Positions 1 through 64,000 of a stretch of 64,000 bases of DNA are shown here, piece after piece (the first letter of the stretch is position 1; each line of letters starts with the position of its first letter). The notes beneath the pieces are model-generated. The model did no database searches, was not told the origin of the DNA, and was given only the letters and a program-made list of their open reading frames with translations. The stretch is from the NCBI RefSeq assembly GCF_007625155.1, contig NZ_VMNK01000006.1:372001-436000 (forward strand), read 5' to 3'. This DNA is from Denitromonas halophila. Lineage in GTDB: Bacteria > Pseudomonadota > Gammaproteobacteria > Burkholderiales > Rhodocyclaceae. A program made the position numbers and the translations under genes.

Positions 1-157
1 TTGCAGCTCAACATTGCCCCTCCTTCGATCCGATCGCTTCTCCGATCGCAGGCGTGAAAGCCCGCCCTATTGCGCACGCTCGCCAGCCACGGTGAACCGC
101 GGCTGCACCTGCGTGTGATGCATAGACGTTCGAAGCTCGGCTGTTCTTACAGGTGAA

Positions 158-1342
158 TCATCGCCCCGCCTTCAAGGCGTCCAGAATCTTGCGCCCGGCG
201 CGGCCGTTGGCCTCGAAGCCGAGGCGTGTCTGCTCGTCGGCAATGGCCGCACGGCTGCGGCTGCCGATCATGCCGTCCACCTCGCCGATATCGTGGCCGC
301 GATCGAGCAGCAATTGCTGCAGCTCGCGCCGCTCGTTGCGGCCGATGCCGGGGTCGTCGGTCGGCCAGGCGGCGACAAAGGGCGCACCGCCACGCAGCCG
401 GTCGGACAGGTGCGCAATCGCCAGCGCGTAACTCTCCGCCGCGTTGTAGCTGTAGATGGCGTTGAAGTTGCGGAAGACGAGAAAGGCCGGCCCCTCAGCC
501 CCCGCCGGCAACAGCACCGCCGCCGAGCTGTCGTCGGGCGTGATCGCACTGCCGTCGATTCGCTTGAGGCCCATACGCACCCACTCGGTCAGCGGACGAC
601 GCGCCTTGCGCCCGGCAATGCCCTCGTCAAACCCGGCCGGCAGGCGGATCTCGTAGCCCCAGGTCTCGCCGGTGCGCCAGCCGGCGCGCTTGAGGTAGTT
701 GGCCGTCGAGGCCAGCGCGTCGGGCACACTGTCGATCAGATCGCGGCGACCGTCGCCATCAAAATCTACCGCCACGCGCATGAAGGTCGAGGGCATGAAT
801 TGCGTGTGGCCAAAAGCGCCTGCCCACGAGCCGGTCAACCGGTCTGCCGCGATATGCCCTTCCTGCACGATGCGCAAGGTGGTGAAGAACTCGCCCTTGA
901 AGTAGCTCTGCCGCCGCCCCTCGCAGGACAGCGTCGCCAAGGAGGCGATCAGCGGCCGGCTGCCAAAATTGCGCCCGAAGTTGCTCTCCACGCCCCACAC
1001 CGCGACCACCGTGGCCGGATCGACGCTGTATTCGGCGGACACTTGCTCCAGCACCTCGGCCCATTCCTTGAGCCGGGCCGTACCGTCGTCGATGCGCTCC
1101 TGATCAACCAGCGCGGCGAGGTAGTCCCAGATCGGAGTGACGAACTCGGGCTGACGGTCCAGCGCTTCGAGCACCGTCGGGTCGGGCACGAGACCGGCGG
1201 TGAGGCGGTCGAAGGTGTCGGTCGACACTTGCTTTGACGCCGCCTCGCCGCGCAAGCGCGCAAGGCAGGCGTCAAAATCGGCATCGGCATGAGCGGTCGG
1301 GGCAGCGACCAGCAAAAACAGGGGCAGGAGCAGTTTTTTCAT
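158..1342 (-). CDS. mltB: Lytic murein transglycosylase, MltB/SLT_2 family with C-terminal peptidoglycan-binding domain
   Basis: The 394-residue protein has a cleavable signal peptide (residues 1-19, ending AHA), so it should act on peptidoglycan in the periplasm, cleaving the MurNAc-GlcNAc bond with 1,6-anhydro product formation as known for this family. The catalytic glutamate is E119 in WGVESNFG, and the family motif GHTQFMPST lies at 178-186, followed by an acidic EF-hand-like stretch (DFDGDGRRDL, 193-202). The last ~55 residues form a PG_binding_1-like domain. There is no lipobox Cys, so it looks soluble rather than a lipoprotein. It is transcribed alone. The assignment to the SLT_2 family is firm; the exact paralogue name is less so. 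Confidence 0.9.
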   Translation of the reverse strand: MKKLLLPLFLLVAAPTAHADADFDACLARLRGEAASKQVSTDTFDRLTAGLVPDPTVLEALDRQPEFVTPIWDYLAALVDQERIDDGTARLKEWAEVLEQVSAEYSVDPATVVAVWGVESNFGRNFGSRPLIASLATLSCEGRRQSYFKGEFFTTLRIVQEGHIAADRLTGSWAGAFGHTQFMPSTFMRVAVDFDGDGRRDLIDSVPDALASTANYLKRAGWRTGETWGYEIRLPAGFDEGIAGRKARRPLTEWVRMGLKRIDGSAITPDDSSAAVLLPAGAEGPAFLVFRNFNAIYSYNAAESYALAIAHLSDRLRGGAPFVAAWPTDDPGIGRNERRELQQLLLDRGHDIGEVDGMIGSRSRAAIADEQTRLGFEANGRAGRKILDALKAGR

Positions 1343-1386
1343 GGCGCCATTCTATTCACTGGCGGCTCACAAAGCAGTAACGAATC

Positions 1387-1408
1387 GTAGGGCGGGTTTC
1401 AACCCGCC
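1387..1408 (+). repeat. GTAG-headed REP-type palindrome
   Basis: GTAG at 1387-1390 is followed by an 8-bp inverted repeat, GGCGGGTT and AACCCGCC, around a two-base loop. It lies between two minus-strand genes, about 20 bp beyond the stop of the ligase gene, and could also end transcription. A close relative is at 19250-19272. Confidence 0.65.
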
Positions 1409-1427
1409 AGCGCCACGCCCGCCAAGC

Positions 1428-2276
1428 CTACAGCGGCTCGCGCACCCGCCAGAAACTGGCGAAGCGCGGCAAGCCGGTCGCCGTCAGGCCGCGATAGCGG
1501 AAGCTGATCTGCGCGCCGATGGCCGGTGGCGCGCGCCGCTCGTCATCGGAGAGTCCCGTCCCGATGCGGAATTTCCGCCCGTCTGCCATACGCACTTCCA
1601 GCGCCCCGAGCATGCCGACAAACCGCCCCTGCCCCGGCACATGCGCAGTCACGATCGCCTCAGCGTCCTGCCAGGGCTTGAGCTTGAGCAGCGCATCGCT
1701 GCGCCCCGTAAGATAAGGCGCGTCGGCCCGGTGCAGCATCAGCCCCTCACCCCCGGCCGCGAGCACCTCGGCGAGCTGAGCCGTCAGCACCGCACGGTTG
1801 GGCACCCGCGCTTGCGCCACGACGCCAAGCCACGGCACATCGGCCGAGGCCACCAACGCCCGCATCGCGCTCACCCGCTGCGAAAAGTCGCCCGGCGCAT
1901 CGGGCAATTCGAAAATCATGTAGCGCACCCGCCGCCACTCGGCATCGACCGGCATCTGCTTGCGCACTAGCCCCGACAGCTCGGCAAAACGTCCGCGCCC
2001 CAGCCACAACTCGCCATCCATGGCCTGCGCCGGCAGCGCCTGTACGAACCAATCGGGTGCGTGCACCGGTCGACCACTGCGAAAACGCAGCGCGCGGCCA
2101 TCCCAGATTGCCCGCACGCCGTCGAGCTTTTCGCTCACCCAGTAGGGCGCCGGATCGATGTCCTCGGTCGCCTCGCGCGCCAGGACCACCGGCGGCACCA
2201 CCGGATCAAGCGCAACCCCGCCAGCGCAAACAGCCTGGCTCAACCACAAAAACAGCACAACACATGTCTTTTGCAT
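1428..2276 (-). CDS. ligE: ATP-dependent DNA ligase with signal peptide (LigE type)
   Basis: The protein is a minimal ATP-dependent DNA ligase of 282 residues: adenylation domain plus OB fold, without a DNA-binding domain. The nucleotidyl-accepting lysine is K50 in KLDGVRA; later nucleotidyltransferase motifs are visible as MDGEL (86-90), FELPDA (122-127), EGLMLHR (177-183) and LLKLKPW (196-202). Residues 1-18 form a signal peptide, the hallmark of the LigE group, which is predicted to act in the periplasm, possibly on incoming DNA (inference from the family). The chromosomal NAD-dependent LigA is not in this window. The gene stands alone between the transglycosylase and hemerythrin genes. 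Confidence 0.88.
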   Translation of the reverse strand: MQKTCVVLFLWLSQAVCAGGVALDPVVPPVVLAREATEDIDPAPYWVSEKLDGVRAIWDGRALRFRSGRPVHAPDWFVQALPAQAMDGELWLGRGRFAELSGLVRKQMPVDAEWRRVRYMIFELPDAPGDFSQRVSAMRALVASADVPWLGVVAQARVPNRAVLTAQLAEVLAAGGEGLMLHRADAPYLTGRSDALLKLKPWQDAEAIVTAHVPGQGRFVGMLGALEVRMADGRKFRIGTGLSDDERRAPPAIGAQISFRYRGLTATGLPRFASFWRVREPL

Positions 2277-2510
2277 AAAACAAGTATAGGGCGTTCTGCG
2301 CCATTCCGTGTACAGCCCTCTCGCAGCGCGGCTGACGTTCGGGCGATCATGCTTTTCTCATACGCCCCGCACGGGACCGAAGCCGGACCATTAAAGTTCG
2401 GCAACCCGGGTGACGTTGACCAACTCGGACATCCACGGCAACTATCACGTTGTCGTCGCGGCCCCGATCAGCCAGCTGCGTATCATTGAATCAATTCGAA
2501 GGAAGCCAAC

Positions 2511-2987
2511 ATGAGCGAAACCTCAGACAAAAGACCCGCATTCGTCGTCGAATGGCGCGACGGCTTCAAGATCAACGTTGATCAGGTCGACAGCGAACAC
2601 AAACATCTTTTCACTCTGGTCAAGCAACTCGACCTGGCGACGGTCAATGAAACACTCGACGAATTGCTCGACTACGTCGTGACCCATTTTTCCAACGAGC
2701 AACAGCTGATGGAAAATAGCGGCTACCCCGGCTTTTCAGATCACCTGAAGCTACACGAAGCGTTCAGCTCGACGGTCGCCGACTTCCTGAGCGCAGAAGA
2801 CTCCTGGGACGACGAACGCATCCAGCAACTTCGGAAGTTCCTGAACAAATGGCTCATCGGTCACATCATGACCCACGATCTGCGCTTCGGAAACTGGTAC
2901 CGGGAGCACCACGGCGAAACACCGGCCGCGGCGGTCACCGCGAACAAAAAAGTGGGCTGGTTCGATCGCTTGCTCGGCCGCGGCTGA
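2511..2987 (+). CDS. Bacteriohemerythrin (oxygen-binding diiron protein)
   Basis: A 158-residue single-domain hemerythrin. All expected ligands of the oxo-bridged diiron site can be placed: H30 (DSEHKH), H59 and E63 (HFSNE), H78 and H82 (HLKLH), and H118 with D123 (HIMTHD). A short lysine-rich tail follows. The known role is reversible O2 binding for storage, delivery or sensing; there is no fused methyl-accepting or GGDEF domain. An SD-like GAAGGAAGCC precedes the ATG. It is monocistronic with about 230 bp of non-coding DNA upstream. Other diiron proteins occur in the window (35080), but nothing links them. Confidence 0.92.
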   Translation: MSETSDKRPAFVVEWRDGFKINVDQVDSEHKHLFTLVKQLDLATVNETLDELLDYVVTHFSNEQQLMENSGYPGFSDHLKLHEAFSSTVADFLSAEDSWDDERIQQLRKFLNKWLIGHIMTHDLRFGNWYREHHGETPAAAVTANKKVGWFDRLLGRG

Positions 2988-3039
2988 CCTGCACAGGTGG
3001 CGTTCGCTGCGGAGCGGCACCGCCGCGGTAGCGCCAACA

Positions 3040-3073
3040 TCCGGCGGATCACGCTTCGCTGATCCGCCCTGCG
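3040..3073 (+). repeat. REP-type palindrome (GGCGGATCA family)
   Basis: Inverted arms CGGCGGATCA and TGATCCGCC surround a short spacer containing CGCTTCGC. The element lies in the gap between the hemerythrin and DUF2721 genes. It shares the GGCGGAT...ATCCGCC core with elements at 9324-9412 and 58687-58745. Confidence 0.6.
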
Positions 3074-3110
3074 GGCGCTATGCTATCCGTCCACTCAGCG
3101 GATCCGTGCC

Positions 3111-3548
3111 ATGCCCGAACACCTCACCGACCTCTCCCACGCTATTCAGCTCGCCGTCGCCCCAGTGTTCCTGCTCACCGCGCTGGCCACGCTGATCAAC
3201 GCCATGAGCGGGCGCCTCGCGCGCGTGGTGGACCGCCGTCGCGTCGTCCGCCGTCGCCTGCAAGAAAAAGCCGCGCCCGACCAAAAAGAGGCGCTCGAAC
3301 GCGAACTGAGCCTGCTCGCCCGCCGCGGCACCCAGATCTACCAGGCCATTTTCTTTCAGGTGCTCAGCGCCTTGCTGGTCTGTCTGGTGGTGGCCGGCGC
3401 CTTTGTCGGCACCCTCATTCGCGTCGACCTCACCGCCACCATTGCGACACTATTCATTCTTGCCATGCTGTCGATGATCTGCGGGCTCGGCCTGTTCTTG
3501 CGTGAGGTGTATATCGCGGTGCGCCGGCCCACGCATTGGGAGCCGTAA
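3111..3548 (+). CDS. DUF2721 family membrane protein
   Basis: A 145-residue inner-membrane protein with a hydrophobic N-terminal helix (residues ~9-32), a charged cytosolic stretch rich in Arg and Glu (~37-73) and two closely spaced C-terminal helices (~78-105 and ~109-130). The N-terminal pattern (AIQLAVAPVFLLTALATL then NAMSGRLARVVDR) is typical of DUF2721, whose function is unknown. It converges on the diguanylate cyclase gene. No operon partner is evident. Confidence 0.8.
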   Translation: MPEHLTDLSHAIQLAVAPVFLLTALATLINAMSGRLARVVDRRRVVRRRLQEKAAPDQKEALERELSLLARRGTQIYQAIFFQVLSALLVCLVVAGAFVGTLIRVDLTATIATLFILAMLSMICGLGLFLREVYIAVRRPTHWEP

Positions 3549-3568
3549 CCCGGCCAGCGCCCGACCGG

Positions 3569-4510
3569 TCAGAGCGCACCAACGATGCAATTGCGACCGC
3601 GTTGCTTGGCTTGGTAGAGGCGCTGATCGACCATCTCGACAAAGTCGATGGCCGTCTCGTGACGCGCGGGAATGGTCGTGCCCACGCCAAGGCTGATCGT
3701 CAGCAGCTGGCCCACCGGTGAGGCGTCGTGCGGGATCTGCGCCTTGAAGATCAAACTTCGACAGCGCTCGGCCACCGTCAATGCTGACGCGGCATCGGTA
3801 CCCGGCAGGATCAGAACGAACTCTTCCCCGCCAAACCGGGCAAAGCCGTCCCGGCTTCGGGTCGCCGCACTGGCGAGCACCTGAGCCACCTGCTTGAGGC
3901 AGGTATCGCCCTGAATGTGGCCATAGCAGTCGTTGTACTGTTTGAAGTAGTCGATATCGATCAGGATCAACGACAGCGCCTGGCCCATGCGCCGCGCCTC
4001 GACCCATTCGGCGTCGAGGATGGAATCGAACATGCGCCGGTTGGACACTCCGGTCAGCCCGTCCTTGAACGACAGCGATTCGAGCTCCTCTTGCAACGCG
4101 AGCAGTTTCTGCTCGGCTGCCTTGCGCTCACTGATATCGAACATGAAGCCGATCAGCGACTCCACGTCACCGGCCTCGTTGCGTTTCACGTGCACAACAT
4201 CCCGAATCCACACGGCCTCGCCATCCTTGGTCAGCGCACGATAGTCGGCCTCGTGGTCGGTGCCGGCCTGCGACTGCGCCACGCAGAAATCAACCACCCG
4301 TTCGCGGTCTTCCGGGTGCATGCGATCAGCCCAATCCTGCACCGTCACCCAGCTCGATGGCGTCCAGCCGAGCAGCTGCTCGATCTGCGGGCCAATATAG
4401 GTGAACTGCAGGGTCTTCCAGTCGATCTGCCAGGGAATGGCCTTGGTCGATTCAAGCAAGGTTTTGTAGACCGTACTGTCAGCCGGGACATCATCGGCGG
4501 CGTGAGTCAT
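3569..4510 (-). CDS. PAS-GGDEF diguanylate cyclase
   Basis: The predicted 313-residue cytosolic protein has a PAS/PAC sensor (residues ~15-135, PAS_3-like) and a GGDEF domain (~140-313). The active-site signature is GGEEF at 227-231, a functional variant, and an RxxD inhibitory site (RSRD, 218-221) lies exactly five residues upstream, so feedback inhibition by c-di-GMP is expected. The ATG at 4510 was chosen because it starts a conventional polar N terminus; an in-frame ATG 81 bases upstream adds a proline-rich stretch with no domain. The neighbour at 4670 is a dual GGDEF-EAL protein on the same strand. The PAS ligand cannot be told from sequence. Confidence 0.9.
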   Translation of the reverse strand: MTHAADDVPADSTVYKTLLESTKAIPWQIDWKTLQFTYIGPQIEQLLGWTPSSWVTVQDWADRMHPEDRERVVDFCVAQSQAGTDHEADYRALTKDGEAVWIRDVVHVKRNEAGDVESLIGFMFDISERKAAEQKLLALQEELESLSFKDGLTGVSNRRMFDSILDAEWVEARRMGQALSLILIDIDYFKQYNDCYGHIQGDTCLKQVAQVLASAATRSRDGFARFGGEEFVLILPGTDAASALTVAERCRSLIFKAQIPHDASPVGQLLTISLGVGTTIPARHETAIDFVEMVDQRLYQAKQRGRNCIVGAL

Positions 4511-4669
4511 GAAGGGATCCGTTGAAAACAATGGCAAAGGGGGCCGGCGCATCACATGCGGCGGGCTGGCGGGCCGGGGTTTCGCAAACACGGGTCAGCG
4601 CATGGGCGGCCACTTCACCCAACGATACCGCAAAGCCAGGGGGCGTTCATCTCCCATTGCAACGCCTGT

Positions 4670-6568
4670 TCACCGCAGCTCACGAGTCGGCGCGATATCC
4701 TGCGCCGGCTTGATCGCCAGGCAATGGTCTGCAAAATCCTCGGCAGCAAGCGGCGGGCTGAACAGGTAGCCCTGGCACACATCACACGACAGCGCCTGCA
4801 AGGCCGCCAGTTGCGAGGGCCGCTCGACCCCTTCGGCCACCACCTGCATGTCGAAGGCGCGCGACATGGCGATCGTCGCCTTCAGGATCGCGTCGCCGCG
4901 CGCATCATCTGGTGCATCGACGGTCGCAACGAAACTGCGGTCGATCTTCAGCGTATCGAAGGGCAGCACGCCCAGATAGGACAGCGATGAATAGCCGGTG
5001 CCAAAATCGTCCAGTGCGAGCCGGATACCGCGTCGGTGCAACTGGCGCAACTCGCCCAGCGCAGCAGCTTCCGGATGCAGGAAAATCGACTCGGTCACCT
5101 CCACCTCCAGCACCTCGGCTGGCAGTGCGCGCTGGGCCAGCGCCGCCAGCACCATGGCCGCAAAACCCGGCTGGACCAGCTGGCGTGCCGACACGTTGAT
5201 GGCCACCCGCGGCGGCGCCAAGCCGTCGGCCCGCCAGGCGGCAATGTGATCGAGCGCCCGGCCGACCACCCACTCACCAATCGGCAGAATCTGGCCGGAC
5301 GCCTCCGCCACCGGGATGAAACGATCCGGCGGCACGCAGCGCCCCTCGCCGTCACGCCAGCGCAGCAGCGCCTCGCAGCCGACCAGCGCGCCCGTGGCAA
5401 TACTTAACTGTGGCTGGAAATGCAGCGACAACTCCTCACGCGCAATGGCCTGACGCAAGCCGCTCTCGATCGCCACCCGCTGACACACCGCATCGTTCAT
5501 CTCGCGGGTATAGAAACGCGCCACGTTGCCCCCCGAACGCTTGGCGTCATACATCGCCGTATCGGCATTGCGCAGCAATGTCTGTGCATCGGCCGCATCA
5601 TCCGGAAACAGGCTCACCCCGATACTGGCACTCACGCACAACTCCACCTCACCGGCGGTGAGCGGCTGGCGCACGGCCTCAAGCAGTTTGGCCACCACCG
5701 GCGGCACGGTCGTTGCCGCATCAACAGCCGACATCACCATGATGAACTCGTCCCCGCCCTGGCGCACCAGCGTATCGGACTCGCGCACACAGCCGTGCAG
5801 GCGCCTGGCCAGTTCAACCAGCAACACGTCGCCAGTGGCATGACCATGCACATCGTTCACATCCTTGAAGCGATCGATATCGATGAACAACACCGCCACA
5901 CCGGCAGGTTTTCCCCGGGATGCCTGGGCAATGGCCAGATCCAGGCGATCGTTCAGCAACGCCCGATTGGCCAGGCCGGTAAGCTGATCGTGATACGCCA
6001 GATAATGAATACGCGCCTCGGTCTCCTTGCGCTTGGTAATGTCCGACACCGACCCGGCCATCAGCACCGCACGACCGCGCCGGTTACGCACCGCCTCGCC
6101 GCGCGAGGCAATCCAGCGGTAACTGCCATCGCGCGCGCGAACCCGGTACTCGAAGTAGAAAAACGGCGTCTCGCCCTTGAGATGCCGAGCCACCGCCTGG
6201 TTGTAGCCGGCCCGATCATCCGGATGCACCAGGTCCAGCCAGCCGTGCGTATCGACCAGGAAATTGCTCGAATACCCGAGAATCGCCAATAACCGGTCAC
6301 CCACCCACAGCCGCTTGCTCACTGGGTCCCACGACCACAGCCCATCGTGTGCCCCGCGCATCGCCAAGCCGTGCGCACGAAAGATCTCGTGCAGACGGCG
6401 CAACTCCTGCCAGCCGAGCATCAAAGTCACCGCCAACAGGGCCAATCCTGCCATCAAGGCCACATCGGACGCCCACTGCGCACCGACCGCGAGGCAAGCC
6501 GCCGCCCCCAGCCCAACCACCAGCAGCCGCATCCGGTTATCCCGCAGGACCTTCTTCACCGACACCAC
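4670..6568 (-). CDS. Membrane-bound PAS-GGDEF-EAL c-di-GMP enzyme
   Basis: A protein of about 630 residues: two N-terminal membrane helices (first ~60 residues), a PAS_3/PAC domain, a GGDEF domain and an EAL domain. The cyclase half is intact (RQGGDEF with an upstream RESD I-site). The phosphodiesterase half also keeps its signature residues: CEALLRW, the Asn of INVSARQ, EVTES, LDDFGTGYSS, LKIDRSF, VAEGVE and QGYLFSPP. It may therefore synthesise or degrade c-di-GMP depending on the PAS input (inference). GTG at 6568 was chosen because GGAGAGG sits seven bases upstream; an ATG 27 bases further up lies on the far side of that ribosome-binding site. Confidence 0.9.
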   Translation of the reverse strand: MVSVKKVLRDNRMRLLVVGLGAAACLAVGAQWASDVALMAGLALLAVTLMLGWQELRRLHEIFRAHGLAMRGAHDGLWSWDPVSKRLWVGDRLLAILGYSSNFLVDTHGWLDLVHPDDRAGYNQAVARHLKGETPFFYFEYRVRARDGSYRWIASRGEAVRNRRGRAVLMAGSVSDITKRKETEARIHYLAYHDQLTGLANRALLNDRLDLAIAQASRGKPAGVAVLFIDIDRFKDVNDVHGHATGDVLLVELARRLHGCVRESDTLVRQGGDEFIMVMSAVDAATTVPPVVAKLLEAVRQPLTAGEVELCVSASIGVSLFPDDAADAQTLLRNADTAMYDAKRSGGNVARFYTREMNDAVCQRVAIESGLRQAIAREELSLHFQPQLSIATGALVGCEALLRWRDGEGRCVPPDRFIPVAEASGQILPIGEWVVGRALDHIAAWRADGLAPPRVAINVSARQLVQPGFAAMVLAALAQRALPAEVLEVEVTESIFLHPEAAALGELRQLHRRGIRLALDDFGTGYSSLSYLGVLPFDTLKIDRSFVATVDAPDDARGDAILKATIAMSRAFDMQVVAEGVERPSQLAALQALSCDVCQGYLFSPPLAAEDFADHCLAIKPAQDIAPTRELR

Positions 6569-6890
6569 TCGATCGCCTCTCCACAACCCCACCACTGGCT
6601 ATCCACCTACTACGAACGATCTACGGCGGAATCTAGACAGTCTTGAAGTCCCAAGCGTCCAAACGCCAACAAGTACCGCAAATCGGCGGGTGAAGCAGCG
6701 GGGCAGACCGTCGCTGCAACGACGGCGTGCGGCAGATTCATGACACGATTCGTGGGCGCCCACCCCGGTGCAGGCCGAAGGCCGAAGTTCGCGATGTGTG
6801 CTTGAGCCACCGACAATTCCCGGATTCCACTGCACTGCAGCCGGGCTGCAATTGCTAGACTCAAACTCCGGAAGCCATCGGAGTCCCCGC
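6569..6890. other. Intergenic region between divergent genes, no gene seen
   Basis: About 320 bp separate the c-di-GMP enzyme from the plus-strand membrane protein. No supported ORF or RNA gene was found. A TAGACT hexamer at 6856-6861 could be a -10 for the plus-strand gene. A small inverted repeat next to the start codon is listed separately. Confidence 0.5.
6865..6884 (+). promoter_or_regulatory. Hairpin covering the ribosome-binding site
   Basis: ACTCCG (6865-6870) and CGGAGT (6879-6884) can pair around an eight-base loop. The 3' arm contains the GGAG Shine-Dalgarno sequence seven bases before the ATG at 6891, so folding of the mRNA would mask the ribosome-binding site. This is read directly from sequence; regulation is inference. 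Confidence 0.45.
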
Positions 6891-8201
6891 ATGGAAACGC
6901 CAGCGCCGCCCGCCCCCGACAGTCCGGTGCGCCGCAGCCGCCGACGCGCGGCAGGCGTGGCGTGTTACGTCCTCGGCTGCCTGCTCGGTGTGGTGTCGGT
7001 GGCCGTTGCGTTTGCCGCCTTTGGTCAGGCACTCCACTGGCTCGCCGGCGCGATTATCGCCACCGTGCTGCTGCTGATGGCGGTCGCCTCGCTGGTCGCG
7101 GCCGAACACTTTTTCGTGCCCAGCGTCGCCGACGTACTCGCACGCGACCCCCGCCCACCGGTGGTCTATCTGCGCCCCTTCGGCGAAGACCAGGCGCTCA
7201 CCTACGACATCGTCAGCACCGGCGAAACCACCACCGCCATCACCGCCAAAGCCGAAGACTTTCTGCTCGCGCTCAACGCCATCGGCCCGCTGGTCTCCAT
7301 CGCCGAACCCAATCGCTGGGCACGCGTCGGCATACACCCGCACGGCGCCTACCGCGACTTCATCGGCGAGGGCGACTGGCAGGCGCGTGTCCAGACCTGG
7401 CTCGACCAGGCCGGCATGGTGGTGCTGGCCATGGGCGACTCGCCCGGTATCGAATGGGAAATACAGCAAGTGCGCCAACGCGTCGCGCCGCAGTCGCTGC
7501 TGCTCTACCTGCCCCCACGCCCCGCCGACGCCTTCACCCGCAAGGGGCGGCACAAAAAAGAACAAGCCATCTACGAACACTTCAGCCCGCTGGTCGAAAA
7601 ACACTTCGGCCTCGCCATGCCGCCCTTCAGCGCATCGACCTACCTCATCGGCTTCGCCGCCGACGGCACTCCGGTCATGGCGCCCGACGCGCCGCGCAAG
7701 CGTTGGGTATTTACCGAACACGGCCGCGTCGCCAACGCCATCCGCAGCCAACTCGGCGCCGTGCTCGCCAAGGTCCGCCCCGACGCCCAACTCGACACCT
7801 ACCAAATCGCCGGCCGCCCCGGCCTGTGGACACGCGCCATCGCCGCCACCACCACGCTCATCCTGGCCAGCATCGGTATCGGCCTGCTCGGCGGGCCGAC
7901 CGGTGCAGTCGCGAGCCTCGCGCTGCAAGCCTTCCCCGGCCTCATGCTCACGGCCGGCTGGGTGCTGCTCGCGCGTTATTTTGGAACACGGTGGGTGTGG
8001 ATCGTGCCGATCGCGCTCGGGATCTCCGTCGCGCTCAACATTGGCGTCCAGGTTTATGTGCAGATTGATCCGGCCGCTGGATTCATGCTTCTGCGCTCGC
8101 CGTGGCACCAACTGGCCGGATCGCTGGTGAATTGGATCTACGCGGGGGCCGTGCTGGCGATCGGGGTGGCGTTGGCGGGACGGCGGGCGGGGAATTGTTG
8201 A
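6891..8201 (+). CDS. Membrane protein with a central TIR-like cytosolic domain (tentative), function unknown
   Basis: The 436-residue protein has two N-terminal membrane helices (~20-70), a soluble central region (~88-300) and about four C-terminal helices (~345-430). The central region begins VVYLRPFGED, a beta strand like the opening of TIR-type domains, followed by DWQARVQTWLDQAGMVVLAMGDSPGIEWEIQQV, whose SPGIEWEI segment resembles the late TIR helix that normally carries the S-x-W-C-x-x-E pattern. I could not place an NADase catalytic glutamate with confidence, so the TIR relation is tentative. ATG at 6891 was chosen for its SD (GGAG). The gene precedes an effector/immunity pair in an accessory islet. 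Confidence 0.6.
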   Translation: METPAPPAPDSPVRRSRRRAAGVACYVLGCLLGVVSVAVAFAAFGQALHWLAGAIIATVLLLMAVASLVAAEHFFVPSVADVLARDPRPPVVYLRPFGEDQALTYDIVSTGETTTAITAKAEDFLLALNAIGPLVSIAEPNRWARVGIHPHGAYRDFIGEGDWQARVQTWLDQAGMVVLAMGDSPGIEWEIQQVRQRVAPQSLLLYLPPRPADAFTRKGRHKKEQAIYEHFSPLVEKHFGLAMPPFSASTYLIGFAADGTPVMAPDAPRKRWVFTEHGRVANAIRSQLGAVLAKVRPDAQLDTYQIAGRPGLWTRAIAATTTLILASIGIGLLGGPTGAVASLALQAFPGLMLTAGWVLLARYFGTRWVWIVPIALGISVALNIGVQVYVQIDPAAGFMLLRSPWHQLAGSLVNWIYAGAVLAIGVALAGRRAGNC

Positions 8202-8308
8202 GCTACGCTGATCGGCAGTCCGGATACAACGCAGCAACCGGGGAAAAGCATCGCTTTTTTCGATTGCACGGATTATGATTTCGTCATTTTTAACACACCC
8301 CCATTTCC

Positions 8309-8800
8309 ATGCAAAGACCATCATTCCAAAGCGCCTGGGCAAGCTTCATGGCAGTCCGCCTCTCCGTCAAGGCCGTCGGAAAGAAGATCGGAGGCCGGGT
8401 CCAGGAAAACATCGAACTGCCCGTAGGCGGATTCGAGAACGCCTGCCCAATCCGGATGAGCTATGTTCTTAACAAAACGGGCTTCCCCATCCCCAAGAGC
8501 AGCCGGTACGCCATGGTGAGCGGTGGCGACCGGATGCAATACATCTACCGGGTGCGCGACATGATGCGCTACCTCGATGACAGCTTCGGCGCCCCAGACA
8601 AGAACGCCTCCGCACCGACGCCGGATGACTTCAAGCACATGCAGGGCATCGTCGTCATCAAAGGCCACGGCTGGGGCAATGCAAGCGGGCATGTGACCTT
8701 GTGGGATGGCACACTATGCGCTGATAGCTGCCATCTGCTGGGCGACCCAGACAACGGCAGCTTCGTGCCCGAATCGGGCGCCCTCTGGGTACTGCCATGA
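8309..8800 (+). CDS. tae4: Type VI secretion amidase effector, Tae4 family
   Basis: A 163-residue NlpC/P60-like cysteine amidase. It begins with the Tae4-type stretch RPSFQSAW, and the catalytic Cys46 sits in NACPIRMSYVLN. The catalytic His128 is in GHVTLWDG and the third residue, Asp139, lies in CADSC, where Cys137 and Cys141 match the disulphide pair known in Tae4 proteins. Family knowledge: Tae4 cleaves the gamma-D-glutamyl-mDAP bond of peptidoglycan in rival cells. There is no signal peptide, as expected for T6SS cargo. The next gene, overlapping by four bases, is its immunity protein. No T6SS structural gene, VgrG or PAAR is in this window. Confidence 0.92.
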   Translation: MQRPSFQSAWASFMAVRLSVKAVGKKIGGRVQENIELPVGGFENACPIRMSYVLNKTGFPIPKSSRYAMVSGGDRMQYIYRVRDMMRYLDDSFGAPDKNASAPTPDDFKHMQGIVVIKGHGWGNASGHVTLWDGTLCADSCHLLGDPDNGSFVPESGALWVLP

Positions 8801-9177
8801 AATACGCTGCCATCGTGCTCGCCGCGCTCGCCCTCCCCGCCTGCGCCACCGACACCTCGTCGGAAGCCATGCCCCAAACAGCCCGCTATTCGCAGCGGGA
8901 ACTGCTCAAGAACTGGGCCCTGAGCGCCTGCCTGGCGACGATCGCCAAGAGCCCGGCGGACCGCGACGACGCCAACGCCACCGCCAGCGCCTACCTCGAA
9001 TTTGGCAACCAGCCCATCGAGGCCTACGAGACGCTTGGCAAGTTGGCGAAGCAATACGCGGGGCGCACGTACTCGGGCTCCATTGCATCGAAATTCAACA
9101 CGATGAAGTGCATTGACCTCTACCACAGCGAGGCGCTTGAGAGCTTGGTCGAGACTTGGGTGAAACAGGCGCCGTAG
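8797..9177 (+). CDS. tai4: Tae4 immunity protein, Tai4 family
   Basis: A 126-residue protein with an N-terminal export signal; LPAC at residues 13-16 could be a lipobox, so it may be a periplasmic lipoprotein. The mature part (YSQRELLKNWALSACLATIA) and overall helical, Cys-containing build match Tai4 proteins, which bind and block Tae4 in the periplasm. The start overlaps the effector stop (ATGA), giving the coupled translation usual for effector/immunity pairs. Its TAG stop is the last three bases of a GTAG head of a REP-type element beginning at 9174. Confidence 0.9.
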   Translation: MKYAAIVLAALALPACATDTSSEAMPQTARYSQRELLKNWALSACLATIAKSPADRDDANATASAYLEFGNQPIEAYETLGKLAKQYAGRTYSGSIASKFNTMKCIDLYHSEALESLVETWVKQAP

Positions 9178-9264
9178 CCCGGCCGAGCGAAGCAACGCCG
9201 GGGTCAGCGTTGTCAGTCGGGCACGTTTCCCCGGCGTCGGGCCTGCGGCCCTCGGCCGGGCTAC
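9174..9264 (+). repeat. GTAG...CTAC REP pair (BIME-like element)
   Basis: The element starts GTAGCCCGGCCGAG and ends with the inverted form CTCGGCCGGGCTAC, giving 14-bp terminal inverted repeats, with shorter GC-rich palindromes inside. GTAG heads followed by palindromes are characteristic of REPs mobilised by RAYT transposases. Its first bases provide the stop codon of tai4. Confidence 0.7.
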
Positions 9265-9323
9265 GCTTGCTGCGGACGACTCGTCGGCATGACACCGCAT
9301 CGCATCTGCGGGCGGCAAGCCAT

Positions 9324-9412
9324 GTAGGGCGGATAAGCCGAAGGCGCCATCCGCCATATCGGCTTACCGAACGAACACATACGGCGGATGGCGCTTCGCT
9401 TATCCGCCCTAC
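9324..9412 (+). repeat. GTAG...CTAC REP pair (GGCGGATAAG family)
   Basis: The left end GTAGGGCGGATAAGC is matched by the inverted right end GCTTATCCGCCCTAC, a 15-bp terminal inverted repeat. The CTAC at 9409-9412 read on the minus strand gives the TAG stop of the next gene. A related element lies at 58687-58745. Confidence 0.75.
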
Positions 9413-10245
9413 GAGTTCTGACCGAGTCTTACGGCGTAGATCGCGAGTTGCCTCAGATGGGCACTACCAGTCGACAAAACGTAAACGGCCAGATCTTCGC
9501 TAGGGGCCACCGGCTCAATAGCTGCCTGCCCGTGACGGTAAAGATGGAGAGCATTGACCCACTCCCCAAGCCCATCGAAGAAACCACGTACTACTTTCTG
9601 CTCTGTCTCGTCACCCCCCGCTACATTCAAGCACACTTCCTTTAGCGTGTTCTTGGCAAGCCATTGGTTCAAATTTTTGGCATCAGGGACGCAAAGCCGT
9701 GAAAGTATTTCCATAGCTTCAAATATCGAACGAACCGACGCTTTCGTGTCTTGTGGCTCGCTGTCGAGATGTCGGTATGCGTCCTCGAACGCTGCGCGAA
9801 CAGCAGCGAACTGAGGCAATTGAAGGACGGCCAGCGTGGCGGCCCTATTACGCTCAAACTCTTGATCAACATGAAAGTGCACGACCCCTGCATCATCGAT
9901 CGCGTACCCCATATTCTCTTCATGCATTGCGCGTCGGACAAAGCTCAGCCAAGCATCACGGGCTAAATGATCGTAAGCCTCAGCAAGTACGCATTGAACA
10001 AACGTCACCGCATCCAATACGTCTCTCAATTCGGACTGACGAAATACTTCTGCAAAGACTTGATGGACGCCGCGAAACGGCACACGTGTTCCAGTCTCGG
10101 CCTCGAATATTTTGATAGCTCTATGGCTGTAGGCAGGGCGTAGGTTGTCCCAAACGTAGGCCGCCAGTCGATTCCGGAAGCGCTCACTATCCCGTGAGGG
10201 CACCCCACGCTCAAGATATAGCTGGCTAAAACGTTGAGATGTCAC
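9409..10245 (-). CDS. Hypothetical protein, possibly related to abortive-infection (AbiJ-type) proteins
   Basis: An approximately 278-residue soluble protein with no signal or membrane segment. The N-terminal part (RFRNRLAAYVWDNL, later SELRDVLDAVTFV) and the helical C-terminal half (SIFEAMEILSRL, then WVNALHLYRHGQ) resemble proteins of the AbiJ/HEPN-like group known to me only by general pattern, so I do not assign a function. Base composition is markedly lower in GC (near 50%) than the surrounding genes, suggesting transfer. GTG at 10245 was picked because GGAG lies just upstream; a TTG start at 10287 is possible. The stop codon is supplied by the REP element at 9412. Confidence 0.55.
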   Translation of the reverse strand: MTSQRFSQLYLERGVPSRDSERFRNRLAAYVWDNLRPAYSHRAIKIFEAETGTRVPFRGVHQVFAEVFRQSELRDVLDAVTFVQCVLAEAYDHLARDAWLSFVRRAMHEENMGYAIDDAGVVHFHVDQEFERNRAATLAVLQLPQFAAVRAAFEDAYRHLDSEPQDTKASVRSIFEAMEILSRLCVPDAKNLNQWLAKNTLKEVCLNVAGGDETEQKVVRGFFDGLGEWVNALHLYRHGQAAIEPVAPSEDLAVYVLSTGSAHLRQLAIYAVRLGQNS

Positions 10246-10350
10246 CACCACTCCAATATGCAAAATGCTTCCACATAGTGCGTCCAAAGCTCAAAATCTT
10301 CAAGATGGCATTTTGGATGAAATCGACACTCACTGAGCGCAGTTTGTGTG

Positions 10351-10380
10351 GGTGGGTGGGCTCTTTCCAGCCCCCCCACC
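10351..10380. terminator. Hairpin downstream of polA
   Basis: GGTGGGTGGGCT and AGCCCCCCCACC can form a 12-bp stem with one mismatch around the loop CTTTCC, about 50 bp past the polA stop. No T-run follows on either strand, so termination is plausible but unproven. Confidence 0.4.
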
Positions 10381-10431
10381 GGGCGAAAATTTGCATTGCA
10401 ATTGCCAAATGAAGAGCCTCCCCCTGCGGGA

Positions 10432-13164
<2,733 letters not shown>

Positions 13165-13229
13165 GGGGATGTCACCGGCAAAGGTTGTCGGAAGGCGGAC
13201 CCGCCACTACGCACTGCACACGAGGCCAC

Positions 13230-13955
13230 ATGAACGTCAAGGACAAACTCCCCGCCGACCTGCCCAATGCCGCCGTGCCGCAGTACAACGCGCGCGAATC
13301 CTGGCGAATCTTCGGAATTATGTCAGAGTTCTTCGAGGCCACCGAACGGCTCAGCGCGATCCGCCCGGCGGTCTCCATCTTCGGCAGCGCCCGCACGCCG
13401 GCGGACCACCCCTATTACATGCTCGCCGAACAGATCGCCCGCAAGCTGTCGGACGCTGGCTTTTCGGTCATCTCGGGCGGCGGCCCGGGCATCATGGAAG
13501 CGGTCAACAAGGGCGCCTTTTTCGGCAAGAGCCCGTCCATCGGGCTGAACATCCAGCTGCCGCACGAGCAGCAGGCCAACCCCTATCAGGACATCTCGCA
13601 GACCTTCCAGCACTTCTTCGCGCGCAAGTTCATGTTCGTGAAGTTCGCCTCGGCCTACGTGGTGATGCCCGGCGGTTTCGGCACGCTCGACGAGTTGCTC
13701 GAAGCGATGACGCTGATGCAGACCGGCAAGACCCGCAACATTCCGATCATTCTGGTGCACACGCCTTTCTGGGAAGGGCTGCTGGCGTGGTTCAAGGAGC
13801 GGCTGGTGAGCGAGCGCATGATCAACCCCGAAGACCTCGACCTGATCCAGCTCATTGACGATCCGGATCAGGTGGTCGAGGCGATCTTCAAGCATTACGA
13901 AACCCGCGGCTTCCTGCCGCTGCCCGATGAACACGAGTTGATGCTCAATCTATGA
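13230..13955 (+). CDS. LOG family protein (TIGR00730)
   Basis: The 241-residue protein carries the two LOG signatures, GGGPGIMEAVN and PGGFGTLDELLEA, in a Rossmann-like fold (FGSAR near residue 50). Characterised members hydrolyse nucleoside 5'-monophosphates to free base and ribose 5-phosphate (cytokinin riboside phosphoribohydrolase in plants); in bacteria the substrate is often unknown. ATG at 13230 was chosen over an upstream in-frame start that would overlap polA with low-complexity sequence. It overlaps the FAH gene by four bases. Confidence 0.88.
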   Translation: MNVKDKLPADLPNAAVPQYNARESWRIFGIMSEFFEATERLSAIRPAVSIFGSARTPADHPYYMLAEQIARKLSDAGFSVISGGGPGIMEAVNKGAFFGKSPSIGLNIQLPHEQQANPYQDISQTFQHFFARKFMFVKFASAYVVMPGGFGTLDELLEAMTLMQTGKTRNIPIILVHTPFWEGLLAWFKERLVSERMINPEDLDLIQLIDDPDQVVEAIFKHYETRGFLPLPDEHELMLNL

Positions 13956-14803
13956 AACTGCTGCGCTACGGCCCCGCAGGCGAAGAGCGCCCCGGACTGC
14001 TCGACGCGCAGGGCGAGCTGCGCGATCTGTCTGGCGTGATCGGTGACATCACGCCGGCCACGCTCGCCCCCGAGGCGCTGGCCGCGCTATGCGCACTCGA
14101 CATCAGCAGCTTGCCCGTCGTGCCCGGCACCCCGCGCCTTGGCGTGCCATGGGCGGGCTGCGGCAAGTTCGTGGCCATCGGCCTCAATTATTCCGATCAC
14201 GCCGCCGAAGCCGGCCTGCCCGAGCCGGCCGAGCCGGTGATGTTCCCCAAATGGACCAGCTGCCTGTGCGGCGCCAACGACGACATCGTGCCGCCACCGG
14301 ACTTCACCCGGCTCGACTGGGAGGTGGAGTTGGGCATCGTCATCGGCCGGCAGGCGCGCTCGGTGAGCGAGGCCGAGGCGTTGGACCATGTGGCCGGCTA
14401 TTGCGTGGCCAACGACGTCTCGGAGCGCAGCTACCAGTTCGACCGCTCCGGCGGCCAGTGGGGCAAGGGCAAGGGCTTCGACACCTTCGGCCCGGTCGGC
14501 CCCTGGCTGGTCACCGCCGACGAAGTGCCCGACCCGCAGGCCCTCGGTCTGTGGCTGAGCGTCAACGGCGAGCGCATGCAAAACGGCCACACCGCCACCA
14601 TGATCTTCTCCTGCGCGCGCCTGGTGGCCGAGTGCAGCCGGGTGATGACGCTGGAACCCGGCGACCTGATCATCACCGGCACGCCACCCGGCGTCGGCAT
14701 GGGTCAGAAGCCGCCGCGCTACCTGCAGGCAGGCGATGTGGTCGAAGCCGGCATCGACGGGCTGGGGGTGCAGGTGCAGCGGGTGCGGGCGCCGGCCACT
14801 TGA
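13952..14803 (+). CDS. Fumarylacetoacetate hydrolase family protein
   Basis: A 283-residue enzyme of the FAH superfamily. The metal site is visible in DWEVELGIVIG, and later conserved stretches are VANDVSERSYQ, GKGFDTFGPVGPW and GDLIITGTPPGVG. Known members hydrolyse C-C bonds in acylpyruvates and related diketo acids in aromatic catabolism; others are oxaloacetate decarboxylases or ureidoglycolate lyases, and the substrate cannot be told here. The start overlaps the LOG gene stop (ATGA-type), so the two are probably co-translated. Confidence 0.9.
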   Translation: MKLLRYGPAGEERPGLLDAQGELRDLSGVIGDITPATLAPEALAALCALDISSLPVVPGTPRLGVPWAGCGKFVAIGLNYSDHAAEAGLPEPAEPVMFPKWTSCLCGANDDIVPPPDFTRLDWEVELGIVIGRQARSVSEAEALDHVAGYCVANDVSERSYQFDRSGGQWGKGKGFDTFGPVGPWLVTADEVPDPQALGLWLSVNGERMQNGHTATMIFSCARLVAECSRVMTLEPGDLIITGTPPGVGMGQKPPRYLQAGDVVEAGIDGLGVQVQRVRAPAT

Positions 14804-14902
14804 ACCACAGGTCTGGCCGCGGCAGCAATGTAAGCAAACGCTAAAACCAAGCGATGGCGCAGAGGTCAAACTGCTAGAATCGCGCCAATCAAGGAGAACC
14901 CC

Positions 14903-15247
14903 ATGCGCAAGACGACCTTTGCCCTGCTGATTGCCGCCCCGCTGTTTGCCTTCACCCTGTCCGCCAGCGCGCAGGATCGACCGGCCAAGCTCGAAGACGT
15001 CCCCGCGCCGCCGCCGATTCCGGCCGGCGTGACCGAGGAAGACTTCGAACCGCAGGTCACCATCGTCAAGCGCGGCGAAGACGTGGTCGAGGAGTATCGT
15101 TCCCACGGCAAGCTCTACATGGTCAAGGTCACGCCGCCGCATGGCACGCCCTACTACATGATCGACCGCCGCGGCGACGGCACCTTCGAGCATGTCACCG
15201 GCGAAAAGCCGTTGTCCGTGCCGATGTGGATCGTCAAGTCCTGGTAA
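14903..15247 (+). CDS. DUF2782 family periplasmic protein
   Basis: A 114-residue secreted protein with a signal peptide (residues 1-23, ending ASA) and a proline-rich start to the mature chain (DVPAPPPIPAG). The DUF2782 core (EPQVTIVKRGEDVVEEYR, then LYMVKVTPPHGTPYYMID) follows. Function is unknown. Proximity to polA and thrB is common for this family in betaproteobacteria. AAGGAG lies ten bases before the ATG. Confidence 0.85.
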   Translation: MRKTTFALLIAAPLFAFTLSASAQDRPAKLEDVPAPPPIPAGVTEEDFEPQVTIVKRGEDVVEEYRSHGKLYMVKVTPPHGTPYYMIDRRGDGTFEHVTGEKPLSVPMWIVKSW

Positions 15248-15295
15248 GTTCAATTCTCTCGCCGGCCGGGCCACGGTCCGGTCGGTGATATCACT

Positions 15296-16243
15296 ATGTC
15301 TGTTTTCACGCCCGTCACACCCGACGCCCTCGATGAGTGGCTGTCCAACTACGCCATCGGTCACTTGATCGAGTTGCGCGGCATCTCCGAAGGGGTGCAG
15401 AACAGCAATTTCTTCGTCACCACCAGCCTCGGCCGCTATGTGCTGACGCTGTTCGAAACCCTGTCGCACGCCGAGCTGCCCTTCTATCTGCACCTGATGG
15501 CGCATCTGGCGCGCCACGGTCTGCCCGTGCCGGCGCCGATTGCCGACCTCGACAATGAATACCTCGGCACCCTCTCGGGCAAGCCCGCTGCGCTGGTGCG
15601 TCGCCTCTCGGGCGCCTCCGACATGTCGCCGAATGCTGCCCGCTGCACCAAGGTCGGCACCATGATGGCCGGGCTGCATCTGGCCGGGCAGCGTTTCGGC
15701 CGCCGTCAGGAGAACCCACGCGGCCCCGAGTGGCGCGCCCGCACCGCGCAAGCCGTGCGCCCCTATCTGAGCGCCGACGAGCAAGCCCTGCTCGACGCCG
15801 AGCTCGCCTTCCAGGCCAGCATCGACGTCGCAGCGCTGCCCAGCGGCGCCATCCACGCCGACCTGTTCCGCGACAATCTGCTGTGGGACGGCGACGAGGT
15901 CGGCGGTGTGATCGACTTCTACTTTGCCGGCAACGACGCGCTGCTCTTCGATCTGGCCGTCACGGTCAACGACTGGTGCGCCGACGCCACCGGCGGGCTC
16001 GACCCGGTCCGCACCCGCGCCCTGCTCACCGGCTACCATACCGAGCGTCCGCTGACCGACGCCGAACACGCCGCCTGGCCGGCCATGCTGCGCGCTGCGG
16101 CGCTGCGCTTCTGGCTGTCGCGCGCCGAAGACTTCCACCTGCCGCGCGACGGCGAAATGGTGCTGGTCAAAGACCCCAACGAATACCGCGACATCCTCCG
16201 CCAGCGCATCGTCGCGGGTGACACGCTGCCCTGGCACGACTGA
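15296..16243 (+). CDS. thrB: Homoserine kinase (type II, APH fold)
   Basis: A 315-residue kinase of the choline/aminoglycoside phosphotransferase fold, the form of homoserine kinase used by many betaproteobacteria and unrelated to the GHMP kinase ThrB of enterobacteria. The catalytic loop is IHADLFRDNLLW and the Mg-binding GVIDFYFAG follows. It phosphorylates L-homoserine in threonine biosynthesis. The stop overlaps the first base of the next start. Distinction from other APH-type kinases rests on overall similarity and the DUF2782 neighbour. Confidence 0.88.
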   Translation: MSVFTPVTPDALDEWLSNYAIGHLIELRGISEGVQNSNFFVTTSLGRYVLTLFETLSHAELPFYLHLMAHLARHGLPVPAPIADLDNEYLGTLSGKPAALVRRLSGASDMSPNAARCTKVGTMMAGLHLAGQRFGRRQENPRGPEWRARTAQAVRPYLSADEQALLDAELAFQASIDVAALPSGAIHADLFRDNLLWDGDEVGGVIDFYFAGNDALLFDLAVTVNDWCADATGGLDPVRTRALLTGYHTERPLTDAEHAAWPAMLRAAALRFWLSRAEDFHLPRDGEMVLVKDPNEYRDILRQRIVAGDTLPWHD

Positions 16244-16998
16244 TGACCGACACCCGCCCCGACCTCCCGCCCGCGCACGCCCTGCGCCCCGGCGCCTGCC
16301 TGGGCTGGCTGGCCCATGGCTGGCGCCTGTTTTTGCGCGACCCGGCACGCTGGGCGGTGATCGCGCTTATTTTTGTGCTGATCCTGGCTGCGCTCGGCTT
16401 CGTGCCGCTGGTCGGCTGGGCGTTCAGCCTGGTCGGGCTGCCGGTGCTCACCGCCGGCCTGCTGATGGTCGCCGACGACGCAGCGGCCGGCCGGGCAGTG
16501 CGCATCGACGGCCTGTTCGACGGCCTGCGCCGCGACGCCGGCAAGCATGTGATGGTCGGCATCTGCTATCTGGTCGGCGGTTTGCTGTCGGCCTTCATCG
16601 CCGCGGCCATTGGTGGCAGCGCCGCGCTCACCGGCGCGTTGATCGGCCCGCTGGCGGCCGCCGGACTCACCGCCGGCGGCGTGATGATTGCCAGCATCGT
16701 CTTCATGGCGCTGTGGATCGGCCTGATGATGGCGCTGTGGTACGCCCCGGCGCTGGTGGTGTTTCACCAGGCCGAGCCGGTCGCCGCCCTGCGCCACTCG
16801 GCCAGTGCCTGCCTGCACAACCTGCCGGTGTTCTTCGTGCTGGCCCTGTGCCTGTATGTGCTCGGCTGGCTGGCCATGCTGCCGGCCGGTCTGGGCATGC
16901 TGGTGCTGGTGCCGGTCGTCGCCGGTGCGCAGCACGCCGCCTACCTCGAAACCTTTGGCGATCGCCCCGCGCTGCCGCCCCCCACCGAGTCTGTCTGA
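16243..16998 (+). CDS. BPSS1780 family membrane protein
   Basis: A 251-residue integral membrane protein with about six predicted helices. The start (CLGWLAHGWRLFLRDPARWAVIALI) fits the BPSS1780 family, where a W-x-x-F/L-x-x-x-P pattern precedes the first helix. Function is unknown. It is followed by a second protein with the same opening architecture, so the two are likely tandem paralogues. Confidence 0.75.
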   Translation: MTDTRPDLPPAHALRPGACLGWLAHGWRLFLRDPARWAVIALIFVLILAALGFVPLVGWAFSLVGLPVLTAGLLMVADDAAAGRAVRIDGLFDGLRRDAGKHVMVGICYLVGGLLSAFIAAAIGGSAALTGALIGPLAAAGLTAGGVMIASIVFMALWIGLMMALWYAPALVVFHQAEPVAALRHSASACLHNLPVFFVLALCLYVLGWLAMLPAGLGMLVLVPVVAGAQHAAYLETFGDRPALPPPTESV

Positions 16999-16999
16999 C

Positions 17000-17773
17000 A
17001 TGCAAGCGTACAAACGCAGCCCCACCCGCGGCTTTGCCTGGATCGCCGAAGGCTTCCGCCTGTGGAAGCGCAGCCCGGCCCTGATCACCTATCTGACCTT
17101 CGGCTATCTGCTGATTCTGGTGGTGCTCAGCGTCATCCCGCTGGTTGGTCAGGCCGTCGCCTCGCTGATTCTGCCGATCATCTCGCTCGGCGTGCTCAAC
17201 GGCACCCTGGCCGTGCACGAAGGCCGCAAGGTCGGGCCGGATGTGCTGCTGTCGGGCTTCAAGAGCAATGTCGCCGGTCTGATCACGGTCGGCGGCCTGT
17301 ACCTCACCGGCACCCTGCTGGCGCTGGGCGCCACGGCGCTGTTCGACGGCGGCATGCTGCTCAAGATCATGGTCGGCAACCACCCCCTCAATGAAGAAGC
17401 CATGGCCACCCCGGGCCTGATGAACGCCTCGCTGTTCGGTACGCTGCTGACCACCCCGCTGATGATGGCCTACTGGTTTGCCGCCATGCTGGTCGGCTGG
17501 CACGGGCTGTCGGCGCCCAAAGCCATGTTCTTCAGCCTGATCGCCTGCTGGCGCAGTTTCGGCGCCTTCAGCATGTATTTGCTGGGGATCTTTTTCCTGG
17601 TCGTCGGCGGCCCCGCGCTACTGGTGGCGACCATCGCCCAAAGTTCACCGGCGCTGGCCAGTCTGCTCACCGTGCCGCTGCCGCTGATCACCATCCCGAT
17701 CGTGTTCGCCTCCTTCCTGCCCAATGTGCTCGACATCTTCGGCCACGAACCGCCGCCCGCCGCCCATGGCTGA
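17000..17773 (+). CDS. BPSS1780 family membrane protein, second tandem copy
   Basis: The 257-residue protein starts with a short cytosolic segment (GFAWIAEGFRLWKRSPALI), again with the W-x-R-x-P pattern, followed by about five to six membrane helices. It begins two bases after the stop of the first copy; ATG at 17000 avoids a Cys-rich out-of-family extension. The two copies are quite diverged. Its 3' end overlaps nadD by eight bases, placing it in the same transcription unit. Function unknown. Confidence 0.75.
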   Translation: MQAYKRSPTRGFAWIAEGFRLWKRSPALITYLTFGYLLILVVLSVIPLVGQAVASLILPIISLGVLNGTLAVHEGRKVGPDVLLSGFKSNVAGLITVGGLYLTGTLLALGATALFDGGMLLKIMVGNHPLNEEAMATPGLMNASLFGTLLTTPLMMAYWFAAMLVGWHGLSAPKAMFFSLIACWRSFGAFSMYLLGIFFLVVGGPALLVATIAQSSPALASLLTVPLPLITIPIVFASFLPNVLDIFGHEPPPAAHG

Positions 17774-18428
17774 GGGACCGATCGGGCTGCTCGGCGGCAC
17801 CTTCGACCCCATCCACATCGGCCACCTGCGTCTGGCCGAAGAAGCGCGCGAAACCCTCGGCCTGGCCGAGCTGCGACTGATACCGGCCGGCGAACCGCCG
17901 CACCGAGGCACGCCGCGCTGCCCCGGCGAGCATCGTCTGGCCATGGTCCGACGAGCGGTCGCCGACAATCCGCAATTGACGGTCGACGACAGCGAGGTGC
18001 ACAGCGACGGCCCCAGCTACACCGTGCTCACCCTCGAGCGACTGCGCGCCCGCCTCGGCCCCGCCCGGCCATTGGTGTTGATCCTCGGCGCCGATGCCTT
18101 CGAAGGCCTGCCGCTCTGGCATCGCTGGGAAGAATTATTCACGCTGGCGCACATCGCCGTCGCCAACCGGCCCGGCTACGCGCCGCACGGCCGGCGCTGG
18201 CCGTCGGTTTTATCACCCGAACTCGACGCCGCCTGCCAGGGTCGCCGGCTGAGCCACCCCGATCAGCTGAGCGCCGCGCCAGCCGGTGGTCTACTGCCTT
18301 TTGACATGACCCCGCTGGCCATTTCGGCCACCCACATTCGGGAACTGCTGGCGCAAGGGCACAGTGCCCGATATTTGCTCCCCGCTCCGGTTCTCGACTA
18401 TATTGCCGCGCATTCCCTCTATAGCTGA
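17766..18428 (+). CDS. nadD: Nicotinate-nucleotide adenylyltransferase
   Basis: A 220-residue adenylyltransferase that makes deamido-NAD from nicotinate mononucleotide and ATP. The N-terminal GGTFDPIHIGHLRLAE contains the nucleotidyltransferase (T/H)xGH-type motif, and the C-terminal SATHIREL is the second ATP-binding motif. ATG at 17766 gives the family-typical N terminus. It is part of the conserved nadD-rsfS-rlmH block and overlaps the upstream membrane protein gene. Confidence 0.95.
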   Translation: MAEGPIGLLGGTFDPIHIGHLRLAEEARETLGLAELRLIPAGEPPHRGTPRCPGEHRLAMVRRAVADNPQLTVDDSEVHSDGPSYTVLTLERLRARLGPARPLVLILGADAFEGLPLWHRWEELFTLAHIAVANRPGYAPHGRRWPSVLSPELDAACQGRRLSHPDQLSAAPAGGLLPFDMTPLAISATHIRELLAQGHSARYLLPAPVLDYIAAHSLYS

Positions 18429-18432
18429 CCCC

Positions 18433-18786
18433 ATGGAACTCGACCAACTCCAACAGATCGTTATCAACGCACTCGAAGATGTCAAAGCGATCGACATCGA
18501 AGTCATCGACACCACGAAACTCACCGCGCTGTTTGATCGCATGATCATCGCCAGCGGTAATTCGGGTCGTCAGACCCGCGCCCTCGCGCGCAACGTGCAG
18601 GACGAGGTCAAGAAGGCCGGCGGCACCGTGGCCAGCGTCGAAGGCGAAGACAGTGGTGACTGGGTGCTGGTCGACCTCGGCGGCATCGTGGTGCACGTCA
18701 TGCAGCCCGCCGTGCGCGCCTACTACAACCTCGAAGAGCTCTGGAAGGCCACCCCCAAAAATCCGAAGCCCGCGCCCAAAGCGTGA
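18433..18786 (+). CDS. rsfS: Ribosomal silencing factor RsfS
   Basis: A 117-residue protein of the RsfS/DUF143 family ([18 protein letters not shown], then [19 protein letters not shown], and [15 protein letters not shown]). It binds ribosomal protein uL14 and hinders subunit joining under starvation. It begins four bases after nadD and overlaps rlmH by four bases, the usual order in betaproteobacteria. Confidence 0.95.
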
Positions 18787-19253
18787 AGCTGCTGATTGTC
18801 GCCGTTGGCACGCGCATGCCCGACTGGGTCAGCGCGGGCTACGACGACTACGCCCGCCGCATGCCGCGCGAGGCAAGCATCGAACTGATTGAAGTCAAGG
18901 CCGAGCCGCGCACCACCGGCAAGACGGTGCCGGCCATGATGGCCGCCGAAGCCGCGCGCATTGAAGCCGCGCTGCCCGAGCGCTGCCACCGCGTCATTCT
19001 CGACGAGCGCGGCACTGAGCTGACCACCCGAAAGCTGGCCGAGCGCTTCGAGCGCTGGTTGGGCGACGGGCAGGATGTGGCCTTCATCGTCGGTGGCCCC
19101 GACGGTCTCGACCCGACGATCAAAGCCACCGCAAACGATACCGTGCGTCTGTCCGGCCTCACGCTGCCGCACGCGCTGGTGCGCCCCTTGCTGGCCGAGG
19201 CGCTCTACCGCGCCTGGAGCCTCACCCGCAACCACCCCTACCATCGCGAGTAG
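18783..19253 (+). CDS. rlmH: 23S rRNA pseudouridine-1915 N3-methyltransferase
   Basis: A 156-residue SPOUT methyltransferase. The knot region is visible as [15 protein letters not shown] and the C-terminal end [10 protein letters not shown] is the family signature. It methylates pseudouridine 1915 of 23S rRNA in assembled 70S ribosomes. It overlaps rsfS by four bases. Its TAG stop is embedded in the GTAG head of a REP-type palindrome (19250-19272). Confidence 0.96.
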
Positions 19254-19272
19254 GGCGGCTTTCAAGCCGCCA
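19250..19272 (+). repeat. GTAG-headed REP-type palindrome
   Basis: GTAG (19250-19253) is followed by GGCGGCTT, a two-base TC loop, then AAGCCGCC. The layout matches the element at 1387-1408 with compensating arm changes. The first bases encode the stop of rlmH; the hairpin may also act as a transcription barrier. Confidence 0.65.
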
Positions 19273-19377
19273 CCCCCCTCACAAGACATCTTGCCGGCAA
19301 AGGCCGGCCCGACGAAGCCCATCGGCCGTGCGGGGACCGAATCCCGTAAAATGGCGCAGATCCCACCCGACGCCGCC

Positions 19378-19986
19378 ATGCAAAACGCCATCTACCTCGC
19401 CTCGAACAGCCCCCGCCGCCGCGAACTGCTCCGCCAGATTGGTGTGCGTTTCGACGTGCTGCTGTTCCGCGACATGGCCCGCGGCGACCACGATATAGAC
19501 GAAACCCCGCTGCCGGACGAGATCCCGGCCGACTACGTGCAGCGCATCGCACTGGCCAAGGCCGAGGGCGGCATGGGGCGCGTGCAGTGGCGTCACCTGC
19601 CGCACCGCCCTGTGCTGGCGGCAGACACCACGCTGGAAGTCGACGGCCAGATCATCGGCAAGCCCGACGACGCCGAACACGCCACCCAGATCCTGCGCAC
19701 ACTGTCAGGGCGCGAACACGTGGTGCACACCGCCATCGCACTGACCGACGGCCAGCGCACCGAACATCGACTGAATACCAACCGGGTGCGTTTCCGCACC
19801 CTGAGCAACGCCGACATCCGCCGCTACATCGCCACCGGCGAGCCCATGGACAAAGCCGGCGCGTACGGCATCCAGGGCCGCGCCGCGATGTTTGTCGAAC
19901 ACATCGAGGGCAGCTACACCGGCATCATGGGCCTGCCCCTGTTCGACACCGCTGCGCTGCTCGAGCGCTTCGGCCTCGCCCCCTGA
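19378..19986 (+). CDS. maf: Maf family nucleotide pyrophosphatase (dTTP/UTP type)
   Basis: A 202-residue Maf protein. The phosphate-binding loop is ASNSPRRRELL near the N terminus, with VLAADTTLEVDGQIIGKP and AYGIQGRAAMFVEHIEGSYTGIMGLPL as later conserved blocks. Maf enzymes hydrolyse non-canonical or canonical nucleoside triphosphates to monophosphates and pyrophosphate; the GIQGR and GSYTGIMGLP pattern fits the dTTP/UTP (YhdE) branch. ATG at 19378 gives the normal start. It lies 24 bases before rng, its usual partner. Confidence 0.93.
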   Translation: MQNAIYLASNSPRRRELLRQIGVRFDVLLFRDMARGDHDIDETPLPDEIPADYVQRIALAKAEGGMGRVQWRHLPHRPVLAADTTLEVDGQIIGKPDDAEHATQILRTLSGREHVVHTAIALTDGQRTEHRLNTNRVRFRTLSNADIRRYIATGEPMDKAGAYGIQGRAAMFVEHIEGSYTGIMGLPLFDTAALLERFGLAP

Positions 19987-20010
19987 ATTCTCACTCTTGC
20001 CGACCCGTCC

Positions 20011-21465
20011 ATGACCGAAGACTTTCTGATCAATTTCACCCCGCAGGAAACCCGCGCCGCACTCATGCAGCAAGGCGTGGTCCAGGAGCTCCACGTGGAG
20101 CGCACCGCCAGCCGCGGAATCGTCGGCAATGTGTATCAGGGCCGCGTCGTGCGCGTGCTGCCGGGCATGCAGTCGGCCTTCATCGACATCGGCCTGGAGC
20201 GCACCGCCTTCTTGCATGTGGCCGATATCTGGAGCGATCGCCACAACGGCGACCACGCCCGCCCGATCGAAAAGATTCTGGTCGAGGGCCAGAGCCTGAT
20301 GGTGCAAGTGCTCAAGGACCCGATCGGCACCAAGGGCGCGCGCCTGTCCACACAGGTCAGCATCGCTGGCCGCCTGCTGGTGTATCTGCCTCAGGAAAAG
20401 CACATCGGCATCTCCCAGCGCATCGAGGACGAAGCGGGCCGAGAGGCCCTGCGCGAGCGTCTCGCCCGCCTGATGGGCGAAGACGAAACCGGCGGTTTCA
20501 TTGTGCGCACCATGGCTGAACAAGCCAGTGACGCGGAACTGGCCGCCGACATCGCCTACCTGCGCAAGCTGTGGCAAGAAATCATGAGCCGTGCCAGTGG
20601 CGCCAAGCCCCCGCTGGTGCTGTACCAGGATCTGACGCTCGGCCAGCGCGTGCTGCGCGACCTGGTGACCGACTCGACCTCACGCATCATCGTCGACTCG
20701 CGCGAAAACTTCCTCAAGCTCACCGCCTTCGCCAAGGAATACATGCCGCGGGTGCTGCCGCTGATCCACCACTACACCGGCGAGCGGCCGCTGTTCGACC
20801 TGCACAACGTCGAAGACGAAATCGAAAAAGCACTGGCCCGTCGGGTCGATCTGAAGAGCGGTGGCTACCTGATCATCGACCAGACCGAGGCGATGACGAC
20901 CATCGATGTGAACACCGGCGGCTTCGTCGGCGCCCGCAGCTTTGATGACACCATCTTCAAGACCAACCTCGAGGCTGCGCAGACCATCGCCCGCCAATTG
21001 CGCATGCGCAACCTCGGCGGCATCATCATCATCGACTTCATCGACATGGAAACGATGGAGCACCGCGAGGCCGTGCTCGGCGAGTTCAAGCGCTCGCTGG
21101 AGCGCGACCACACCAAGATGACCGTCAACGGCTTCACCGCGCTTGGCCTGGTCGAGATGACCCGCAAGCGCACCCGCGAGTCACTGGCCCACACCCTGTG
21201 CGAACCCTGCCCGACCTGCGACGGCCGTGGCGAGGTGCAGACCGCCCGCACCGTGTGCTACGAGATCCTGCGCGAACTGCTGCGCGAAGCCCGCCAATAC
21301 AACGCCCGCGAGTTCCGCGTACTCGCCGCGCCGAATGTCTGCGACCTCTTCCTCGACGAAGAATCGCAGTCACTGGCCATGCTCTCGGACTTCATCGACA
21401 AGACCATCTCACTGCATCCGGAAGCCAGCTACACTCAGGAACAGTACGACATTGTTCTGCTCTGA
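20011..21465 (+). CDS. rng: Ribonuclease G
   Basis: A 484-residue RNase E/G family endoribonuclease. The S1 domain is at ~35-125 (GNVYQGRVVRVLPGMQSAFIDIG). The catalytic DNase I-like domain has the Mg-binding aspartates in TTIDVNTGG and IIIIDFIDMET, and the zinc link is CEPCPTCDGRG. It lacks the long unstructured tail of RNase E. It matures 16S rRNA 5' ends and degrades some mRNAs. Confidence 0.95.
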   Translation: MTEDFLINFTPQETRAALMQQGVVQELHVERTASRGIVGNVYQGRVVRVLPGMQSAFIDIGLERTAFLHVADIWSDRHNGDHARPIEKILVEGQSLMVQVLKDPIGTKGARLSTQVSIAGRLLVYLPQEKHIGISQRIEDEAGREALRERLARLMGEDETGGFIVRTMAEQASDAELAADIAYLRKLWQEIMSRASGAKPPLVLYQDLTLGQRVLRDLVTDSTSRIIVDSRENFLKLTAFAKEYMPRVLPLIHHYTGERPLFDLHNVEDEIEKALARRVDLKSGGYLIIDQTEAMTTIDVNTGGFVGARSFDDTIFKTNLEAAQTIARQLRMRNLGGIIIIDFIDMETMEHREAVLGEFKRSLERDHTKMTVNGFTALGLVEMTRKRTRESLAHTLCEPCPTCDGRGEVQTARTVCYEILRELLREARQYNAREFRVLAAPNVCDLFLDEESQSLAMLSDFIDKTISLHPEASYTQEQYDIVLL

Positions 21466-21517
21466 AGAAACCAGCCAGCGCCGTTCCGACCACATCGTCC
21501 CCAGGCCAACGCACCGC

Positions 21518-22219
21518 ATGCCACACACGCGCCACACTTCGGAAGTGCATCACTCCCATCGCGCCGGCTGGCTGCGTGCGGCGGTGCTCGGCGCCAATGA
21601 CGGCATCGTGTCGACCGCCAGCCTGATGCTCGGCGTGGCTGCGTCCGACGCCGGACACAGCGCACTGCTGATCGCCGGCGTGGCCGGACTGGTGGCCGGC
21701 GCCATGTCGATGGCTGCAGGAGAATATGTTTCTGTCAGTTCCCAGGCCGACACCGAACAGGCCGACCTGCGCCGTGAGCGCGCCGAACTGGATGCCCACC
21801 CGATCTACGAACACCAGGAGCTGGCCGCCATCTACGTCAAACGCGGCCTGAGCCCGGCGCTGGCCGACCAGGTGGCGCACCAACTGATGGACCACGACGC
21901 CCTCGGCGCCCATGCCCGCGACGAGCTGGGCATTACCGACACCTTGAGTGCCCGCCCCGTTCAAGCGGCACTGACCTCGGCAGCCACCTTCGCCGTTGGT
22001 GCAGCGCTGCCGCTGGCGGTGGCGCTGATCGCACCAGCCGCACACCTCGTACCAACGGTATCCGGGGCATCGCTGGTAGTGCTTACGGCTCTGGGCGGGC
22101 TGGCCGCACGCGCCGGCGGGGCGCCGGTCCCCCGCGCAGCGCTGCGGGTGGCCTTATGGGGGGCGCTGGCCATGGCACTCACCGCAGGCGTCGGTCATCT
22201 GTTCGGGACGGTGCTCTGA
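21518..22219 (+). CDS. VIT1/CCC1 family transporter
   Basis: A 233-residue membrane protein of the VIT1/CCC1 (DUF125) family, which exports Fe2+ and/or Mn2+ from the cytosol. The first helix pair contains WLRAAVLGANDGIVSTASLMLGV and AGAMSMAAGEYVSVSSQADTE; a charged cytosolic segment with EELAAIYVKRGLS-like metal-binding-domain features follows, then three C-terminal helices. ATG at 21518 was chosen; upstream in-frame sequence belongs to another frame over rng. It converges on atpG. Confidence 0.88.
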   Translation: MPHTRHTSEVHHSHRAGWLRAAVLGANDGIVSTASLMLGVAASDAGHSALLIAGVAGLVAGAMSMAAGEYVSVSSQADTEQADLRRERAELDAHPIYEHQELAAIYVKRGLSPALADQVAHQLMDHDALGAHARDELGITDTLSARPVQAALTSAATFAVGAALPLAVALIAPAAHLVPTVSGASLVVLTALGGLAARAGGAPVPRAALRVALWGALAMALTAGVGHLFGTVL

Positions 22220-22230
22220 CCCCTCGCCGA

Positions 22231-23124
22231 TCAGCGCTCGCCGCGCCCCTCGGCCAAAGCCTCAAAGCCCGCAACCACATCAAACAGCTCGGCGTCGATG
22301 CCGCTCTGGCGCAGGCGGTGGAAGCGGCGCCGCAAGACGTCCAGCAGCTCACCGATGTTTTTCTCGGCCCGCTGCATGGCCGCCAGCCGGCTGGCGTTTT
22401 CACTGGCCAGCGATTCGGCACAGGCACGAAACAACGAGATGAACAGATATTCGCGCACGAAGGCCGGTAGCGTCCGGGCCGGCCCGTTCATCAGCTCGGG
22501 CAAGTTGCGGGTGGGCCAAGGCGTCTGCGCCCATTGCTGCCGCCACGCCGCATCCAGCGGCAGCAGACGCTGACCGACGGGCCGGTACAGTGCACCCGGC
22601 TTCGGCTGGTTGTGGAACAGCCAGACAGCACCGACCTCGCCCGCGTCACGCCGTTGCTCCAGCGCGATCAGAACGCGCCCCACCAGTGCGGTGATGGCCG
22701 CGATGCCATTGGGCAGCGCAAAGGGCGCGCCCGCCGCCAGCCCGACGTCGGCCAGACGCGCCTGAATGCGCTCGCCCACCGCCCACACCACGGCCCCGTC
22801 CGGCGGCGCGCCCAGTGTTTCGACCACATACGACAGCATGACCTCGTTGAAACGGCCAACCAGCCCCTGATCGGAACCGAACACCACGGCGCCGATCGGC
22901 GCGTCGCGCCCCGACGCGGGCGCGAGCAGCGCGGTGGTGTCGAGCGGGCGCAAACTGGCGGCCAGCCCCAGTTGCACGGTGCGGGCGTATTCGTCGAGCG
23001 AACGCACTGCGTTCTCGTACTGACCGATGCTGGAAGCCGCCATGGCCTTCATGGTGCGCACCACCGTGGCCAGCTCGCCGGCCCCGGCAATCTGGTGGCG
23101 CAGGCCGGCGACGCCGTCGCTCAC
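22231..23124 (-). CDS. atpG: N-ATPase gamma subunit
   Basis: A 297-residue gamma subunit, the central rotor shaft of F1. The N-terminal helix ([26 protein letters not shown]) and C-terminal helix pair the coiled coil. It is the last gene of the nine-gene N-ATPase operon and overlaps atpA by four bases. It is somewhat longer and more diverged than usual F-type gamma, as known for N-ATPases. Confidence 0.9.
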
Positions 23125-24668
23125 CCGCCGGCTCCCTGTTCGTCGGTCGCGACAAACCCGGCCAGCGCCTCACGGGCCCGGGCCACGATGTCTGCACGGT
23201 CGGCGTCGCTCAAGGTATCGGCCGCATCGAGCCGCGCACACAGCGCATCGGGCAGCGCCACCGCGACCGCGCGCACGGCGGCCTCGGCGGTGGGCATGTC
23301 AGACAAGGGCACCGCGTCAAACAAGCCATCGCTCAAGGCGAGCAGCACGGCAATCTGCGCGGGCATGGGGATCGGCGCGCCATCGGGCTGCTTGAGGCAG
23401 GCGCGGATGCGTCGGCCATGGTCGATCATGCGCACGGTGTCCTCGTCCAGCCGGGCACCAAAACGGGTAAAACTCTCCAGCTCTTCGAACTGGGCATAGG
23501 CCAGCTTCAGGTCGCCGGCCACTGCGCGGTAGGCAGCACGTTGCGCCTTGCCGCCGACGCGCGACACCGACATGCCCACATCGACCGCCGGCAGCACGCC
23601 CAACTCGAACAGGGTCGGCGACAGGTAGATCTGCCCGTCGGTGATCGAAATCAGATTGGTCGGGATGTAGGCTGAAATGTCCTGCGCCTCGGTCTCGATG
23701 ATCGGCAGCGCGGTCAGCGAGCCGCCACCGAGGTCTTCGCGCAAGTGGGTGGCGCGTTCGAGCAGGCGCGAGTGAATATAGAAAATGTCGCCCGGAAAGG
23801 CCTCCCGCCCCGGCGGCCGACGCAACAGCAAGGACAACTCGCGATAGGCGCGCGCATGGTGGGTGAGGTCGTCGTACACCACCAGCACATCCCGCCCCTG
23901 GGCCATGAAATGCTCGGCAATGCTGGTGGCTGCATAGGGCGCGATATAGCTCAGCCCGGGCGCGTCATTACCCTCGGTGACCACTGCCACGGTGTAGGCC
24001 ATGGCCTCGTGCTCACGCAGCATGGCGACCACCTTGGCCACCCCGGCGGCGCGCTGGCCGATGGCGCAATACACGCACAGGACGTTCTTGCCGCGCTGGT
24101 TGAGGATGGTGTCGACGGCAATGGCTGTCTTGCCGCTTTGCCGGTCGCCGAGAATCAGCTCGCGCTGACCGCGCCCGATCGGGATCAGCGCATCGATGAC
24201 CTTGATGCCGGTCTGCAGCGGCACGGTCACCGGCGCGCGGTCCATGATGTGCGCCGCCGGGCGTTCGACCGGCAATCGCGCATCGCTCAGCAGCGGCGGG
24301 CCACCATCCAGCACCCGCCCGGTGGGGTCGATGAGCCGGCCGATCAGGGCATCGCCCACCGGCACGTCGACCACATGCCCCAGCCGCGTCACCCGGTCGC
24401 CGGCACGAAGTGGCCAGTAGTCACCCAGCAGCACCACACCGATCTCGTCTTCGTCCACATTGAAGGCGATGCCAGTCAGCCCGCCGGGGAAGGCCAGCAC
24501 CTCCTCGAAGGCTACGCCGGGCAGGCCCGAGACGCGTGCGACGCCGGCGGCGACATGCGTCACCGTGCCGGTTTCTTTCGGCGCAAGCGGCGGCGCAAAA
24601 GCCTCGCGCGCCTGGGCGACGATGTCTAAGCGCTGCGCGAGGGCCGAGGCGAGGCTGTCACCCGGCAT
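23121..24668 (-). CDS. atpA: N-ATPase alpha subunit
   Basis: A 515-residue alpha subunit with the P-loop [16 protein letters not shown] and the conserved [30 protein letters not shown] region. Alpha subunits bind but do not hydrolyse nucleotide. ATG at 24668 ([14 protein letters not shown]) was preferred to the longer in-frame ORF, whose extra residues overlap atpF in another frame. It overlaps atpF by 11 bases. Position between atpF and atpG, without a separate atpH, is typical of N-ATPase operons. Confidence 0.93.
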
Positions 24669-25476
24669 CGGTCGGGACCTTGAGTTTGATGCTGGGCTTT
24701 GCCTCGCCCGCCGGGGGCGCCGGCGCCGCCAGCAGTTCGGACACACTCGCCTGCAGCGCATCGAGGTAGTCTGCAATGCTCCAGCCCAGCGTCTGGCCGG
24801 CCGAGGCGATTTCGATCCCGGCCACCCGATCGGACGCAATCTCGAATTGCGGCGCCTGGGCGATGCCCAAATCGTCCTTCAAGGCAGCCTGCACGGCGGC
24901 GCGATCCGCGTCGGACAAGGCGAAGGCGCTGCGCACCACCAGGGGCGCGGCCGACGCCTTGAAGTCCGCCAGCAGCGTCGCCTCGTCCGCCGCACGGGCC
25001 GCCTGTAGCCGACGCACGAAGGTGGCCACCATGCGCGACTCCAGCCCGGCATCGGCCAGGTCGCCCAGGGCCTTGCGGCACACTGCAAACACTTCGTGTT
25101 GCGTGCGCTCGGCGAGCGCCTGCCTGAGCGCCGTCGCCTGCGTGGCCAGTCGCTGCGTCTGGTGGGCCTCCAGTTCGGTCGCACGCTGACGCGCAGCCTC
25201 GATCAGGCGCTTTCCTTCGGCATCGGCCTCGGCCGTCGCGGTGGCGAGCAGTGCCTCGCGCTGTGCGTCCAGCGCCGCCTGCTGCTCACGAAAATGCGTC
25301 TGCTCGGCCTGGGCCGCATCGCGCGTGGCATCGGCCTGCGCCAGTTCCTTGGCAATGCGCTGCTCGCGCGCGTCGATTGCGTCGAGCACCGGCTGATACA
25401 GGAAGCGCTTGAGCAACCACACCAGAATCAGAAAATTGAGCAACTGCGCGACAACGGTAAACCAGTCGATGAGCAT
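24658..25476 (-). CDS. atpF: N-ATPase fused b/delta subunit
   Basis: A 272-residue stator protein. Residues ~5-27 form a single membrane helix ([21 protein letters not shown]), followed by a long charged coiled coil rich in Ala, Glu, Gln and Arg (to ~135), and a C-terminal domain resembling OSCP/delta. This b-delta type arrangement explains the absence of atpH and is a recognised N-ATPase trait. It starts four bases after atpE. Confidence 0.9.
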
Positions 25477-25479
25477 GGC

Positions 25480-25761
25480 TCAACTTCCTGCACTCTGGGC
25501 AATGGCGTGCGACCAGAACGGGTTGGCAAAGAGCAGGATCATCGACACCACGAAGCAGTAGATCGCCACCGACTCGACCATCGCCAGGCCAACGAACAGG
25601 GTGCGGGTGATGGTGGCTGCGGCGTCGGGCTGCTGGGCCAGCGAAGTGAGCGCCGACGACACCGCCCGCCCCTCGCCCAGCGCCGGCCCGATGCTGCCGA
25701 TCGCGATGGTGAGTCCGGCGGTGATGATCGACACCACAGCAATGATGGTTTGACTATCCAT
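25480..25761 (-). CDS. atpE: N-ATPase c subunit (rotor ring)
   Basis: A 93-residue two-helix proteolipid. Helix 1 carries GPALGEGRAV with E30; helix 2 carries VESVAIY with E63, S64 and Y68. E63/S64/Y68 match the Na+-ligand pattern of sodium-type rings, while E30 replaces the usual glutamine, giving the two-carboxylate ion site reported for N-ATPases. The polar loop is AQQPDAA. Known work on the Burkholderia pseudomallei N-ATPase found a c17 ring coupled to protons, so ion choice should not be assumed from these residues alone. Confidence 0.95.
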   Translation of the reverse strand: MDSQTIIAVVSIITAGLTIAIGSIGPALGEGRAVSSALTSLAQQPDAAATITRTLFVGLAMVESVAIYCFVVSMILLFANPFWSHAIAQSAGS

Positions 25762-25770
25762 GATGACTCC

Positions 25771-26487
25771 TCAGGGGGTATTTGCAGACGCTGTGTCAGC
25801 CGCAGCGCCGCCCGGGAGCGGGGGGCGAATGCGCGTGGCGGCGGCGATATACACCGCCGCCAGGACACTGAAAATATAGGCTTGCACCATCCCGGTCAGC
25901 AGCCCGAGGGCGCTGAGCATGATGGGGAAGATGAAGGGGGTGATGGTAAGCAAAATGGCCAGGATCATGGTCCCGCTCATCATGTTGCCAAACAGGCGGG
26001 CCGCCAACGCCAGGGTGCGCGACAGCTCGCTGATGATATTGAATGGCAGCATGATGACGGTCGGTTTCACATAGGCAGCGAGGTATTCGCGCAATCCGCA
26101 TTCGGCAATGCCGAACATCGGCACCGCGACGAACACCGCCAGCGCCAGCGCAGTGGTGGTCGACAGCGAGCCGGTGGGCGGCTCGTAGCCGGGCACGATG
26201 GTGAACAGGCTGGCCGTGGCAACGAACAGGAACAAGGTGCCGAGAAAGCCCACATAGTTGCGCGGCGCGACCAGGCCGATATCGGCAATCTGCGTTTCGA
26301 TGCCGGTGACGATGATCTCGAGCAGGTTCTGCCAGCGCGAGCGGGCCAGACCGCGCGACAGCCGCCGCGTGACCGCCCAGGCACCCACCGTCAGCACCGC
26401 CATCAGCGCCCAGGTGAAGGCGATGGTGGCGTTGATCTTGAAGAGGCCAAACTGCCACAAAATGATGTCGTCGGGGCTAAGGTGCAT
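25771..26487 (-). CDS. atpB: N-ATPase a subunit
   Basis: A 238-residue (from ATG 26487) membrane subunit forming the ion half-channels. The essential arginine is expected in ELSRTLALAARLFGNMMSG, and GMVQAYIFSVLAAVYIAAA is the conserved last helix. ATG at 26487 (MHLSPDDI) was preferred to one five codons upstream. The start overlaps atpR by 11 bases. Confidence 0.93.
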   Translation of the reverse strand: MHLSPDDIILWQFGLFKINATIAFTWALMAVLTVGAWAVTRRLSRGLARSRWQNLLEIIVTGIETQIADIGLVAPRNYVGFLGTLFLFVATASLFTIVPGYEPPTGSLSTTTALALAVFVAVPMFGIAECGLREYLAAYVKPTVIMLPFNIISELSRTLALAARLFGNMMSGTMILAILLTITPFIFPIMLSALGLLTGMVQAYIFSVLAAVYIAAATRIRPPLPGGAAADTASANTP

Positions 26488-26779
26488 GGCTCGTCTCCGC
26501 ATCTGCCGATCGGGTCAGCCGAGTGACCGCCACACGCGCCAGCACAAAGCCGACCAGTGCGGCCAGCCAGCGCCGCCAGTCGCTGCCACACACGGCAAAG
26601 AACCCGGCCAGCACGATCCCCATGCGCAGCACCAGACTGCCGAAAAACCACAGCGCCACCCGCGGCGATGAGACCGCCCGGCGCACGGTCCACCACAGGC
26701 CACCGAAAAAGATCGCGCCCAGCACACCGCCCACCCCCAGCGGCAGCATCAGCGCCAGCGCTTCATGCATCATCATCAT
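26477..26779 (-). CDS. atpR: N-ATPase subunit AtpR
   Basis: A 100-residue protein with three predicted membrane helices (~7-30, ~40-62 and ~70-85) and a polar tail. AtpR is found only in N-ATPase operons, between atpQ and atpB, and is thought to help assemble or anchor the c ring. The start is a run of four Met codons, so the true start among them is unclear. It overlaps atpQ and atpB. Confidence 0.85.
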   Translation of the reverse strand: MMMMHEALALMLPLGVGGVLGAIFFGGLWWTVRRAVSSPRVALWFFGSLVLRMGIVLAGFFAVCGSDWRRWLAALVGFVLARVAVTRLTRSADAETSHAP

Positions 26780-27090
26780 CCTCCCGATCGCGGATTTCCT
26801 GCCCCTCGCGCAGCACCCAGTGCCAGGCGCTGAAGCAGCCCAGCACCAGCCCGATCGGCATCAACACCAGCACCCAGGAGTGCCCGGCCGGATGGCGGGC
26901 GTCGAGCCACCAGCCGATGCCCACCGCCACCAGGGTTGGCATGGCCACCGACCAGCCCACCAGGCCCATCATCCCCAGCCCGAACCAGATGGTGTGATTC
27001 ACCTGCCGCTGGGCCTTGAGCTTGCGCGCCGCCTTGCGGCCGACCTCACGGCTGAATTCGCTCTCAGGCGACGGGCGTTCCTGGCGCGGC

Positions 27091-27098
<8 letters not shown>
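26763..27098 (-). CDS. atpQ: N-ATPase subunit AtpQ (AtpI/AtpZ-like)
   Basis: A 111-residue protein with a basic soluble N terminus (RKAARKLKAQRQ), two membrane helices (~38-62 and ~75-95) and an acidic tail ending DREDDDDA. It corresponds to the AtpI/AtpZ-like subunit present in N-ATPase operons, probably an assembly factor or Mg/Ca-linked accessory subunit (inference). It overlaps atpC and atpR. Confidence 0.85.
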
Positions 27099-29923
<2,825 letters not shown>

Positions 29924-29953
29924 ACGCCCGTTTGATTTAGCCCCCTGCCCGTC

Positions 29954-30562
29954 ATGAAACTCATCGGCATGCTCGACTCGCCCTTTGTCCGCCGCACCGT
30001 CGTCTCGGCGCACCTGATGCATCTGTCGCTGGACCACGAACAGATCTCGGTGTTTCGCCAATACGAACAGTTCCGCGCGATCAACCCGCTGGTCAAGGCA
30101 CCGACGCTGGTCTTTGACGACGGCACGGTGATGGTCGAGTCCCAGATCATCCTGCAATACCTCGAAACCCTCGCCGCGCCCAAAAACCGCCTCACGCCAA
30201 GCGATCCAGTGGCGCGCCAGCGCTGCCTGCGGCTGACCAGCCTGGCGCTGGCCGCCTGCGACCGCTCCGTCCAGCGCTACTACGAAACCAGCATCCGCCC
30301 CGAAGCGCACCGCTGGCTCGACTGGTCCGGCCGCCTGACCGAACAGCTACGTGCCAGCTACGACCTGCTCGAAGCCGAGTTTGGCGATAGCGACTGGCTG
30401 TGTGGCGACGACCTCACCCAGGCCGACGTCAGCACCGCCGTCGCCTGGCGCTTTACGCAAAGCAAACTCCCCGGCGTGATTGACCCCGCCGATTACCCCC
30501 GCCTCGCCGCCCACGCCGCGGCAGCCGAGGCACTGCCGGCCTTCCAGGCTGCGGATTTCTAG
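29954..30562 (+). CDS. Glutathione S-transferase family protein
   Basis: A 202-residue GST with the thioredoxin-like N-terminal domain (MKLIGMLDSPFVRRTVVSAHL), the cis-Pro region KAPTLVFDD and the glutathione-binding VESQIILQYLE. The C-terminal helical domain follows (DLTQADVSTAVAWRF). The catalytic residue is probably S9 in the LDSPF stretch. It ends three bases before ruvA. Confidence 0.88.
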   Translation: MKLIGMLDSPFVRRTVVSAHLMHLSLDHEQISVFRQYEQFRAINPLVKAPTLVFDDGTVMVESQIILQYLETLAAPKNRLTPSDPVARQRCLRLTSLALAACDRSVQRYYETSIRPEAHRWLDWSGRLTEQLRASYDLLEAEFGDSDWLCGDDLTQADVSTAVAWRFTQSKLPGVIDPADYPRLAAHAAAAEALPAFQAADF

Positions 30563-30565
30563 ACA

Positions 30566-31165
30566 ATGATCGGACGCCTCACGGGCACCCTGCTCGAAAA
30601 GAACCCGCCACAAATCCTCATCGACGCTGGCGGCGTCGGCTATGAAGTTGACGTGCCCATGAGCACCTTCTACCACCTGCCCGCCACCGGCCAGGCGGTC
30701 AGCCTGCACACCCACCTCGCGGTGCGCGAGGACGGCCATTTTCTGTACGGCTTTGGCAGCCATGAAGAACGCACCGCCTTCCGCCAGCTGATCAAGGTCT
30801 CCGGCATCGGCGCACGCACCGCGCTGGCCGTGCTCTCGGGCCTGTCGGTTACCGACCTCGCCCAGGCCATCGCGCTGCAGGAAACCGGCCGGCTGGTGAA
30901 GATCCCCGGCATTGGCAAAAAAACCGCCGAGCGCCTGCTGCTCGAACTCAAGGACAAGCTCGGCAAAGCCCTGCCCACCGTCTCCGCCAACCTCGCCACC
31001 AGTGGCGCTAACACCCCGCCCGACGCACGCAGCGATATCCTCAACGCCCTGATGGCGCTGGGCTACAACGAGAAAGAAGCCCTCGGCGCCATGAAAGGCC
31101 TGGCCGACGACGCCACCGTCTCCGACGGCATCCGCGCGGCCCTCAAGCTCCTCGCGAAAGCCTGA
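30566..31165 (+). CDS. ruvA: Holliday junction branch migration protein RuvA
   Basis: A 199-residue RuvA with N-terminal OB fold ([20 protein letters not shown]), two helix-hairpin-helix motifs ([18 protein letters not shown] and [23 protein letters not shown]) and the C-terminal domain III that contacts RuvB. It binds four-way junctions as a tetramer. The ATG follows the GST stop by three bases, and the next start overlaps the ruvA stop by one base. Confidence 0.96.
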
Positions 31166-31677
31166 TGCCACGCGCGGCAACGCCGACCCCGAAACAAGGC
31201 TTTCTACGCAGCATCCGCCTCGGCCCCGGCCTGCTCAAATGGGGCATCAGCCTGTGGCCGCCCTTTCTCGGCGCCGGCATCCGCGTGCAGCACATCGCCC
31301 CCGACTTCAGCGAGATCGTGGTCGCTCTCAAGATGGGCCTGTTCAACCGAAACTATGTCGGCACCCACTTCGGCGGCTCGCTGTTCTCCATGACAGACCC
31401 GTTCTACATGCTGATGCTGATGCACCGCCTCGGCAAAGGCTATGTGGTGTGGGACCGCGCCGCGAAGATCGACTTCCTGCACCCCGCCAAAGGCACGGTC
31501 ACCGCCCGCTTCATGCTCAATGAAGCGCAGATCGACGCCATACGCGCCGCTACCGCCGACGGAGAAAAACACCTGCCGACCTATACGGTCGAGGTGATCA
31601 ATGCCGACGGCGAGGTGTGTGCGCGGGTGGAGAAGACGGTCTATATCCGAAAGCTCGCCCCCAAACAGCCCGAATGA
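31165..31677 (+). CDS. DUF4442 hotdog-fold (thioesterase-like) protein
   Basis: A 170-residue protein with the DUF4442 pattern: GLFNRNYVGTHFGGSLFSMTDPFYMLML, the asparagine/histidine-containing helix of hotdog folds, then VVWDRAAKIDFLHPAKGTVTARF. Members are putative acyl-CoA thioesterases or YiiD C-terminal-like domains. It sits between ruvA and ruvB, overlapping ruvA by one base and the next gene by four, so it is co-transcribed with a DNA repair operon although no link in function is known. Confidence 0.8.
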   Translation: MPRAATPTPKQGFLRSIRLGPGLLKWGISLWPPFLGAGIRVQHIAPDFSEIVVALKMGLFNRNYVGTHFGGSLFSMTDPFYMLMLMHRLGKGYVVWDRAAKIDFLHPAKGTVTARFMLNEAQIDAIRAATADGEKHLPTYTVEVINADGEVCARVEKTVYIRKLAPKQPE

Positions 31678-32099
31678 AGGACGTCGCGGGCCGCGTTGGC
31701 AGCATCGTGCTCGTGTTGCTTGGCTTTGCCGCCATCGCCCCGACGGCATTCGTTACGCTGTTTGGGCTGTTTGTTACAGGGGGTCTGGCTTTCAAGGATG
31801 GCCTGAATGCCACCATGCTTTGGACCGCCATCGCACTGCTCGTGCCCACCGCGTCGCTTGCGTGCCTTCTCTGGCTCACGACCCGACACCGCAGCCTCCG
31901 CTTGTCGGAGGTTCCGGCACTCGTATGGACAGGCTTGGCGGCGGGGGTTCTCGCGGGTCTTTATATGACGGCCAAGCTCCCACCGGCGTCGATCAACACT
32001 GCGAGCACCTGGTTCAAGATCGGCGGTGGGCCATTGCTGCTCGCCCCTGTCGTAGTCTTTATCATCTGGTATCGCGGCCGGAACACGAATCCGGAATAG
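31674..32099 (+). CDS. Small integral membrane protein, unknown
   Basis: A 141-residue protein with four predicted membrane helices (about 7-32, 42-67, 79-98 and 110-131) and short loops. ATG at 31674 overlaps the DUF4442 stop (ATGA). No family motif was recognised. It lies 23 bases before ruvB. GC content is somewhat lower than that of its neighbours. Confidence 0.6.
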   Translation: MKDVAGRVGSIVLVLLGFAAIAPTAFVTLFGLFVTGGLAFKDGLNATMLWTAIALLVPTASLACLLWLTTRHRSLRLSEVPALVWTGLAAGVLAGLYMTAKLPPASINTASTWFKIGGGPLLLAPVVVFIIWYRGRNTNPE

Positions 32100-32122
32100 C
32101 GCCCTTCAGTTAAACTGCCGCC

Positions 32123-33175
<1,053 letters not shown>

Positions 33176-33179
33176 TCGG

Positions 33180-33851
33180 GTGGCGGGCGTGAGTGTCTCG
33201 CTGCTGGTCGCTGGCGCGGCGGCCATGCTCGCCGGTGGCGTACTGTGGCGCAAGCGCGTGGCCCGCGAGCGCGGGCAGTTTCTCCAGCACTACGATTTCA
33301 GCCGCCTGCTCGACAAACGCCTCGCCAGCCGCCGGCCCGAACTAAGCCCGGCGCAACGCAAAACCGTCTTTCACGGCCTGCGCGACTGGTTCGAAATCAA
33401 CCACCGCGCCGGCCGACGCAAGCTATCAATGCCCTCACAGGCGGTCGATGACGCGTGGCACGAGTTCATCCTGTTCACCCGCAATTATCAGGATTTCTGC
33501 CGCCGGGGGCTGGGGCGTTTTCTGCACCATGTACCCGCCGAGGCGATGACCCGCCCGACGCAGGCGCAAGACGGCCTCAAGCGCAGCTGGCGGCACGCCT
33601 GCGCCCATGAGGGTATCGATCCCAAGTCGCCCTCCCGCCTGCCCCGCCTGTTTGCCATCGACGCAACGCTCGGTCTGAGCGACGGTTTCAGCTACCAGCT
33701 CGACTGCCGCAAAGCGGGTACAGCCGCCAGCGGCGCATACTGTGCGAGCCACATCGGTTGTGGCGGCGGCTGCAGCAGTTGCAGCAGCGACTCGGGCAGC
33801 TCGGATGGGGGTTGTGGCAGCGGCTGCGGCGGAGGTTGTGGCGGCGACTGA
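33180..33851 (+). CDS. GRDP-like (glycine-rich domain-containing) protein with Cys/Gly-rich tail
   Basis: A roughly 223-residue protein: one N-terminal membrane helix, a basic stretch, then a domain with AVDDAWHEFILFTRNYQDFC and LGRFLHHVPAE, matching the W-H-x-F/H-I-L-x-T-x-x-Y-x-x-F-C pattern of GRDP-like proteins. The last ~35 residues are almost only Gly, Ser and Cys (GCGGGCSSCSS, then GCGSGCGGGCGGD), with about nine cysteines. Such tails occur in several uncharacterised bacterial membrane proteins; metal binding or modification is possible but unproven. The GTG start at 33180 follows ruvB by four bases; a GTG at 33189 is an alternative. Confidence 0.65.
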   Translation: MAGVSVSLLVAGAAAMLAGGVLWRKRVARERGQFLQHYDFSRLLDKRLASRRPELSPAQRKTVFHGLRDWFEINHRAGRRKLSMPSQAVDDAWHEFILFTRNYQDFCRRGLGRFLHHVPAEAMTRPTQAQDGLKRSWRHACAHEGIDPKSPSRLPRLFAIDATLGLSDGFSYQLDCRKAGTAASGAYCASHIGCGGGCSSCSSDSGSSDGGCGSGCGGGCGGD

Positions 33852-33872
33852 TCCACACACAAGGGGATAAAG

Positions 33873-34532
33873 ATGCAACAGATTCTGGTATACGGCGATT
33901 CATTGTCCTGGGGCATCATCCCCAACACCCGACAACGCCACCCATTCCCGGTGCGCTGGCCCGGCCGGCTGGAGATCGCACTGCGCGACGCAGGGCAGGA
34001 TGTGCGCATCATCGAAGACTGCTTGAACGGCCGGCGCACGGTGTGGGACGACCCCTTCAAGGCCGGTCGCAAAGGCATCGACGGCCTGGCCCAGCGCATC
34101 GAGGTGAACAGCCCCCTGGCGCTGGTGATCCTGATGCTCGGCAATAACGACTTTCAATCCATGCACCCCCACAACGCGTGGCACGCAGCCGAGGGCGTTG
34201 CCGCGCTGATCGACGCGATCCGCCGTGCACCGATCGAGCCGGGCATGCCGGTTCCGCCCATCTTAATTGTCGCCCCGCCGCCGATCGGCATGCCGGCGGG
34301 CACGATGGCGCAGAAGTTTCATGAAGGCGATCTGAAATGCACCGGCCTGTCCGCTGCCCTCGAACGCGTCGCCAAGGACCATGGCTGCGCGTTCTTCAAT
34401 GCCGCCAGCGTCATCCACTGCAGCGCCGCCGATGGCGTGCATCTGGACGCGCAAGCACACGAACAACTCGGTGATGCACTGATCGCGCCGGTCACCGCCG
34501 CCCTCACCAATGGAGGCGCCGCCGCCCCATGA
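33873..34532 (+). CDS. SGNH/GDSL hydrolase family protein (arylesterase-like)
   Basis: A 219-residue cytosolic esterase of the SGNH fold. Block I is VYGDSLSWG with nucleophile S10, block III is LMLGNNDF with the oxyanion Asn, and block V is DGVHLDAQAH with the catalytic Asp/His pair. Similar enzymes hydrolyse aryl esters or act as acyltransferases on sugars. No signal peptide, unlike the paralogue at 59739. AAGGGG precedes the ATG by eight bases. It overlaps the next membrane-protein gene by four bases. Confidence 0.88.
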   Translation: MQQILVYGDSLSWGIIPNTRQRHPFPVRWPGRLEIALRDAGQDVRIIEDCLNGRRTVWDDPFKAGRKGIDGLAQRIEVNSPLALVILMLGNNDFQSMHPHNAWHAAEGVAALIDAIRRAPIEPGMPVPPILIVAPPPIGMPAGTMAQKFHEGDLKCTGLSAALERVAKDHGCAFFNAASVIHCSAADGVHLDAQAHEQLGDALIAPVTAALTNGGAAAP

Positions 34533-34933
34533 TGCGCACGCTGTCGCTGTTCGTGGTGCTGCTCAGCGGGCTGGCCGGGGCATGGTTGTTCACACGCGGC
34601 GAGTTCTATCTGCCCAACCGCTTTGATCTGTCGCTGGCCACGCATTTCAGCGGCATCTCGGCCCGCCTGCTGGCCGGCGCCCTGCTGTGCCTGAGCGCGG
34701 CGGGGCTCAGTTTCATGCAACGCATGGCCATGGGCACCCGTGCTGGCGCGGATCGCGCCTGGCAGATTCGGCACTTCGTGATCCTCTCGTTGTGCATCAT
34801 GTTGTTCACCGCTGCCTTCATCAAATCCGAAGTCGTGCTCAACCCCGACTACCGCGCACCGGCTCACAGCACAAACACGCTGACGCCGATCTGCGGCGGG
34901 CTTCGCCTACCGTTCGTCATTGCTCGAATTTAA
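34529..34933 (+). CDS. Small membrane protein, unknown
   Basis: A 134-residue protein with three predicted helices (about 4-21, 46-64 and 86-104) and a hydrophilic C-terminal tail. It overlaps the SGNH hydrolase gene by four bases. No family was recognised. The stop codon lies inside the 34-bp palindrome that covers the next promoter. Confidence 0.55.
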   Translation: MMRTLSLFVVLLSGLAGAWLFTRGEFYLPNRFDLSLATHFSGISARLLAGALLCLSAAGLSFMQRMAMGTRAGADRAWQIRHFVILSLCIMLFTAAFIKSEVVLNPDYRAPAHSTNTLTPICGGLRLPFVIARI

Positions 34934-34963
34934 ACATTGACCGACCGGTCGGTTAATGTTTAA
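34930..34963 (+). promoter_or_regulatory. 34-bp near-perfect palindrome overlapping a sigma-70-type promoter
   Basis: Arms of 17 bp pair with one mismatch (34939/34954). The core ACCGACCGGTCGGT at 34940-34953 is perfectly symmetric and of the kind bound by TetR-family repressors. TTGACC at 34937-34942 and TTTAAT at 34959-34964, 16 bp apart, form a promoter that lies almost wholly within the palindrome, so a bound dimer would block RNA polymerase. A second TTGACC at 34968-34973 follows. No regulator gene of the TetR family lies in this window. Confidence 0.75.
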
Positions 34964-35079
34964 TCTCTTGACCTGTATCAAAAACACGTTTTTGCGCGCC
35001 TTCTACTGTTGTCTGCAGGGCGCGCACAGCACAGGACGCCGCCCGTGGCGACGCCCGGATACTCAGGAGGAGACAGACA

Positions 35080-36102
35080 GTGAATAAAGAAAAAATTGCC
35101 CACACCATGGACCTGCCGCCGGTTACGGCGCAGCCCAATGTGTTCCCGCTGTCGTGGAACGCGCAGACCGCCAAGATGGAAGAAGTCTGGGACGCCGCGC
35201 AGCGCGAAAACTGGGACCCCAAGCAACTGGCCTGGGACACCTTCGATGTCGAGAGCTATAGCTGGGAAGAGCGCGAGTCCATCGCCTACTGGTGGACCCT
35301 GCTGTCCTGTTTCGACGCCTCGGCACCCCCGGTTTTCGCCGAGGCGCTGATCAAGTGCTACGAGGACCATGAAGAAGACCCGGTGCGCCGCTGCTTCTTC
35401 TCGGTGACCCGCGACGAGCAGAACCATGAGCAGATGTGCGGCCTGGCCATCACCCGCCTGCTCGAGCACCCGGACCCGCTCACCTACACACCCAAGACCG
35501 AGCTGGGCAAGAAGCTGCAGCGCAATGCCCACTGGCTGTACTACAACGGCGGCCGCTACTGGACGGGCTACAAGAAGGCCGTGCCCAAATACAGCCTGGC
35601 CGTGCTGTTCAGCTCCTTCCTGATGGGCGAGATCGCCGCCGCGACGATCTTCAAGCAGATGCATGACAACACCCGCGAGCTGGTGTTCAAGGAAGCCTTC
35701 CGCAACATCGGTCGTGACGAAGGGCGCCACATGGCCATCTGCATGGCGTTGATGGAGCGCGATTACCCGAAGCTGCCGGACGAGGACCGCGCCATCGTCA
35801 CCAAGCAGATCCGCGCCGGCTACCTGTTCCTGTCGGCCGTGCTGTTCGAGCCGCCGATGGACTTCTGGGACCTCCCGGCCGACTTCATCGATGTGCAACG
35901 CGAGGCCGAGGAAGTGGCCCGCGGCGCCGGCTTCGGCATCCCGACCTACGAGGCCAAGAAGGAAAACTGGAAGAACGCCATGCTCAACCTGAAGGGCGTG
36001 CTCGACCGCTACGACATTCCCTTCCCGGCGATTCCCGAAGTCGGCATCTCCGGCCAGGAGATTTCCGAGATCGAGATGGACGACATCATTCCGGTATTCT
36101 GA
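35080..36102 (+). CDS. Carboxylate-bridged diiron (ferritin-like) oxygenase-type protein, substrate unknown
   Basis: A 340-residue soluble helical protein with two EXXH motifs: E113-Q-N-H116 and E214-G-R-H217. Glutamates E88 and E184, 25-30 residues upstream of each, complete the E...EXXH...E...EXXH ligand set of R2-like/ferritin-like diiron enzymes (acyl-ACP desaturases, AurF-type N-oxygenases, hydroxylases). The sequence DEQNHEQ and DEGRHMA most resembles the desaturase and AurF-like branches, but I cannot place it in one family. The next gene encodes a dedicated reductase, so it is probably an O2-activating enzyme. AGGAGG lies upstream of the GTG/ATG region; the start here is GTG. Confidence 0.75.
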   Translation: MNKEKIAHTMDLPPVTAQPNVFPLSWNAQTAKMEEVWDAAQRENWDPKQLAWDTFDVESYSWEERESIAYWWTLLSCFDASAPPVFAEALIKCYEDHEEDPVRRCFFSVTRDEQNHEQMCGLAITRLLEHPDPLTYTPKTELGKKLQRNAHWLYYNGGRYWTGYKKAVPKYSLAVLFSSFLMGEIAAATIFKQMHDNTRELVFKEAFRNIGRDEGRHMAICMALMERDYPKLPDEDRAIVTKQIRAGYLFLSAVLFEPPMDFWDLPADFIDVQREAEEVARGAGFGIPTYEAKKENWKNAMLNLKGVLDRYDIPFPAIPEVGISGQEISEIEMDDIIPVF

Positions 36103-36171
36103 TCGTCATCACGCCGCGTCCGGGTCGCCACGCAGGTGGCGGCCCGTTTTTGCCTCAACAGGAGAACAACA

Positions 36172-37221
36172 ATGAGCCGAATCCGCCTGCATCCCTCCGG
36201 TCGCGAAGTGGAGTGTGCCAGCGGTGACACCGTCCTCGGTGCCCTCGAAAAAGCCGGTTACGCGCTGCCCAACAACTGCCGCGCCGGCGCCTGTGGCGAA
36301 TGCAAGGTCAAGGTCGTGTCCGGCAACTTCGACCAGGGCATGGTACTCGACATGGCCTTGTCGCAAGATGAGCGCACGCAGGGCTTCGGCCTGATGTGCA
36401 TGGCCAAGCCGCTGTCCGAAGAGATGGTCATCGAGTGGGGCACGGAAGACGCCAAGCCCAAGTTGTTTCCACCGCGCGAGAACCAGCGCTTCGTGGTCAC
36501 CGACCGCATCCCGCGCACGCCGCGCATCGTCGAGCTGCGCCTGCGCCCGGTTGGCCCGCCCATGCGCTTCTGGCCCGGGCAGTACATCACCCTCGGCAAC
36601 GAGCGCGACGGCGCCCCCGCGCGCTGCTACTCGATCGCCAACGCCCCGCGACCCGACGGCGAAATCGTGTTGCAAGTGACCCGCGTTGATGAAGGCCAGA
36701 CCAGCCTGTGGGTGCACGACAAGCTCGGCATCGGCGAGCTCGTCAAACTCTCCGGCCCTTACGGCACCTTCATTGGCGACCCCGCGGTCGAATCCCCGGT
36801 GCTGTGTCTCGCCGCCGGATCGGGCCTCGCGCCGATTCTTTCGCTGGCCGAAGCGGCGCTGCGCCGCGGTTACCGCAAGCCGGTCGACCTCGTGTTTTCA
36901 GCCCGCGAACGCTCCGACCTCTACGATGGCGGGCTGATGAAGTACTGGGAAACCAAGCACCGCAACTTCACCTATCGCCCCACGCTCACCCGCGAGACCT
37001 GCGATGGCCTGCTGCACGGCCGGATTCCCGAGGTGCTCGCCAAGCAGTTTCCCGACCTGTCCAGGCACAGCGTGTTCATCGCCGGCAGCCCGGCCTTCGT
37101 CGCCGACTGCGTAGCGGCGGCCAAAGCCCTGGGTGCCACCGACGAGATGATCCACACCGAGGGCTACTTCGGTCAGGCCCAGCCGCAAACCGCACCGCAA
37201 AGCCATCTCACGCCGTACTGA
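36172..37221 (+). CDS. 2Fe-2S/FAD/NAD(P)H oxidoreductase, electron donor to the diiron protein
   Basis: The 349-residue reductase has an N-terminal plant-type ferredoxin domain (C36, C41, C44, C76), a central FAD domain with RCYSIAN at 151-157, and a C-terminal NAD domain with AAGSGLAP near 214-221. The domain order is that of phenol hydroxylase and methane monooxygenase reductases. Electrons would flow from NAD(P)H through FAD and the cluster to the diiron protein encoded 70 bp upstream. CAGGAGA precedes the ATG. No small effector/regulatory component or second hydroxylase subunit is encoded nearby, which argues against a classical multicomponent monooxygenase. Confidence 0.88.
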   Translation: MSRIRLHPSGREVECASGDTVLGALEKAGYALPNNCRAGACGECKVKVVSGNFDQGMVLDMALSQDERTQGFGLMCMAKPLSEEMVIEWGTEDAKPKLFPPRENQRFVVTDRIPRTPRIVELRLRPVGPPMRFWPGQYITLGNERDGAPARCYSIANAPRPDGEIVLQVTRVDEGQTSLWVHDKLGIGELVKLSGPYGTFIGDPAVESPVLCLAAGSGLAPILSLAEAALRRGYRKPVDLVFSARERSDLYDGGLMKYWETKHRNFTYRPTLTRETCDGLLHGRIPEVLAKQFPDLSRHSVFIAGSPAFVADCVAAAKALGATDEMIHTEGYFGQAQPQTAPQSHLTPY

Positions 37222-37287
37222 TCACCCCGCAGTGGACGAAAAAGCGCGCCTCGAGGGGCGCGCTCTTCTGCGTTTCGGAAACGACGA

Positions 37288-37620
37288 TCAGCCGCCCGAG
37301 CAGCCGCAACCACCGCCGCCGCCACCGCAACCGCCGCCACCTTGCTCAGGCGCCGATTCCGCCGGCGCGCCATTGGCCACGCCGAGCTGGATGGTGAAAT
37401 CGATGACGATTTCGCCGGCTTCGCGGGTCACATAGTTGATGCCGACCTGGTTGCCATAACGCTGCTGGATCTGGCCCAGCAGGGGCAGCGGATCGTGGTC
37501 ATTCACAAAACGCATGGTCTCGCCGTCGGCGAGGGACTCCAGCGCACCGAAAATCGACGCATGGCGGAAGCGCTTGGCCACGCCGCGGGCGTCGAACGGA
37601 AAGACGTTGCTATCGTTCAT
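37288..37620 (-). CDS. DUF2249 protein with Cys/Gly-rich tail
   Basis: A 110-residue protein. The DUF2249 core (FDARGVAKRFRHASIFGALESL, then MRFVNDHDPLPLLGQIQQRYG) is a small alpha/beta domain often linked to hemerythrin or iron-sulphur repair proteins. After ~90 residues comes a tail of Gly and Cys (GGGGCGGGGGGCGCSGG). It converges on the diiron reductase gene. ATG at 37620 gives the family start; a longer ORF has no support. Confidence 0.75.
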   Translation of the reverse strand: MNDSNVFPFDARGVAKRFRHASIFGALESLADGETMRFVNDHDPLPLLGQIQQRYGNQVGINYVTREAGEIVIDFTIQLGVANGAPAESAPEQGGGGCGGGGGGCGCSGG

Positions 37621-37857
37621 GTTGGTTTCACTCTTGGGGTTTGCGGATACGGCCAGCGCTGACGCTGACCTCGTGCGCCGATGATCCCGATTTGCCCGCC
37701 CTAACGCCTTGAGTTGGCGCAAATTTCCGTCACCCCGACGAACGGCACGGCCCGCGAACCGGCCGGCCACCATGCCGGTCACACGGAAAATCCTTGACGG
37801 CACGCCATGGCGTGTCCGCAAAATAGCCCCGACACCGCCTAGGGGAGGACACCAGGC

Positions 37858-39336
37858 ATGGGTATCGAAATTTCGGAAACCGGCTTTACGCCGCAGATGG
37901 AGCAGGCCTTCGCGCAGCGGCTGCAGGACAATCTTGCGGCCTTGAAGCAGGTCTTGGCGCGTCGCGGGTTTGGTCAGGGCGAGACCTCACTCGGCGCCGA
38001 ACTGGAGATGTACATCATCGACGCCGACGGCCGGCCCCTGTGTGTCAATCAGCAGATTCTCGACGCCGCACACGACCCGCAGCTCACCCTGGAGCTGAAC
38101 CGCTACAACCTCGAATACAACCTGTCGCCCTACCCGATTTCGGCGCAAGCGTTTCGCACCACCGAACAGGAGATGCTCGACAAACTCGAGCATTTTCGCC
38201 AATGCACGGCCGAGTTCGGCGGGCGCATCGTGCTGATCGGCATTTTGCCGACGCTGACGCCCGGCGACTTCGGCCCGCAGCAGATGACCGAGCGAAAGCG
38301 CTATCAGGTGCTGGTCGATCGCCTCAAGCAAAGCCGTGGCGAGCAGTTCCGGGTGAACATCGACGGGCGCGATCCGCTGCAGCTGACCATGGATGACGTG
38401 ACGCTGGAGGGCGCCAACACCTCCTTCCAGATTCACTACCGGGTCAGGCCCGAGGCCTATGCCGACACCTTCAACGCGATGCAGCTGATCACCCCGCTGG
38501 TGCTTGCCGTGTCGGCCAACTCGCCCGGGCTATTTGGTCATGAGCTATGGCACGAGACGCGGGTGCCGCTGTTCAAGCAGTCGATCGACACCCGCATCAA
38601 GGATCGTTACCGCTGGCACCAGAGCCCGCGCGTCGGCTTCGGCCACGGCTGGGTGCGTCAGGGCGCCTACGAGCTGTTCGCCGAGTCGGTACTGCTGTAT
38701 CCGCCCTTCTTCCCAATCTGCGGCGAGCATGATCCGCTCGAAGAGCTCGTCCAGGGCCGCACGCCGGCGCTCGAAGAATTGCGCCTGCACCAAAGCTCGG
38801 TGTGGCTGTGGAACCGCCCGGTGTATGACGATGCCGGCGGCGGCCATCTGCGCATTGAGATCCGCGCCCTGCCGGCCGGGCCGACGCCCATCGACATGGT
38901 CGCCAACGCCGCCCTGTGCATTGGCCTGGCCGAAGGCCTGCGCCCGCAAATCGACAGCTTGTTGCCGGCGCTGCCCTTCGCCTTGGCCGAGTACAATTTC
39001 TACCGGGCGGCGCAGGACGGCCTCGCGGCCCGGCTGGTGTGGCCCGATCCGCAACAGAGCAGCTGTCACGAACACAGCGCCGCCGACCTGCTCAAGCGCT
39101 ACCTGCCATTCGCTTACGACGGCCTGCGCGCCATCGGGGTCGCGGATGATGAAGCCAGCGGCTATCTCGCGGTGATCGAGCAGCGTCTGGCCAGCCGACA
39201 AACCGGCGCCGTCTGGCAGCGCGACGCCCTGCATCGGCTCGAAACGAAACTTCCGCCCGAGCGCGCCGCACGCGAGATGCTGGCCCGCTACCATGAGCAC
39301 AGTCTGTCGAACACGCCGGTCGGCGAATGGAACTGA
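37858..39336 (+). CDS. Glutamate-cysteine ligase (GCS2)-like carboxylate-amine ligase
   Basis: A 492-residue ligase of the GCS2/YbdK superfamily: GAELEMYIID near the N terminus carries the metal-binding Glu pair, ELNRYNLEYNLSP and NTSFQIHYRV are core strands, and HLRIEIRALPAGPT closes the active site. Such enzymes make amide bonds between a carboxylate (often gamma-glutamyl) and an amine using ATP. The length is above that of YbdK (~370) and below plant-type GCL. It overlaps by ten bases a predicted aspartoacylase-like hydrolase, so both may handle the same amide. GGGGAGG stands upstream of the ATG. Substrate unknown. Confidence 0.8.
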   Translation: MGIEISETGFTPQMEQAFAQRLQDNLAALKQVLARRGFGQGETSLGAELEMYIIDADGRPLCVNQQILDAAHDPQLTLELNRYNLEYNLSPYPISAQAFRTTEQEMLDKLEHFRQCTAEFGGRIVLIGILPTLTPGDFGPQQMTERKRYQVLVDRLKQSRGEQFRVNIDGRDPLQLTMDDVTLEGANTSFQIHYRVRPEAYADTFNAMQLITPLVLAVSANSPGLFGHELWHETRVPLFKQSIDTRIKDRYRWHQSPRVGFGHGWVRQGAYELFAESVLLYPPFFPICGEHDPLEELVQGRTPALEELRLHQSSVWLWNRPVYDDAGGGHLRIEIRALPAGPTPIDMVANAALCIGLAEGLRPQIDSLLPALPFALAEYNFYRAAQDGLAARLVWPDPQQSSCHEHSAADLLKRYLPFAYDGLRAIGVADDEASGYLAVIEQRLASRQTGAVWQRDALHRLETKLPPERAAREMLARYHEHSLSNTPVGEWN

Positions 39337-40424
39337 ACGCAATGCCCCTGTCTGATCTGCCCGCCGCCCTGGCGCCGCATTTTTACACTCTGCAAAACCC
39401 CATGCCCGAGGCTTTGGGGGACACGCCGGAAGCCTTTCTGGCCGCCCTCGACGGCCCCACCTGTATCGTCCTGACCGGCGCCGACCCCAGCCGCTGTCGT
39501 GCGCTGGTCACACTGCTCCACGGCAACGAGCCCTCGGGCGTACGCGCGCTGCACCGCTGGCTGCACGCCGGCATTCAGCCCGCAGTCACCATCGTGTGCG
39601 TGATCGCGGCGGTCGAGGCGGCGCAACACCCGCCGGTGTTCAGCCACCGCGTGCTCTCCGGTCGGCGCGATCTGAACCGCTGCTTTCGCGCGCCCTTCGA
39701 CATCGACGCGCAAGGCATGCTGGCGCAGCGCATTCTCGAGTTGCTGGTGCACTTCACGCCCGAGGCGGTGATCGACCTGCACAACACCTCCGGCTCGGGC
39801 CCCTCGTTTGGCGTGTCGATCTGCGCTGACGACGCCCACCTCGCCCTCACCACACTGTTCACCCGGCGCCTGGTGCACACCGATCTGCGCCTCGGCTCGC
39901 TGATGGAAATCAGCGAGCACCTCGTGCCGACGGTGACGATTGAATGCGGCGGCCGGACCGACGACGCCGCCCACACCGTGGCCTGGGCCGGCATCGATCA
40001 CTTCTTTCGCCGCCCCGACGTACTGACCCGCCGCGCCGACATCGACGTCGACGTCATGCGCAACCCCGTGCGCCTCGAACTCACTCCCGCGTGCTCACTG
40101 GCTTATGCCGATGCGCCGCGGGACGATGTGCACCTGACCTTGCGGCCCGACATCGAGCACTACAACTTCGGTGTGACGGCCGCCGGCACCTCGCTGGGCT
40201 GGGTGCGCGGCGCGCAGCTGGAGGAGCTGTTTGTCGCAAAAAATACCGCCCGCAACTGCCTGCTCAAGGACGTGCTCATGCTGACCGACGGCGAGTTGAT
40301 CACCCGACAGCCGCTCAAGCTGTTCATGATCACCACCCAGCCGGCCATCGCCAAAATGGACTGTCTTTGCTATGCCGTGCAGGCGGATGGGCGCGAGCTG
40401 ATCGCGGGGCAACGGCCCGTGTAG
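39327..40424 (+). CDS. Succinylglutamate desuccinylase/aspartoacylase family zinc hydrolase
   Basis: A 365-residue M14-like zinc amidohydrolase. The zinc ligands sit in LLHGNEPSG (His and Glu) and in VIDLHNTSGSGPS (His); RRDLNRCF carries the conserved substrate-binding Arg/Asn; the catalytic Glu is expected in VTIECGG. Members deacylate N-acyl amino acids or cleave related amides. It overlaps the upstream ligase gene by ten bases (an ATG at 39342 would give near-zero overlap). The pairing with an amide-forming ligase suggests a make/break couple for one amide compound (inference). Confidence 0.82.
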   Translation: MELNAMPLSDLPAALAPHFYTLQNPMPEALGDTPEAFLAALDGPTCIVLTGADPSRCRALVTLLHGNEPSGVRALHRWLHAGIQPAVTIVCVIAAVEAAQHPPVFSHRVLSGRRDLNRCFRAPFDIDAQGMLAQRILELLVHFTPEAVIDLHNTSGSGPSFGVSICADDAHLALTTLFTRRLVHTDLRLGSLMEISEHLVPTVTIECGGRTDDAAHTVAWAGIDHFFRRPDVLTRRADIDVDVMRNPVRLELTPACSLAYADAPRDDVHLTLRPDIEHYNFGVTAAGTSLGWVRGAQLEELFVAKNTARNCLLKDVLMLTDGELITRQPLKLFMITTQPAIAKMDCLCYAVQADGRELIAGQRPV

Positions 40425-40452
40425 CCAAGGCCGGATTCAAGCGATCGGAACC

Positions 40453-41178
40453 TCAGGCGTGGGTGCGCGCCAGATACACCGAACACGACGACTCGCCGCC
40501 GGTGTAGAAATTGGGAAAAGGCACCACATGCGCCTCGCTCGAGGCAAACACACGCCCGAGCAACTGCATGAAGGCATCGTCCGGCGGATCGTTGGACCAT
40601 AGCGCGAACACGCCGCCAGGATGAATCTTGTCGGCCAGCATGCCCAGCGTTTCATCGGTATAGAACAGGCAGTTCCCGCTGTTCAGCCAGTGGCTGGGCG
40701 AATGGTCGATGTCGAGCAGCACCGCATGCACGCGTTGGTCGCTCGTGCCCTCACCAAAGCCCTTGCCCGGTGCGCCGGCGCGCGCAAAGAAATCGGCTTC
40801 GACCAGCGAACAGCGCGGATCGCCCGTCAGCGTCGGGCCCAGCGGCACCAGGCCACGCCGGTGCCAATCGATGACCGGGGCCATCACGTCAATCACCGTC
40901 AGTGATCGGACGGCCGGGTTGGCCAGCGCCTCGACCGCGGTATAGCCCAACCCCAGCCCGCCGACCACCACATCCAGCGCATCGCCCTCAAGCGCCGCCA
41001 GCCCCATCCGGGCGAGCTGGATTTCAGACTCGGTGAACAGACTCGACATGAGAAAGTCGTCGTTCAGCTTCACCTCATACACGATCCGCCCGGCCAGACG
41101 CGGCTCGGCACGCCGCCGCAGGCTGATATCGCCCAGCGGAGTCGTCTGAAAATCGAGTTCCTCAAAAGCAAAGGCCAT
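40453..41178 (-). CDS. Spermidine synthase-like methyltransferase-fold protein
   Basis: A 241-residue protein with the Rossmann SAM-type nucleotide motif VVVGGLGLGYTAVEAL, the acidic strand end LTVIDV, and LLDIDHSPSHWL in the position of the catalytic Asp region of aminopropyltransferases. A short N-terminal beta domain precedes it. The lack of the full gate-keeping DDG motif leaves true polyamine synthesis uncertain; many such homologues have other, unknown activities. It converges on the zinc hydrolase gene. Confidence 0.75.
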   Translation of the reverse strand: MAFAFEELDFQTTPLGDISLRRRAEPRLAGRIVYEVKLNDDFLMSSLFTESEIQLARMGLAALEGDALDVVVGGLGLGYTAVEALANPAVRSLTVIDVMAPVIDWHRRGLVPLGPTLTGDPRCSLVEADFFARAGAPGKGFGEGTSDQRVHAVLLDIDHSPSHWLNSGNCLFYTDETLGMLADKIHPGGVFALWSNDPPDDAFMQLLGRVFASSEAHVVPFPNFYTGGESSCSVYLARTHA

Positions 41179-41223
41179 CCGTGCCTCCCGTTCGGTCGCG
41201 GCCCGGACGGCGGGCCAGTGTGT

Positions 41224-41880
41224 TTAGCCGGGTTTCTGACGCTCGGCGTCCGACTCGACATCCGACTCGGCGCTATCCGCATCCGCTTCCGGCAACGTCG
41301 CCGTCGCGGCCTCCTCGGCGCCTTCAGCCGCGTTCGCGGCGGGCGCTTCGTCAGCCACCTCCCCCATCGGCGCGGGCGCATCCGGGGCTTCGGGCGCTTG
41401 CGCCACATCCGTGGCGTCATCCGCCGGCTCGGCTACTGACGCTTTGGCGTCGGCAGCCAAGGCATCGCCCTCCTCGGCGTCATCCGCATCGGCCAGCGCC
41501 GCCCCCGTCACCGCTGCGGCGGCAACACCGCTGGTCAGCTGCTTGGTGTCCGCAGCCTCGCCGAGCAGCATCGCATCGACCCGCTCACGGAAGCGCTTGC
41601 GCGCCGGCCCGGCCGAAATCCGCTCGGAGCCTGACGACAGATGATCAAACAAGTCCTTGTAGGAGCCGGCCATGGACACGAATAGCGACGCGGTCTTGTC
41701 GAAATGCGCCTCGACATCCTGTTTGTAATCGGCCAGCTCGGTCTGCACGCGATCCAGTTCCATCTGCAACTCGACCATGCGGCTCTTGTTGCCGCTGAAG
41801 ATGCGCCCGAGCATGAAGCCCAGCACCAGCGTCACCAACCCCACTCCAACCACAATCATCCACATTTCATATTCCATCAC
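41224..41880 (-). CDS. zapG: YhcB/ZapG-like DUF1043 protein
   Basis: A 218-residue inner-membrane protein: one N-terminal helix (IVVGVGLVTLVLGFMLGRIF), a coiled coil (MVELQMELDRVQTELADYKQDV) and the DUF1043 signature HFDKTASLFVSMAGSYKDLFDHLSSGS at ~60-86. The remaining ~110 residues are an Ala/Glu/Asp/Pro-rich low-complexity tail. In gammaproteobacteria the family links cell division and envelope growth. The tail is longer than in the enterobacterial protein. Confidence 0.8.
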   Translation of the reverse strand: MMEYEMWMIVVGVGLVTLVLGFMLGRIFSGNKSRMVELQMELDRVQTELADYKQDVEAHFDKTASLFVSMAGSYKDLFDHLSSGSERISAGPARKRFRERVDAMLLGEAADTKQLTSGVAAAAVTGAALADADDAEEGDALAADAKASVAEPADDATDVAQAPEAPDAPAPMGEVADEAPAANAAEGAEEAATATLPEADADSAESDVESDAERQKPG

Positions 41881-42021
41881 ACCCCCCTTTGTCGTACTCA
41901 GCCAATGCCGGACGACACACGTCTCAGCATGGGTTAGCTGACGCCCGACCAGTATACCGGCGCCACTGCCCGCTCATGCCCACCCAGGCTGTGGAAAAAC
42001 GTAACGCCCGGCCAAACGCAC

Positions 42022-43209
42022 TCAACCCACCTGGCAGGTCAGTCCTTTCAGGTACTCGCCTTCAGGCACCGACAGGCCCACCGGATGATCCGGTGACGCA
42101 CCCAGGCGATGCAGGATGCGGCCGTCCACGCCGGCATCGGAGGCAGCGCCCGCGATGATCTTGTGGAACAACTCGATACCAATCCCGCCCGAACACGAGT
42201 AGGTCATCAGCAAGCCGCCCGGATTAAGCAGGCGGAAGCCATACATATTGATGTCTTTATAGGCACGCGCCGCGCGCTCGGCATGCGCCGCCGAGGGCGC
42301 AAACTTGGGCGGATCGAGAATGATCATGTCGAAACGCTCGCCGGCCTCGCGCAATTCGCGCAGCGCGGCAAACACATCGGCCTCACGCCACTCGGCGCGG
42401 CCGGCATCGAGCTGCGGATTCATTGCCAGATTGGCCGCCGCGGTCACCAGCGCCGGACCGGACGAGTCGATCGACAGCGTCGACGTCGCGCCGCCCGCCA
42501 GCGCCTGCAACGAAAAGCCGCCGGTGTAGCAAAAACAGTTGAGCACCCGCCGCCCGGCCGCCAACTCACCGGTCAGCCGGCGATTGTCGCGCTGGTCGAG
42601 GTAAAAACCGGTCTTGTGGCCACCGACCACATCCACCGCCATGCGCACGCCATTCTCGATGATCGACAGATCGGACGGCAGCTCGCCATACACACAGCCG
42701 GTCACCGGCTCCAGCCCTTCGCGTCCACGCACATCGGAGTCGGAGCGCTCGTACACCGCCGCGCAGCCGGTCGCCTGCACCAGCGCCGCCACAATCGCAT
42801 CGCGCCACTTGTCGGCGCCCGCGCTGGTCAGCTGCATCACCACCACCGGTCCGTAACGATCCACCACCACGCCGGGCAGGCCATCGGACTCACCGTGAAT
42901 CAGCCGCAGTCCGTCCTGTCCCGCCAATGCCGGATGCGTCTGCCGACGCGCCACCGAGGCCGCCACCGCGCGCTTGAAGAAGGCGTGATCCACCGTCTCG
43001 TCGGGATCAAAGGTCCACATCCGCGCCCGAATCTTCGACTCCGGCGACCACGACGCCTTGCCCAGCACCTTGCCGCTATCGGCCAGCACCGTGACCGTAT
43101 CACCCGGCCGGGCACGACCATCGAGCTGCGCCACGGCAGAGTCGTAGATCCAGGGGTGGCGCCGGATCAAGGCGCGATCCTTGCCGGACTTGAGAATGAG
43201 CTGTGCCAT
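42022..43209 (-). CDS. rlmI: 23S rRNA (cytosine-1962-C5)-methyltransferase RlmI type
   Basis: A 395-residue class I methyltransferase with an N-terminal PUA domain (MAQLILKSGKDRALIRRHPWIY). The SAM site is VLNCFCYTGGFSLQAL, and the catalytic stretches are ILDPPKFAPS and TYSCSGGI, the latter with the conserved Cys. RlmI methylates C1962 of 23S rRNA. ATG at 43209 gives the PUA start; the longer ORF runs into the repeat upstream. Confidence 0.9.
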   Translation of the reverse strand: MAQLILKSGKDRALIRRHPWIYDSAVAQLDGRARPGDTVTVLADSGKVLGKASWSPESKIRARMWTFDPDETVDHAFFKRAVAASVARRQTHPALAGQDGLRLIHGESDGLPGVVVDRYGPVVVMQLTSAGADKWRDAIVAALVQATGCAAVYERSDSDVRGREGLEPVTGCVYGELPSDLSIIENGVRMAVDVVGGHKTGFYLDQRDNRRLTGELAAGRRVLNCFCYTGGFSLQALAGGATSTLSIDSSGPALVTAAANLAMNPQLDAGRAEWREADVFAALRELREAGERFDMIILDPPKFAPSAAHAERAARAYKDINMYGFRLLNPGGLLMTYSCSGGIGIELFHKIIAGAASDAGVDGRILHRLGASPDHPVGLSVPEGEYLKGLTCQVG

Positions 43210-43310
43210 GGGTGCGTTGTGAGATTCGAAAGCCTGCGAGTGTACGCGGGGGGAGGACTTGTGACCAGTTGGTCGTTTGGCAACGGCGGTGCGTGCTTCG
43301 TCTGGGCATT

Positions 43311-43530
43311 GGCCGGGTCTCGCCCCGGCGGGCGACTTACTTTCTTGCTTGTGCAAGAAAGGTAAGCAAAGAAGCACACCCCGCTGTCGTGGCCCTTCGG
43401 GCTCCCCTCCCTCCGCAAGCCCGGGGCGGGCAGCTTCGCAAACTCGCCCTGCGGGCTCAAACAGCGAAGCCGCTCTTTCCGCCCCACACTTGCTGCACTC
43501 GGCACGACAGAGGGGAGAAGAGATGCCAGC
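43311..43530 (+). repeat. Large interspersed repeat, copy A
   Basis: The element starts GGCCGGGTCTCGCCCCGGCG, has a hairpin TTTCTTGC-TTGT-GCAAGAAA at 43341-43360, continues with CAAAGAAGCACACCCCGCTGT and later GCAAACTCGCCCTGCGGGCT. Copy B at 43660-43881 has the same blocks in the same order on the opposite strand. The right border is uncertain. It lies upstream of rlmI in a 720-bp stretch without any gene. Confidence 0.7.
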
Positions 43531-43659
43531 CTGAAACAGCGGGGCCACAGCCTCTCTTGAGGCTGGTTTCACCTCACCAATGGCCTACGAAAAACGCTGA
43601 TGACAATTAAAACCCGCCCTACGGGGTGGCGCTTTTACGCACGGGCGATGGCGAAGCCG
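43531..43659. other. Spacer between the two inverted repeat copies
   Basis: This stretch contains a short hairpin-forming segment near 43540-43570 (AGCCTG...CAGCCTCTCTTGAGGCTGG) and a minus-strand GTAG-headed GGCGGGTTTTAA segment at 43608-43622. No gene or RNA was recognised. The small ORFs here are translations of repeat DNA. Confidence 0.4.
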
Positions 43660-43881
43660 AACCCGCGAGCCCCTCCCCTTCTGTGCCGCCGAACGGAGAA
43701 CGTGACCGGCGGGAATTGTCGTGTCGCTTGTCTGAGCCCGCAGGGCGAGTTTGCGACACGACCCGCCGGGCGCGGGCGCAGAGAGGGCACCGGCGAAGCC
43801 GGCGGCACAGCGGGGGCGCTTCTTTGGTGACTTTCTTGTCGCTACAAGAAAGTTACTCGCCCGCCGGGGCGAAACCCGGCC
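43660..43881 (-). repeat. Large interspersed repeat, copy B (inverted)
   Basis: Read on the minus strand from 43881 it begins GGCCGGGTTTCGCCCCGGCG, has the hairpin CTTTCTTGT-AGCG-ACAAGAAAG (43831-43852), then CAAAGAAGC, CCCCGCTGT and GCAAACTCGCCCTGCGGGCT. It is thus a diverged inverted partner of copy A. It ends about 50 bp from the xerC stop. Confidence 0.7.
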
Positions 43882-43929
43882 AACGAATCATCGAAGTAGC
43901 ACTGGCCGGAAAGCGCCCACCGGAAGGCG

Positions 43930-44847
43930 TCAGTCCTTCCCCCGCTTCCGTGCTCTCGGATGCGCCGCGTCATACACCTTGGCCAGGTGCTGAAAATCGA
44001 GATGGGTATACACCTGCGTACTGCGGATGCTGGCATGGCCGAGCATCTCCTGCACCGCGCGCAGGTCGCCACTCGATTGCAGCACATGGCTGGCAAAGCT
44101 GTGGCGGAGCATGTGCGGATGAACATGCGTGCCGTCGCCGTGCACTTTGCCCCAGCGATCAAGCCGGCTGCGCACGGCCGCCTGCGACGGGCGGGTGCCC
44201 TGCCGGGTAACGAACAGGGCTTTTTCGTGGGCCGGGGCGATGTCGGCGCGGACCGCCAGCCAGGCGTCGAGCGCGGCCAAGGCAGCGCGGCCGACCGGCA
44301 CGATGCGCGTCTTGCCGCGCTTGCCGGTCACGGTGACTTCGCCGGCCGCCACATCCACCCCGCGATCCACGTCCAGCGACAACAGCTCGGCCAGCCGCAG
44401 ACCGGCGCTGTAGAGCAGCTCGAACATGGCGTGATCGCGCACTTCCAGCGGGTCGGCGGGCGGCGCATTGAGCAGGCCGACCATGGCGTCGGGGCTGAGG
44501 TTTTTAGGCAAGGTTCGCGGCGCACGCGGCGGACGCACGCCCTCGGCGGGGTTGTCGGCCGCACCGTGATGGCGCACCCGCCAGCGAAAGAAGCCGCGCC
44601 AGGCCGACAGCGCCCGCGCCACCGAGCGCGGCGACAGACCCCCGCCATGCAGGCGGGCGGCGAAGCGCCGGATCTGGGCGGTGGTGATGGCGTCAGGACT
44701 TGCACCGTCGGCTAACGCGACCAGCTTGAGCAGCTCGCGACGGTAACTGGTGAGGGTGTGTGCGCTGGCCCGGCGCTGGCTGGCAAGGTAGCCGAGGTAA
44801 GCGTCGATCAGCGGATCGAAGGGCGAGACGGCGCGCCCCTCGGTCAT
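43930..44847 (-). CDS. xerC: Tyrosine recombinase XerC
   Basis: A 305-residue site-specific recombinase. The N-terminal SAM-like core-binding domain spans ~1-100. Catalytic residues are the first Arg (YSAGLRLAELL), Lys (VTGKRGKTR), HxxR in HPHMLRHSF, His in LGHASI and the nucleophile in TQVYTHLD. With XerD it resolves chromosome dimers at dif. It follows DUF484 by one base in the conserved dapF-DUF484-xerC order. Confidence 0.94.
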   Translation of the reverse strand: MTEGRAVSPFDPLIDAYLGYLASQRRASAHTLTSYRRELLKLVALADGASPDAITTAQIRRFAARLHGGGLSPRSVARALSAWRGFFRWRVRHHGAADNPAEGVRPPRAPRTLPKNLSPDAMVGLLNAPPADPLEVRDHAMFELLYSAGLRLAELLSLDVDRGVDVAAGEVTVTGKRGKTRIVPVGRAALAALDAWLAVRADIAPAHEKALFVTRQGTRPSQAAVRSRLDRWGKVHGDGTHVHPHMLRHSFASHVLQSSGDLRAVQEMLGHASIRSTQVYTHLDFQHLAKVYDAAHPRARKRGKD

Positions 44848-44848
44848 G

Positions 44849-45499
44849 TCAGCCCAGGCGACGCTGAACCGCGGCGCTGACCATCTCGCCGATGCGGCTC
44901 ACATACAAGGTGCCCATTTCGGCATAGAAACGCTCGGGATCTTCGCTGCCCATGGCCAACAGGCCCAGCAGGCGACCGTCCTGCTTGAGCGGCACCAGCG
45001 CGACGGAGCGCACATGCGGCGCGGCTTCGCCAAACCAGTCGGTGATTTCGACATGTGCGGGGCTGCCGCAGAAGGGGCGGCGCATGTCGCCGGCAAAGAA
45101 CCGGATGTCTTCGGAGACCGGCGTGAACTCGGCGGTATCGCGACGCAGCACGCTGTTCCAGATGCGGATGGCCACATGCGGCACCGAAAAGTCTTCGCGC
45201 AGATGGCTGAACACCGCATCGCGCACGCCTTCGAAGCTGTCGGCGTCGAGCAGGGCAAGCACCATGCGGTGCACTTTTTCACTGATTTCGTCGTTTTCTT
45301 CGCCGAAGCGGATCAGTTCGGTGAGTTTGACTTCAAGTTGGCGGATTTTTTCGCGCAGGGCATGCAGTTGCCGCTCGGCCAGCGAAATCGCCTGCCCGTT
45401 ATGCGGATGCGCCACGGTGAGGGAATCGAGCAGTTCCCCGTTCTGTTCGAAGAAATCGGGGTTGTCCTTGAGAAACTGGACGATGTCATCGGTCTTCAT
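44849..45499 (-). CDS. DUF484 family protein (GAF-like)
   Basis: A 216-residue protein with the DUF484 opening (DIVQFLKDNPDFFEQNGELLDSL), a coiled coil (RQLHALREKIRQLEVKLTELI) and a GAF-like C-terminal domain. Function is unknown. The family is nearly always encoded between dapF and xerC, as here; it begins 34 bases after dapF. Confidence 0.9.
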   Translation of the reverse strand: MKTDDIVQFLKDNPDFFEQNGELLDSLTVAHPHNGQAISLAERQLHALREKIRQLEVKLTELIRFGEENDEISEKVHRMVLALLDADSFEGVRDAVFSHLREDFSVPHVAIRIWNSVLRRDTAEFTPVSEDIRFFAGDMRRPFCGSPAHVEITDWFGEAAPHVRSVALVPLKQDGRLLGLLAMGSEDPERFYAEMGTLYVSRIGEMVSAAVQRRLG

Positions 45500-45533
45500 C
45501 TACGCATGTCTCCTCGCGCCTGTCGCGACGCTG

Positions 45534-46367
45534 TTAGTCCAGTTCAATCTCGGCCTCGAATACCGTTACCGCCGGCCCGGTCATCAGCACGGGCGTACCC
45601 GGCCCATCCCAGGCAATGCTCAATGCGCCGCCGCGCGTCTCCACCTGCACCGGGCTGACCAGCAACTCGCGCAAAATACCGGCCACCACGGCCGCGCAGG
45701 CGCCAGTGCCGCAGGCCAGGGTTTCGCCCGCACCACGCTCCCACACCCGCAAGCGGATATGGTGCTCGTCCACCACCTGCATGAATCCGGCATTGACCCG
45801 CGCCGGAAAGCGCGCATGCGTTTCGATGGACGGCCCCTGCGTGGTCACCAGGGCAGCATCGACATCAGCCACCACCTGCACGGCATGCGGGTTGCCCATG
45901 CTGACGGCGGTGATCAGGACGCGCACATCACCCAGCGACAAGGGCTGGACAACCGCATCGCTGTCGGAATCAAAGGGGACATCGTCGGGATCGAGTCGCG
46001 GCTCGCCCATATCGACCGTCACCTGCCCGTCCGCCTCAAGGCGCGGTTCGATCAGGCCGGATTGGGTTTCGACCCGGATGTGGGTTTTGTCGGTCAGGCC
46101 GCGATCATGCACAAAGCGCACGAAGCAGCGCGCGCCATTGCCGCACTGCTCGACCTCGCCACCATCGGCATTAAAGATGCGGTAACGGAAATCAACGCCG
46201 GGCTGGGTCGGGGCTTCGACCACCAGCAGTTGATCGCAACCAACGCCAAAGTGGCGATCCGCCAGAAAGCGGACCCGCTCAGGAGTCAGGTCAATAGGCG
46301 CACGCGTGGCGTCGAGCACGACGAAGTCGTTGCCCAGCCCGTGCATCTTGGTAAAGCGCAGTCGCAT
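45534..46367 (-). CDS. dapF: Diaminopimelate epimerase
   Basis: A 277-residue epimerase with the two catalytic cysteines in NGARCFVRF-type context ([13 protein letters not shown]) and in [14 protein letters not shown]. It interconverts LL- and meso-diaminopimelate for lysine and peptidoglycan synthesis. It begins [15 protein letters not shown], the standard family N terminus, and heads the dapF-DUF484-xerC operon. Confidence 0.96.
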
Positions 46368-46451
46368 TGCCGCATCCCGCCATGTCTACTGGGATGGCAT
46401 TGTCCCGCAGCGGCGCGGGCGCGTCCACTTCGCACACGCCCCTCTGATGCC

Positions 46452-46910
46452 TCAAATCGGCAAGGCGGTGTCGTGCTTGACTTCGCGCAGCGCAACAACC
46501 GAACGCACCGTCGCCACTTCGGGCAGTTTGAGCAAAAAACTGTGCATGAACATGGCGTAGCTCTCGACGTCCGGCAGGAAGACCTTGAGCATGTAATCGC
46601 TATCGCCCGACAAGGCATAGCACTCGACAATCTCGCGGCGCGAGTGGATGTGCCGCTCGACCTGATCGGTCACCCGCGCGTCGTGCGTCTTGAGCTGCAA
46701 ATTGACCAGCACACAGGTACCCAGGCCGAGTTTACGACGATCAAGCACCGCCACGTAGCGCTTGATCAGGCCGGAGGTTTCCAGGTCGCGCACCCGCCGC
46801 CAGCATGGTGACACCGACAAGCCGACGCGATCCGCCAACTCCTGGTTGCTGACACGTGCATTGAGTTGCAGCTCGCTGAGCAACTGTCGCTGAACACGAT
46901 CGATCTTCAT
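46452..46910 (-). CDS. Lrp/AsnC family transcriptional regulator
   Basis: A 152-residue regulator with N-terminal winged HTH (DRVQRQLLSELQLNARVSNQELADRVGLS) and a C-terminal RAM/ACT-like domain (VECYALSGDSDYMLKVFLPD). ATG at 46910 gives the normal family start; the upstream in-frame ATG adds 15 residues. It is divergent from the TyrR-type gene, with a shared 270-bp region that contains TyrR boxes, so the two may be cross-controlled (inference). Confidence 0.9.
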   Translation of the reverse strand: MKIDRVQRQLLSELQLNARVSNQELADRVGLSVSPCWRRVRDLETSGLIKRYVAVLDRRKLGLGTCVLVNLQLKTHDARVTDQVERHIHSRREIVECYALSGDSDYMLKVFLPDVESYAMFMHSFLLKLPEVATVRSVVALREVKHDTALPI

Positions 46911-47047
46911 GACGGGGGTCTCCTCCCTGCGATCCGGTGATGTCCGGCTTGGCAAGAGCAGATCCTATGCAAGCGTCGTGCCACACGCAAAAATCCGCGA
47001 CTTTATTGGCTTGCAGAGGAATCAACTGATCGTCTGCGCGCGGCAAT

Positions 47048-47065
47048 CGTAAACAATTATTTACA
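47048..47065 (+). promoter_or_regulatory. Strong TyrR box
   Basis: CGTAAA at 47048-47053 and TTTACA at 47060-47065, six bases apart, match the TyrR consensus TGTAAA-N6-TTTACA with one mismatch. It sits between the divergent Lrp and TyrR-type genes. Confidence 0.7.
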
Positions 47066-47119
47066 CCGGCCTGTCTTTTATCGCCGGCAAGCGTCGAACT
47101 TGCGCGCTGAATCAAGCGC

Positions 47120-47166
47120 TTGCGCCAGCCGTAAACAAATCGATACACTGTAGCCCTTCGTTTACA
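47120..47166 (+). promoter_or_regulatory. Promoter of the TyrR-type gene with two adjacent weak TyrR boxes
   Basis: TTGCGC (47120-47125) and TACACT (47144-47149), 18 bp apart, form a plausible promoter. CGTAAA-N6-GATACA at 47130-47147 overlaps the -10, and TGTAGC-N6-TTTACA at 47149-47166 covers the start site. Two tandem boxes over a promoter suggest autorepression by the gene product (inference). Confidence 0.55.
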
Positions 47167-47180
47167 CCGCGAACCCGAGC

Positions 47181-48734
<1,554 letters not shown>

Positions 48735-48735
48735 G

Positions 48736-48981
48736 ATGACCGAAGCGCGCCCAAAATCACCCCCCGTGCTCGCGTCGCTGATGATCGCGATCGGCGCCTT
48801 GTGCACCATCTTTGGATTAGCGCTGACGGCCGGTCTGGGCGCCGACTGGCATCCGCTGCTGGCCACAGACGGCGCCGGCATCGTCATGCTCGTATCGGGC
48901 ATTGCGCTGGCGGGCAGCGGCGCCTTCCCGCTGGTATTCGCGCGGCTGGCCGCGCGCGACGACACGCCTCAGAAGTTGTGA
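48736..48981 (+). CDS. Small membrane protein, unknown
   Basis: An 81-residue protein with two membrane helices (~12-33 and ~44-70) and short polar ends. ATG at 48736 is one base after the tyrR stop, so it is probably co-transcribed. No family recognised. Confidence 0.55.
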   Translation: MTEARPKSPPVLASLMIAIGALCTIFGLALTAGLGADWHPLLATDGAGIVMLVSGIALAGSGAFPLVFARLAARDDTPQKL

Positions 48982-49112
48982 AGAAATCGTAGCGAGCGCC
49001 GGCAGGTCGGGGGCGGCCGGCGCGCGGCAAGCGGAATGAGCTCAATACCATGAGCATTGCGAGCACCGCCCAAGCCGGAGATGCCAAACCCCGTCGATTT
49101 ATTCACAATTTC

Positions 49113-49985
49113 TCAATAGAAGCGCCGCTCGCCCTCGGGCCGGGTCTTGAAACGGCGATGCACCCAGTAGTACTGCTCGGGGGCCTCGCGCACCATGCGT
49201 TCGATCTCGGCGTTCATATGCGCCACATCGGCGGCAACATCGCCCGTCGGGTAGTCGGCCCAGGGTTCGCCCAGCGTCACTTCATAACCCGCGCCGCCCG
49301 GCAGCATGCGGGTCTGGCAAGGCACCACCGCCGCACCGGCCATGCGGGCAAAGCGCGGCAGGCCGGTGATGGTGGCGGTCTGAATGCCGAAGAAGGGAAC
49401 GAAGATCGACTCCTTGCGCCCGTGATCCATGTCCGGCAGGTAGTAAAACGGCCGCCCCGCCTTCATCGCCCGCACCGTGCTGCGGATGCTCTCATCGCGC
49501 GGCAGCAGGTGCTGGTCACCGAAACGGCTGCGGCCGTGATGGAGCCAGCGGTCGATCACCTTGTCGCGCTGGCGCGCGTAGATGCTGACGATATCGAAGG
49601 CCATGGTCACCCGCGTGCCGCCCATGTCGAGACCGACGAAGTGCGGCGCCATGAGAATCACCGGCGTGCCGGCATCGAGCAAGGCCTGCACCCGCTCCAC
49701 TCCCGAGATGCGGATGATGCGCTCCAGCCGCTCGCGCGGCGCCCACCACAGCAAGCCGCGCTCAAACAGACTGCGCCCCAGCAAACGGAAGTGCCGGCGG
49801 GCGACCTGCTGGCATTCGCCCTCCGACCACTCGGGGAAGCAATGCCGCAGATTGGTCAGCACCACCTTGCGACGCGCACTCACCACCCGATAGAGCAGCA
49901 GCCCCAGTGCCTCGCCCAGCGGCGCCAGCACCGCCAGCGGCAACCAGTGCAGCAGCCACAGCAAGGCGACCAGCAGACGGCTCAC
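49113..49985 (-). CDS. LpxL/HtrB-type lysophospholipid (lipid A) acyltransferase
   Basis: A 290-residue inner-membrane acyltransferase. An N-terminal helix (residues 3-23) is followed by the H(x4)D/E site: His in APHFVGLDMGG with the Asp. Further conserved parts are FYYLPDMDHG and YYWVHRRFKTRP. Family members add a secondary acyl chain to lipid A. It is downstream of a second, related gene (50127), and both diverge from metK. Confidence 0.85.
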   Translation of the reverse strand: MSRLLVALLWLLHWLPLAVLAPLGEALGLLLYRVVSARRKVVLTNLRHCFPEWSEGECQQVARRHFRLLGRSLFERGLLWWAPRERLERIIRISGVERVQALLDAGTPVILMAPHFVGLDMGGTRVTMAFDIVSIYARQRDKVIDRWLHHGRSRFGDQHLLPRDESIRSTVRAMKAGRPFYYLPDMDHGRKESIFVPFFGIQTATITGLPRFARMAGAAVVPCQTRMLPGGAGYEVTLGEPWADYPTGDVAADVAHMNAEIERMVREAPEQYYWVHRRFKTRPEGERRFY

Positions 49986-50126
49986 TGGACGGCCCGCCTG
50001 TCGCAGACGTGCAATCGTTGCAAAGGCCGCTGTGCGGTCGTGCTCATGGGACGCCCCTCCAGTCGCTATCGCGACGTCCTCCCCGCGGGAAGATCGCGCG
50101 CCCTTCGGGCGGCCGTGCGGCCGCGC

Positions 50127-50987
50127 TCATGCCTCCCCCTCCGGCGGTGCCACCTTCGACGGCCGCTTGTAGCGGTGATAACCCCACAGATACTGGGTCG
50201 GGCAGGCGCGGATCATCGCCTCCATCTGTCGGTTGATCGCCGCCACCCGGGCGGCGGTGTCGCCCTCAACAGGCTCGGTCGGCGCCTGAAAGCGAATATG
50301 GTAGCCCCGCCCGCCGGGCAGTCGCTCGGCCCAGCAGCAGATCACCTGCACACCTTTGACTTCACTGAGCCGCGCGGCCAGCGTCATGGTCCACGCCGGG
50401 CGATCAAAAAACGGCGCCCACATGCCCTCGCCCACATCGGGCGTCTGGTCGGGCAGCATGCCGATCGCCTCGCCGCTGCGCAGCGCCTTGATCAGCTTGC
50501 GTACGCCGCTCAACTCGGCGGGCGCGATGCTCATGCCGCCGCGCTGACGACCGGACGTGATCAGCGGCATCAGTTCAGCAAAATTGGGGGGGCGGTAGAG
50601 TACGGTGATCTTGCCGCGCGACGCGTAGTACTGGGCCGTGACCTCGAACCCCCCCAGGTGCGGCACCAGAAACAGCATGCCCGCCCCCTCGGCCTTGGCC
50701 GCCTCGACCACGTCCCAACCCGTCACCTGCACCACCTTGGCCACCACCTCGGCATGCGGGCGCAGCAAGATCCACGGCAATTCCAGCGCCTGCTTGCCCG
50801 ACTCGGCAATCACGCTGGCGCGCAGACGATTCGCCGCCGGCCCCATTGCCTGCGCCAGATTGCCCTTCAGGCGTGCCCGGTACTTGGGCGACAGCGCATA
50901 GGTCAGCCACCCGACCAGCGCACCGAGACGATGCACGAACGAGAGCGGCAGGGCAGCAAGAAGGCGGAACAAAACCTGAGCGGGCAC
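50127..50987 (-). CDS. LpxL/HtrB-type acyltransferase, second copy
   Basis: A 286-residue protein with the same architecture: N-terminal helix, acyltransferase His/Glu pair in [25 protein letters not shown], and [12 protein letters not shown] near the end. The two genes are paralogues with different acyl-chain or lipid A position preference expected (family knowledge). The metK promoter is 70 bp upstream in the opposite direction. Confidence 0.85.
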
Positions 50988-51040
50988 GAGCGCGTTTATA
51001 ACCGATTCCGCCGTTCAGCGGGCGCACCCGTGCAGCGATT

Positions 51041-51068
51041 TTGCATGCGCTGCAAGTTGTCCTATAAT
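51041..51068 (+). promoter_or_regulatory. metK promoter
   Basis: TTGCAT (51041-51046) and a perfect TATAAT (51063-51068), spaced 16 bp, form a strong sigma-70-type promoter. The predicted start near 51075 gives a leader of ~145 nt before metK. The left arm of a 12-bp inverted repeat lies in the spacer. Confidence 0.75.
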
Positions 51069-51102
51069 CCGCGGCTACCGCCGAGTTAAAGACAACTTGC
51101 AG
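51050..51102 (+). repeat. 12-bp perfect inverted repeat flanking the metK start site
   Basis: CTGCAAGTTGTC at 51050-51061 and GACAACTTGCAG at 51091-51102 are exact inverses, 29 bp apart. The left arm ends one base before the -10, so this is more likely DNA-level (two operator half-sites) than an RNA stem. Confidence 0.55.
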
Positions 51103-51155
51103 GGCGGCAGGCTGCTTCGGCGGCCAAATACTGCTAAAGCGTCGCCGCTCGACAG

Positions 51156-51199
51156 AAATCCCCGGAGCTGGCCTCGCCAGCGATGTTCGGGGATTTTTT
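51156..51199 (+). terminator. Intrinsic terminator in the metK leader (candidate attenuator)
   Basis: AAATCCCCG (51156-51164) pairs with CGGGGATTT (51188-51196); an inner stem GCTGG/CCAGC (51167-51171/51177-51181) extends it, and the T-run spans 51194-51199. It ends only 20 bases before the metK start codon, inside its leader. A small hairpin with a TTCG loop, GGCTGC/GCGGCC, is at 51110-51125. Confidence 0.75.
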
Positions 51200-51219
51200 G
51201 TTTTTGGAGCTGCTCACTC

Positions 51220-52386
51220 ATGGCTAATGCCTTCCTGTTTACTTCGGAATCCGTGTCCGAAGGCCATCCCGACAAAGTCGCCGACCAGGTCTCGGACGCG
51301 ATCCTCGACGCCATCCTGACCGACGACCCGAACGGCCGCGTGGCCTGCGAGACGCTGGTGTCCACCGGTCTGGTCGTCATCTCGGGCGAGATCACCACCA
51401 GCACCCACATCAACTACCGCGAAGTTGCGCAGGACACCATCCGCCGCATCGGTTACGACGACTCGTCCTCGGGCTTCGACTACAAGTCCTGCGCCATCCT
51501 CACCGCCATCAACCGCCAGTCGGCCGACATTGCCCAGGGCGTGAATGAAGGCGAAGGCCTGGATCTCGACCAGGGCGCCGGCGACCAGGGCCTGATGTTT
51601 GGCTACGCCTGCAACGAAACCCCCTCGCTGATGCCGCTGCCGATCTACTACGCGCACCGCGTCATGCAGCGCCAGGCCGAGCTGCGCAAGGACGGCCGCC
51701 TGCCGTGGCTGCGCCCCGACGCCAAGTGCCAGCTCACCGTCAAGTACGTGGACGGCAAGCCGGTGGGCATCGACACCGTGGTGGTATCCACCCAGCACCA
51801 CCCGGACATCTCCCACGCCCAGCTCTCCGAAGCCGTGATCGAAGAGATCATCAAGCCGGTGCTGCCGAGCGAGATGGTCGGTGACAAAGTGCGCTACCTG
51901 ATCAACCCCACCGGCCGCTTCGTGGTTGGCGGCCCGCACGGCGACTGCGGCCTGACCGGTCGCAAGATCATCGTCGACACCTACGGTGGCGCAGCCCACC
52001 ACGGTGGTGGCGCGTTCTCCGGCAAGGACCCGTCCAAGGTTGACCGCTCGGCCGCCTACGCCGGCCGTTACGTGGCCAAAAATATCGTCGCCGCCGGCCT
52101 GGCCGACAAGTGCGAGGTGCAGATCGCCTACGCCATCGGCGTGGCCCAGCCGGTGTCGCTGATGGTCAACACCTTCGGCACCGGCAAGATCGAGGAAGAC
52201 CACATCGAAGCCCTGGTGCGCCGCCACTTCGACTTGCGTCCGAAAGGCATCATCCAGACGCTCAACCTGCTGCGCCCGATCTACGGCAAGACGGCTGCCT
52301 ACGGCCACTTCGGCCGCGACGAGCCCGAGTTCACCTGGGAAGCCACCGACAAGGCCGCCCAGCTGCGCGCCGACGCCGGCCTGTAA
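51220..52386 (+). CDS. metK: S-adenosylmethionine synthetase
   Basis: A 388-residue enzyme making SAM from methionine and ATP. The signature regions are [65 protein letters not shown] and [23 protein letters not shown] precedes the ATG by ten bases. A leader with a terminator separates promoter and gene, suggesting premature termination as a control. A perfect terminator follows. Confidence 0.97.
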
Positions 52387-52402
52387 GCGACTTACCCGCA
52401 TC

Positions 52403-52437
52403 ACGAAAAACCCCGTCCGTGTGGCGGGGTTTTTCGT
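52403..52437 (+). terminator. metK terminator (bidirectional form)
   Basis: ACGAAAAACCCCG and CGGGGTTTTTCGT form a perfect 13-bp stem around a nine-base loop. The A- and T-rich ends make it active in both directions in principle. It starts 17 bases after the metK stop. Confidence 0.9.
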
Positions 52438-52506
52438 TGACTGGCCCGGCTTGCCCCGCACAATGCGTTCCGGGTCAAACCACAGACTTTGGGCGACAAT
52501 GCCGAC

Positions 52507-53382
52507 ATGAATCCGCGCGCCCAAGCCCTCCTCCCGGTGTTTTTCGTCCTGCTCTGGAGCACCGGCTTCATCGGCGCCAAGCTGGGGCTACCCTATGCCG
52601 AACCGCTCACCTTTCTGAGTGTGCGCTACGTGCTGGTCATCGCCGTGATGCTGCTGGTGGCACTTGTCAGCCGCGCGCCCTGGCCGAGCAGCTGGACCAT
52701 GGCCGGCCACATCGCCGCCAACGGCTTTCTGCTCCACGGCCTTTACCTTGGCGGCGTTTTCGTCTCCATCAAGCACGGCCTGCCAGCGGGCGTGGCCGCG
52801 CTGGTCGTTGGCATGCAGCCGCTCCTCACCGCCGTCGGCGCCGGCTGGTTTCTGGGTGAACGCGTGACCGCCCGGCAATGGCTCGGCCTGGCGCTCGGCT
52901 TTGTCGGCGTCGCCCTGGTGGTCGGCGGTCGTGCGCAGATCGACACCGTCACCACGAGCAGCCTGTGGCACATGCTCTGGCCCGCCCTTATCGCCCTGAT
53001 GGGCATCACCGTCGGCACGCTGTACCAGAAACGCTTTTGCCCCAGCTTCGATCTGCGCACCGGCAGCGTCATCCAGTTCCTGCCCGCCCTGCTCGTCACC
53101 GGCCTGGTCGCCGCGCAAACTGAAACCCTGCAGATCGAGTGGGACGGCCGCTTCATCTTCGCGCTGTTATGGCTCGTGCTGGTGCTCTCGGTCGGCGCCA
53201 TCAGCCTGCTCAACCTCCTCATCCGCCAAGGCAGCGCCACCAACGTCGCCAGCCTGTTCTACCTCACCCCGCCGGTCACCGCGGTCATCGCCTGGGCGTT
53301 GTTCGACGAAACGCTCTCGCCGATGGCGATTGCCGGCATGGGGGTGGCGGTGGGAGGGGTGTGGCTGGCGCGTCGCGCCTGA
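52507..53382 (+). CDS. EamA/DMT family transporter
   Basis: A 291-residue protein with ten predicted helices in two EamA repeats (first from FFVLLWSTGFIGAKLGL, second from WPALIALMGITVGTLYQKR). Members export amino acids and metabolites; the substrate is unknown. ATG at 52507 was chosen over one six codons upstream. Confidence 0.87.
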   Translation: MNPRAQALLPVFFVLLWSTGFIGAKLGLPYAEPLTFLSVRYVLVIAVMLLVALVSRAPWPSSWTMAGHIAANGFLLHGLYLGGVFVSIKHGLPAGVAALVVGMQPLLTAVGAGWFLGERVTARQWLGLALGFVGVALVVGGRAQIDTVTTSSLWHMLWPALIALMGITVGTLYQKRFCPSFDLRTGSVIQFLPALLVTGLVAAQTETLQIEWDGRFIFALLWLVLVLSVGAISLLNLLIRQGSATNVASLFYLTPPVTAVIAWALFDETLSPMAIAGMGVAVGGVWLARRA

Positions 53383-53426
53383 ACCTTCGCCCGCCCAAGC
53401 AGTCTGCCGATGAGAGGTAGCCTGCC

Positions 53427-54059
53427 ATGACCGATCCTGATGTTCGCTCCCAACATTTCGTGTCCATCGGCCAATGGGCCAGCCTTTGGGCACTACTACT
53501 CTGCTTTCTGAGCCCACATGCCGCCGCGCTCAATGACGCGCGCCTGGTCGATGCCTTGCGCTCCGGCGGCCTTGTCGTGCTGATCCGGCATGCCGCGACC
53601 GAATCCGGCACCGGTGATCCCCCCGGCTTCCGACTCGACGACTGCACCACTCAGCGGAATCTGTCGGCCGCCGGACGCGACCAGGCCCGCGCACTGGGCG
53701 CGTGGTTCGGTGCGCAGCGCATCCCCGTCGGCGAAGTGCGCAGCAGCCGATGGTGTCGTTGCCTCGACACTGCGAAGCTGGCCTTCCCGCCACAGACGAC
53801 GATGATCCCATGGCCGCCACTGGACTCCTTCTTCGATGCCCGCCATCGCGCCGACGCTGCCACCGCCGCCGCCCTGGCCGGGCTGGCCAACCCGATCGCT
53901 GGCAACCGGATCTGGGTCACGCATCAGGTCAACATCACCGCCTTGAGCGGCATTTATCCGGCGCCTGGCGAACTGGTCGTCATGCAGCCGCGCGCCCGTC
54001 CCGATGGCGGATATCGACTTGAGCTCATGGGTCGTCTGACGCCGAGCACGGCGTCCTGA
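53427..54059 (+). CDS. Histidine phosphatase family protein, exported
   Basis: A 210-residue protein with an N-terminal hydrophobic segment (~17-34, signal-like, ending HAAA) and the phosphatase motif VLIRHAATESG holding the catalytic His of the RHG-type core. The second His is in WVTHQVNITAL. Members at this size act on phosphosugars or phosphohistidine; the exported form resembles Ais-like proteins. Substrate unknown. Confidence 0.8.
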   Translation: MTDPDVRSQHFVSIGQWASLWALLLCFLSPHAAALNDARLVDALRSGGLVVLIRHAATESGTGDPPGFRLDDCTTQRNLSAAGRDQARALGAWFGAQRIPVGEVRSSRWCRCLDTAKLAFPPQTTMIPWPPLDSFFDARHRADAATAAALAGLANPIAGNRIWVTHQVNITALSGIYPAPGELVVMQPRARPDGGYRLELMGRLTPSTAS

Positions 54060-54128
54060 CGCATCGCACCGGCACGGCTTGCCGAGCGCGGCGTTAGAAT
54101 GCCGGCATCCCCTCGACGGAGTATCGCC

Positions 54129-54449
54129 ATGCTGATGAGCACTACCCCCACTCTCGAAGGCCAGACCATCACCCGCTATCTCGGCGTGGTCAATGGCGAG
54201 GCCATCATTGGCGCCAACATCTTCAAGGACATGTTCGCCGCCGTGCGCAACGTGGTCGGCGGTCGCGCCGGGGCGTATGAACGCACGCTGGCCGATGCAC
54301 GCAATATCGCCTTCGAAGAAGCCGCCGAGGCCGCGTCCAAGCTCGGTGCCAACGCCGTGGTCGGCATCGATGTCGACTACGAAGTACTCGGCTCCGACAA
54401 CGGCATGTTGATGGTGTGCGTGAGCGGCACGGCCGTGGTTGTCGGTTAA
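54129..54449 (+). CDS. YbjQ family (DUF74) protein
   Basis: A 106-residue protein with the YbjQ/UPF0145 pattern ([28 protein letters not shown], then [29 protein letters not shown]). It forms pentameric rings in known structures; function unclear. Start may be at 54129 or 54135. Confidence 0.88.
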
Positions 54450-54461
54450 CCGGTCGTCGCC

Positions 54462-55019
54462 ATGGACCGGATCGCTCATGTGCGCGCAATGGCGCATTAC
54501 AACCGCTGGATGAACGAGCGCCTGTACGCGGCCGCGGCCACGCTCGACCACGACGCGCTGCATGCCGACCGCGGTGCCTTTTTCGGCTCGCTGTTTGGCA
54601 CGCTCAACCATATCGTGGTCGCCGACACGGTCTGGCTCAAGCGCTTCGCCACGCTGCCGGCCTGCCTCACCACGCTGGCCCCCCTGCGCGACGAGCCGCA
54701 ACCCGCGGCCCTCGACGCGCCGCGCTGCCCCAACCTGCCGGCACTCACCGCGCATCGCGAAAAACTCGACGCCCTGATTACCGACTGGGCGAGCACGCTC
54801 ACCGATGCCGATCTCGACGCCGTGTTGCCCTATCAGAACATGCGCGGCATCCCGGCCACGCGCAATGTCTTCGCGCTGCTGATGCATTTCTTCAACCACC
54901 AGACCCACCACCGCGGTCAGGCCACCACGCTGCTGTCGCAGTCCGGCGTCGACATGGGCGCCACCGATCTGTTGCTGCTCATCCCCGACCTCAACGACCC
55001 GCCGGTCGCCACGCCGTGA
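54462..55019 (+). CDS. DinB family protein
   Basis: A 185-residue four-helix-bundle protein with the metal-binding His set: H49 in LNHIVVAD and HxxxH-type HQTHH in [11 protein letters not shown] near residue 145. The family includes thiol-dependent enzymes and DNA-damage-inducible proteins. It overlaps ruvC by four bases. Confidence 0.87.
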
Positions 55020-55570
55020 GCGGCACCGCCTCGGCCATCACCGCCACCCGCATCCTCGGGCTCGACCCCGGCCTGCGGGTGACCGGCTTCGGCGTCATCG
55101 ACACGCTCGGCCAGCAGCTGCGCTATGTGGCCAGCGGCTGCATCAAGACCCAGGACGGCGAGCTGCCCGGCCGGCTCAAGACCCTGCTCGACGGCGTGCG
55201 CGAGGTGATCGCCACCTACCAGCCCGATCAGGTCGCGGTCGAAAAAGTCTTTGTGAACGTGAACCCGCAATCGACCCTGCTGCTCGGTCAGGCGCGCGGC
55301 GCAGTCATTTGTGGCGCGGTGTCCTGCGATTTGCCGGTGCTCGAATACACCGCGCTGCAGGTCAAGCAGGCCGTGGTTGGCCATGGCAAGGCGCACAAGG
55401 ACCAGGTACAGCACATGGTGCAGCGCCTGCTCGAACTGGCCGCCGCACCGCAGGCCGACGCCGCCGACGCGCTGGCCTGCGCCATCTGCCATGCCCACGG
55501 CGGCCTCGGCATGGGCGCGCTGGCCACCGCCGGCATGCGGCGCCGGGGCGGGCGGATCAGCGCGCGTTGA
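55016..55570 (+). CDS. ruvC: Holliday junction resolvase RuvC
   Basis: A 184-residue endonuclease with GTG start overlapping the DinB stop. The catalytic acids are Asp in [13 protein letters not shown], Glu in VAVEKVFVN and the last two in [13 protein letters not shown]. It resolves Holliday junctions in the RuvABC pathway. It is about 22 kb from ruvB, whereas many bacteria have ruvC next to ruvA. Confidence 0.95.
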
Positions 55571-55686
55571 ATCTGCTTCACCCCCGCCCTGAAAAGCTTT
55601 CGCTTGTGGCGGGCGGCACGCACTGACTACTATCAGACTCACGATGCGAGCGCCAAGCAGCGGCTCGCGCACTTTGGAGGCAAGCA

Positions 55687-56466
55687 ATGTCCGATTCCCC
55701 CGTCAAGCCGCGCCCCCGCGTTGGCCTGTTCGCCACCTGCGTGATGAACGCCTTCCGCCCGAGTATCGGCTTTGCCAGCGCCAAACTGCTCGAAGACGCC
55801 GGCTGCCATGTGAGTGTGCCCGCCGCACAAACCTGTTGCGGCCAGCCCGGCCTCAACAGCGGTGACGAAGACAGCGCCCGTGCACTGGCCAAACAAGTCA
55901 TCGAAGCCTTCGAAGAATTCGACTACGTGGTCGGCCCCTCCGGCTCGTGCATGGCCACCATCCGCCACGACTACCCCAATCTGTTCGCCGACATAGCCGA
56001 CTGGCGCAAGCGCGCCGAGGCGCTGGCAGCCAAGAGCTACGAGCTGCTGTCCTTCCTCACCGACGTAATGGGCGTGACCGCGGTCGATGCCGAATACCAG
56101 GGCACCATCACCTACCACGATTCCTGTAGCGGCCTGCGCAGCATGGGCGTCAAGGGGCAGCCGCGCCAGCTGCTCGGCACGGTGAAAGGCCTGACCATCA
56201 AGGAGATGGAAGACACCGACGTGTGCTGCGGCTTCGGCGGCACCTTCTGCGTCAAATACCCCGAAATCTCCGAAAAGATGGCCGACGACAAGCTCGCCAA
56301 CGCGGCCGCCACCGGCGCCGACACGCTGCTCGGTGGCGACCTCGGCTGCCTGCTGCATCTGGCCGGACGCTTGCGCCGCAAGGGCTCGCCGGTCAAGGTC
56401 TATCACACCGCCGAAGTGCTGGCCGGCCTGGCCGATGGCCCGAGTCTGGGCGAGGAGAACCGATAA
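55687..56466 (+). CDS. lutA: L-lactate utilisation Fe-S protein LutA
   Basis: A 259-residue protein with two CCG-type cysteine-rich domains: CCGQPGLNSGDE (~residue 50) and CCGFGGTFCVKYPE (~179). This is the LutA/YkgE layout; LutABC oxidises L-lactate to pyruvate. TTGGAGGC lies before the ATG. It overlaps lutB by one base. Confidence 0.93.
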   Translation: MSDSPVKPRPRVGLFATCVMNAFRPSIGFASAKLLEDAGCHVSVPAAQTCCGQPGLNSGDEDSARALAKQVIEAFEEFDYVVGPSGSCMATIRHDYPNLFADIADWRKRAEALAAKSYELLSFLTDVMGVTAVDAEYQGTITYHDSCSGLRSMGVKGQPRQLLGTVKGLTIKEMEDTDVCCGFGGTFCVKYPEISEKMADDKLANAAATGADTLLGGDLGCLLHLAGRLRRKGSPVKVYHTAEVLAGLADGPSLGEENR

Positions 56467-57875
56467 TGGAATTCCGCTCCCCCGAGTTCAAGACCCGCGC
56501 GGTGCATGCCCTGCATGACGCCAACCTGCAAAAGGCGCTGAGCAACACCAAGGCCGGCTTTGTGGTCAAGCGTGCCCAGGCCGCCGCCGAGATGCCCGAG
56601 TTCGAGGCGCTGCGCGACACCGCCGCCGAGATCAAGGACCACGTCCTCAACAACCTCGACCACTACCTCGAAAAGTACGAAGCCGCGGTCACCGCCGCCG
56701 GCGGCCATGTGCACTTCGCCACCGATGCCGAAGACGCCCGCCGCATCATCCTCGGCATCTGCAAAAAAGCCAACGCCAAGCGGATCACCAAGGGCAAGTC
56801 GATGGTCTCCGAAGAGATGAGCCTCAACGAGGCGCTGATCGGCGAAGGCTACGAAGTGGTCGAGACCGACCTGGGCGAGTACATCATCCAGCTCGCCGAC
56901 GAGCCGCCCTCGCACATCATCGCGCCGGCCATCCACAAGACCAAGGACCAGGTCGCCGACCTGTTCGCCGCCGCCCACAACAAGCCGCGCAAGACCGACC
57001 GCGCCGCGCTGGTGGCCGAAGCGCGCGAAGTGCTGCGCGAGAAGTACTTCACCGCCGAGGTCGGCATCACCGGCGGCAACTTCCTGGTGGCCGAAACCGG
57101 CTCGTCCGTCATCGTCACCAACGAAGGCAACGGCGACCTCACCCAGACGCTGGCCAAGGTACACATCGTCACCAGCGGCATCGAGCGCGTGATTCCCTCG
57201 CTCGACGACCTCTCCGTGTTCCTGCGCATTCTGGCGCGCAGCGCCACCGGCCAGGAGACCGAGAGCTACACCACTTTCTCGACCGGTCCGCGCCGCGACG
57301 GCGACATCGACGGCCCCGAGGAATACCACGTGGTGCTGCTCGACAACGGCCGCTCCAAGATGCTCGGCAGCCGCTTCCAGGACATGCTGCGCTGCATCCG
57401 CTGCGGCGCCTGCATGAACCACTGCCCGGTGTACGGCTCGATCGGCGGCCACGCCTACGGCTGGGTCTACCCCGGCCCGATGGGCTCGGTGCTCACCCCG
57501 CTGATCAAGGGCATGGACGGCACCTACGACCTGCCCAACGCCTGCACGCTCAACGGCCGCTGCAAGTCGGTGTGCCCGGTGCGCATTCCGCTACCCGACC
57601 TGCTGCGCGAAATCCGCCACAACCAGTTCCGCCAGGACATGACGCCCAAACGCCAGAAACAGGCGCTCAAACTATGGCGCTACGTGGCTGAGCGACCCAA
57701 GCTCTACCACTTTGCCGAGCGCATCGGCGTGCGCATCCTGGCCAGCATGGCCAACGGCAAGGGCAAGCTGCGCAGCCTGCCCTTCGACCCCGGCTGGACC
57801 GGCGCGCGCGACCTGCCCGCCCCCACCGGCCGCACCTTCCTCGAACTGTGGCAAGCCAAGCGGGGTGACAAATGA
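56466..57875 (+). CDS. lutB: L-lactate utilisation Fe-S protein LutB
   Basis: A 469-residue protein with N-terminal LUD domain and two 4Fe-4S motifs of ferredoxin type (CIRCGACMNHCPVYG and CTLNGRCKSVCPVRIP). The C-terminal part matches LutB. It starts one base inside lutA and overlaps lutC by four bases, indicating one translation unit. Confidence 0.94.
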   Translation: MEFRSPEFKTRAVHALHDANLQKALSNTKAGFVVKRAQAAAEMPEFEALRDTAAEIKDHVLNNLDHYLEKYEAAVTAAGGHVHFATDAEDARRIILGICKKANAKRITKGKSMVSEEMSLNEALIGEGYEVVETDLGEYIIQLADEPPSHIIAPAIHKTKDQVADLFAAAHNKPRKTDRAALVAEAREVLREKYFTAEVGITGGNFLVAETGSSVIVTNEGNGDLTQTLAKVHIVTSGIERVIPSLDDLSVFLRILARSATGQETESYTTFSTGPRRDGDIDGPEEYHVVLLDNGRSKMLGSRFQDMLRCIRCGACMNHCPVYGSIGGHAYGWVYPGPMGSVLTPLIKGMDGTYDLPNACTLNGRCKSVCPVRIPLPDLLREIRHNQFRQDMTPKRQKQALKLWRYVAERPKLYHFAERIGVRILASMANGKGKLRSLPFDPGWTGARDLPAPTGRTFLELWQAKRGDK

Positions 57876-58516
57876 GCAGCCGCGACACCATCTTCAAGGC
57901 CATCCGACAAGGCCTCGGCCGCGGCCCGCTCGACGACGCCGCACGCAAGCAACTCGACGCGCGCATCGCCAATCCGCCGCAGCACATCCGTGCCACGGTG
58001 GACGACGCCGATCTGGTCGCCCGCTTCGCCCAGCGTTTCGAATCGCGCTCCGGCACCACCGAGCGTATCGCCAGCCTGGCCGACGTGCCCGCCGCCGTCG
58101 CCGCGCTGGCCGAAAGCTATGCCATCGCGCCATCGGCCGTCGTCGGCACCGCCCTGGGCGAACTCGCCTGGCCGGAGGGCTGGCAGATCGACCACGGCGC
58201 CGCCACCATCGACGTCATGCTCGGCGTCTCGCTGGCCTGGCGCGGCATCGCCGAGACCGGCAGCATCCTCATGCTCTCCGGCCCCGACCGCCCGATCACC
58301 CACAACTTCGTGCCCGAAACTCATGTCGTCGTGCTGCCGGTCGAACACCTCGTCCGCCACTACGAAGACTGCTGGGTCGCCCTGCGCGAACGCGGCCAGG
58401 GCGCCCCGCGCGCCATGAACTTCATCTCCGGCCCCTCACGCACCGGCGACGTCGAGCAGACCATCGAACTCGGCGCCCACGGCCCACGGCGGATGCATGT
58501 GTTGATTCTGGGGTAA
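57872..58516 (+). CDS. lutC: L-lactate utilisation protein LutC
   Basis: A 214-residue LUD-domain protein (LAWRGIAETGSILML, HNFVPETHVVVLP, MNFISGPSRTGDVEQTIELGAHGPRRMHVLIL). The SGPSRTxDIE-like motif near the end is the LUD signature. It completes the lutABC operon; no lactate permease or GntR-type LldR/LutR regulator is adjacent. Confidence 0.93.
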   Translation: MSSRDTIFKAIRQGLGRGPLDDAARKQLDARIANPPQHIRATVDDADLVARFAQRFESRSGTTERIASLADVPAAVAALAESYAIAPSAVVGTALGELAWPEGWQIDHGAATIDVMLGVSLAWRGIAETGSILMLSGPDRPITHNFVPETHVVVLPVEHLVRHYEDCWVALRERGQGAPRAMNFISGPSRTGDVEQTIELGAHGPRRMHVLILG

Positions 58517-58528
58517 AGCCGCCCCCAC

Positions 58529-58607
58529 GTCGGGTGGGCAGTTCACCGCCCATCCGCACTATTTGCCGTGAGGCACGATGGTGGGCAGCGAAGCTGACCA
58601 CCCTACG
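58529..58607 (-). repeat. REP-type element, GTAG-headed on the minus strand (copy 1)
   Basis: Read on the minus strand it begins GTAGGGTGGTCAGCTTCGCT, then CCACCATCGTGCC, and ends in GGGCGGTGAACTGCCCACCC. Its core CGATGGTGGGCAGCGAAG occurs again at 61588-61604. It occupies the gap after lutC. Confidence 0.65.
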
Positions 58608-58686
58608 AAGTCGCACCATCGCGCCTGAACACGCACCGATGCCTGCGCTCGATGGCTTCACTGCGGGCAGCGGCGTCACGGCCATC

Positions 58687-58745
58687 GTAGGGCGGATAGG
58701 CCGCATGCGCATCCGCCGCGCCCCTTGGATGCGCTGCGCTTATCC
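58687..58745 (+). repeat. GTAG-headed REP pair ending in the lysR stop
   Basis: GTAGGGCGGATAGG at 58687-58700 is inverted-matched by TTATCCGCCCTGC at 58740-58752. The TAA of lysR and its last codons (CAG GGC GGA TAA) are formed by the right arm. It belongs to the family of the element at 9324. Confidence 0.65.
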
Positions 58746-59639
58746 GCCCTGCGACAGCTCACGGGCGAGGTCGATGAAGGCGCGCAGCGGTGCCGGCATC
58801 TGGCGACGGCTCGAGGTGTAGAGGTAGAAGTGTTCGGCCGGCGGCATCCAGTCGGCCAGCACCGGCACCAGGGTGCCCGCGTCGATGGCATCGGCTACCA
58901 GCGAAGCGAGCCCATAGGCCAGGCCCAGGCCGGCCTGAGCGGCGTTTAGCGCCATGGCGTGATCATTCACGATGAGGGCGGCCTTCACCTCCACCGCGCG
59001 GCTCACGCCAGCCCGTTCGAATTCCCAGCGATACACCACACCACTCGGAAAGCGCTGGCCGATGCAGGCATGCGCCAGCACATCTTCCGGCGTGCGCGGC
59101 GCCGGATGGGTCGCCAGATAACTCGGCGAGGCAACTGCCGTGAAGCGCTGCGGCAGACCGATCGGCAGCGCGACGCGGTCGGCGGCGAGACGCTCGCCAA
59201 AGCGGATGCCTGCATCGAAACCCTCGGCCACGATATCGACCAGCCCGTCGTCGGCCACCACCTCGACCGCCACCTCCGGGTAGCGCACCCGGAACGCACT
59301 CAAAATCGGCAGCAGCACGGCGTGCATGGCAATCCGCGGCACCGTCAGGCGCAAGCTCCCGCGCGGCGTGTCGCGAAAAGCGTTGAGCTCGTCGAGCGCC
59401 AGCGCGATATCGCTCAGCGCCGGATCGAGCCGGTCGAGCAGACGCGCACCGGCCTCGGTCGGCATCACGCTGCGGGTGCTGCGATTGAGCAGGCGCACCC
59501 CCAGCCGTTCTTCGAGCCCGCGCACCGCATGGCTCAGCGCCGAGGCCGACACGCCCATCTCGTCGGCCGCGCGCCGAAAGCTGCGCTGCCGCGCCACGCT
59601 GGCAAAGGCCGCCAGCTCGCCGTAGTCACTTCGTTTCAT
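58740..59639 (-). CDS. LysR family transcriptional regulator
   Basis: A 299-residue LTTR with N-terminal HTH (LAAFASVARQRSFRRAADEMGVSASALSHAVRGLEERLGVRLLNR) and periplasmic-binding-like effector domain. It is divergent from the SGNH hydrolase/aldo-keto reductase operon and likely controls it. The last residues QGG and stop come from a repeat element. Confidence 0.92.
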   Translation of the reverse strand: MKRSDYGELAAFASVARQRSFRRAADEMGVSASALSHAVRGLEERLGVRLLNRSTRSVMPTEAGARLLDRLDPALSDIALALDELNAFRDTPRGSLRLTVPRIAMHAVLLPILSAFRVRYPEVAVEVVADDGLVDIVAEGFDAGIRFGERLAADRVALPIGLPQRFTAVASPSYLATHPAPRTPEDVLAHACIGQRFPSGVVYRWEFERAGVSRAVEVKAALIVNDHAMALNAAQAGLGLAYGLASLVADAIDAGTLVPVLADWMPPAEHFYLYTSSRRQMPAPLRAFIDLARELSQGG

Positions 59640-59677
59640 TGCTGAATTCTACTCATGACGACATCAAGCAAGCATCG

Positions 59678-59693
59678 GATTGTCTGAACAATC
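59678..59693 (+). promoter_or_regulatory. 16-bp inverted repeat between divergent lysR and SGNH genes
   Basis: GATTGT and ACAATC are exact inverses around CTGA. It lies 38 bp from the lysR start and 45 bp before the SGNH gene start, the usual place for an LTTR operator. No sequence consensus for this LTTR is known. Confidence 0.5.
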
Positions 59694-59738
59694 GATCCGC
59701 GCGATCCTGCTCCACATCCCCTTATGCCGGAGTACCCG

Positions 59739-60515
59739 ATGTCTCAGCTTCTCTCCCGCGCAGCCAAAGCGCTGTGCTGCCTCGCTCTGCTGGCCATAGC
59801 ACACGCCGCCCAGGCCGAGCGCCTGCCCCGCGTTCTGGTGTTTGGAGATTCCAACAGCTGGGGCTGGATCGCCTCGCCACAGGGCTTCCCCGCACAACGG
59901 CTGAACGACGCCGCACGCTGGCCGGGCGTCCTCGGCGCCGCCCTCGCAGGCCAGGCCACCGTCCTCGTCGATGGACTCTCCGGCCGCACGGTGGATGTCG
60001 ACTACCCCAAACCGCTGGTCGGCCTGCCCGGCGCCCTGTTCAACGGCAGCCGCAGCCTGCCCGAAGCCCTGGCGCGCGAGACGCCGCTCGACCTGCTGAT
60101 CGTGATGCTCGGCACCAACGATCTGCGCAGCGATCTCGGCCGCACGCCGGACGCCATCGCCCACGGCCTGCGCACACTTGTCGCGCAGGCGCGCCGCTTC
60201 GGTCACGGCGTGGCCACCCCTTACGCACCGCCGGCCGTGCTGGTGGTGGTTCCCCCACCGCTGGGCGATGTCTCGCGCACACCGCTACGCGCCTTCTTTG
60301 CCGGCATGGAAGCCAAGTCGCGTGCCCTCGCCCCCACCGTGCAGCGTGCGCTGACCGGCACGCCCATCTTCGACGCGGCCGAGACCACCGGCCCCCTCGC
60401 CGGTATCGACGGCGTCCACCTCAGCGCCGCCCAGCATGCGATGCTGGGCCAGGCGCTGGCGCCAGCCGTGCGCCGCGCGCTCATCCTCCCCACCGCTCAG
60501 GAGACTGCACGATGA
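59739..60515 (+). CDS. SGNH/GDSL hydrolase family protein, exported
   Basis: A 258-residue esterase-type protein with a signal peptide (residues 1-25, ending AQA), and the blocks VFGDSNSWG (nucleophile Ser), LIVMLGTNDL and DGVHLSAAQH. It is more like the arylesterase/carbohydrate esterase group. ATG at 59739 was chosen for its GGAG SD; an ATG 15 bases upstream is possible. It overlaps the aldo-keto reductase gene by four bases. It is a paralogue of the cytosolic protein at 33873. Confidence 0.87.
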   Translation: MSQLLSRAAKALCCLALLAIAHAAQAERLPRVLVFGDSNSWGWIASPQGFPAQRLNDAARWPGVLGAALAGQATVLVDGLSGRTVDVDYPKPLVGLPGALFNGSRSLPEALARETPLDLLIVMLGTNDLRSDLGRTPDAIAHGLRTLVAQARRFGHGVATPYAPPAVLVVVPPPLGDVSRTPLRAFFAGMEAKSRALAPTVQRALTGTPIFDAAETTGPLAGIDGVHLSAAQHAMLGQALAPAVRRALILPTAQETAR

Positions 60516-61504
60516 TCCCCACTCGCACGCTCGGCCCCAAAGGGCCCACGCTCTCCGCCCTCGGCTTCGGCTGCATGGGCATGTCGGAGTTCTACGGCCC
60601 GAGCGACGACGCCGAATCACGGCGCGTGCTCGAAGCCGCCGTCGAGGCCGGCATCCAGATGTTCGACACCGCCGACACCTACGGCCTCGGCCACAACGAA
60701 CGCCTGCTGGCGCCCCTGATCGCCGCCCATGGCGCGCGCATCTGCGTGGCCACCAAGTTCGGCATTGCCCGCGAGCCGGGGCAATACGCGCGCAGCATCA
60801 ACAACCAGCCCGACTACATCCGCCGCGCCTGCGACGCCTCGCGCCAGCGGCTCGGTGTCGACACCATCGACCTCTACTACTGCCACCGCCGCGACCCGGC
60901 CGTGCCCATTGAAGCGCTGATGGAGACCCTGGCCGCACTGGTGTCCGAAGGCAAGGTGCGCGCCATCGGCCTGTCGGAGGTGAGCGCCGACACCCTGCGC
61001 CGCGCCGCCGCCATCCACCCGGTGGCCGCGGTGCAGAGCGAATACTCGCTGTGGAGCCGTGAGCCCGAGCACGGCCTGCTCGAGGCCTGCCGCGAGCTGG
61101 GCACCACGCTGGTCGCCTACAGTCCGCTCGGGCGCGGCTTCCTGACCGGCGCGCTGGCGTCCACCGAATCTCTGGCCGAAGACGACTTCCGCCGCCGCAG
61201 CCCGCGTTTCGCCGACGACGCCATGGCGCACAACCAGCGGCTGGTCGACGCGCTTACCGCCTTCGCTACCGTGCGCGACGCCACGCCGGCACAGATTGCG
61301 CTGGCCTGGCTGATCAACAAGCACCCGAACGTGATGCCCATCCCCGGCACGCGCAAGATCTCGCGCTTGCACGAAAACCTGGCCGGCGCTGCTTTGACGC
61401 TCAATACCGCCGAGATCGCCGAGCTCGACACGCTGTTTGATCCCGACGCCGTGGCGGGCGAGCGCTATCCGGAAGCCGGCTGGTCGGGTATCGAACGCAC
61501 GTAG
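60512..61504 (+). CDS. Aldo/keto reductase
   Basis: A 330-residue NADPH-dependent aldo/keto reductase of the TIM-barrel fold. The tetrad is D and Y in FDTADTYGLGHNE, K in ATKFG and H in LYYCHRRD. Family members reduce aldehydes and ketones. Starts ATGA-overlapped with the SGNH gene; divergent LysR as likely regulator. Confidence 0.9.
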   Translation: MIPTRTLGPKGPTLSALGFGCMGMSEFYGPSDDAESRRVLEAAVEAGIQMFDTADTYGLGHNERLLAPLIAAHGARICVATKFGIAREPGQYARSINNQPDYIRRACDASRQRLGVDTIDLYYCHRRDPAVPIEALMETLAALVSEGKVRAIGLSEVSADTLRRAAAIHPVAAVQSEYSLWSREPEHGLLEACRELGTTLVAYSPLGRGFLTGALASTESLAEDDFRRRSPRFADDAMAHNQRLVDALTAFATVRDATPAQIALAWLINKHPNVMPIPGTRKISRLHENLAGAALTLNTAEIAELDTLFDPDAVAGERYPEAGWSGIERT

Positions 61505-61547
61505 GAGAATGCATCGGCAATCGTTATGCCACCGACGGGACGCTCGC

Positions 61548-61617
61548 CGGCTGGGCGGCTTGCCGCCCACCTTTACCGTGCGGCACGATGGTGGGCAGCG
61601 AAGTTGGTCACTCTACG
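61548..61617 (-). repeat. REP-type element, GTAG-headed on the minus strand (copy 2)
   Basis: Read on the minus strand it begins GTAGAGTGACCAACTTCGCT, continues CCCACCATCGTGCC, and ends GGGCGGCAAGCCGCCC. The core is shared with copy 1 at 58529-58607. It lies in the gap after the aldo-keto reductase gene. Confidence 0.65.
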
Positions 61618-61756
61618 GTGAGCCGGCCCCGCCACCGGCGTCGGCTCAATGTCGAATGAAGGTGCACTGGCGCTTGAAGTGAATCCCACTTCGGTCTAAA
61701 AGACGAATAGCCCACGTCAAACAGGAGAGCCAGGCGAAACGCCTGCACTGCCCCCA

Positions 61757-62209
61757 ATGGACCGAATTGATCTGAAAATTCTTGCCGAGCTGCAAAACGA
61801 TGCCCGGCTGTCGGTGGTGGAGATCTCGCGCCGCGTCGGCCTGACCAAGACACCCTGCGCCGAGCGCATTCGCCGACTGGAAAAGAGTGGGGTAATCCGA
61901 GGCTACCACGCCGAGCTCGACCCCGACGCCCTGAACGTCGGCCATGTGGTGATGGTGCAGGTGTTATTGAGCAGCACCACCGGCCATGATCTCAAGCGCT
62001 TTAACGAGGCTGCCCGCGAGATCCCGGAAATTGAGTCCTGCCATATGATCGCGGGCGATTTCGACTATCTGCTGAAGGTCCGCACCCGCGACATTGCGGC
62101 GTATCGCGAAGTGATGGGCGACAAGATTTCCGCGCTGCCCTGTGTCCGCCAGACACACACTTATGTGGTGATGGAAATGGTCAAGGACGCACACACGCTG
62201 CCGCTTTAA
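61757..62209 (+). CDS. Lrp/AsnC family regulator (PutR-like)
   Basis: A 150-residue protein with N-terminal HTH (DRIDLKILAELQNDARLSVVEISRRVGLTKTPCAERIRRLE) and the RAM domain (VQVLLSSTTGHDLKRFNEA, ESCHMIAGDFDYLLKVRTRD). It converges on putA with 51 bp between. Lrp-type activators of putA (PutR) are known from several proteobacteria, so a role in proline use is likely (inference). Confidence 0.9.
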   Translation: MDRIDLKILAELQNDARLSVVEISRRVGLTKTPCAERIRRLEKSGVIRGYHAELDPDALNVGHVVMVQVLLSSTTGHDLKRFNEAAREIPEIESCHMIAGDFDYLLKVRTRDIAAYREVMGDKISALPCVRQTHTYVVMEMVKDAHTLPL

Positions 62210-62226
62210 CGTCACCATCACTCAGC

Positions 62227-62254
62227 GGGCAAGCGGCCCCTCGGCCGCCTGCCC
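62227..62254. terminator. Hairpin between convergent lrp and putA
   Basis: GGGCA-A-GCGGCC and GGCCGC-C-TGCCC pair around the loop CCTC, an 11-bp stem with one A/C mismatch. Its place between two convergent stops suggests a shared terminator, though no T-run follows. Confidence 0.55.
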
Positions 62255-62260
62255 GTCGTC

Positions 62261-64000
62261 TCAGGCACCCATCGTCATCAGACTGGCATTGCCGCCGGCC
62301 GCGGCCGTGTTGACGCTCAATGTGCGCTCATGCACCAGCCGGGCCAGGTCATACTCCGGCTCGGCACGCACCAGCGGGGTGATCGGCGCGTCGCGCTCGG
62401 CGAGGCGCTGCCGCCAGGCGTCGGCATCGGCATCCTTGCCGTCGAAGAGCACGGCATCGACACCGGCGCCGAGCCAGTCGTCCTCGACCGACACCCAGGC
62501 CGTCAGCGTCTTGGGCAACAAGCCGAGCAGCGCCTGGGCGCTGGCATTGGCGGCAAAAACGATGCGGTTGCCGCTGGCGAGCGCCGCCAATAGCTGATGC
62601 ACCCGCGCCACCTGGTTGCTGGCCACGCCGGCCACCCGACCTCGGGGGACGAAGCGCAGGCTGTTGTCCTCACCGGTTGGCCCGGGCAGATCGAGCTTGA
62701 GCCCCGACAGCCGGCGCACGCGGTAGGCATCGGCGCGGTCCCGCAGCACCTGCACGTCATCGCCTTCCAGAATCGCGCGCCCGCCCCCGTCGATCCAGTC
62801 GAGCAGCGCCTGGAAGGGCGCCGGATCGTCGATAAGCGCTGCATTCTGGTTGAGCACGGCACCCGGCGTGCGGCGCAGCAGCCGGTGCAGGTAGAGCGGC
62901 CCGCCGGCTTTCGGCCCCGTGCCGGAGCGCCCCTCGCCGCCGAAAGGCTGAACGCCCACCACCGCGCCGATCATGTTGCGGTTCACATACATGTTGCCCA
63001 CATGGGCGCGCTCGGCAATGCGCTCGATGCATTCATCGATGCGCGAATGCACGCCCAGCGTCAGGCCATAGCCGGAGGCGTTGATCTGCTCAACCACTTT
63101 GTCGATATCCCGCGCCTTGAAGCGCAGCACATGCAGGATCGGGCCGAACTGCTCACGGGTCAGCTCGGCCAGCGCGCCAATCTCGATCACCGTCGGCGCC
63201 ACGAAGGTGCCCTTGGCGCAGGCGTCGCCGAGCGGCATGCGGGTCACGCGGGCGCCTTTTGTCTGCATGTCGGCCACATGGCGTTCCAGATTGGCCTGCG
63301 CCTCGGCATCGATCACCGGACCGATATCCATCCTCACATCAGCGGTGTTGCCAATCGACAGCTCGCGGGTTGCGCCGGCGAGCATCTCGAGCACATGGTC
63401 GGCAATGTCGGCCTGCAGGCACAGCACGCGCAGCGCCGAGCAGCGCTGGCCGGCGGAATCGAAGCTGGAGGCGACCACGTCGGCCACCACTTGCTCGGGC
63501 AAGGCGGTGGAGTCGACGATCATCACGTTCTGACCCCCGGTTTCGGCGATCAGCGGCACATCGCCACCACGGGCGGCCACGGTGCGGTTGATGATGTTGG
63601 CCACTTCGGTGGAGCCGGTGAACATCACGCCGCGCACCCGCGCATCGCCCACCAGCGCGGCGCCCACGGTTTCGCCGGGGCCGGGCAAGAGTTGCAACGC
63701 GGCATCCGGCACGCCGGCTTCGCGGAACAGGCGCACCGCGGCAGCCGCAATCAGCGGCGTCTGCTCGGCCGGTTTGGCGAGCACCGGGTTGCCGGCGGCC
63801 AGCGCCGCCGCCACCTGGCCAGAGAAGATCGCGAGCGGGAAATTCCACGGGCTGATGCACAGCACCGGCCCGACCGGGCGATGGGCGCCATTGTCGAACT
63901 CGGCCGCCTCGGCGGCGTAGTAGCGGCAGAAGTCGACCGCCTCGCGCAGCTCGGCCACGGCGTTCGGCCACGATTTGCCGGCTTCGCGCACGGCCAGCGC
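62261..64000 (-). CDS. putA: Proline dehydrogenase/P5C dehydrogenase PutA, C-terminal part (partial)
   Basis: The open frame runs off the window edge, so only the last 579 residues are seen. They contain most of the P5C dehydrogenase: SPWNFPLAIF, GNPVLAKPAEQTP, FTGSTEVANI, the catalytic Cys in GQRCSALR and GEGRSGTGPKAGGP. About 200 more residues follow, ending RTLSVNTAAAGGNASLMTMG, the terminal domain of long PutA forms (type B) that caps the channel. The N-terminal proline dehydrogenase and any DNA-binding domain lie outside. It is convergent with the Lrp gene. Confidence 0.95.
   Translation of the reverse strand, partial: ALAVREAGKSWPNAVAELREAVDFCRYYAAEAAEFDNGAHRPVGPVLCISPWNFPLAIFSGQVAAALAAGNPVLAKPAEQTPLIAAAAVRLFREAGVPDAALQLLPGPGETVGAALVGDARVRGVMFTGSTEVANIINRTVAARGGDVPLIAETGGQNVMIVDSTALPEQVVADVVASSFDSAGQRCSALRVLCLQADIADHVLEMLAGATRELSIGNTADVRMDIGPVIDAEAQANLERHVADMQTKGARVTRMPLGDACAKGTFVAPTVIEIGALAELTREQFGPILHVLRFKARDIDKVVEQINASGYGLTLGVHSRIDECIERIAERAHVGNMYVNRNMIGAVVGVQPFGGEGRSGTGPKAGGPLYLHRLLRRTPGAVLNQNAALIDDPAPFQALLDWIDGGGRAILEGDDVQVLRDRADAYRVRRLSGLKLDLPGPTGEDNSLRFVPRGRVAGVASNQVARVHQLLAALASGNRIVFAANASAQALLGLLPKTLTAWVSVEDDWLGAGVDAVLFDGKDADADAWRQRLAERDAPITPLVRAEPEYDLARLVHERTLSVNTAAAGGNASLMTMGA

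Follow-up and report, generated by a model that had tools for sequence, protein, structure and literature searches.

A diiron protein and its own reductase as a probable two-component phenylacetyl-CoA ring epoxidase, proposed from genomic context

In the window, by which we mean the whole 64-kb stretch of Denitromonas halophila DNA that was analyzed, the gene of an R2-like diiron protein (DI) is followed by that of its own 2Fe-2S/FAD/NAD reductase (RED), whose translation could alternatively begin at a GTG at 36136 (Table 1). The two genes are adjacent in all 80 related loci (80 genomes, locus flanks as fetched), RED being kept in every one, and DI and RED distances are correlated (r 0.70 over 79 loci; 0 of 999 permutations as high). 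An earlier, sequence-only reading had taken the pair for a minimal, self-contained diiron oxygenase with its reductase and not for a classical multicomponent monooxygenase, which the analysis supports. The Cys/Gly-tailed proteins that flank the pair, to which that reading had also drawn attention, do not travel with it (relatives in only 3 of the 80 loci) and were dropped as parts of the system. Three plasmid records annotate the DI family, each time as "hypothetical protein".

Table 1. Features of the DI-RED locus (positions in the window)
Feature	Position	Strand	Remarks
PaaR-type operator ACCGACCGGTCGGT	34940..34953		core of 20-mer TTGACCGACCGGTCGGTTAA
FNR/Anr-like box TTGACCTGTATCAA	34968..34981		1 mismatch to TTGAT-N4-ATCAA
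DI ribosome-binding site AGGAGGAG	35065..35072	+	by eye on sequence
DI	35080..36102	+	R2-like diiron oxygenase, 340 aa, proposed phenylacetyl-CoA epoxidase
DI ligands			D79, E113, H116, E184, E214, H217
RED ribosome-binding site AGGAG	36160..36164	+	by eye on sequence
RED	36172..37221	+	reductase, 349 aa; plant-type 2Fe-2S domain at the N terminus, followed by FAD and NAD domains

By predicted fold class DI is an R2-like diiron/Mn-Fe bundle. Five of the metal ligands proposed from the sequence stand, whereas the proposed E88 is variable among the relatives and is ruled out by conservation; D79 is the first ligand instead, an Asp as in E. coli R2. DI was not assigned to the class I ribonucleotide reductase R2 proteins, since it scores 20.9 bits with Ribonuc_red_sm, below the gathering score of 33.6 (Pfam); its partner is moreover a reductase, and among the matches listed its identity to R2lox and class I R2 proteins is 8-14%. 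Membership of R2lox, the hallmarks of which are ether cross-link residues and a bound fatty acid, was rejected because the agreement is in fold only. An AurF-type N-oxygenase was rejected as well, because PF11583 stays under its curated threshold (26.1 bits for DI, gathering score 29.6; 23.5 and 25.4 bits for the homologues L119 and L120). AurF has an extra histidine ligand, which we take to lie four residues before the second ExxH, and the corresponding position 210 of DI is an Ile that is invariant in 61 sequences. The AurF/CmlI arylamine oxygenases and the azoxy synthase VlmB further belong to a natural-product context, whereas that of DI is catabolic. A desaturase identity was discarded since no desaturase family of Pfam or NCBIfam matches DI. 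A PDB profile search gave short and weak matches only.

Like DI-RED, the phenylacetyl-CoA 1,2-epoxidase PaaABCDE combines a diiron oxygenase with a 2Fe-2S/FAD/NAD reductase, and the two systems would also share pathway slot, regulon and downstream enzymes. Their proteins differ, however. The PaaA of the Denitromonas genome scores 328.7 bits with PF05138 (PaaA_PaaC), which has no match in DI up to an E-value of 1 (Pfam), and hhalign, run on a shallow profile with a single PaaA sequence, gave DI and PaaA a probability of 0.2%, i.e. no sequence relation. PaaABCDE consists of five subunits (A-E), whereas no counterpart of PaaB, PaaC or PaaD lies alongside DI, and the 2Fe-2S domain comes last in the PaaE of the Denitromonas genome but first in RED. 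The reductases of the soluble diiron monooxygenases (methane, toluene) do resemble RED, but those enzymes have a second hydroxylase subunit and a coupling protein, neither of which is seen beside DI; by inspection alone, no alpha/beta hydroxylase or coupling protein was recognized among the window frames or the families common to the 80 loci.

The sequence-only reading had placed the pair under its own operator. The site occurs as a single exact copy within the window, but it is not private to DI-RED: between paaG and paaN of the same genome lies a site that matches it at 13 of 14 bases. The window site itself agrees in all 14 bases with an inverted repeat in the paaA promoter of B. cenocepacia, which mutation showed to be needed for repression and to which binding of PaaR is the authors' hypothesis (PMC2770484). 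Over the whole genome, sites close to the 14-mer are not enriched (15 strand hits against 14 for the reversed control), for which reason the argument draws on how well the two best sites match and not on the number of sites. Each of these is one mismatch away from TTGACCGACCGGTCGGTCAA, against 3 to 8 mismatches for the seven other genome sites within one mismatch of the core, the R at position 13 and the 20-mer palindrome having been picked after both sites were known. The paa cluster of the genome contains a gene for a TetR-type repressor (L121:5613-6242; TetR_N and TetR_C_24), whose sole NCBIfam match, to a family of transcriptional regulators, stays below threshold and which we infer from gene position to be PaaR. 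In 78 scorable loci the operator is found upstream of DI in 25 and paaX on the locus in 36, never both. We infer that DI-RED is a member of the PaaR regulon, with predicted binding of PaaR to its operator.

The neighborhood of DI was scored for PaaG, H, J, K, N, Z, X and R. In 38 of the 80 genomes PaaA is not found over the cut-off, and 23 of their DI loci have at least two of these genes on the fetched flank; fewer than two in the remaining 15 counts against an epoxidase. PaaA or PaaC was found on the fetched flank of none of the 38. Among all 80 loci, PaaA-E are encoded as separate genes in 7 and PaaA-C in one (L071), with none of them in the other 72. In Azonexus hydrophilus (L068) the locus encodes PaaX, PaaG, PaaH, PaaI, PaaK, PaaN and a thiolase, all over curated cut-offs, and no PaaA-E; PaaA has no match in that genome.

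PaaA is present over the cut-off in 42 of the 80 DI genomes (25 of the 50 tested first, 17 of the 30 others) and absent in 38, of which 34 have no PaaA-like match at an E-value of 0.001. Sub-cut-off matches occur in the other four (L088, L089, L087 and L094); that of L094 is a 60-position C-terminal piece, which may derive from a real PaaA. The first 50 genomes contain PaaN (43) or the bifunctional PaaZ (the other 7). Since the PaaZ model TIGR02278, over its cut-off in 27 of 297 genomes of the window's family, proved too narrow there, PaaN (TIGR02288) was added as marker. Within these 297 genomes, which overlap partly with the 80, DI occurs in 55 (one 25%-identity match left out), PaaA in 71, both in 28 and DI only in 27, five of the latter genomes being single-contig and 99-100% complete (G027, G075, G086, G177 and G249). 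Of the PaaA-negative genomes, 25 of the 27 that have DI also have PaaN, compared with 27 of the 199 that lack DI (Fisher 1e-16, kinship ignored); for PaaN above 850 bits the counts are 23 of 27 and 7 of 199. In 17 of the 27 DI-only genomes PaaN and DI are no more than 10 kb apart; the two that lack PaaN are G074, where DI is a 57%-identity fragment, and G245, which is 65% complete. Nine PaaA-only genomes lack PaaN. The 91 genomes with high-scoring PaaN divide into 61 with PaaA, 23 with DI and no PaaA, and 7 with a divergent PaaA-like protein. Against an epoxidase counts that 27 genomes have PaaN over the cut-off with neither PaaA nor DI, so that PaaN alone is an imperfect marker; in 7 of them the divergent PaaA-like protein is encoded next to PaaN, and the PaaN of the other 20 is low-scoring.

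Phenylacetyl-CoA is a hub in the degradation of phenylalanine, styrene and other aromatics. Substrate and chemistry of DI-RED had been left unnamed in the sequence-only reading, but operator, gene neighborhood and phylogenetic profile point to this compound. Because of its co-location with paa genes, the PaaA/PaaN profile, the operator identity and the conservation of RED, we consider DI-RED likely to be a two-component phenylacetyl-CoA ring epoxidase, non-homologous to PaaABCDE; as DI has no sequence relation to PaaA, the proposed reaction rests on context. Electrons from NAD(P)H would travel through the FAD and then the 2Fe-2S cluster of RED before reaching the diiron site of DI, where O2 would be activated and the ring of phenylacetyl-CoA epoxidized to the 1,2-epoxide. 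PaaG would then isomerize the epoxide to the oxepin, to be degraded by PaaN or PaaZ and the lower pathway. In Denitromonas, DI-RED would be a second epoxidase in the PaaR regulon, next to PaaABCDE. For about half of the examined genomes that have DI, no other candidate epoxidase was found, and many bacteria appear to rely on DI-RED as sole ring-oxygenating enzyme for phenylacetate.

The FNR/Anr consensus is TTGAT-N4-ATCAA. Boxes within one mismatch are present in 30 of 78 DI promoters, against about 1-2 expected (1.7 when stretches of these loci are drawn at random; 1.1, with a maximum of 3 of 78 in 20 rounds, from composition-matched promoter resampling). Exact boxes number 14, with 0.6 and 0 expected, respectively, and the reversed motif is found in 0 of 78. 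Since the boxes occur mostly where PaaA coexists (26 of 30 with a box, 16 of 48 without; Fisher 5e-6, kinship ignored), they suggest that in genomes with both epoxidases FNR/Anr turns on DI-RED at low O2, while PaaABCDE serves at high O2. Azospirillum agrees: box and PaaA occur together in L086 and L104, and L088 and L089 have neither a box nor PaaA over the cut-off. We regard this extension of the epoxidase proposal as quite possible, if somewhat more doubtful than probable. The prediction, made in advance, that a box implies PaaA held in 9 of 10 box-bearing loci but was not fully blind, as L037, L041 and L044 are genomes scored earlier and L055 has paaA on its own locus; it held in 5 of 6 fresh box-bearing loci, four of them Azospirillum. 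PaaA is missing in only 10 of 18 box-less loci (10 of 17 without L071, flagged in advance), the association in fresh loci alone has a Fisher value of 0.15, and Tepidiphilus (L051, L054, L056) and L087 have a box without PaaA over the cut-off. Further, FNR-like boxes also precede paaA in three Marinospirillum loci and lie in the paaG/paaN region of the Denitromonas genome itself, which means that oxygen may act on the regulon as a whole. The box was rejected as a marker specific to DI, since boxes precede paaA or paaN in some genomes.

DI-RED might instead act on a different arylacetyl-CoA (e.g. hydroxylated or heteroaromatic) that feeds the same lower pathway. Both enzymes are indeed kept in 42 of 80 DI genomes, and a branch of 48-53% identity is found, in Variovorax, within another CoA-type cluster, where its neighbors are PaaN, a thiolase, a CoA transferase, an AMP-binding protein and transporters of the branched-chain type, so the wider DI family may vary in substrate. 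In L068, however, the sole-DI cluster scanned, PaaK exceeds the phenylacetate-CoA ligase cut-off, PaaG that of epoxyphenylacetyl-CoA isomerase and PaaX its own, in a genome without PaaA match, and we find another substrate unlikely. Ferritin-like folds often have accessory or protective roles and DI has a weak, sub-threshold similarity to Rubrerythrin, but as a peroxidase, epoxide-removing or repair enzyme it would leave 34 of the 38 PaaA-negative DI genomes without a known ring-oxygenation enzyme, which makes such a role very improbable.

Returning to the phenylacetyl-CoA epoxidase, a wider picture can be sketched tentatively, as something we doubt rather more than we believe. A central step of aromatic degradation would have been invented twice, independently: once as PaaABCDE and once as an R2-like diiron aryl-CoA epoxidase of one subunit that has its own reductase. 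Bacteria with both would use DI-RED under oxygen limitation, via the FNR/Anr box beside the PaaR operator, and others would live on DI-RED alone. The sister branch (Variovorax, Nonomuraea) would carry out the same reaction type on another aryl-CoA.

In the available portions of the literature consulted, PaaABCDE is treated as the ring-oxygenating enzyme for phenylacetyl-CoA. In the mainly open-access journal literature searched, no description of another phenylacetyl-CoA epoxidase, DI-RED included, was recognized, and the accessible parts of PMC2653477, PMC9765128, PMC2907700 and PMC3899980 do not mention such a pair. The alternative enzyme of PMC9007349 is an oxepin-CoA hydrolase, not an oxygenase, and in the "atypical oxygenase" cluster of PMC9416434 there are genes whose annotation is epoxidase subunit A or B. 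In 2026, a survey that covered 6,536 genomes retained ligase genes only where they co-localize with PaaABCDE, and it regards PaaA and PaaC as robust markers of the phenylacetate pathway (PMC13186573). If DI-RED is the proposed epoxidase, surveys based on PaaA and PaaC miss whole genera, and one R2-like subunit with a reductase suffices for a five-subunit reaction. A family annotated as hypothetical protein would gain a function, and the oxygen range of the phenylacetate pathway would become directly testable. Finally, growth on phenylacetate is reported for two strains of Azospirillum whose paa cluster is complete, and absence of growth for A. brasilense (PMC3899980).

DI is a predicted R2-like diiron protein that has the 2Fe-2S/FAD/NAD reductase RED as its dedicated electron-transfer partner. 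A single scan of species genomes yielded 168 relatives, and in the best 80 of these 168 RED lies directly downstream in all 80 loci, separated by 3 to 477 nt (median 102, by aligned ends). The distances between the DI proteins are correlated with those between the RED proteins (Mantel r 0.70 over 79 loci; none of 999 permutations reached this value). Judging by the record labels, the hosts of the 80 loci are alpha-, beta- and gammaproteobacteria and a few metagenome bins labelled otherwise. The D. ohlonensis protein is 99% identical to the DI of the window, whose genome is close to Denitromonas. A phmmer search up to E 10 found no relatives of DI in the PDB, comparison with AurF, R2, Rubrerythrin and DUF2202 gave sub-threshold matches only, and a scan of the Azonexus hydrophilus copy (L068) yielded no NCBIfam family. 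The 2Fe-2S, FAD and NAD domains of RED follow the order of the BenC and MmoC-type reductases. Two proteins with Cys/Gly-rich C-terminal tails flank the pair, a DUF2249 protein and one that has no Pfam match; their relatives occur in 3 of the 80 DI loci, all Denitromonas-like.

Coordinates of the features discussed (window positions, or fetched loci, L, of genomes, G)
Feature	Position	Remarks
DI	35080-36102	340-aa frame; strong ribosome-binding site ahead
RED	36172-37221	downstream of DI
Cys/Gly-tailed flanking proteins	37291-37641 (-) and 33213-33848 (+)	
Operator ACCGACCGGTCGGT	34940-34953	upstream of DI; same letters as B. cenocepacia paaA repeat
48-53% identical DI branch	L119:12001-12975; L120:12001-12978	Variovorax plasmid; Nonomuraea
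Divergent PaaA-like protein	L122:9282-10085 (G294); L123:8914-9579 (G062)	beside PaaN, PaaG, PaaI

The DI-RED pair is co-located and co-occurs with the phenylacetate pathway, and it is present where PaaABCDE, the canonical epoxidase, is missing. PaaA, scored with TIGR02156 at its curated cut-off, was found in 42 of the 80 DI genomes (25 of the 50 first tested and 17 of the remaining 30), and 34 of the 38 PaaA-negative ones lack any PaaA-like match at E 0.001. All of the first 50 genomes retain the aldehyde-dehydrogenase step, as PaaN in 43 and as the bifunctional PaaZ in the other 7. Among 297 genomes of the window's family, a set that shares members with the 80 DI genomes (e.g. G006 and the genome of L037) and is thus not independent of it, 55 contain DI, 71 PaaA, 28 both and 27 DI only; the latter are spread over about a dozen genera, by their labels. 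In the PaaA-negative family genomes PaaN accompanies DI in 25 of 27 cases, versus 27 of 199 without DI (Fisher 1e-16, uncorrected for kinship). Above 850 bits, a line set after the PaaN scores were known, the counts become 23/27 and 7/199. Since these 7 exceptions (G017, G062, G071, G268, G281, G294 and G305) each carry, at a distance of 660 to 828 nt to PaaN, a divergent PaaA-like match, all 91 genomes with a high-scoring PaaN hold one of three epoxidase candidates. Another 20 family genomes have a lower-scoring PaaN and neither PaaA nor DI. In two PaaA-containing genomes DI reads as two pieces (G259:C15:87859-88498 and G286:C7:309635-310652), possibly because a redundant copy is decaying or because the assembly is faulty there.

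Clustering of the frames across the 80 loci brought out recurrent families beside DI that resemble phenylacetate genes. On the fetched flanks (at most 8 kb on each side of DI), where paa genes were recognised by similarity to the own genome's set of paa proteins plus a single PaaZ and a single PaaX, at least two further paa genes (PaaG, H, J, K, N, Z, X or R) were found in 23 of the 38 loci from PaaA-negative genomes and in 12 of the 42 from PaaA-positive ones; PaaG is present in 21 of the former 38. In A. hydrophilus PaaX, PaaG, PaaH, PaaI, PaaK, PaaN and a thiolase score over the curated NCBIfam cut-offs, and PaaA-E were not found on that locus. Outside such scans the names PaaY, PaaI, PaaJ and PaaB-E rest on similarity and gene order. 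By similarity, the single contig of G075 (L124) reads PaaY, PaaX, RED, DI, and then PaaN, PaaG, PaaH, PaaI, PaaK and PaaJ. One Tepidiphilus genome has a paa cluster without PaaA-E (L125) and its DI on a different contig (L051, assigned to the same genome because the coordinates are identical). Seven loci, from Marinospirillum and others, have DI-RED between paaK and paaABCDE, and a Vitreoscilla plasmid contains both systems.

The regulatory sequences point to the same pathway. The sequence ACCGACCGGTCGGT upstream of DI is identical at every base to the inverted repeat of the Burkholderia cenocepacia paaA promoter that has been studied by mutation. In that study, the repeat is required for repression, as is the TetR-type PaaR, and binding of PaaR at the repeat is the authors' proposal (PMC2770484). 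The own genome has a complete-looking paa cluster (L121) ordered thiolase, TetR-type repressor, PaaE-A, PaaK, PaaI, PaaH and PaaG, followed by divergent PaaN and PaaY, in which PaaA, PaaK, PaaG and PaaN exceed curated cut-offs. Between paaG and paaN lies ACCGACCGGTCGAT, and the palindrome TTGACCGACCGGTCGGTCAA differs by one mismatch from each of the two sites; the seven other places in this genome within one mismatch of the core differ from it by 3 to 8. Two further operator-like sites of the own genome (G000), L127 (G000:C21:65875) and L131 (C31:701006), have 3 mismatches to the 20-mer palindrome and may also be bound by this TetR-type repressor or by a different one. In 25 of 78 loci the 350 bp ahead of DI contain the 14-mer (at most 2 mismatches), versus 1.1 expected from random stretches and none in five rounds of resampled DI promoters. 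A paaX gene is found on the fetched stretch in 36 of the 78, both together in none and neither in 17, so that 61 of the 78 loci link DI to either of the two phenylacetate regulators.

An FNR/Anr-type box, with the consensus TTGAT-N4-ATCAA, was also scored upstream of DI in the 78 loci. With at most one mismatch it occurs in 30 (1.7 expected) and exactly in 14 (0.6 expected); resampled promoters gave 1.1 and 0, respectively, and the reversed motif 0. In the first 50 genomes the box was found in 17 of 25 with PaaA versus 3 of 25 without. The prediction that the box marks PaaA, set beforehand for the other 30, agreed with 9 of 10 box-bearing loci and with 10 of the 18 scored box-less ones (Fisher 0.04 for the comparison of the two groups), a partly non-blind test since L037, L041 and L044 had already been scored among the family genomes and paaA lies on the L055 and L071 loci themselves; the fresh loci alone gave 5 of 6 with and 10 of 17 without the box (Fisher 0.15). 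Overall, PaaA is present for 26 of 30 loci with the box versus 16 of 48 without. This simple reading is weakened by boxes before paaA or paaN and by Tepidiphilus, which has the box and lacks PaaA: a box precedes paaN in the own genome, and FNR-like boxes lie between RED and paaA in Marinospirillum (L045:10283, L046:10287 and L049:10282), where PaaABCDE may also be oxygen-regulated.

No sequence comparison gave a hint that DI belongs to the PaaA/PaaC family, and the domain order of PaaE is opposite to that of RED; the pair therefore seems to have evolved independently for the pathway step of PaaABCDE. RED would reduce the diiron site of DI, which with O2 would convert phenylacetyl-CoA to its 1,2-epoxide, to be taken on by PaaG. 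This product is suggested mainly by the sole-DI clusters, which keep PaaG, the epoxide isomerase. In a literature search we recognised no paper on another phenylacetyl-CoA epoxidase. One survey required PaaABCDE beside the ligase and would thus have dropped DI-only organisms (PMC13186573), and another study filled a different gap, oxepin-CoA hydrolase (PMC9007349).

The divergent PaaA-like protein is a third epoxidase candidate in the seven family genomes without PaaA and DI. On L122 it scores 57 bits with TIGR02156 and 76.9 bits with PF05138, and no PaaB-E matches were found on the two loci read, L122 and L123. Finally, the Variovorax homologues of DI and RED adjoin PaaN, an AMP-binding protein, a CoA transferase, a thiolase and branched-chain-type transporters, with no annotated PaaA-E beside them; the Variovorax/Nonomuraea branch is possibly another aryl-CoA oxygenase.
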